The translations under genes and the position numbers were made by a program. DNA of 29,263 nucleotides from a virus, in the IMG/VR virus record IMGVR_UViG_3300021963_000492, positions 1-29,263 of that record; one strand, written 5' to 3'. Below are positions 1 to 29,263 of this stretch, piece by piece. Under the pieces are notes generated by a model. The model did not search any database, had not been told where the DNA came from, and worked only from the letters and a program-made list of their open reading frames with translations. Numbering within the stretch: position 1 is the stretch's first letter; each line of letters opens with the position of its first letter.

Positions 1-1
1 T

Positions 2-361
2 GGTACACCCAAAACTCACACTTTTAATATAGGTGGTAAGGATTTGGTTGTACCTCTTTATATTTTAGCAGACCACTCATCTATTGGATTAGATGAACTG
101 GATATTGAGTTCTCTTGTAGACTTATATTTGGTGATGAAGATAAAGAAGTATCTAGTCTTAAAAAATCTCTATTAGGGTTATTTAAGAAAAAAGGATACG
201 AACATAATATCAAAGGTATTGAGGTTGATTCTGGATTTAATCCACATGAAACGGGTATGGCTAAAATAAAGGTTAAGTTTAAGGCTGATGATAAACCTGA
301 AGCCGTAAGTAGATTAATTGATGAATATATTAAAAATCTAGAAGACCCAAATGTAAAATAA
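2..361 (+). CDS. C-terminal part of a DUF2589-like protein (5' end outside window)
   Basis: The frame is open from the first full codon of the window, so the gene begins upstream; an internal TTG at 44 is not needed as a start. The 119 visible residues begin with a 'GTPKTHTFNI' segment, then 'VVPLYILADHSSIGLDELDI', and end with 'AKIKVKFKADDKPEAVSRLI'. This order (a hydrophobic 'vPLl.l' strand, an 'I.eldi.F' strand, a late 'mkVkv.a...PE.l.rLid' segment) matches my memory of DUF2589, a family of unknown function. The product has no signal peptide or membrane segment in the visible part. It ends just before a strong terminator, so it closes a transcription unit. The family call is moderate; a role in the virion or host cell cannot be deduced. 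Confidence 0.55.
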   Translation, partial: GTPKTHTFNIGGKDLVVPLYILADHSSIGLDELDIEFSCRLIFGDEDKEVSSLKKSLLGLFKKKGYEHNIKGIEVDSGFNPHETGMAKIKVKFKADDKPEAVSRLIDEYIKNLEDPNVK

Positions 362-364
362 TTT

Positions 365-394
365 AAGGGGAGAACATCGTTTCTCCCTTTTTTT
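365..394 (+). terminator. Rho-independent terminator after the DUF2589-like gene
   Basis: An AAGGGGAGAA arm (365-374) pairs with TTCTCCCTTT (381-390, one G-T wobble) around a six-base loop CATCGT, followed by a run of seven T (388-394). The T run merges directly into the TATATTTATA box, so termination of one unit and initiation of the next are packed together. Confidence 0.85.
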
Positions 395-403
395 ATATTT
401 ATA
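394..403 (+). promoter_or_regulatory. Recurring promoter-like box TATATTTATA before the CsgG-like gene
   Basis: TATATTTATA ends 15 nt before the ATG at 419. The same decamer occurs exactly at 2224 and 25644, and close variants precede other first genes. It resembles the Bacteroidota -7 element (TAnnTTTG) but has no TTTG about 20 nt upstream here. Promoter function is inferred from position and recurrence. Confidence 0.5.
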
Positions 404-418
404 ATAAATTATTTATGT

Positions 419-1147
419 ATGAAAAAATTAATCGTATTATTAGGTATATTGTTAATTACGAGTGGTGTGGGTGTCCTACATGCTCAAACAATAGGAAGTA
501 CTAAAACGGAAGAATTCAAAGCAGACTTTGAAAAGAAAAAAGATATATCCGCTTATTTAGATTACGAAGGACCAAAGAAGTATATTCAAATCCTTAAATG
601 TGGTATTGGTGAAGAAGTGTACGAAATGTACCCTGAACTAAAAGAAAAGAGAGTTGGATTGGGTGTTGCAAATATCGTATTAGAATATTTGGATAATCTT
701 AATAGATTCGAATTCACCGAAGATAAAACGGAAATTAAGAACAGAATGGTTGCTCAATTTAAAGCATCAAATGCTGGTATTTCTGAAAACAAAATTCAAG
801 GTAGGGGAAATATTAAATTAGCACATTACTTTGTAGAGATTGAAGTATATGATTATTCGGTATCAGAAGATGAAACTATCAACTTAAAGGATGGTATCAA
901 AGATAATTTAGTAACTCGTTTGGGTTTGCAGGTTAGATTTACAAATGCTGAGACTGGAGCAATTATAGCAGCATCTGGTTTGGGTGAAGCTAAAACAAAT
1001 AGACAATTAACATTAGTTTCAGATGCAACAATAGACCCGATTAAATTCAATCAATCTACAATTAGTATCTCAACCAAAAAAGCATTAGATATTGCATGTG
1101 CAAATATATTAGATAAATTAATTAAAAAAGGTGTATTCACTAAATAG
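419..1147 (+). CDS. CsgG-like exported protein (curli-secretion channel family)
   Basis: The 242-aa product starts with a clear Sec signal peptide (MKK, hydrophobic core, likely cleavage LHA|QT near residue 22). The mature part has the layout of CsgG/HfaB-type proteins: an early strand ('KYIQILKCGIGEE'), a helix-rich 'VGLGVANIVLEYLDNLNRFE' segment, then 'AHYFVEIEVYDYSV' and 'LGLQVRFTNAETGAIIAASG', which matches the family's 'R.vd..TGei..s..g' strand. CsgG forms an outer-membrane pore exporting curli subunits. No lipobox Cys is visible at the cleavage site, although CsgG itself is a lipoprotein, so this may be a soluble or differently anchored relative. It is the first gene after a terminator-promoter pair and heads a group of exported proteins. 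Alternatively it could be a virion protein with a CsgG-like fold. The fold call is moderate and the role in a phage is unknown. Confidence 0.6.
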   Translation: MKKLIVLLGILLITSGVGVLHAQTIGSTKTEEFKADFEKKKDISAYLDYEGPKKYIQILKCGIGEEVYEMYPELKEKRVGLGVANIVLEYLDNLNRFEFTEDKTEIKNRMVAQFKASNAGISENKIQGRGNIKLAHYFVEIEVYDYSVSEDETINLKDGIKDNLVTRLGLQVRFTNAETGAIIAASGLGEAKTNRQLTLVSDATIDPIKFNQSTISISTKKALDIACANILDKLIKKGVFTK

Positions 1148-1150
1148 TTT

Positions 1151-1273
1151 ATGGGAAGCAAAGCAAAGAAACCAAGAGCAATGAGAAGCCGTAGAAGCGG
1201 TATTAAAAAATTAGAATTAGTAAAAGCTAATTTAGCAATTTTAAAAAAATTAGAGAGTGATAAAACTAACTAA
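1151..1273 (+). CDS. Small very basic protein (40 aa), uncharacterised
   Basis: ATG at 1151 lies 3 nt after the preceding stop and opens a 40-codon frame that ends at TAA 1271-1273. It overlaps the next gene's GTG start by 17 nt. The product is rich in Lys and Arg ('MGSKAKKPRAMRSRRSGIKK') followed by a Leu/Lys helix ('LELVKANLAILKKLESDK'). Tight packing with both neighbours and a plausible basic-tail-plus-helix composition favour a real gene, perhaps nucleic-acid binding, but no family is recognised and chance cannot be excluded for so short a frame. Confidence 0.5.
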   Translation: MGSKAKKPRAMRSRRSGIKKLELVKANLAILKKLESDKTN

Positions 1274-2189
1274 TATATTAAATGAAGGTGTGAGTGCTAA
1301 TGTAGTTACTTGCGATAAATGTAAATGGCATTGGAATATATCCGATGGTGGTAAAACTCCATATACTTGTCACAAATGCGGACATGATAATACGCCAATT
1401 GGAGAAGACCTTCGTAAGTGGTTTGGTAAAGGTAAGACTGGTTCAACTACTGGTGGGGGTTGGGATAGATATAATAGTAAAGGAGAGAAGGTAGGTAAGT
1501 GTGGAGATAGTAAAGAAGGTTCAGCATATGCGGCCTGTTTATCAAAAGAGAAAGCAGCAAAGTTAGGACCTGATGGTAGAGCTGCATTTGTAAAAAGAAA
1601 GAGAGCTGCCCAATCGGATGCTGGGGATAGTAAGAAAGGTGGTGAACAAAAGAAAGGACAGAAACCTACATTTGTAAAGACCGGAGCTAGTGAGGGATTG
1701 GAAGAAAAGTGGTCTCAAAAATATAAAAACTCAATAAATTGTAGTAATCCAAAAGGTTTCTCACAAAAAGCACATTGTGCTGGAAAAAAGAAAAACGAAA
1801 TTATGACAATAGAAGAAAAAATGGAATTATTCTTAGAAAAGAATTGTCCAACTGATCCGGGTAAATGGTCAGCATCCAAAGCAGCCGCTAAAAAGAAATT
1901 TGATGTATATCCATCTGCATATGCAAATGGATGGGCTGCAAAAAACTACAAATCAAAAGGTGGTGGTTGGAAAGTATGTAAGGAAAGTGTTATAAAGGAA
2001 GTAGAAGTGGCAGCTGGACACGAAAACGATAGAGATATGGTAACTGGTGTTGCTGAAATTCTTCGTATGGTAGATAATATGAACAATAGAAAAGAAATAG
2101 CAGATGCAATGTTAAGAAAATTCAAAGCAGAAGATGTAATACATGATGTGGATGAATTTTTAACACTTTGTGGACTATCAAAAATCTAA
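1257..2189 (+). CDS. Modular Zn-ribbon/Cys-Lys-rich protein with capsid-targeting-like leader
   Basis: The 310-aa protein starts at GTG (1257) and begins MIKLTNILNE, a ten-residue leader ending in L-x-E like the T4 internal-protein capsid-targeting sequence. A zinc ribbon follows (Cys19, Cys22, Cys38, Cys41). Then come several short modules that I recognise from marine phage and giant-virus proteins: a 'WDRYNSKGEKVGKC...AYAACLS' block (about 69-122), a 'WSQKYKNSINCSNPKGFSQK' block (152-178), and a DUF5872-like 'KKFDVYPSAYANGWAAKNYK' block (about 197-240). A helical C-terminus (about 245-310) ends the protein. The middle is strongly basic and glycine-rich, suggesting nucleic-acid contact. The leader and composition would suit a DNA-associated protein packaged in the head, but this is inference. 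A terminator follows directly. Confidence 0.6.
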   Translation: MIKLTNILNEGVSANVVTCDKCKWHWNISDGGKTPYTCHKCGHDNTPIGEDLRKWFGKGKTGSTTGGGWDRYNSKGEKVGKCGDSKEGSAYAACLSKEKAAKLGPDGRAAFVKRKRAAQSDAGDSKKGGEQKKGQKPTFVKTGASEGLEEKWSQKYKNSINCSNPKGFSQKAHCAGKKKNEIMTIEEKMELFLEKNCPTDPGKWSASKAAAKKKFDVYPSAYANGWAAKNYKSKGGGWKVCKESVIKEVEVAAGHENDRDMVTGVAEILRMVDNMNNRKEIADAMLRKFKAEDVIHDVDEFLTLCGLSKI

Positions 2190-2198
2190 AATTATTTT

Positions 2199-2224
2199 AA
2201 GGGGAGTGAATACTCCCTTTTTTT
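2199..2224 (+). terminator. Rho-independent terminator after the modular Zn-ribbon gene
   Basis: AAGGGGAGT (2199-2207) pairs with ACTCCCTTT (2212-2220, one G-T wobble) around a GAAT loop, followed by seven T (2218-2224). The flanks are the same as in the terminator at 365-394, including the promoter-like box that begins on the last T. Confidence 0.85.
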
Positions 2225-2233
2225 ATATTTATA
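2224..2233 (+). promoter_or_regulatory. Recurring promoter-like box TATATTTATA before the 279-aa exported protein
   Basis: This is an exact copy of the decamer at 394-403. It ends 20 nt before the ATG at 2254 and is fused to the T run of the terminator just upstream. Confidence 0.5.
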
Positions 2234-2253
2234 GGTAACTAAATAATATACCT

Positions 2254-3093
2254 ATGAAAAACTTATTATTTTTATTGGCATTTGTGCCAACACTAGCTTT
2301 TTCACAAGTTAGTAATTGGAGAAGTAATCCACCACAACAATCACAACCTCAACAAAGGTCTACACCATCAATACAACCATCAACTCCACAAAGAAATGAT
2401 GTTAGTAGATGGCGAGATGAATCGTCGAGAGAGTTTAATAGACCTTCTAGAACAAGACCTGGTTCAAACATAATTGTTAGAGACCCATTCTTTAATGATT
2501 GGGGATGGGGTTGGAATAGATGGAATATGTGGGGAGCACCTGGTTTTGGATGGAATTTTTGGCAACCATCATTCTACTGGAACGATTGGGGATATCGTCA
2601 GCCTGCAAGAATTTATGTTTATGGTGATGGTAAAAGAGATACAATTAGAGGTAAGAAGCCTGTAATTAGTTTTGGTATTCAGAAAACAACCGATAAACAA
2701 TTGGGCGGTTTCTTTACGATTGGTAATAAGGGATATCTTATAATGGAATACAATTCAAGTGTTGAAAGAGATAATTCAACATTCTTTCCATATGGTAATA
2801 TAACTCAAGTTGATTTTCCAATGGTCAATGATTTGATTCAACGAAATAGTTTTTATATCGGAGCTGGTAAACGAATAAAGAGAACCGGTGTTCACTTTAT
2901 GATTGGTACTGTTTCGGAAGATGTAAAATGGAGAGGTAAAGATGATTTGGGATATATTACATTCCCAAAATATTTAGATAGATTTACTACTATGAAAGTA
3001 GGAGCGTTACATGATTTTAAAAATTTAACAATAAAGTTTGATTATGACCCGGTAATCAATAGCAAAACTTTTGGATTGGGTGTGAATTTCTAA
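2254..3093 (+). CDS. Exported Trp/Gly/Asn-rich protein with barrel-like C-terminus
   Basis: The 279-aa product has a Sec signal peptide (MKNLLFLLAFVPTLAFSQ, likely cleavage AFS|Q). A Gln/Pro/Ser-rich low-complexity stretch follows to about residue 70. A striking Trp/Gly/Asn/Phe-rich region (about 80-115, for example 'DWGWGWNRWNMWG') comes next. The rest alternates polar and hydrophobic residues in strands and ends 'SKTFGLGVNF'. The terminal Phe on an amphipathic strand is typical of outer-membrane beta-barrels. I do not recognise a family. The next gene starts immediately after its stop (TAA-ATG), implying co-expression. It probably acts at the host outer membrane or is a surface-exposed virion component; the sequence cannot separate these. 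Confidence 0.6.
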   Translation: MKNLLFLLAFVPTLAFSQVSNWRSNPPQQSQPQQRSTPSIQPSTPQRNDVSRWRDESSREFNRPSRTRPGSNIIVRDPFFNDWGWGWNRWNMWGAPGFGWNFWQPSFYWNDWGYRQPARIYVYGDGKRDTIRGKKPVISFGIQKTTDKQLGGFFTIGNKGYLIMEYNSSVERDNSTFFPYGNITQVDFPMVNDLIQRNSFYIGAGKRIKRTGVHFMIGTVSEDVKWRGKDDLGYITFPKYLDRFTTMKVGALHDFKNLTIKFDYDPVINSKTFGLGVNF

Positions 3094-4512
3094 ATGAAAA
3101 AATGGGTAATTGTTTTATTGTTAATTGTTATATCTTCATTCGTTACGGAAGCGATAGGGCAAACTTATACCCAAACTTATAAGGATAAGTGTACCGGTGA
3201 AATTAAAATAGCAACTACCACAATTACAAATGGTTTTGCAACCGTATCATTTTATAATCAGATAAGAGTATTTTCTCCACAGGAGGTAATGGCTGGAGCG
3301 GTTCAAGTTTGGATAACCGCAACTTATACGGCATACTCAACTATGGGGTGTCCAACAAATGTGGTAGTTCAACAAGCGGTAACTCAAGCGGCAGCTCAAG
3401 CAGCATCTCAAGCTGCTTCACAAGCTGCAAGTTCGGCTGCATCATCTGCAGCAAGTTCATCGGCAAGTGCAGCGGCAAGTAGTAGTGCAGCAGCTGCATC
3501 GACACCTCCACCAACGGCATCGGCACCACCACCTTCTTCAAGTAGTAGTTCTACTCCACCGGCATCATCTGGAAGTAGTAGTTCTGGAAATAGTTCTTCA
3601 TCAGGTAGTTCATCTTCATCATCGGAAACAAAGACTGAAACAAAAACAGAGACTAAATCTGAAACAAAATCAGAGAGTAAATCGGAAAGCAAGTCAGAAT
3701 CAAAAGAGGAATCAAAGTCTGAAAGTAAATCGGAAGAAAAGAAAGAAGAATCTAAATCAGAGGAGAAAAAAGAGGAGAAGAAGGAAGAATCCAAAGAAGA
3801 AAAGAAAGAGGAGAAAAAATCTGAAAAGAAGAAAGAAGAGAAGAAGAAAGCAGTAGCTAATCCAATGATGTTAGCTAGTGATTTAGCAGGAACGGAAGAT
3901 ATGGAAGGTAGATATGCTGTAATGATGAGTGTAGGGGTTTCTAAATCATCTCTTATGGGTGATAAATCATATTCAGCTACCGCACTTATATGGAGTACCC
4001 TAAACCAATTTGCATTGAGTGCTGGGGTGACTAAGATGGATTTTGAGGATGGTAAATTAAATGCGATACATTCATATGGAACTACATTTGCTTACCTTAA
4101 AGGAACTCTAATGAACCTTAATGGGTATACCTGGATTAAACCACATCCTAAATACGGAACATTCGGATATAATGTGGGTGTTATTACCTTAATGATGCCA
4201 AAAATGAATGGTGGCGGGTATGATGTTTCGTTAAGTGCATCTGCTGTTGGATTTTGGATGAAACCCTACCAATATAATAGAAAGGTTACACTAACTCCAC
4301 AGGTATTCTTAATGCAATCACCAATAGCTTGGAACACAATGACGGGAAATAGTTCGGTAAGTAGAACGCCTGGTGTAATTTTAGGACTGGGATACGATTA
4401 TAAAATTAGTAGAAGATTTGCATTATCAACTTCTTATAGAGGAGCTATGACATTTGAACCTAATTTTAAATTGTTAAACAACTTTCAAATCGGTTCAAAA
4501 TTAGCTTTCTAA
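3094..4512 (+). CDS. Exported protein: small N-domain, long Ala/Ser-Pro-Lys/Glu spacer, barrel-like C-domain
   Basis: The 472-aa protein has a signal peptide with likely cleavage AIG|Q after residue 22. A compact domain with Cys33 and Cys87, possibly disulfide-bonded, runs from about 24 to 92. A low-complexity spacer occupies about 95-252: Ala/Ser/Gln, then Pro/Ser, poly-Ser, and finally a Lys/Glu/Ser tract likely to form a charged single alpha-helix. The C-terminal 215 residues look like amphipathic strands and end 'FQIGSKLAF' with terminal Phe, as in outer-membrane barrels. The spacer recalls periplasm-spanning proteins such as TonB or TolA in composition only. It shares a unit with the previous gene and its stop overlaps the next promoter-like box. 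Function is unknown; an outer-membrane or surface role is inferred. Confidence 0.6.
   Translation: MKKWVIVLLLIVISSFVTEAIGQTYTQTYKDKCTGEIKIATTTITNGFATVSFYNQIRVFSPQEVMAGAVQVWITATYTAYSTMGCPTNVVVQQAVTQAAAQAASQAASQAASSAASSAASSSASAAASSSAAAASTPPPTASAPPPSSSSSSTPPASSGSSSSGNSSSSGSSSSSSETKTETKTETKSETKSESKSESKSESKEESKSESKSEEKKEESKSEEKKEEKKEESKEEKKEEKKSEKKKEEKKKAVANPMMLASDLAGTEDMEGRYAVMMSVGVSKSSLMGDKSYSATALIWSTLNQFALSAGVTKMDFEDGKLNAIHSYGTTFAYLKGTLMNLNGYTWIKPHPKYGTFGYNVGVITLMMPKMNGGGYDVSLSASAVGFWMKPYQYNRKVTLTPQVFLMQSPIAWNTMTGNSSVSRTPGVILGLGYDYKISRRFALSTSYRGAMTFEPNFKLLNNFQIGSKLAF
3376..3849 (+). repeat. Low-complexity codon repeats (Ala/Ser, Pro/Ser, Lys/Glu/Ser spacer)
   Basis: About 474 nt inside the 472-aa gene consist of imperfect short repeats: GCA/GCT-Ser codons, then CCA/TCA, AGT/TCA runs, then ACAAAA/GAAACA and GAAAAGAAA-type units. 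The biased composition leaves two other frames open through the region (3408-3794 on the minus strand, 3467-3856 on the plus strand), which are artefacts. Such tracts are prone to length change by slippage. Confidence 0.8.
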
Positions 4513-4520
4513 TATTTATA
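4511..4520 (+). promoter_or_regulatory. Promoter-like box AATATTTATA before the 218-aa membrane protein
   Basis: AATATTTATA overlaps the stop codon of the preceding gene and ends 18 nt before the ATG at 4539. It is a one-base variant of the recurring box. Confidence 0.4.
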
Positions 4521-4538
4521 CACATAAAAACACGTCTT

Positions 4539-5195
4539 ATGAAAAAATTTGTTAATTTCAAAAACATTGCTATAGCAGCATTAATCATCTACATTCTTCT
4601 ACAATGGTTTAATCCAGGTGGAGTTATGCCAGGTGGAAGAACTATCAGAATTGATGGTAAAAAATATGAAGTATTAAAGCACACAATTGATACAATTGAA
4701 GTTGAAAAAACTAAAATAGTAACTAAAAAAGGTGCAGATATTATACATGAAGTAATTGATGTAGATACATTAGTTCTTAAAGAATTAGTAAATGTAGATA
4801 CCGCAGCATTACTTAAAGATTATTTAGCAAAAGTGGTTTACAAAGATACATTAACTTTAGATGGTGGATTGGGGACTATTGCATTAACTGATACCATCAC
4901 AAAGAATAGAATATTAGGAAGAACTTGGGATGCTAAAGTTAAAGAAAGAATCATCAAAGAAGAACTTATTGTTAAAGAACCTGCTAAAACACAATTATAC
5001 TATGGTTTAAATGGTGGATTTAATAAAACTGACTTTGTAAGTTCAGTAGGAGCTGGTTTACTTCTTAAAACTAAAAAAGATAAAATTTATCAATTTGGTT
5101 TAGGTGTAAACAATAGAACCACCGATGGAACTAATGGTTCATTCTCACCGTATGTTGGTTTTGGTACATATTGGAAAATTAAAGTAAAGAAATAA
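4539..5195 (+). CDS. N-terminally membrane-anchored protein, uncharacterised
   Basis: The 218-aa product has an N-terminal hydrophobic segment (about residues 10-24, 'IAIAALIIYILLQW') with no obvious cleavage site, so it is probably an inner-membrane anchor. A region rich in Thr, Val, Lys and Asp follows (about 35-140, for example 'LKHTIDTIEVEKTKIVTKKG'). The last 70 residues are Gly/aromatic strands ('YYGLNGGFNKTDFVSSVGAG', 'SFSPYVGFGTYWKI') resembling barrel or beta-sandwich segments. It is the first gene of a tightly spaced run leading through the leader-tagged proteins. An envelope role is plausible; no family is recognised. A spanin-like lysis role is possible by topology only and is not supported by motif. 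Confidence 0.5.
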   Translation: MKKFVNFKNIAIAALIIYILLQWFNPGGVMPGGRTIRIDGKKYEVLKHTIDTIEVEKTKIVTKKGADIIHEVIDVDTLVLKELVNVDTAALLKDYLAKVVYKDTLTLDGGLGTIALTDTITKNRILGRTWDAKVKERIIKEELIVKEPAKTQLYYGLNGGFNKTDFVSSVGAGLLLKTKKDKIYQFGLGVNNRTTDGTNGSFSPYVGFGTYWKIKVKK

Positions 5196-5196
5196 G

Positions 5197-5484
5197 ATGA
5201 TAAAATTAAAATCATTACTAACTGAAGCTAAGTTTGATGTATATCATAACACATACACTTCTGCAATAAATGCAGCCAGAGAGTATGCGGAAAAACAAGG
5301 ATATGAAATTAACGATGATGATGCTTTTAGAAAGATAGGAATGGGACCTCGTAAACCATCGGAAGGAAAGACTAATAAATTTAGTATTGAACTATCTAAA
5401 GGTGGAAAGGTACAAAGAAAACAACTACATATTCAGGTTTATGGAATGAAATCTAAATACGAATTAAACTGCTATATAGGATAA
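5197..5484 (+). CDS. Small protein with capsid-targeting-like leader (95 aa)
   Basis: The product begins MIKLKSLLTE|A, with Glu10 in an L-x-E context at the same place as the T4 internal-protein cleavage site. The remaining 85 residues form a compact alpha/beta-looking domain ('AINAAREYAEKQGYEINDDD', 'KFSIELSKGGKVQRKQLHIQ', 'KYELNCYIG'). I recall similar short proteins, also with leaders, in marine T4-like phages, but no function is established. It starts 1 nt after the previous stop and is followed at 1 nt by another leader-tagged gene. It is probably a packaged head protein ejected with DNA (inference). Confidence 0.6.
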   Translation: MIKLKSLLTEAKFDVYHNTYTSAINAAREYAEKQGYEINDDDAFRKIGMGPRKPSEGKTNKFSIELSKGGKVQRKQLHIQVYGMKSKYELNCYIG

Positions 5485-5485
5485 T

Positions 5486-5818
5486 ATGATAAAATTAATG
5501 GGTATTGTAACCGGAAAGCAAATTGTAAGTGAAGTTGGAAATCCTCATGAAAATCCTGAAGTTTTAGCTTTATCTAAAAAGATAGCTAAATTGACGGATA
5601 GAAATGACCATACTGCTTCGGTAATGGAATTGGCAAAATTTTTGAAAGATACTAAAGCGATTAAGAAATTAGAAGCAATAGAAGTAATACATAAAGTAGA
5701 AGGTTCAATGCCGGCTGAAATTTCAAAATATAGAGATAAAATTTTAAATGGATTGATGGATGTGGCGGGTGATAAATATAGTTTACACGATTATACAAAT
5801 TTAAAAGGAGCGTTTTAA
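5486..5818 (+). CDS. Small protein with related leader (110 aa), uncharacterised
   Basis: The N-terminus MIKLMGIVTGKQIVSE resembles the neighbouring leaders (M-I-K-L) but the first candidate L-x-E-like site is V-S-E at residues 14-16, so the tag is longer or degenerate. The rest is predicted helical ('PEVLALSKKIAKLTDRNDHT', 'TKAIKKLEAIEVIHKVEGSM') and ends 'DYTNLKGAF'. It lies between two leader-tagged genes with 1-nt gaps, so it is co-translated with them. No known family is recognised. Confidence 0.55.
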   Translation: MIKLMGIVTGKQIVSEVGNPHENPEVLALSKKIAKLTDRNDHTASVMELAKFLKDTKAIKKLEAIEVIHKVEGSMPAEISKYRDKILNGLMDVAGDKYSLHDYTNLKGAF

Positions 5819-5819
5819 A

Positions 5820-6044
5820 ATGCTTAAATTAAAAGATATATTACCGGAACGTCATAAGAATACTCCTAACGAAAGAATATCAAACTACAAAAAGAGAATT
5901 CAAAATCTAAAGGATAAAATAGCTAAAGCAGTGGATACAAATTCTGATACTGTAAAGTTACAAAAAAATCAAATTAAAGTTATTCAACAAACTATGAATA
6001 ATTTTAAACAATCACAAGTAATAAAGAACCAAAAAAGTGCTTAA
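5820..6044 (+). CDS. Small basic coiled-coil protein with capsid-targeting-like leader (74 aa)
   Basis: The product begins MLKLKDILPE|R, again with Glu10 in an L-x-E context. The body is a Lys/Gln/Asn-rich helix with heptad character ('RISNYKKRIQNLKDKIAKAV', then 'TVKLQKNQIKVIQQTMNNFK'). A purine-rich AAGGAG lies about 12 nt before the ATG, inside the end of the previous gene, one of the few SD-like strings in the window. The 3' end overlaps the GTG start of the Ntn hydrolase by 8 nt, suggesting translational coupling. Its small size, positive charge and leader fit an internal head protein, by inference. Confidence 0.6.
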   Translation: MLKLKDILPERHKNTPNERISNYKKRIQNLKDKIAKAVDTNSDTVKLQKNQIKVIQQTMNNFKQSQVIKNQKSA

Positions 6045-6849
6045 AGAGTGCATTATTGTATCTAAAGAAGTTGGAGATAAATTTATTCTAGCTAAAAATA
6101 GAGATAGAGCGTATAATCCATCTTTAGAAATTGTACACACCATTATTGATGGTGTTGAAGTTGCATATCTACATGATTTAGTAACTGACTGGAGTGAAGG
6201 TTTAAACGAAAAAGGAATAGGTGTTGTAAATTCGGCATTATTAGTTGGACACGATGAAGCAGAGCATAAGATTGTAAAGAAAGGTGGTAAACCTGGACCT
6301 GATGGTGATAAGATGAGAAACATCATCAAACAGCCTACATTGATAGATGCTGTTAAAGCTACACTTACTTATAAAGGTAAGAGTGGATTATCTTTAAAAG
6401 GACATACATTTGTATCATCCCCAAAACATATGGTTAGTATTGAAACTACATCAAAGCATAAGCCTGATGTTAAACTTCAAAACTCCGAATCACCTGTTGT
6501 TCGTACAAATCATGGACATATGTTCACCGATGCGGGTTATACAAATGGTGAGAAGTATTTAAGTTCAAAAATGAGAAAATTATCGGCTGAAAAATCAGTT
6601 GATAAAGTAGAAGATTGGAAAGAAGTAGCACAAGCTATGAGAAAAGAATTCTTCCCAAAAAGACCTCAATTGAATATGAAACGAGATACCAAAGAAATGT
6701 CTACTTCATCACAAACTGTAATGAACCTAACCGATAAGGTATTACAAATAACATACTTTAAGAACAAAGTAAACGAATTTAAGGGTATTAATAGACAACT
6801 ACCTGATGGGTATCAACCCAAAATTAGTATTGAGATTATTGAAGCATAA
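6037..6849 (+). CDS. Ntn-type linear amide hydrolase/acyltransferase-like protein
   Basis: The 270-aa product resembles the choloylglycine-hydrolase / C45 acyltransferase group of N-terminal-nucleophile hydrolases. Cys5 is the candidate nucleophile, followed by the 'LAKNRDR' motif (Arg22, Asp23), 'GLNEKGIGVVNSAL' (about 63-76), and 'VVRTNHG' later. These enzymes cleave non-peptide C-N amide bonds after the Cys becomes N-terminal. The start must be GTG at 6037: an in-frame stop lies at 6022-6024 and no ATG occurs before Cys5. This leaves a four-residue propeptide MLKE, whose L-K-E fits the (L/I)-x-E rule of T4-type prohead proteases. It follows three leader-tagged genes and closes the unit. 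The substrate is unknown; acyl-homoserine lactones, lipids or wall amides are all only possibilities. Confidence 0.7.
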   Translation: MLKECIIVSKEVGDKFILAKNRDRAYNPSLEIVHTIIDGVEVAYLHDLVTDWSEGLNEKGIGVVNSALLVGHDEAEHKIVKKGGKPGPDGDKMRNIIKQPTLIDAVKATLTYKGKSGLSLKGHTFVSSPKHMVSIETTSKHKPDVKLQNSESPVVRTNHGHMFTDAGYTNGEKYLSSKMRKLSAEKSVDKVEDWKEVAQAMRKEFFPKRPQLNMKRDTKEMSTSSQTVMNLTDKVLQITYFKNKVNEFKGINRQLPDGYQPKISIEIIEA

Positions 6850-6868
6850 TCCCACTTTTTTCATAACA

Positions 6869-6878
6869 CATATTTATA
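6869..6878 (+). promoter_or_regulatory. Promoter-like box CATATTTATA opening the hub/spike unit
   Basis: CATATTTATA ends 20 nt before the ATG at 6899 in a 49-nt intergenic gap with no visible hairpin terminator. It is a one-base variant of the recurring box. Confidence 0.45.
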
Positions 6879-6898
6879 GACATACAAAATAATAAAGT

Positions 6899-7291
6899 AT
6901 GTCAACAGATTTCGAGTTATTTAAAGGAAAAAATCTAAGTTCTCTATTTGAGGACATTTATAACAACCAATTAAGCAAAAAGCAAAAAATAAGTTCTTTA
7001 ATAGAAGAATTAAAGAAGATGATAAAACACGCAGGTGATGTTGCATCCATTGGTCCTATACTATCATCATTGATAGATAGTTCAGTTAAGAACGATGACC
7101 AGTTAGTTAAACTGGCAACTATTGCAACTAAAATTATAGCCGCGGAAAAGAAAACCGAAGGACAAGATGGTTTCTTAACCGAATTTGAAAAGAATCAATT
7201 ACTTAAAGAATTGGAAGAAACTAAACAAGAGGTTGAAAGAGTAGATGATTTAGAATTTGAACTAGAAGATTTAAAAAAGAAAATGAAATAA
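6899..7291 (+). CDS. Helical/coiled-coil protein in the hub operon, uncharacterised (130 aa)
   Basis: This is a highly charged, all-helical-looking protein. The N-terminal half ('FELFKGKNLSSLFEDIYNNQ') is followed by a domain of short helices, and the last 45 residues form a likely coiled coil ('ELEETKQEVERVDDLEFELE' then 'DLKKKMK'). It is the first gene of the unit and sits 1 nt before the gp5-like spike gene. This position suggests a baseplate assembly or chaperone function, but I recognise no specific family and would not assign a T4 gene number. Confidence 0.5.
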   Translation: MSTDFELFKGKNLSSLFEDIYNNQLSKKQKISSLIEELKKMIKHAGDVASIGPILSSLIDSSVKNDDQLVKLATIATKIIAAEKKTEGQDGFLTEFEKNQLLKELEETKQEVERVDDLEFELEDLKKKMK

Positions 7292-7292
7292 T

Positions 7293-8552
7293 ATGGGTCT
7301 TACTACCGATAGAATTAGTACATCAAACGTATTATCAACAAATATTACCGAAACTTCTCAAAGTGATATCGGTGTTGTTTTTGATGTTATAACGGATGAA
7401 AATAATGAGTATTTAAAAAAATATGATGCGGGATATAGATTAACTTTTATAGGGGCTATTATTTATAGAACTTTAGATGCATTTGGTGTTTCTAAAGATG
7501 ATATACCTATTGCATTACCGGTAGATGCTACTAAAAAAGATTTACCAACCATCAATGAAAGAGTGCATATTATAAAGACGGGATTAGGTATTTTTTATAA
7601 AAGAATGCAACCAACCAATGAAACACCTAATTCAAGTGCGGCCATAAACGAGATATCATTAAAGATACATCCAAAACAAAATTCAACACAAAGTGCACCA
7701 AATTTACAATCGTATAAAGAAACAGCTACAACCGGTATAACCAATAACGATAATACTGGTGAATTTAAAAAATATGATAAATTTGGAAAATACTTTAAAT
7801 TCACACCAAATATACATAAATTAAAATTATATGAAGGTGATTCTATAATTGAATCTAGATTTGGACAATCAATACGTTTTTCGGCATATAATAACAAAGC
7901 TGGTTCTACTCCATCATTTTCACCAACAATCATTATTAGAAATGGAGAGAGCCCACTTAATCAGGCTAAAAATGTAAATGTTACAATAGAAGAAGATGTT
8001 AATATGGATGGTAGCACGATTTCATTATCATCCAAAGATTATGAACTTCCATTTATTCCTGGTACATTGGATAAAAATGGAAAATCTGATTTTGAAACAA
8101 AGCCAGAATCATTTGTTGATTATCCCGTAAAATTAAACGGAGACCAAATTCTTTTAAGTTCCGGTAGATTAATGTTTTCTGCTAGAAATGGTGAAATGAT
8201 ATTCTATTCAAAAAAGAATTATGGATTTATTTCCGATGGAAACTTATCTATTGATAATAAACTTGGAATTGATATAAGTGTAAAAGATAATATTAATATT
8301 GTTACAAATGACAAAGATGTTGTAATGGTTACCGGTAATGGTAAGATATTTTTAGGCAGTAAAGATTTAGAACCGTTGGTAAAGGGAAAACAATTAGTTG
8401 CACTTCTTGGTGAATTAATTGATGTCATAGGTGATATGCAATTTAAAACTCCAGCAGGCCCTTCTGCAATAGGTTCTGAAAATAGAAAAGCATTTGGAGC
8501 AATTAAAGATAAATTAAATAACATTCTAAGTAATCAGAATCAAACTTCATAA
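7293..8552 (+). CDS. gp5-like baseplate hub/central spike protein (no lysozyme domain)
   Basis: The 419-aa protein has an N-terminal region with 'DAGYRLTFIGAIIYRTLDAF' resembling an OB-fold hub start. A middle segment follows with 'IHKLKLYEGDSIIESRFGQS' and 'SPTIIIRNGES', which I recognise from spike/hub proteins of marine T4-like phages. The C-terminal 150 residues are regular short strands ('NGEMIFYSKKNYGFISDGNL', 'IDISVKDNINIVTNDKDVVM', 'VTGNGKIFLG'), as in the beta-helix of T4 gp5 and VgrG. No lysozyme motif is visible between them. It would form the trimeric membrane-piercing tip. Two separate enzymes (SGNH and SleB-like) follow in the same operon and may supply cell-envelope degradation. 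The exact T4 orthology is uncertain. Confidence 0.55.
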   Translation: MGLTTDRISTSNVLSTNITETSQSDIGVVFDVITDENNEYLKKYDAGYRLTFIGAIIYRTLDAFGVSKDDIPIALPVDATKKDLPTINERVHIIKTGLGIFYKRMQPTNETPNSSAAINEISLKIHPKQNSTQSAPNLQSYKETATTGITNNDNTGEFKKYDKFGKYFKFTPNIHKLKLYEGDSIIESRFGQSIRFSAYNNKAGSTPSFSPTIIIRNGESPLNQAKNVNVTIEEDVNMDGSTISLSSKDYELPFIPGTLDKNGKSDFETKPESFVDYPVKLNGDQILLSSGRLMFSARNGEMIFYSKKNYGFISDGNLSIDNKLGIDISVKDNINIVTNDKDVVMVTGNGKIFLGSKDLEPLVKGKQLVALLGELIDVIGDMQFKTPAGPSAIGSENRKAFGAIKDKLNNILSNQNQTS

Positions 8553-8561
8553 TTTATTAGT

Positions 8562-9107
8562 ATGAGTAATATAGGAACTACAACTATAAGTGGTATAACT
8601 TCAAACATAGCACCAAAACTAGAAGGAGCTGTTGGTGGTATAACTTCACAATTACAAAATGCAACAGGAATAGGTTTAAACACTATTACGAGTGTTGTAC
8701 CTGGTAATATATCTGGATTAGCAGGTGATACGATAGGCGCTGCACAGGCCCAATTGGGTAAGGCAAAAGAATTGGCGGATAAGCTTAAAAATATTAAAAA
8801 ACCAACTATACCAAATTTTAAAGGTATAAAACCACCACCATTTAAACCACTTAAAGAATTTAAACAACCAGCTTTACCAAAAACAAAAAAAGAATTAAAA
8901 GCGGAAAAAGAGAAATTAAAAGGTATGATTGGTAAAGCCGCTGGCGGAATTAATAAACTAAAAGATGCAGCTTCACAGGCTCAAGGATTGGCATCAAAGG
9001 CACAGGGATTGGTATCACAGGCTCAAGGATTAGCAGGAAATTTATCATCTCAAGCAACAAATATAGCTGGAAAAATTCAATCACAAATACCAAATTTACC
9101 AAAGTAA
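8562..9107 (+). CDS. Ala/Gln/Pro-rich low-complexity helical protein (181 aa)
   Basis: The protein has three composition zones. A Gly/Thr/Ser-rich N-terminus (1-65) includes 'ISGITSNIAPKLEGAVGGIT'. A Lys/Pro-rich middle (about 75-125) includes 'KPPPFKPLKEFKQPALPKTK'. A C-terminal Ala/Gln-rich helix carries three perfect-length heptads of the form S-(Q/K)-A-Q-G-L-(A/V). No Cys or Trp is visible. It is located between the spike and SGNH genes, spaced 9 nt and 1 nt. The heptads suggest a fibrous trimer or a rod lying in the tail, possibly tape- or spike-associated. No family is recognised. Confidence 0.5.
   Translation: MSNIGTTTISGITSNIAPKLEGAVGGITSQLQNATGIGLNTITSVVPGNISGLAGDTIGAAQAQLGKAKELADKLKNIKKPTIPNFKGIKPPPFKPLKEFKQPALPKTKKELKAEKEKLKGMIGKAAGGINKLKDAASQAQGLASKAQGLVSQAQGLAGNLSSQATNIAGKIQSQIPNLPK
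8973..9035 (+). repeat. Three 21-nt tandem repeats encoding S-(Q/K)-A-Q-G-L-(A/V)
   Basis: Units start at 8973, 8994 and 9015. They encode SQAQGLA, SKAQGLV and SQAQGLA and differ at a few bases per unit. The period equals one heptad, which suits a coiled coil. Confidence 0.85.
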
Positions 9108-9108
9108 T

Positions 9109-10128
9109 ATGAGTTGGCAACTATTTAAAAAGAATTTAATAAATAGAATTTGTAATGCTAAACAAGTACCTGATATAGAGTATGTTGCTAAAGCATTTGC
9201 TGAAGAATATGATGCCGCGGTAAAAAGAGGTGGAACGATACCCGATAATATAAAAGTTACAAAAGGTAACGTAGAGGCTATGCAGACACTATTTGTTTCT
9301 GCTCTACAAAAAGGATTATCCAAAAATACTCCTTATGATTTAGTTGGTGAAATGGGAAGGGGGGTTAAAGCATATTGGGCTACCGCACAACTTGCACCAT
9401 TTCCAATACCATTACCAACTGCGCCACAACTAGCCACAAATGTAGCTGCAAATTTGACAAGTGTTAGTAATTCTATTACAAACCCTGGAACTTGGCCGGT
9501 TCAAGGAGATTTAGAAGAAACTAAAAAAGACGATAAAAGAAAAGAAACATCAGAAAATAAACCCGCTAAAGAGAATAATGAAAATGCCAAAAAGATTTTA
9601 TTGGTAGGAGATTCTATAACAGTGGATGCTGGATATACTTGGTCATCATATTATAAAAAAACTAATAGTAGAGCAAATGTTGAAATACTTGCAATCGGCG
9701 GTAAACAATTGACACTATGGATGAAACCAGAATTAGAAAAGAAACTGGCAACAACTAAATACGATAAAGTTTATATATACGGTGGCACAAATGATATATT
9801 TTCAGCTAAAAAAGCAGAAACTGTATTAACTGCATTACAATCGATGGTAGATGCCGTAACTAAAACTGGAGCACAGGCAATTGTGATTACAGGGTATGAT
9901 TCTGAAACAGATATGTTAATTGAAAATATGCCATTAACCAGATATGTAACAACTAAAGAAGGATACATTCCGTATTTACAAGAATATCAAAAATATCAAA
10001 GAATAATGGCAGGAACAATAACAGGTGCAACAATCGTTCCTAAAATATCGGTGGGTGCTATAAAAGATGGATTTCATCCTGTGGGTAATCAATCAAAAAT
10101 TTTATCTGAACACATAAACAAATACTAA
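9109..10128 (+). CDS. Tail-associated protein with C-terminal SGNH/GDSL hydrolase domain
   Basis: Residues 1 to about 115 form a helical domain ('AFAEEYDAAVKRGGTIPDNI', 'TPYDLVGEMGRGVKAYWATA') that I recall as a common structural-protein module in marine phages. A Pro/Ala-rich then Lys/Glu/Asn-rich linker leads to an SGNH hydrolase from about 160. Its block I is GDSI with nucleophile Ser169, the block II Gly is in 'AIGGKQL', block III is GGTND with Asn228, and block V is DGFH with Asp320 and His323, so the catalytic set is complete. SGNH enzymes are esterases or deacetylases. In a baseplate operon the likely substrate is an O-acylated surface polysaccharide, which is inference. The next ATG directly follows the stop. 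Confidence 0.75.
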   Translation: MSWQLFKKNLINRICNAKQVPDIEYVAKAFAEEYDAAVKRGGTIPDNIKVTKGNVEAMQTLFVSALQKGLSKNTPYDLVGEMGRGVKAYWATAQLAPFPIPLPTAPQLATNVAANLTSVSNSITNPGTWPVQGDLEETKKDDKRKETSENKPAKENNENAKKILLVGDSITVDAGYTWSSYYKKTNSRANVEILAIGGKQLTLWMKPELEKKLATTKYDKVYIYGGTNDIFSAKKAETVLTALQSMVDAVTKTGAQAIVITGYDSETDMLIENMPLTRYVTTKEGYIPYLQEYQKYQRIMAGTITGATIVPKISVGAIKDGFHPVGNQSKILSEHINKY

Positions 10129-11028
10129 ATGGCAGCCGTAAATCCAAATATGAATTGTGGGATACTGATAGATGAATTTATCAGAATGGCCAGCCAGCAT
10201 TTATTAACCGTAAAAGGTACAATAGTTACTACTGCTACATATTTACCAGCCGGTACACCGGGACCTTCTCAAGTTGCATGGACGGGATATAAAATAATGC
10301 CAACCGATCCAGAAGTTATAGAATTGGGTCAGCTTGGAGAACGAATTGTCAATAGTAATTATCAGGCTGGAAAACCCAAATCAACAAGAATTTTATTTAT
10401 TGAGGATGAAGATTTAGGAAGAGTACAAACTCAAAATATTGTATATCCAAATCTAGTAAGGGCCGATGGCACTACGGTTCAAAATTTTGGTGGTACATTA
10501 CAAACAAACTTTACCGCAAAAATAGATGAAGCAAGAGCAGTTGCCGAAGCATATATGGGACAGTCATTTGTCGATGACCAGGAATGGAGTAATTTTATTT
10601 CATTAGTGGCAGCCGAATCAACGGTTAATCAAACGGAACAAGCTTGGGTAGCGGCGGTAATACTAAATAGAACTAGATTAAGGGTATTAGGTGCAAGAAC
10701 GGTTACACAGACTATAAATAAACCAAATCAGTTTGAACCTGTTACTGGTCCCGCTAGTAGTAGAGTTTGGTATTTAAAAGGTCCAACTCCGGCAAGAGAA
10801 CAATCAATATTCGGTTCTATAAAAGAAATTTTACCGGGCGTAGATAAAGATTATATAAACTTTACCTCAAATAACGATTGTGCATATGTAAGATGTAGTG
10901 GGGGTGTACCCACTAGAGATGCGGATGGTAACTTTATACGAATACCGAATAGAGTTTATCAGTATCTCTTAGATTTAAGAGCAAAACCATCTTCTAAAGT
11001 CATCGGTGGTACTATATTTTCAAAATAA
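10129..11028 (+). CDS. SleB/CwlJ-like cell-wall hydrolase with N-terminal extension
   Basis: The 299-aa protein has an N-terminal region of about 140 residues with no recognised family. From about 150 onward it matches the SleB-type hydrolase family (Hydrolase_2). The segment 'SLVAAESTVNQTEQAWVAAV' contains the expected catalytic Glu (Glu163), followed by 'ILNRTR' and 'INKPNQFEPVTG', the family's 'NR......i....QF' signature. Members are lytic transglycosylases or amidases acting on peptidoglycan. The gene lies between the spike/SGNH genes and the gp25/gp6 wedge block, so it is probably a virion enzyme that opens the wall during infection, compensating for the absence of lysozyme in the spike, rather than the endolysin. 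Confidence 0.7.
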   Translation: MAAVNPNMNCGILIDEFIRMASQHLLTVKGTIVTTATYLPAGTPGPSQVAWTGYKIMPTDPEVIELGQLGERIVNSNYQAGKPKSTRILFIEDEDLGRVQTQNIVYPNLVRADGTTVQNFGGTLQTNFTAKIDEARAVAEAYMGQSFVDDQEWSNFISLVAAESTVNQTEQAWVAAVILNRTRLRVLGARTVTQTINKPNQFEPVTGPASSRVWYLKGPTPAREQSIFGSIKEILPGVDKDYINFTSNNDCAYVRCSGGVPTRDADGNFIRIPNRVYQYLLDLRAKPSSKVIGGTIFSK

Positions 11029-11071
11029 ATTTATAGGTAATAATTATCAAACCTTAAAAAAATCTTTATTA

Positions 11072-11081
11072 GATATTTATT
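11072..11081 (+). promoter_or_regulatory. Promoter-like box GATATTTATT opening the wedge unit
   Basis: GATATTTATT ends 20 nt before the ATG at 11102, in a 73-nt intergenic gap. A second related string ATTTATAGGTAA starts at 11029, and the same 12 bases follow the box at 2224. The sequence differs from the main decamer at two positions. Confidence 0.4.
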
Positions 11082-11101
11082 TACATAACAAATAAGAATG
11101 T

Positions 11102-11578
11102 ATGAATACTGATAAATTATTACAAGCCATTCAAATCTTAGTTAAAGAGGAACTTAAACAACAACTTCCTACTCTTATTAAGGAAGTAGTGAAGTCTGAA
11201 ATGAAGAAAGTATTGGCTGAACAAAAACAACCAAAAAATACTGGATTAAGTATGGCTAAAGCTATTTTAGGTGAAGAAAAACCAAAAATAGTTGAAACAA
11301 AAGAAAAAGAATTTAGCAAAAATCCAATGATTAATCAAATTCTCAATGAAACTAGAACTGCCGCTGCAAATGGTGATGGTGGTTTTAGAACTATGAGCTT
11401 TGGGCAATCAGATATGGGTTCAATTGTAGGTAGAACTGCAATGGCTGAAAAAATGGGTTATGGAGATTTTGCCGGTGGTGCACAAAAAAGTGGATTAGGT
11501 GTACAAACTGGTGTAGCTGAATTGGATAAAGCTTTTAATAGAGATTATTCTGAGCTTGTTAAAAGATTTAAGAAATAA
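11102..11578 (+). CDS. Uncharacterised helical protein upstream of gp25 (158 aa)
   Basis: The first 45 residues form a charged amphipathic helix ('LLQAIQILVKEELKQQLPTL' then 'IKEVVKSEMKKVLAEQKQ'). A flexible Lys/Glu-rich stretch follows, then a Gly-rich segment with 'GGFRTMSFGQSDMGSIVGRT', and a short C-terminal helix 'NRDYSELVKRFKK'. Its stop overlaps the gp25 start by 1 nt (TAATG). Such a layout suits an assembly or wedge-associated protein; I cannot assign a family. Confidence 0.5.
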   Translation: MNTDKLLQAIQILVKEELKQQLPTLIKEVVKSEMKKVLAEQKQPKNTGLSMAKAILGEEKPKIVETKEKEFSKNPMINQILNETRTAAANGDGGFRTMSFGQSDMGSIVGRTAMAEKMGYGDFAGGAQKSGLGVQTGVAELDKAFNRDYSELVKRFKK

Positions 11579-12021
11579 TGGCAGTAATAGTAGGTCAATA
11601 TTTTGTAGCATCAAATCCATCTTTGCGAGAACTTAGTGATTATGCTTTGGGATTGGATATTCCTATGCAAATGGGAACTAATACGTTTTTTCAAAATTAT
11701 GACTCAATTGCACAATTAAAAGCAAATGTAACTTTTTTATTAAGAACTAGACAGGGTGAACGATTAAACCAACCTCTTTTTGGTACAAAGTTACATCAAG
11801 TTCTTTTTGAACCAAACGATGATGAACTAAATCAAAAAATATCCGATGCAATAGAAACCGCAGTTAGATATTGGATTCCAGAATTAACGGTTTCGGATAT
11901 ACAAATAGACCAATCCAACGAAATGAAAGATAAAAATGAAGTTGGCGTTAAAATCAGTTTTAATGCTAGAGGACTTAATGCTGGATTTAATGTTGATTTT
12001 AATATAAATAATAATAGTTAA
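11578..12021 (+). CDS. 25: gp25-like baseplate wedge protein
   Basis: The 147-aa length is typical for the GPW/gp25 family. The middle 'LRTRQGERLNQPLFGTKLHQ' followed by 'VLFEPND' is the family signature (R.GER...P.FG..l...lFEp), and a C-terminal 'IPELTVSDIQI' strand follows. gp25 links the wedge inner ring to the sheath, nucleating sheath polymerisation at the baseplate. It is directly followed by gp6 with a 1-nt gap, and gp25-gp6 adjacency is common in phages and contractile injection systems. Confidence 0.88.
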   Translation: MAVIVGQYFVASNPSLRELSDYALGLDIPMQMGTNTFFQNYDSIAQLKANVTFLLRTRQGERLNQPLFGTKLHQVLFEPNDDELNQKISDAIETAVRYWIPELTVSDIQIDQSNEMKDKNEVGVKISFNARGLNAGFNVDFNINNNS

Positions 12022-12022
12022 G

Positions 12023-14059
12023 ATGGCGTTGAGAAGTATAAATAAAAATTTTAAAAATAGAGGAAAAGATATAAAATATCTCAATAAAGATTTTTCTCAA
12101 TTTAAAGAAAATCTTGTTGAGTATGCAAAAACATATTTTCCAAAAGCTTATAATGACTTTAGTGATGCATCTCCGGGTACTCTTTTTATAGAAATGGCTG
12201 CCTATGTGGGAGATGTGTTATCTTATTACATTGATGATACGTTCAAACAATCTTTAATGGTATATGCGGATGATTTACAAAGCGTAATACCTTTAACGAG
12301 ATACTTGGGATATAAACCATTGGTTACATCACCATCTACAACAAAGATATCAGTATATCAACTTGTACCGTCTATTGGTAGTGGAATTTCTAATAAACCG
12401 GATTCAAAATATTATTTAAGAATTAAAAGTGGTATGGTTTTAGAATCATCACAAAACAATGTTGAATTTTACACCACAGATTACATAGATTTTAACGATG
12501 AAAACGATAGAGAAATTACCGTATATCAAAGAGATACATTAACGGGTGAACCATCTTTATATTTAATTAAAAAATATGCTGATGTAATTTCTGGTAATGT
12601 AAGAGTCAAACAAGAAATATTTGGTAGTTATTCTCCGTATCAAAGCGTTCTTTTACCGGAAAATGATATAATTCAAATTATTGATGTAAGAGATGCTGAT
12701 GGAAATAAGTATTATGAGGTACCGTATCTTGCACAGGAGATGGTGTTTATTGAACAACCAAATACTGCTACAAATGATCCAGATTTATATCAATTTAAAA
12801 CAACGGTTCCATATATTTTAAAAACAATAAAAACGCCTAAAAGATTTACAACTGTAATTAACGGTGATAGTACAACTACTTTACAATTTGGAGCAGGAGA
12901 CCCAACGGCATCGGATGAATTATTAATTCCAAATCTTAAAAATGTTGGATTGGGATTACCAAATTCTATCAATAGATTGGAAGAATCATTTGACCCAACA
13001 AACTTTTTAAAAACAAAAACATATGGAACATCGCCAGCAAATACAACTTTAACTATTAAGTATTTAACTGGAGGTGGAGTTTCATCAAATGTTGCAAGTA
13101 ATACTATAAATAAAATTAAGGTTATAGAATATGACGAAGATTTGAATGATTTTACCGCGCAAGAATTACCTCTTTATTTAAAGATGAAAAATACAATTGC
13201 GGTTGATAATGAAATTGCAGCATCTGGTGGAAGAAGTGGTGAAACTTTGCTTGAAATGAAACAAAATGCATTAGCACATTTTTCATCACAAAATAGAGCA
13301 GTAACCGCAAAAGATTATCAAATTAGAGTGTTATCAATGCCATCTAAATTTGGTGCAATTGCAAAAGCATACGCAACAGCCGATGGTACATTGGATAACA
13401 ATTCACCAGCATCAATATTGGCATCTCCAAATAATTTACAAGAATTTACTAATCTAGTAATGAATTTTGTAAATAAACCTGATAGCGAAGAACCAAGTGA
13501 AGCATCTGTAAAAGAAGATATTACCAAATTTTTAGTAGGAAAAACATCAAATGAAAACGAAAAAAATAACCCGTTTGCAATAAATCTTTATTTGCTATCA
13601 TATGATGGAAATGGCAATTTAACAAATATTAATAGAGCATTAAAAGAAAATTTAAAAACATATTTAAACGAATACAAAATATTAACCGATGGTGTCAATA
13701 TGTTGGATGGATTTGTGATAAATATAGGTGTTGATTTTGAAATTATTTGTTATCCAAACTATAATAAAGCGGAAGTATTGGTAGAGTGTGTAAATGAATT
13801 AAAGGACTATTTTATAGTTGATAATTGGCAATTTAACCAAACTATAAATTTAAGTGAAATTGAATTACTTCTTGCAAACATAGAAGGAGTTCAATCTGTT
13901 CCAATGTTAAAAATAACAAATAAGTGTGGTGGTAATTATTCACCAAATTCTTATAATATTGATGCGGCTACCAAAGATAAGATTGTATATCCATCTTTAG
14001 ACCCATCAATTTTTGAAGTTAAGTTTCCTGATAAAGATATAAAAGGTAGAGTAAGATAA
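12023..14059 (+). CDS. 6: gp6-like baseplate wedge protein
   Basis: The 678-aa length is close to T4 gp6 (about 660). The N-terminus 'DASPGTLFIEMAAYVGDVLS' followed by 'YYIDDTFKQSLMVYADDLQS' is the classic gp6/J-like opening, and 'GRSGETLLEMKQNALAHFSS' then 'AVTAKDYQIRVLSMPSKFGA' matches the middle domain of this family. gp6 dimers make the inner ring of the baseplate that changes shape on contraction. A weak insertion-like stretch occurs around 470-520 (Ser/Asn/Glu-rich). The stop overlaps the next start (TAATG). Confidence 0.9.
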   Translation: MALRSINKNFKNRGKDIKYLNKDFSQFKENLVEYAKTYFPKAYNDFSDASPGTLFIEMAAYVGDVLSYYIDDTFKQSLMVYADDLQSVIPLTRYLGYKPLVTSPSTTKISVYQLVPSIGSGISNKPDSKYYLRIKSGMVLESSQNNVEFYTTDYIDFNDENDREITVYQRDTLTGEPSLYLIKKYADVISGNVRVKQEIFGSYSPYQSVLLPENDIIQIIDVRDADGNKYYEVPYLAQEMVFIEQPNTATNDPDLYQFKTTVPYILKTIKTPKRFTTVINGDSTTTLQFGAGDPTASDELLIPNLKNVGLGLPNSINRLEESFDPTNFLKTKTYGTSPANTTLTIKYLTGGGVSSNVASNTINKIKVIEYDEDLNDFTAQELPLYLKMKNTIAVDNEIAASGGRSGETLLEMKQNALAHFSSQNRAVTAKDYQIRVLSMPSKFGAIAKAYATADGTLDNNSPASILASPNNLQEFTNLVMNFVNKPDSEEPSEASVKEDITKFLVGKTSNENEKNNPFAINLYLLSYDGNGNLTNINRALKENLKTYLNEYKILTDGVNMLDGFVINIGVDFEIICYPNYNKAEVLVECVNELKDYFIVDNWQFNQTINLSEIELLLANIEGVQSVPMLKITNKCGGNYSPNSYNIDAATKDKIVYPSLDPSIFEVKFPDKDIKGRVR

Positions 14060-15129
14060 TGGCATACTATTTTTTAACAGCATCAAAAGATGCATCGGTG
14101 TATATTCAACAACCATTTCAAAATACTGGATTGGATGAAATATTGGAAATAAGTAAAGTATATTATGGAAATATAAAAGATTTATCCAGAATATTAATAA
14201 GATTTGATATTTCACATCTTTCATCATCATTATCAAATGGTAGTATGAAATTACAAAACGCTACACTTGTTTTAAGACAAACTGAAAGCGAAGAAATTCC
14301 TTTGGAATATACGGTTTACGCATATATGGTATCTGGTAGTTGGCAAATGGGAAAGGGAACTCGTTTTGATGAAGTATCTACGCAAGGTGTAACTTGGGAT
14401 TATAGAGAGGGAGATTCTAATTTAGAGTGGTTACCATCTGGACAATTTTCAGCAGGTACTACCGGTTCATATGAAGGTAGAGGTGGTGTTTGGTACACTG
14501 CAAATGCAGCTAGTCAATCGTTTAATTATCAGACCGCTGATATTAATATGGATGTTAAAGAATCATTAAAAAGCTGGTTAAGTGGTTCTGTACAAAATAA
14601 TGGATTTATAGTTAAATACAATAATTCGGTTGAAGATGATACTGAAGATTATGGAATACTTAAATTCTTTAGTAAAGAAACTAATACGATACATCAACCA
14701 AAAGTAAGAATAGGATGGGATGACCAATCATATGTAACAGGTCAATTAAATCCATTGACGGCGAATGATATAAAAGTTAATGTTTTTAATTTTAAAAACA
14801 AATACAAAGTTAATTCAACTGCAAAAATAAGAATATTTGCTAGAGATTTGTATCCATTAAAAACATTTACTAATTCGTTTGCTTACAATACGGCTGAATA
14901 TTTACCAACATCATCATATTATCAAATAAAAGATGCAGCATCGGATGATGTAATAATTCCATTCGGTGATTTCTCAAAAATTAGTTGTGATGAAACTGGA
15001 AACTATATTAAAGTTGATTTTTCAAATTGGCAACCAAACAGAATTTACAAATTAGAATTTAAAGTTGAAATTGGTGGAGATATTCAATATTTTGATGAAA
15101 ATATAACCTTTAGTTTAGAAAATAGTTAG
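14059..15129 (+). CDS. Baseplate-region protein with DNRLRE-like beta-sandwich
   Basis: The 356-aa protein opens 'YYFLTASKDASVYIQQPFQN', with 'DLSRILIRFDISHLSSSLSN' and 'KLQNATLVLRQTE' following. It then has a W-rich segment ('VTWDYREGDSNLEWLPSGQF') and closes the domain with 'FSKETNTIHQPKVRIGW'. This order matches DNRLRE-type domains, which are surface beta-sandwiches in adhesins and carbohydrate-active proteins. Residues from about 245 form a second beta-rich domain. Coupling to gp6 by TAATG implies a stoichiometric structural role. It stands where T4 has gp7, but no gp7 similarity is visible. A peripheral baseplate or receptor-contact function is inferred. Confidence 0.55.
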   Translation: MAYYFLTASKDASVYIQQPFQNTGLDEILEISKVYYGNIKDLSRILIRFDISHLSSSLSNGSMKLQNATLVLRQTESEEIPLEYTVYAYMVSGSWQMGKGTRFDEVSTQGVTWDYREGDSNLEWLPSGQFSAGTTGSYEGRGGVWYTANAASQSFNYQTADINMDVKESLKSWLSGSVQNNGFIVKYNNSVEDDTEDYGILKFFSKETNTIHQPKVRIGWDDQSYVTGQLNPLTANDIKVNVFNFKNKYKVNSTAKIRIFARDLYPLKTFTNSFAYNTAEYLPTSSYYQIKDAASDDVIIPFGDFSKISCDETGNYIKVDFSNWQPNRIYKLEFKVEIGGDIQYFDENITFSLENS

Positions 15130-15130
15130 T

Positions 15131-16147
15131 ATGAAAAATACTGGATTAAAAAATGAAATCAATGTTGGTAGAATACTTGTAAGTGGTTCTTTGGCGTTAA
15201 AACCAAAAACTGATACAGGTGTTTATATCTTTGAAACTAAAGATACGGATCGTGGTGTAATTTCTGGAAAATTAACTAAACCAAAATATGATGAGGATGA
15301 GTTATTAAGAGCAATTGATACAACGATTATTGAATTAATTCCACAGGAACCACCACCGGTTGAAGATACAGTACCTAGAAGAGTTTATAATCCGGTAACG
15401 CAATCCGTAATCGATTTAACTGCAGAAGTAACTCAGTTAAATAAAGAAATAGATGATTTAAGAGCAAAGGTTATTGAATTGGAAATTGTAACTGAAAGCT
15501 TACGAATAGACGTGGATAGGGAAACGATAGCATCATCAACTGCACAGAATGAATCATTTCAATATGGAACAAAAGTCCAATCTAGTATAGTTGATTTACA
15601 AAATGCTATTCAAAAAGCAACATCGGAAGCGATTCAGAGAGTTTCATTGACGGCAAGAGTTGCTTCGTTGGAAGAACAAAATAGAGCATATAAAGAACAA
15701 TTGGAAGGTAAAGATGCTAAATTGGCAGAAGGTTCAAAAGTTGGTATGGATATATCTTTAAAAGTTCTTAAAAAAGGACAAGAAGGTGGAGAAGATATAT
15801 TATTTAATTCAAGAGCAAATGCAAAGGGTGAAGTTACTTGGATAAATGGTCCAGATGTGGAAGTATATAACTTCTCTGCAGAGAGTGTAAATATTTCGTT
15901 TGAATCAACTGGAGAAACTGGAGATACTTTAGAAAAAGTGGATTCTATTACATTAGAACCAAAAGCGAAAAAAGTAATAATACTTGCTCCAAATAAAGGA
16001 GCAGTGAGGGATAAAGTACCTGCAAAGGCGATAGGAGCAAGTAGAGATAAATTATATAAGGGTTCATTTATAGCAAAAACAACTTCATCAACGGTAACGT
16101 TGACGGTTGGTTTGCAAAAACAAAGAGGAAATAAATTTGAAGGATAA
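15131..16147 (+). CDS. Coiled-coil structural protein with beta-rich C-terminal domain
   Basis: The 338-aa product has an N-terminal 90-residue part including a Pro-rich stretch ('IPQEPPPVEDTVPRRV'). A coiled coil follows at about 95-200 ('TAEVTQLNKEIDDLRAKVIE', 'TARVASLEEQNRAYKEQLEG'), then a beta-rich C-domain ('VEVYNFSAESVNISFESTGE', 'DSITLEPKAKKVIILAPN'). This is the architecture of trimeric fibre connectors. It overlaps its downstream neighbour by 1 nt (TAATG) in the wedge operon, so it is likely a virion component. No family name can be given. Confidence 0.5.
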   Translation: MKNTGLKNEINVGRILVSGSLALKPKTDTGVYIFETKDTDRGVISGKLTKPKYDEDELLRAIDTTIIELIPQEPPPVEDTVPRRVYNPVTQSVIDLTAEVTQLNKEIDDLRAKVIELEIVTESLRIDVDRETIASSTAQNESFQYGTKVQSSIVDLQNAIQKATSEAIQRVSLTARVASLEEQNRAYKEQLEGKDAKLAEGSKVGMDISLKVLKKGQEGGEDILFNSRANAKGEVTWINGPDVEVYNFSAESVNISFESTGETGDTLEKVDSITLEPKAKKVIILAPNKGAVRDKVPAKAIGASRDKLYKGSFIAKTTSSTVTLTVGLQKQRGNKFEG

Positions 16148-17580
16148 TGGCAATAAAATCATTTAAGGATATTATTGATAGTAAGGGGTATCGTATAAAC
16201 ACCGATGATAGAATGTTATTTGAATCGGGTAATATACAATCGTTTTTTGGATTTAGTAAAACCGATTGTGTTGAATTTGTTTTATACGATGCAAACGATA
16301 ATCAACTACCACAACAAAACTATGGATTGGTAAGATATTTGCCATTAACTTCCGAAAATATAAGAGATTACTTTTTAGTAGCAGAGGGAACTATTTTTCA
16401 AAAATATCAATTTCCAACTGAATATTTTATTGATGCGGAAAGACTTATAAATGAGGCTGGATATAACAATGGTATTTTTAAAATTCAAATCACATTATTG
16501 AATAAAAGAGTAGGTAGTGAGGGTATGTTTGATAAATTATGGATTTCAGAAATATCACCATCTAGAACTGAAATAAGATTGTTCCCACATAGTGAAGGTA
16601 GTAAATTAAATCCTGAATTAAAATTACGTTATGGTATTTTTATAAATGATGGTTCATTCAGAGAAGATGTTGTTAGATATGCAATTTCATTTGTTGAAAA
16701 AATTAGTCCAAATTATATAGCATCTTATTTGAAAACAAATTTTTCTGAAAAGTGGTTTAATTTATTATTAAGTGAATACCAAATTAAACAATTTGATTCA
16801 TTTGCAACAACTATGTATAATAAATTTGTTGAAGCAACGATATATGAATTTACAAATAGAATCTCAGATATAAATGATTTGAATTATGGAAAGAAGAAAA
16901 ATACTCCAGAATCTATTCAGTTATCAAAAGAATACGTTAAAGAAAAATGTGAAAAAATATTAATACAGGTTATAAATAAATTTTTATTGAATCCTGTTGT
17001 AAAATTTGGTTCAAAATCTAATGATACATTTGAAAGTTATGATGCTCCGGAGCGTATTTTAGAAACAAAAACATCGGATTTAGATATTATGACAAATCCG
17101 CCATTAATAAAAGAGGCAACTATTATTAAAACAAAAATACCTTCGGTTTTACAAAATGCAATTACAGCAGAAGTAAAAGCAAAAGAAGTATTAGCTCCAA
17201 CGCAAGTTATTTTACCAGATGTCGATATGAATTTACCATTAACTAGTCCATCTGTTTTAGAAACTGAAACGGCATTTGAAGTGGGTAAGCCGGGAGGTTT
17301 ATTTGCAAAGCTTAGAATAAAAAAAGGTGAAAAAATACAAAACGCTGGTAAGTTATTTAAAAGAAGAAAAAATACGGATACTCCATCTACACCCGCTGAA
17401 AGTTTAACTAAAAAGCTATTGGGTAGTGGTGATGGTAGTGTTAATACACCTTCGAGAGCTAGAGGTATGTTTGGAATTAAAGGAAGAGGTGTAGTTTTAG
17501 GAAATATGGGCACCGGAAATGCATCGGATGCAGCAACAATGGTTACAAATAATACACCGAATAATTTATCAGAGCTATAA
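16147..17580 (+). CDS. Putative baseplate wedge protein, uncharacterised (477 aa)
   Basis: The product begins with 'AIKSFKDIIDSKGYRINTDD'. Its first 170 residues are beta-rich ('DCVEFVLYDANDNQLPQQNY', 'DKLWISEISPSRTEIRLFPH'). The section at about 180-290 is helical ('DVVRYAISFVEKISPNYIAS', 'SEKWFNLLLSEYQIKQF'), and the tail beyond about 300 is a low-complexity, likely disordered region ending in Gly/Asn/Thr ('NMGTGNASDAATMVTNNTPN'). I recall similar proteins next to gp6 in marine T4-like phages, but no experimentally defined name. Position within the wedge operon makes a baseplate role likely. A minus-strand frame of 199 codons over its 3' end is considered an artefact. Confidence 0.5.
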   Translation: MAIKSFKDIIDSKGYRINTDDRMLFESGNIQSFFGFSKTDCVEFVLYDANDNQLPQQNYGLVRYLPLTSENIRDYFLVAEGTIFQKYQFPTEYFIDAERLINEAGYNNGIFKIQITLLNKRVGSEGMFDKLWISEISPSRTEIRLFPHSEGSKLNPELKLRYGIFINDGSFREDVVRYAISFVEKISPNYIASYLKTNFSEKWFNLLLSEYQIKQFDSFATTMYNKFVEATIYEFTNRISDINDLNYGKKKNTPESIQLSKEYVKEKCEKILIQVINKFLLNPVVKFGSKSNDTFESYDAPERILETKTSDLDIMTNPPLIKEATIIKTKIPSVLQNAITAEVKAKEVLAPTQVILPDVDMNLPLTSPSVLETETAFEVGKPGGLFAKLRIKKGEKIQNAGKLFKRRKNTDTPSTPAESLTKKLLGSGDGSVNTPSRARGMFGIKGRGVVLGNMGTGNASDAATMVTNNTPNNLSEL

Positions 17581-17589
17581 TTATAAAAG

Positions 17590-20500
17590 ATGCCTAGATT
17601 TACACAAGACCAACCATTTGATTCTGAATTAAACAAAAATAGTCAGGATTCATTAAGACAGAATTTACTTTCTAATATTGAAAATGTAAGTCCTGTTGAT
17701 GGTGTTATTTTGCCTGGTGGTGATATTGGTATTATTAAAAGTGAAAATGTAATCATACCTATAAAAAAGGATTATGATTATGCAGGTACAATTAATCAGG
17801 ATGGATTTTTAGCTATTAATATTAATGCAAATGCAGATAAGTGTCTTGTAAACATAGATGGACAGCCTTCATATAGAACAACACCTACTAAATTTGTATT
17901 TTCAATATCAGATATAATTGGCGTTGGAACAAAAACTATTTCATTAACCAAAGAAGGATATGAATCAAACGAGCAATATAATATATCAATAGTTCAAAAT
18001 CCTAATTTTATTGATGACGGATTTAGTAATTATAGAAATACTATTACAAATTATGATGGAGTTTTGGGATTACAACCTGAACAAAAAATATTTACAAAAT
18101 CAACTCCATATGTTTTTAGAATTGAGAGAGTTATAAATGGTGAAGTTGTATCAACCGATGCATCGGATTCACCAAATGATATAAAAGAATTATCATTTGA
18201 ACTTAAAAAGCAAAATCCAAAAGATAATGCTAAAATTATAGTTCCAGAGGTTTCTACCTATAACGTGACGATAAATTTAAAAGGACCAAACAATTCCGTA
18301 AATTTAACAAACGTAAATACTTCTGAAAATATTAAACTTACAAACGAAGTAACTACGTTTATAGTAGAAACTGGTACGAAATTACAAATTGTTTCTGTAA
18401 ATAATAATCTTTATAAAATATCAAAAATAACTGCAACTTCTCAAGGGTTAAAACCTAGAGTATTAGAAGCATTAAATACCGATACTTTATTTTCAGAATA
18501 TACAGTAGATAATAATACTGTAATTGATATTGAAAGTGAAAATATTACTATCGTACAACAGGCCTCAAACCCTGTAATAAGATTATTAACTCCTGATGAA
18601 AATAGAAAATACAATAGAAATTCACAGGAAGATTATCCTATTTTATTGGTTACCGATAATGTTAATCAGATTGTAGCATATGTAAAAGATAAAACTTTTA
18701 ATTTTGATATACCTCAAAATACAAACGCTACAGCCGATGGAGTAGTTGCAAATGTAACCGAAAGACCTCCAACTGTAATTAGTATTCCTAAAACTGCATT
18801 TGATTCTTTAGGTAATTATAAAATCTATTTAGTTGGTAAAAATGCAGGTATTGAACTACCACCGATTGAATTTAAACTTTCAGTTGTTGACGAATTTTTT
18901 GTTGGTATTCCCGATATAGAATCAATTACATATCCAAAAGAATTAATAGGCGGAGATTATGTTGGTACTGATGTTGATTTTGAAATATCATATAAATCAA
19001 GAGATACCGATTTTGTAAAAATATTTGTAAATAATTCAACTGGGTTTTATCAAGAAGGACCAAATGCGAGAATTACATTAAATGTACAAAAATTATTACA
19101 ATTTAGTTCTTATACCGGCCCGAATGATGTTATTAAACTAAATTTAAAATTAGTTCCATACAACAATAGTGGTAATAAAGAAATTGTTGGTAAAGAAGAA
19201 TTAATAACGGTTACATTTAGAGCTGGTGATTTAACAATACCAAAAGAACTTGCAATTAATAGAATTGCATCGGCATTTACTTCACAATTTGATGAATCTA
19301 TTTTTGGAGATGAATCTTCTAAATACTTAAACCATTTATTACATTTAGGAGATGGTGAAAGTAAAGTTGTTACTACATGGACTGGTAGTTTTGATTCACT
19401 TATATTAAAATTATACGAACCATTACCAGTTACGGTACAACCTAATCAATTGGTATGGATTTCCAAAGTACAATCAACTCCAATAATTGAAACAATAAGT
19501 TTAAGAGGTGAAACTGAAACCGCTTGTAATACTTTAAAAGGACCAAACTTTTCATTAAATCCTGATAATGGTATAGAGTTTCAAATTTATGATGATTTAG
19601 TTGGTAGTGGTTCGGTAGCTTCGGTGGATGTTATTAATAGATATGCATCCAGTGTTGGTATTGATACTCAAAAATTAAATATTGAGTATGTAAGTGGTTC
19701 TGAATATGCATTTAAGAATTTTATTAATTTTAGTTCTGCAAAAGAAAGAGTAGATAACTTTGTATATAAGGTTAGATTAATAGAGTATTATAAAAATATA
19801 TATTTTACCAATACATCAACTTCTTCTGCTTCTCCATATGAAGTAAATGAGGCAAACGTATCAATTAGTAAGTCTAATCAACTTATTAACGCGATGGATG
19901 GGTTTGAAAAATATTTGTATTATACTACAAATACTAATTCAAATAATTTAGCATATCCTAAAACAAATAGCTCATCATCTATATTAGTTAATACCACATC
20001 TTCATTGGTTACTATGTGGTACGATGAATTGATATCACAGGCGGAATATTACGATAAATACAATCCAAACCGTCTTGCAGCAAATATACCAGAATTTTTA
20101 ATAGAAGATACTACTAACGAGGATTTCATTACATTTTTGAATATGATTGGCCAACACTTTGATATACTTTGGTCATACATAAGTTCTTTAGCAAAAACAA
20201 AATCAGTTGAAGCTTCGGAGTATAAAGGAATATCAAATGATGTGGTTCAGTTTGTACTTGAATCACATGGATGGGATGTTAAAAAGGCGTTTAATTCTAA
20301 CTTTTTATGGGAATACGCATTTGGTACATATAAGGATGGTACACCAAAATATTCTAAATCTCTTGAATCTGCTAATGAAGAAATTTGGAGAAGAATATTA
20401 AATAACCTTCCATATATTTTAAAACATAAAGGAACTGGTAGAGCTATGAAAGCTGTAATGGCTTGTTATGGTGTACCGCAATCTATGTTGACTATAATGG

Positions 20501-22689
20501 AATTTGGTGGACCGCAAGACCCATCAAAAGGTGGTAGTACTAAATTTACATTTGATGATAGAACTGCTGCAATTTATTTGAGTGGAAGTGCATCTGTAAA
20601 AGTTCCTTGGAAATTCTTTACTGGAAGTTTAGATTATCCAAATTGTGTAGAATTTAGATTTAAACCAGATTCTTTACCAAACACAGTATCAACTTTAATT
20701 AGTGGAAGTGAATGGACTTTAGATTTAGTACAAACAACTGGTTCATTTGGTAAATTAGAATTGAACTTTGGTGGAGACCAAGCGCTAACTACATATATGG
20801 AGACTAGTGGGGTGTATTATCCTTATTTTGACGCATCGGTTGAATATGTATTTGGTCCTGATTATAAAACTGGTAGTTTAGATTTTCCTATATCAACTGA
20901 ATATTATTCAAATGTAGCAATCAATAGATACAATAGTGTAGGGACTGGTTCTTGGTATGAAGTGTGGTTAGGAACATCTAATGGTGACAGAATTATTACA
21001 TCGGTTAGTATGTCTATTTTTGCACCGGATACACAATGGAGTAGTGGTTCACATTTACAAATTGGTAGTAACACATTTACAGGAAACGTAGATGAAGTTC
21101 GTTTGTGGAAAGTTCCATTACAAAGAAGTAAGTTTAATAATCACGTTTTATTCCCTGATGCAACAAATGGTAATTCATATACCGCATCTACTGAAGATTT
21201 ATTATTTAGACTTGATTTTGAGTATCCAAAGGATAGAAATGCAGACCCGTATATTAAGAATGTGGCAATCAATCAAAGTTATGATGGAGCTAATTCTTAC
21301 GCTACTGCAAGTCAGATGTACACTGCTACCGTTTATCCATATCAATATACTCCGTATGATAGAACCGTAACGGCAGAAGTACCGTCTTTAGGTTTTGGTT
21401 ATTCAAACAAAATAAGATTTGAATCTGCTTCATTAGTTACCGATTTATCATACAAAACAAGAGCAACTAAAAAAGCATTTGACCAATCTCCAATAGATTC
21501 AAATCGTTTAGGATTATTCTTCTCTCCAATTAAGGAGTTGAATATGGATATCTTAAAAACGTTTGGTGATTTTAATATTGATAATTACATAGGAGACCCA
21601 CGTGATGAGTATAAGGATACATATAGTGAATTAGAAACGTTGAGAGAGTACTATTTTGAAAGAATGAATCAAAATATAAATGAGTACATTCAACTTGTAA
21701 GATATATAGATAAATCATTATTTGATGTTCTTGCTGAACTAGCACCTGCTAGAGCAAAGGTTTCAAAAGGATTGTTGATTGAACCTCACTTATTAGAAAG
21801 AAGTAAAACAAGATGGAAAGAAACAATTGCAGAGAAAAATTCATATGATACATCTATTTCTACAAATGATGATATTGCATTAGAAAGTGATTTTATACCA
21901 AAAGAAACTGAACTTAACGCAATTAGTAATACGGTACTTTCGGTGGAAAGACCTGATTATGATGGTACATTGGATGCTGTTACTGTTTACGATTTAAACG
22001 CAAATCCGGCATACTACGATACATCAATTGAATACTTACAGGATGCAGTGATTAGTGGTAGTGTACCTATGTATGAATTTTCATTACAAATACCTACTGG
22101 TTCAACATTGACTGGTGAGGTTGATTCGTTTAAATTCGAAGCAATTGGAATGGAAAGAGATTCGTTGGCAAATGTTGGATTTGGATTGTATGCTAGAAAT
22201 GGTAACGCAATTATACCTGGATTTGATGGTGTATTTGGAAATTATGTTACTACACATATTACCTCATCGGTAAAAGGTGGTGATAGAAAGAGTGTATTCT
22301 TGGTAAAAGAACAATATGATACAAAAGTATCAACACAAACTGAAGGATGGCCGGCAACAAACATACCAGGACAAAGAGTTAAGTATGAAAATGTATTGGT
22401 TACAAATAGCAAGTACAAAGTTACAGTATTACCTTTTAGCGGAAGTGTGAATGTGGGTGGAAGTGTAACCGAAGTGACGGCTGTAAATGGATATCTACCA
22501 ACACATTACCGATATGTTAATGGACTTAGTGAGGGTATGAAACGTTCATTTTGGAAAGGTTCTCAACAAAACGCATCAACTACACCAGATGGATTATCTC
22601 CATTAGAAATATTTACAACTAATCCAAATGTTCTTAAAGTTGCAAATACCGGTAGAGGTAGTGGTGAACCGATACTTATTGTAGATTAA
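17590..22689 (+). CDS. Giant multidomain baseplate/tail protein with PEGA-like and LamG-like domains
   Basis: The product is 1,699 aa and is the largest gene in the window. Residues about 70-140 resemble a PEGA-type beta domain ('CLVNIDGQPSYRTTPTKFVF', 'TISLTKEGYES'). Several further Ig-like or beta-rich repeats run to about 820. A helical section at about 830-975 ('DFITFLNMIGQHFDILWSYI', 'EEIWRRILNNLPYILKHKGT') recalls phage tail-protein-I domains, including the 'LP.llkhKGT..a...l...yG.p' motif. A LamG/concanavalin-like sandwich spans about 985-1195, ending with the usual 'GNVDEVRLWK'. C-terminal parts are helical, then beta-rich. It probably bridges the wedge to the fibres and may bind surface sugars through the LamG domain. 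It occupies a gp7-like position, but homology to T4 gp7 is not demonstrable by eye. Confidence 0.6.
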   Translation: MPRFTQDQPFDSELNKNSQDSLRQNLLSNIENVSPVDGVILPGGDIGIIKSENVIIPIKKDYDYAGTINQDGFLAININANADKCLVNIDGQPSYRTTPTKFVFSISDIIGVGTKTISLTKEGYESNEQYNISIVQNPNFIDDGFSNYRNTITNYDGVLGLQPEQKIFTKSTPYVFRIERVINGEVVSTDASDSPNDIKELSFELKKQNPKDNAKIIVPEVSTYNVTINLKGPNNSVNLTNVNTSENIKLTNEVTTFIVETGTKLQIVSVNNNLYKISKITATSQGLKPRVLEALNTDTLFSEYTVDNNTVIDIESENITIVQQASNPVIRLLTPDENRKYNRNSQEDYPILLVTDNVNQIVAYVKDKTFNFDIPQNTNATADGVVANVTERPPTVISIPKTAFDSLGNYKIYLVGKNAGIELPPIEFKLSVVDEFFVGIPDIESITYPKELIGGDYVGTDVDFEISYKSRDTDFVKIFVNNSTGFYQEGPNARITLNVQKLLQFSSYTGPNDVIKLNLKLVPYNNSGNKEIVGKEELITVTFRAGDLTIPKELAINRIASAFTSQFDESIFGDESSKYLNHLLHLGDGESKVVTTWTGSFDSLILKLYEPLPVTVQPNQLVWISKVQSTPIIETISLRGETETACNTLKGPNFSLNPDNGIEFQIYDDLVGSGSVASVDVINRYASSVGIDTQKLNIEYVSGSEYAFKNFINFSSAKERVDNFVYKVRLIEYYKNIYFTNTSTSSASPYEVNEANVSISKSNQLINAMDGFEKYLYYTTNTNSNNLAYPKTNSSSSILVNTTSSLVTMWYDELISQAEYYDKYNPNRLAANIPEFLIEDTTNEDFITFLNMIGQHFDILWSYISSLAKTKSVEASEYKGISNDVVQFVLESHGWDVKKAFNSNFLWEYAFGTYKDGTPKYSKSLESANEEIWRRILNNLPYILKHKGTGRAMKAVMACYGVPQSMLTIMEFGGPQDPSKGGSTKFTFDDRTAAIYLSGSASVKVPWKFFTGSLDYPNCVEFRFKPDSLPNTVSTLISGSEWTLDLVQTTGSFGKLELNFGGDQALTTYMETSGVYYPYFDASVEYVFGPDYKTGSLDFPISTEYYSNVAINRYNSVGTGSWYEVWLGTSNGDRIITSVSMSIFAPDTQWSSGSHLQIGSNTFTGNVDEVRLWKVPLQRSKFNNHVLFPDATNGNSYTASTEDLLFRLDFEYPKDRNADPYIKNVAINQSYDGANSYATASQMYTATVYPYQYTPYDRTVTAEVPSLGFGYSNKIRFESASLVTDLSYKTRATKKAFDQSPIDSNRLGLFFSPIKELNMDILKTFGDFNIDNYIGDPRDEYKDTYSELETLREYYFERMNQNINEYIQLVRYIDKSLFDVLAELAPARAKVSKGLLIEPHLLERSKTRWKETIAEKNSYDTSISTNDDIALESDFIPKETELNAISNTVLSVERPDYDGTLDAVTVYDLNANPAYYDTSIEYLQDAVISGSVPMYEFSLQIPTGSTLTGEVDSFKFEAIGMERDSLANVGFGLYARNGNAIIPGFDGVFGNYVTTHITSSVKGGDRKSVFLVKEQYDTKVSTQTEGWPATNIPGQRVKYENVLVTNSKYKVTVLPFSGSVNVGGSVTEVTAVNGYLPTHYRYVNGLSEGMKRSFWKGSQQNASTTPDGLSPLEIFTTNPNVLKVANTGRGSGEPILIVD

Positions 22690-22709
22690 GAATGAAAATA
22701 CTAAATGGT

Positions 22710-22719
22710 TATATTTATT
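22710..22719 (+). promoter_or_regulatory. Promoter-like box TATATTTATT before the distal structural genes
   Basis: TATATTTATT ends 30 nt before the ATG at 22750 in a 60-nt gap. It is a one-base variant of the recurring box and the spacing is longer than elsewhere. No hairpin terminator is visible for the giant gene upstream, so readthrough is likely. Confidence 0.4.
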
Positions 22720-22749
22720 TTAGAAATAAAAGCATAAAAACAATATCAA

Positions 22750-23376
22750 ATGGCATATTTAGATAATACCGAAATTACCGTAGATGCGATTCTTACCAAA
22801 AAAGGAAGACAAAAATTAGCATCTGGACAATCTTTAAACATCACAAAGTTCGCTTTAGGTGATGACGAGATTGATTACACATTATATGAACCAGCACACC
22901 CAAGAGGTTCATCTTACTATGATTCAGCAATTAGAGCTATTCCTATTACTGAAGCATCTCCTGATGAAACGCAAGTGCTAAGATATAAATTAGTTACTTT
23001 ACCAAAAGGAACAACACAAATACCAACCGTTAAATTTGGTGGTATTACATCAATCGCTTCAAATCAAAATGAAGGTGGTACTGGATTAACTCCACAAACA
23101 TCTCCTGCAGGAAATTCAAATGCAGGTTACACCGTTGTATTAGCAGACCAAAGAGCTGGTACTATTACGGTAACTGAAGCGGCAACAACAAGTGGAACTG
23201 TACCAGTATTCTTGGGTGAAGAAATAACAACAACTGCTCAAGTTGTAAGTGGTAAGAAGTTTACATTTACTCCTAATCCAAACTTGACAATTGATATTTC
23301 AACAACATTAACTGTGTATGGTAACGAAACTGGAGGCTCACAAACTATACCTGTGACTATAACTTACAAAGCATAA
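22750..23376 (+). CDS. Structural protein of the 'AYLDNTEITVDAILTKKGR' type (208 aa)
   Basis: The N-terminal 75 residues ('AYLDNTEITVDAILTKKGRQ', 'LNITKFALGDDEIDYTLYEP') form a module I recall from many marine T4-like phages, annotated only as a virion or structural protein. The C-terminal half is Thr/Gly-rich with strand character ('AGTITVTEAATTSGTVPVFL', 'TFTPNPNLTIDISTTLTVYG'), like an Ig-like or decoration domain. The following gene begins 13 nt downstream. It may be a fibre-tip or collar-type component; the exact place in the virion is not deducible. Confidence 0.55.
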   Translation: MAYLDNTEITVDAILTKKGRQKLASGQSLNITKFALGDDEIDYTLYEPAHPRGSSYYDSAIRAIPITEASPDETQVLRYKLVTLPKGTTQIPTVKFGGITSIASNQNEGGTGLTPQTSPAGNSNAGYTVVLADQRAGTITVTEAATTSGTVPVFLGEEITTTAQVVSGKKFTFTPNPNLTIDISTTLTVYGNETGGSQTIPVTITYKA

Positions 23377-23389
23377 AAGATAAATAAAC

Positions 23390-24601
23390 ATGGCACAAAT
23401 AAATGACCCTAATGTAACCGCCCAGTTAGCCACACTTGCTAATACGGGAATTATTGATACTGACCAGATTGTAGCGTTGTTAAACACCGCGTTACCTGCT
23501 GGCCAACAAATTGCTGTAGGTGCTGGTGTTACAACTGGTATTTACAAAAGATTTGGAGAATTTGATAAAGTAAACGCAAAAGTTGAAGTAGTAACAACTG
23601 GTTTATGGACAAGTGATGAAGGACAAATAAATAATTTCTATACATCATCTACACAAGCAGCTGCTACAAGCGGCAAATATTACTACAACGTATATTCATA
23701 CAATCCACAAATTAGTTCTTCAGCAGAAGTTGAATTTGCGATAGCGTATGGACACGTAGATGCGAGTGGTTCTGCTACATTAGATGTTGATAATACTTCA
23801 ACATTGGCAACTAAAGCAACTTACGCACAATACAAATCAATTTTATTAGACCCAACTGATGCTAAATTTTCATTCCCTAATTCATCAGGAACTGAAGATG
23901 ATTCAAATAGCATATATGTAGTAAACGTAGCTAGAAGTAGATTTAGAGAATCTATGGATGCTGGAAACTGGGAATTAAACCTTTCTGGTTCTCTTGGTAA
24001 CTTTACGTTTATTGATGATAGTGGTAAGAAGTTTGGTGATAACTTCGGAAAAGCTGGAAGAGTTTTCAATATTGTAGAAGGAGTTCTTAACGTTGGTACT
24101 CAATTAGAAGCAACTATTACAAATCAATACGATGCAAATGGTAAAGGATTTGGTTTATTCTATCCTGATAGAGGTATTATGGTATTTAACCCAACTGCAC
24201 TTCAAACTAAATTAGGAGATATCCATACTGAAAATGGTGTATTAGTTGGTGGAATGAGTGGTTCTCACGTAACAGCTTCTGAACAACGTAATCATCAAAG
24301 ATTGTATTACTCAATGAAAAAAGGAGCAGATTTTGATGCTAGAAGAACTGAAAACGTATCAACACAACATTTCTTTGTAAGAGCAACAAATAGAGAATTT
24401 AACTACTCTAATAATCCTACATATGTAGATACAAACGGATTTTTTACTGAAAGCACTTTTGAAACTGACCCACAAACTTATATTACAACTATCGGTTTGT
24501 ACAATGATTCAAATGAGATGATTGCAGTAGCTAAAACTTCTCAACCAATTGTAAAATCATTTGATAAAGAAGTATTGATTAAAGTTAAATTATCATTCTA
24601 A
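23390..24601 (+). CDS. Structural protein A, paralogous C-terminus (403 aa)
   Basis: Beta-rich throughout after a short helical N-terminus ('NVTAQLATLANTGIIDTDQI'). The middle has 'GFGLFYPDRGIMVFNPTALQ' and the C-terminus 'REFNYSNNPTYVDTNG' and 'YITTIGLYNDSNEMIAVAKT', ending 'VKLSF'. The same three blocks, in the same order, occur in the protein encoded at 24677, so the two are diverged paralogs. I recall such blocks in marine phage virion proteins. A very strong terminator follows, consistent with high expression, as expected of an abundant virion protein. Confidence 0.6.
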   Translation: MAQINDPNVTAQLATLANTGIIDTDQIVALLNTALPAGQQIAVGAGVTTGIYKRFGEFDKVNAKVEVVTTGLWTSDEGQINNFYTSSTQAAATSGKYYYNVYSYNPQISSSAEVEFAIAYGHVDASGSATLDVDNTSTLATKATYAQYKSILLDPTDAKFSFPNSSGTEDDSNSIYVVNVARSRFRESMDAGNWELNLSGSLGNFTFIDDSGKKFGDNFGKAGRVFNIVEGVLNVGTQLEATITNQYDANGKGFGLFYPDRGIMVFNPTALQTKLGDIHTENGVLVGGMSGSHVTASEQRNHQRLYYSMKKGADFDARRTENVSTQHFFVRATNREFNYSNNPTYVDTNGFFTESTFETDPQTYITTIGLYNDSNEMIAVAKTSQPIVKSFDKEVLIKVKLSF

Positions 24602-24619
24602 CATAATAAATGATATATG

Positions 24620-24643
24620 AAAACCCCCGAAAGGGGGTTTTTT
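24620..24643 (+). terminator. Strong GNRA-loop intrinsic terminator
   Basis: AAAACCCCC (24620-24628) pairs perfectly with GGGGGTTTT (24633-24641) around a GAAA tetraloop, followed by more T to 24643. It is the most GC-rich stem in a very AT-rich region and ends the unit of structural protein A. Confidence 0.92.
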
Positions 24644-24651
24644 ATTATAAG

Positions 24652-24661
24652 AATATTTATA
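24652..24661 (+). promoter_or_regulatory. Promoter-like box AATATTTATA after the strong terminator
   Basis: AATATTTATA ends 15 nt before the ATG at 24677. As at 394 and 2224, the box directly follows a terminator. Confidence 0.5.
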
Positions 24662-24676
24662 ATAAATCTAGTATAA

Positions 24677-25630
24677 ATGATAAAAGAAATTCCTAAATCG
24701 GACATTATTGTAAGACCAATGAAGGTTTACAAAGAATGGAGTTTAGACGAGAATGATGTTCCGGTTTATTTTGCATCAACTGGTAGTGGTGGTGAATATG
24801 ATATTGAAACTGACCCTAAAACAAACGGAGAGATATCAAAAAGAAGTTTGTATTATTCAATAAAATCACAATTTTATAGAAACGCAGATACTGCTTCTAT
24901 ATTATATGAAGTTGGATTAAGACATTCATACGCTTCTAAAGATGAAAGAGTAATTGGAAATGAAATTGCGGTTATTTGTGTTCCTCAAGAATATTATGGA
25001 GAAGGTATTAAAGTTGGTTCGGTAGTATTAACGGATGATTTACTTGGTTCAACTAAAGTATATACTGATGATGGTCACTCTAATTTAATTGATTCTGCTA
25101 GTAATATAAAAGGTAATATATTTTATGATAGAGGATTGGTGGTAATGACCGATGGTATTGTAACTGGTTCATCGTTTACATCATCTTTTAGATTAGATTT
25201 TCGTTCTACAAAGACGATATTTGAAAATGAAATATTTTTATCAGTATTAGAAAATGAATTTAATTATTCACAAAATCCTTCTGCAGTTTATGAAGATGGT
25301 GGTAAAAAAATTCAAACAATAATTAATAGACCTGGAAATACTTTAACCAATGATTTAGTTACATCTTCTTTTTATGAACCTGGTGTTAAATGGGTTAGAG
25401 GTAAAAAATATCCTTTTACATCTTCGTTAAACCCAAATGTATTTGGAAGTTTTGATGACTATATATATAGTGGTTCGGTAGACCCAACTGGTTCATATTT
25501 AGCACCATACATTACAACAATTGCGTTATATGATGATGAATTAAATATGATAGCAGTAGCGAAGTTACCTAAACCAATAAAATCGTTACCAGACTATCCA
25601 TTAAACTTTATAGTAAGATTTGATACTTAA
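24677..25630 (+). CDS. Structural protein B, paralog of the 403-aa protein (317 aa)
   Basis: The N-terminus ('SDIIVRPMKVYKEWSLDEND') is different from its paralog and begins with a helix-poor domain. Shared blocks are 'GNIFYDRGLVVMTDG' (versus 'GLFYPDRGIMVF'), 'LENEFNYSQNPSAVYEDGG' and 'YITTIALYDDELNMIAVAKL'. An extra 60-residue Ser/Gly/Tyr-rich segment separates the last two. It has its own promoter-like box, so its level may be set separately from protein A. It is likely a virion component, possibly a fibre or its adaptor. Confidence 0.55.
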   Translation: MIKEIPKSDIIVRPMKVYKEWSLDENDVPVYFASTGSGGEYDIETDPKTNGEISKRSLYYSIKSQFYRNADTASILYEVGLRHSYASKDERVIGNEIAVICVPQEYYGEGIKVGSVVLTDDLLGSTKVYTDDGHSNLIDSASNIKGNIFYDRGLVVMTDGIVTGSSFTSSFRLDFRSTKTIFENEIFLSVLENEFNYSQNPSAVYEDGGKKIQTIINRPGNTLTNDLVTSSFYEPGVKWVRGKKYPFTSSLNPNVFGSFDDYIYSGSVDPTGSYLAPYITTIALYDDELNMIAVAKLPKPIKSLPDYPLNFIVRFDT

Positions 25631-25643
25631 ATCGGTTTTCTTT

Positions 25644-25653
25644 TATATTTATA
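25644..25653 (+). promoter_or_regulatory. Promoter-like box TATATTTATA with upstream TTTG
   Basis: This is an exact copy of the decamer, ending 16 nt before the ATG at 25670. A TTTG at 25619-25622 lies 21 nt upstream, so this site matches the two-part Bacteroidota promoter layout (TTTG - about 19-21 nt - TAnnTTTG) apart from the last G. Confidence 0.55.
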
Positions 25654-25669
25654 TGTAAATAACACAAAA

Positions 25670-25966
25670 ATGTCAAAATTAGTAGACTTATATAACAGCT
25701 TCAACGGTGGTGGATTACAAAATGATTGGACAAAAGCGAAATCTCGTAGTTCAAAAGACCAAACTCCATATTCAACTGGAACTATTCCTGGAGGTAACCC
25801 TACCCCTACATTTGGAAATCCTGACCCTGCGGTATTAACCGATGCTAAATTAAAATCTGGTAGAAAAGGTGAACTAGGTAGTGACCCAAAACCATCACCT
25901 GGGGTAAAGATACCTGGATACGGTCCCGGTGACAGTGAGTATTCTAAAAAGGTGAAAAAGCAATAA
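25670..25966 (+). CDS. Small Gly/Pro/Lys-rich protein, uncharacterised (98 aa)
   Basis: The product has a short helical start ('SKLVDLYNSFNGGGLQNDWT') and a long Pro/Gly/Ser/Lys-rich, probably disordered rest ('YSTGTIPGGNPTPTFGNPDP', 'KIPGYGPGDSEYSKKVKKQ'). It has no Cys, no signal peptide and no recognised domain. It is first in a unit with the GIY-YIG-like gene 6 nt downstream. It could be a minor virion protein; a minus-strand frame of similar length over the same DNA is less convincing because this one has a promoter-like box and proper spacing. Confidence 0.5.
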   Translation: MSKLVDLYNSFNGGGLQNDWTKAKSRSSKDQTPYSTGTIPGGNPTPTFGNPDPAVLTDAKLKSGRKGELGSDPKPSPGVKIPGYGPGDSEYSKKVKKQ

Positions 25967-25972
25967 TTCAAA

Positions 25973-26386
25973 ATGTCTTGGAAATTTAATGGAAATATTG
26001 TTACAGAAGAAACCACACCTGAAGGTGCGGTTGGGTTTGTCTATAAAATGATACATACCCCAACCGGTAGATTCTATATAGGTAAAAAATCTCTGTCTCA
26101 AACCAGAAGATTAAAGCCGTTAAAAGGAAAGACTCGTAGAAGGGTTGTAAAGAAAGCATCTGATTGGGAAAAATACTATTCATCAAACGAATGGATTAAA
26201 TCGGAAGTTAAAGCTGGAAACGCTGGTGATTTTGAAAGAGAGATTATTCAATTTTGTTTCTCCAAGAAATCATTATCATATTACGAAATTAAATGGCAGT
26301 TTCATTACGATGTACTTGCCAACGAACAAGCAATAAACGAAAACCTTATGGGAAAGTTCTTCCGTAGGGATATAATAAATCAATAG
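25973..26386 (+). CDS. GIY-YIG-like nuclease (137 aa)
   Basis: The core 'GFVYKMIHTPTGRFYIGKKS' (residues 21-40) corresponds to the GIY...YIG strands of this endonuclease superfamily, with GFVY in place of GIY. Conserved basic residues (Arg45, Arg46) follow, then 'DWEKYYSSNEWIKSEV' and a Glu-containing helix 'DFEREIIQFCFSKKSLSYYE' and 'QFHYDVLANEQAINENLMGK'. Stand-alone proteins of this type, with the same W..Y.SS and YE..Q.. segments, are frequent in T4-like phages and are annotated as putative endonucleases. It lies at the border between structural and replication genes, a common location for homing-type nucleases, but lacks a separate DNA-binding domain, so homing ability is doubtful. Confidence 0.65.
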   Translation: MSWKFNGNIVTEETTPEGAVGFVYKMIHTPTGRFYIGKKSLSQTRRLKPLKGKTRRRVVKKASDWEKYYSSNEWIKSEVKAGNAGDFEREIIQFCFSKKSLSYYEIKWQFHYDVLANEQAINENLMGKFFRRDIINQ

Positions 26387-26388
26387 TT

Positions 26389-26592
26389 ATGACAATTTCA
26401 GACATTTGTAACAAATACGGAATCTCCGATTCTTATTTAAATTCAAAAGATGATGCACATTCGGTAGCGGCTGCATCACTATTAGACCTTAAAAATATGG
26501 TCCTTCAAAATAAACCTAGAGAAGAAGTAGCTAATAAACTTCAATTTTTAGCCGATTTTCTTATTGATATCAAAAATTCTCACGGAGGTTAA
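26389..26592 (+). CDS. Small helical protein, uncharacterised (67 aa)
   Basis: ATG lies 2 nt after the previous stop. The first 15 residues ('ISDICNKYGISDSYL') have a helix-turn-helix-like look. They are followed by two helices ('AHSVAAASLLDLKNMVLQNK', 'REEVANKLQFLADFLIDIKN'). It is too short and generic to classify. Coupling to the GIY-YIG-like gene is likely, and the primase promoter follows its stop. Confidence 0.5.
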   Translation: MTISDICNKYGISDSYLNSKDDAHSVAAASLLDLKNMVLQNKPREEVANKLQFLADFLIDIKNSHGG

Positions 26593-26597
26593 TTAAA

Positions 26598-26631
26598 TTT
26601 GGATATATCCGAAAAATGTTGTATATTTACA
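26598..26631 (+). promoter_or_regulatory. Bacteroidota-type promoter for primase and Mre11-Rad50 (TTTG-N20-TATATTTA)
   Basis: TTTG (26598-26601) lies 20 nt before TATATTTACA (26622-26631), close to the Bacteroidota vegetative consensus (TTTG / TAnnTTTG). The -7 box ends 26 nt before the ATG at 26658. It favours that start over an in-frame ATG at 26616, which would lie upstream of the -7 box. Confidence 0.6.
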
Positions 26632-26657
26632 TAGTTTTTGTGGATATAACCAAAATT

Positions 26658-27593
26658 ATGTTATCGGGTAAGAACAAATTAAAAATAATCAATATATTAG
26701 ACTCTGCATTGGGAGTTGGTTCATCCTTAAAGGGAAATGAGCAGGCACACCATTGTCCTTTTTGTAATCACCATAAAAAGAAATTACAAATCAATTTAGA
26801 TACTCAAAGATGGCATTGTTGGGTATGTGATTCTAAAGGTAGGAGTATAACATCCCTTCTTCGTAAACTTAACGTAGATATTAGGGATATTGGTGTTGTA
26901 AAAGATGTATATGGTGATGAACCAGAATATGATTCAAAAGAAGAATATGTAGCAAAATTACAATTACCAAAAGAATTCAAACAATTATATTTCAAACCAA
27001 AAGGTATTAATCCATCCTATAATCAGGCAATACATTACTTAAATAAAAGAGGTATTACACATGCTGATATAGTAAAACATAATATCGGATATTGTGAAGA
27101 TGGACTTTATGGTGGAAGGGTTATCATACCTTCTTATGATGATACCGGTGACCTTAATTATTTTGTAGCTCGCTCTTTTTATGAAGATGAGAAAATGAAG
27201 TATAAGAACCCACCAATTAGTAGAGATGTAATTGTATTTGACAATATGATTAATTGGAACGAACCAATAACATTAGTTGAAGGGGTGTTTGATTCCTTCT
27301 CAGTCAAAAGAAATGTAATTCCGTTGTTGGGCAAGTTCTTACTCAGCAAACTCAAAAATAAAATTATGGAAAAGGGTGTTAAGGATGTAACAATTATGTT
27401 AGATTCTGATGCCGTAGAAGATTCCACTAAACATACTGAATGGTTTCAAAAGAATGGAATCAAAGTTAGGAATATTATACCAACCGATAAAGATGCGGGT
27501 GAGATGGGATTCCAAAAAGTAAATGAATTATTAAAATCCGCCAAAGAAACCAGCTGGGATGATTTGGTGTTAGCAAAGTTGAATAATATATGA
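26658..27593 (+). CDS. 61: DnaG/T4 gp61-type DNA primase
   Basis: The 311-aa product carries an N-terminal CHC2-like zinc ribbon with Cys33, Cys36, Cys54 and Cys57 ('HCPFCNHHKKKLQINLDTQR' then 'WHCWVC'). The RNA-polymerase-like core follows ('GGRVIIPSYDDTGDLNYFVA', 'MKYKNPP'). A TOPRIM fold is marked by Glu208-Gly209 in 'ITLVEGVFDS' and Asp249/Asp251 in 'IMLDSDA'. It would lay RNA primers on the lagging strand with the phage helicase, which is not in this window. The in-frame ATG at 26616 is rejected as start because a promoter lies between the two. The stop overlaps the next ATG (ATGA), so translation is coupled to the recombination nuclease. Confidence 0.85.
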   Translation: MLSGKNKLKIINILDSALGVGSSLKGNEQAHHCPFCNHHKKKLQINLDTQRWHCWVCDSKGRSITSLLRKLNVDIRDIGVVKDVYGDEPEYDSKEEYVAKLQLPKEFKQLYFKPKGINPSYNQAIHYLNKRGITHADIVKHNIGYCEDGLYGGRVIIPSYDDTGDLNYFVARSFYEDEKMKYKNPPISRDVIVFDNMINWNEPITLVEGVFDSFSVKRNVIPLLGKFLLSKLKNKIMEKGVKDVTIMLDSDAVEDSTKHTEWFQKNGIKVRNIIPTDKDAGEMGFQKVNELLKSAKETSWDDLVLAKLNNI

Positions 27594-29263
27594 GTAGATT
27601 AAAAAGAATTTACCACATAGCGGATATTCATATTCGTAATGTAAAAAGGCACAAAGAATTTAGAGATGTATTTGAAAAAATGTTTGAGGAAATTCGTAAT
27701 AGAGGTACGGAAGATTCTATTATTTATTTGGCAGGTGATATTGCACATGCTAAATTAGAAATGTCACCTGAATTATTAAAAGAAATAAGTTGGTTATTAA
27801 CCGAGTGTACAAACCATTGTGAAACTATTCTTATTGCTGGTAATCATGACTGTAATATGAATAATTCGGACCGATTGGATGTACTTACCCCAATTGTAGA
27901 AGCATTAAAATTACCAAACCTACATTATTTAAGAGATACTCAAGTTTACGCAATCGGAGACGTTGATTTTGCAGTATTCAGTATATTTGATAACAAAGAT
28001 AATTGGCCAAAAGCCGATACTCTATTTGGAAACAAAAAGATTGCACTATTTCACGGACCTGTGGACCACTCACAAACCGATATTGGTTATGTAGTATCAT
28101 CAAGACACTTCACAACCGATATGTTTGATGGTTACGATTTAGCCCTATTAGGTGATATCCACAAAAGACAAGAACTAATCTCCCCTAAAGGATGTAAGTG
28201 TGTTTATGCAGGTTCGTTGGTGCAACAAAATTTTGGAGAAACTCTTGATAAACATGGGTTTTTAGTTTGGGATTTAGAAACATTAACATATGAAGAAGTT
28301 GATATTAAAAACGATTATGGTTATTATACCATGGATATTATCGCAGGAGTTGTTCCTGACGTTACTGATTTACCTACTTATCCAAGGCTTAGGGTAAGAT
28401 TTTCTGAAACTGATGCGGCAGATACTAAAAGGGCAATCACCGAAATCAAAATGAAATACGGTGTAGAAGATTTCACTGTAATTAAAACCGATAGTTTACA
28501 AAAGAAAAAGACAGGTGATAGAGATAACCAATTAGAATTAGAAGATATTACCGATGTAAATTATCAAAACTCCCTAATTACGGATTATATCGGAAGAATG
28601 ATGCCGTTTGCAACTGCCGAAGATATAGCAGGAATACAATCCTTAAACAAAGAAATTAATAGTAGGATTGTATTGGATGATATCGCAAGAAACATACAAT
28701 GGAAGCCGGTAAGATTTGAGTTCTCCAATATGTTCTCTTATGGTGAAGATAACGTAATCAATTTTGACAAGGTAAATGGATTGATGGGATTATTCGCACC
28801 AAATGCAGCCGGAAAATCATCTCTATTTGATGCAATCTCATTTTGCTTGTTTGACAAATGTAGTAGAGCATTCAAAGCGGCAAATATAATGAATAATCGG
28901 AAAGCGGACTTCCATTGTCAATTAGATTTTCAGGTTGAAGGAGTAGAATACTCTATAAGGAGAGAAGCGAGAATCATTAATAAAGGAAAGAACGTTAAAG
29001 TAGATGTTCAGTTTTGGAGAAATGTGGATGGGATAACCGAATCACTTAATGGGACTGAGAGAAGGGATACCAACCAAGTCATTGAAGGATATGTAGGAAG
29101 GTATGAGGATTTCGTAATGACTGCACTATCTTTACAAGGAAACAACGCCCTATTCATTGATAAATCACAATCTGATAGAAAGGATTTACTTGCTCAATTT
29201 ATGGGATTGGATATATTTGATAAGTTGTATGAAGCGGCGAGTGAGGAAATTAAGGAAGTTGCC
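27590..29263 (+). CDS. 47-46: Fused Mre11-Rad50 (gp47-gp46/SbcD-SbcC) recombination protein, 3' end outside window
   Basis: ATG at 27590 overlaps the primase stop by 4 nt. The frame is open without interruption for 558 codons to the window end. Residues about 1-200 are an Mre11-type phosphoesterase: Asp12/His14 (ADIHI), Asp50 (AGDIAH), Asn85/His86 (GNHD), His155 (FHGP), and His191 in GDIH, where the usual GHxH has Asp189. Residues about 200-370 form the capping and linker part. From about 372 a Rad50/SbcC ATPase starts, with a P-loop 'FAPNAAGKSS' (402-411; Ala where Gly is usual), and a Q-loop Gln516 in 'ALSLQGNNALF'. T4 makes the two parts as separate proteins gp47 and gp46. The complex resects DNA ends for recombination-dependent replication. 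The missing part should hold the coiled coil, hook and Walker B. Confidence 0.88.
   Translation, partial: MSRLKRIYHIADIHIRNVKRHKEFRDVFEKMFEEIRNRGTEDSIIYLAGDIAHAKLEMSPELLKEISWLLTECTNHCETILIAGNHDCNMNNSDRLDVLTPIVEALKLPNLHYLRDTQVYAIGDVDFAVFSIFDNKDNWPKADTLFGNKKIALFHGPVDHSQTDIGYVVSSRHFTTDMFDGYDLALLGDIHKRQELISPKGCKCVYAGSLVQQNFGETLDKHGFLVWDLETLTYEEVDIKNDYGYYTMDIIAGVVPDVTDLPTYPRLRVRFSETDAADTKRAITEIKMKYGVEDFTVIKTDSLQKKKTGDRDNQLELEDITDVNYQNSLITDYIGRMMPFATAEDIAGIQSLNKEINSRIVLDDIARNIQWKPVRFEFSNMFSYGEDNVINFDKVNGLMGLFAPNAAGKSSLFDAISFCLFDKCSRAFKAANIMNNRKADFHCQLDFQVEGVEYSIRREARIINKGKNVKVDVQFWRNVDGITESLNGTERRDTNQVIEGYVGRYEDFVMTALSLQGNNALFIDKSQSDRKDLLAQFMGLDIFDKLYEAASEEIKEVA

Follow-up and report, generated by a model that had tools for sequence, protein, structure and literature searches.

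Proteins that a phage injects act ahead of all phage gene expression, and they are hard to spot since their bodies share nothing. In T4, the internal proteins IPI to IPIII and Alt carry a capsid-targeting sequence (CTS), an N-terminal leader of about ten residues (MKTYQEFIAE) that precedes unrelated bodies and ends in an (L/I)xE site, in a genome that encodes the gp21 protease (Mullaney and Black, 1996; reviewed in PMC9026906). In IPIII, residues 4 and 7 act in targeting and residues 8 and 10 in processing, which is blocked by Asp at residue 10 (PMC9026906). Ip1 to Ip3 are injected anti-restriction proteins, and T-even internal proteins have long been recognised by their leader (PMC12373910). 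In the giant phages SPN3US and phiKZ, a gp21-related protease likewise cuts head proteins after Glu, and these are ejected, but the SPN3US propeptides are mostly far longer than the leader described here (about 125 residues, and one of 20; PMC5694885). Finally, C45 Ntn hydrolases, such as isopenicillin N acyltransferase and penicillin V acylase, have an N-terminal Cys behind a propeptide.

We analysed a window of 29,263 nucleotides, positions 1–29,263 of IMG/VR record IMGVR_UViG_3300021963_000492, in which several proteins share the start MIKL..LLxE. As judged from sequence comparisons, this start is very probably a T4-type capsid-targeting propeptide of a large T4-like phage, cut by a gp21-type protease, the cargo being injected. 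The principle is already known; what is new is the scale (some 120 or more families of cargo among the relatives), the layout of apparent multi-module polyproteins with internal sites, and a possible zymogen switch in a C45 hydrolase with a four-residue propeptide, all three unlike the T4 internal proteins.

Leader proteins in the window

The sequence-only reading had described three leaders with Glu at residue 10, a fourth variant start, and unrelated bodies behind them, and it was exact on each point. The leaders, all on the + strand, are MIKLTNILNE (1257–1286) in a 310-aa protein (1257–2189), MIKLKSLLTE followed by AKFDVYHN in a 95-aa protein (5197–5484), and MLKLKDILPE followed by RHKNTPNER in a 74-aa protein (5820–6044). 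The leader of the 110-aa protein at 5486–5818 (+ strand) is a variant of 16 residues, MIKLMGIVTGKQIVSE, in which V-S-E occupies residues 14–16 and V comes next; a homologue of this protein in a relative (L125) has a canonical Glu10 leader. The best cross-hit among the bodies had E = 0.38. The GTG start of ORF 1257 is backed by same-frame homologues, one of which has ATG (L084). When N-terminal composition was taken from six related genomes, the probability that three such leaders arise by chance in 29 genes was about 4e-13. ORF 6037, which lay outside the group first described, starts M-L-K-E before a Cys and was added to the set.

Searches of Pfam and PHROGs did not assign a function to the body of 5197 or to that of 5486. 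The body of 5197 is predicted to form helices and a three-stranded sheet, a fold without a confident match among solved structures. In one relative (L009), the RHKNTPNER module of ORF 5820 is immediately preceded by a second site, GDLNE.

Interspersed among the leader genes are four ORFs with N-termini resembling signal peptides or membrane anchors (419–1147, 2254–3093, 3094–4512 and 4539–5195), of which 3094–4512 contains long low-complexity runs of Ser/Ala and Lys/Glu/Ser.

Source phage, prohead protease and capsid site

In homology searches, the tail and baseplate proteins of the window were nearest to those of Flavobacterium phage immuto and Microcystis phage Mel-JY01. The source is a large freshwater phage, T4-like and distantly related to T4. 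Its host is probably a member of the Bacteroidota, because related isolates grow on Flavobacterium (immuto) and Chryseobacterium (MA9V-1). Published proteomics was looked for, and immuto was absent from the coverage of the Baltic Flavobacterium paper. The gene at 9109–10128, amid baseplate genes, encodes a GDSL lipase/acylhydrolase domain (E 4.9e-11).

A 274-kb contig (G001) was 97–100% identical to the window across most shared genes, with lower identity at ORF 1257 (85%) and at the left-end ORF (93%). One of its ends meets the window near 2.2 kb and the other near 17.6 kb, so that the window appears to fill a gap of G001. Because of this near-identity and of the ends meeting the window, G001 was used as a proxy for the window's own genome.

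If the leader is a capsid-targeting sequence, a gp21-type protease should be encoded in the same genome, and one was found in G001, outside the window. Aligned to the T4 enzyme, it matches at the catalytic His85 and Ser140 and at an N-terminal LLIE. This protease (PF03420; S77) was present in 9 of 12 records, namely G001 and most large relatives. The capsid protein of G001 has (L/I/V)xE aligned with Glu65 of T4 gp23, and in all relatives with sequence at that cut, (L/I/V)xE precedes an Ala or a Ser. The leader itself was found again elsewhere in G001, including inside the head gene cluster, whose order is terminase, a leader protein (MIKLTNILKE), portal, protease, scaffold and gp23 (names by homology). 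Large contigs picked by the leader encoded the protease in 12 of 15 cases and gp23 in 12 of 15, compared with 1 of 14 for the protease in contigs picked by a scrambled leader, a contrast that may be inflated by unmatched length (51–369 kb vs 45–133 kb). Two contigs, G002 (188 kb) and G004 (207 kb), have leader genes with both protease and gp23 absent from the contig, perhaps owing to incompleteness.

Conservation of the leader across relatives

In all, 296 distinct ORFs start with the leader M-I-K-L-x-x-(L/I)-L-x-E, and they fell into 131 cargo clusters, or about 120 once obvious chance matches were removed; the bodies of these 120–130 clusters are unrelated. Information amounted to 2.4–3.9 bits per residue at positions 2–4, 7, 8 and 10, to 0.3 bits at position 11 and to about 0.1 from position 12 onward, so that conservation ends sharply at Glu10. 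Since the search pattern for the 296 ORFs itself required Glu10, residue 10 was tested on a separate, unbiased subset in which it was left free: Glu was present in 83 of 102 cases and Asp in none.

IPII, IPIII, Alt and the capsid vertex protein gp24 of T4 have hydrophobic residues (or Tyr) at positions 4, 7 and 8 and Glu at position 10, in the same register. Among T4 proteins, gp24 (MAKINELLRE; I4, L7, L8, E10) comes nearest to the leader pattern, but it differs from the proteins considered here in being a shell protein and not injected cargo. Positions 4, 7, 8 and 10, which are constrained in the leader, are also the ones implicated in the CTS by T4 genetics. Together with the protease and the gp23 site, these matches and the preference for Glu over Asp strongly support the likeness to the T4 CTS that was first proposed from the window. 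The leader string itself did not turn up in the open-access literature searched.

During head assembly, the hydrophobic face formed by leader residues 4, 7 and 8 would dock the tagged protein in the prohead core, and the gp21-type protease would then cut after Glu10 at (L/I)xE. Unrelated mature proteins would thus be left in the head and would enter the host with the DNA. We infer packaging, cleavage, injection, enzyme activation and host targets from comparisons of this kind.

ORF 1257–2189, a candidate polyprotein

The 310-aa protein encoded at 1257–2189 resembles a polyprotein, with modules joined at (L/I)xE. Behind its leader come a zinc-ribbon-like segment (with CDKC and CHKC) and modules beginning DLRKWF, KWSQKY, KMELFLEKNC (which continues to KFDVYPSAYANGWAAK) and VEVAAGHENDRD. 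Further (L/I)xE sites end at residues 50, 150, 187 and 248 (5 sites observed vs 1.8 expected). Three of them are predicted cleavage sites on the + strand: I-G-E before DLRKWF (1398–1406; P1 Glu in 50 of 53 distinct homologous junctions), L-E-E before KWSQKY (1698–1706; 27 of 30) and I-K-E before VEVAAGHENDRD (1992–2000; 7 of 7), the last module being a separate leader gene in G001 (1689–1904). The IEE at residue 187 is missing from the G001 homologue.

Relatives have modules of this ORF as individual leader genes (DLRNWF in L085, KWSQKY in L114 and VEV in L084). In G001, the counterpart of the whole ORF consists of two leader genes, split exactly before VEV, the downstream half having its own leader. 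When 127 distinct junctions from six modules were pooled, P1 was Glu in 121 and [LIVM]xE was present in 108, and other upstream offsets gave at most 5 of 127. This pool leaves out the 5197 family on account of a two-residue shift in its alignment; in a separate alignment, most members of that family have a Glu-Ala junction. Within this multidomain ORF, Glu might in part be conserved as a property of the domain itself, and P1' is likewise conserved in the DLR and C45 families. The protease that would remove the leader probably also cuts ORF 1257–2189 into several modules.

Near gp16/gp17 of Synechococcus phages S-BM3 and S-SM2 (L566, L567), a DLRDWF module was observed in a protein of the T4-GC 119 family. 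Gene 108 of S-SM2 starts MKTLKQFLKE and carries an SNKYKKSIDC module.

ORF 6037–6849, a predicted C45-type Ntn hydrolase

ORF 6037–6849 (+ strand) encodes a predicted 270-aa C45-type Ntn hydrolase with a minimal propeptide, M-L-K-E, and Cys5 as the predicted nucleophile; the predicted cleavage site, L-K-E before Cys5, lies at 6040–6048 (+ strand). It matched the C45 proenzyme model NF040521 with E 5.8e-6 and 25.9 bits, under the curated cut-off of 85. The predicted structure (mean pLDDT 75) has an Ntn-hydrolase fold (TM about 0.5), and its PDB matches at E <= 0.001, where named, were of Ntn type: isopenicillin N acyltransferase (IAT), penicillin V acylase (PVA), bile salt hydrolase, C69, PurO and MTH1020. 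The predicted fold, and a Cys predicted to become N-terminal on loss of a propeptide, resemble those of known C45 hydrolases. Unlike in these enzymes, the last residues of the propeptide are (L/I)xE, the phage has a protease expected to share that specificity, and in one relative the C45 domain is embedded in a polyprotein.

In this phage, the gp21-type protease would probably also trim M-L-K-E from the hydrolase, exposing the N-terminal catalytic cysteine, so that head maturation could activate the enzyme. Taken as a whole, the proposal that the hydrolase is packaged as an inactive precursor and unmasked in the head at (L/I)xE/C, while the same protease cuts the leader polyprotein into several injected proteins, is one that we hold tentatively, at slightly less than an even chance. 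For ORF 6037 alone, the hydrolase might instead cleave itself free of the propeptide, like other C45 proenzymes, the Glu before Cys being no head-protease site. Autoproteolysis of the proenzyme is part of the definition of the C45 family (NF040521), and the fold of ORF 6037 also matched the precursors of isopenicillin N acyltransferase and penicillin V acylase. Self-removal is a serious possibility, although we would not call it the expected outcome. Three observations argue against it. First, (L/I/V/M)xE directly precedes Cys in 30 of 30 distinct sequences, in which the propeptide varies in length and sequence. Second, the homologue in the isolate MA9V-1 (MA9V1_182) has EFLNE/C. Third, a 609-aa ORF in a relative (L119) starts MIHE and fuses a DLRAWF module, an KFDVYPSAYANAWAAK module and a C45 hydrolase, whose domain follows 334 residues of leader-cargo modules at the junction ESKLNE/C.

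Cellular relatives of the C45 protein that might start Met-Cys were sought, and none was found. If the head protease does unmask the cysteine, head maturation would have a distinctive role in switching on a packaged enzyme; no account of such a switch turned up in the open-access literature searched.

Other explanations of the shared leader

The leader might send proteins to the tail or baseplate, or to a membrane as a short amphipathic helix with Glu10 only as helix cap. The position of the leader genes in the window, just upstream of baseplate genes (a gp6-like homologue lies at 12023) and adjoining genes with signal-peptide-like N-termini, is in keeping with this. We nevertheless consider it quite unlikely, as Asp is not tolerated at residue 10, the leader co-occurs with the protease and gp23, one leader gene lies between terminase and portal, and the sites recur within ORFs at module borders. 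Bodies are freely swapped behind the same start, as they would be if a translation initiation signal or a recombination boundary shuffled genes without any targeting role, but this DNA-level origin was rejected as most improbable, because leader codons vary synonymously at conserved residues, which places the constraint on the protein, and because conservation is specific to residues 4, 7, 8 and 10 and xE junctions also occur inside ORFs. When the leader DNA pattern was scanned over viral contigs, it opened an ORF of at least 50 aa in 147 of 159 matches (25 of 120 for a scrambled pattern), and it recurred in 25 of 120 loci (scrambled pattern, 0 of 120).

Predicted cargo in relatives

Under the capsid-targeting reading, a ten-residue leader that is readable in raw sequence would make the injected proteins of uncultured phages a searchable set. 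This set already holds candidates for host takeover or anti-defence (ADP-ribosyltransferase, kinase-like, Nudix and 2H phosphoesterase proteins); the cargo functions are predictions by family matches, several of them under curated cut-offs. One leader protein (L266) matched ADP-ribosyltransferases (PF03496, E 7e-11), a class of enzyme to which T4 Alt also belongs. Other cargo matched a Zeta/AAA kinase with a 5'-3' deoxyribonucleotidase half, a T7 0.7-like kinase, Nudix, RNase T-type exonuclease and DHH families. A 2H phosphoesterase-like protein resembling the anti-CBASS protein Acb1 (G003, 133078–133650) has two HxT motifs, HCT and HMT, and scored under the cut-off of 27 with both PF23474 (E 8.4e-4, 19.5 bits) and PF13563 (E 6e-6, 26.8 bits).

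Phage immuto has leader genes of its own, KNV73_gp231 (MIKLIDLLTE/S) and gp093 (MISIYNILKE/V). Another leader type in this phage, M(E/A)NFDLKKFLVENKLTxNS, is longer and was observed at 1803, 103806, 117631 and 118632; it mostly ends in (L/I)xE at about residue 24.
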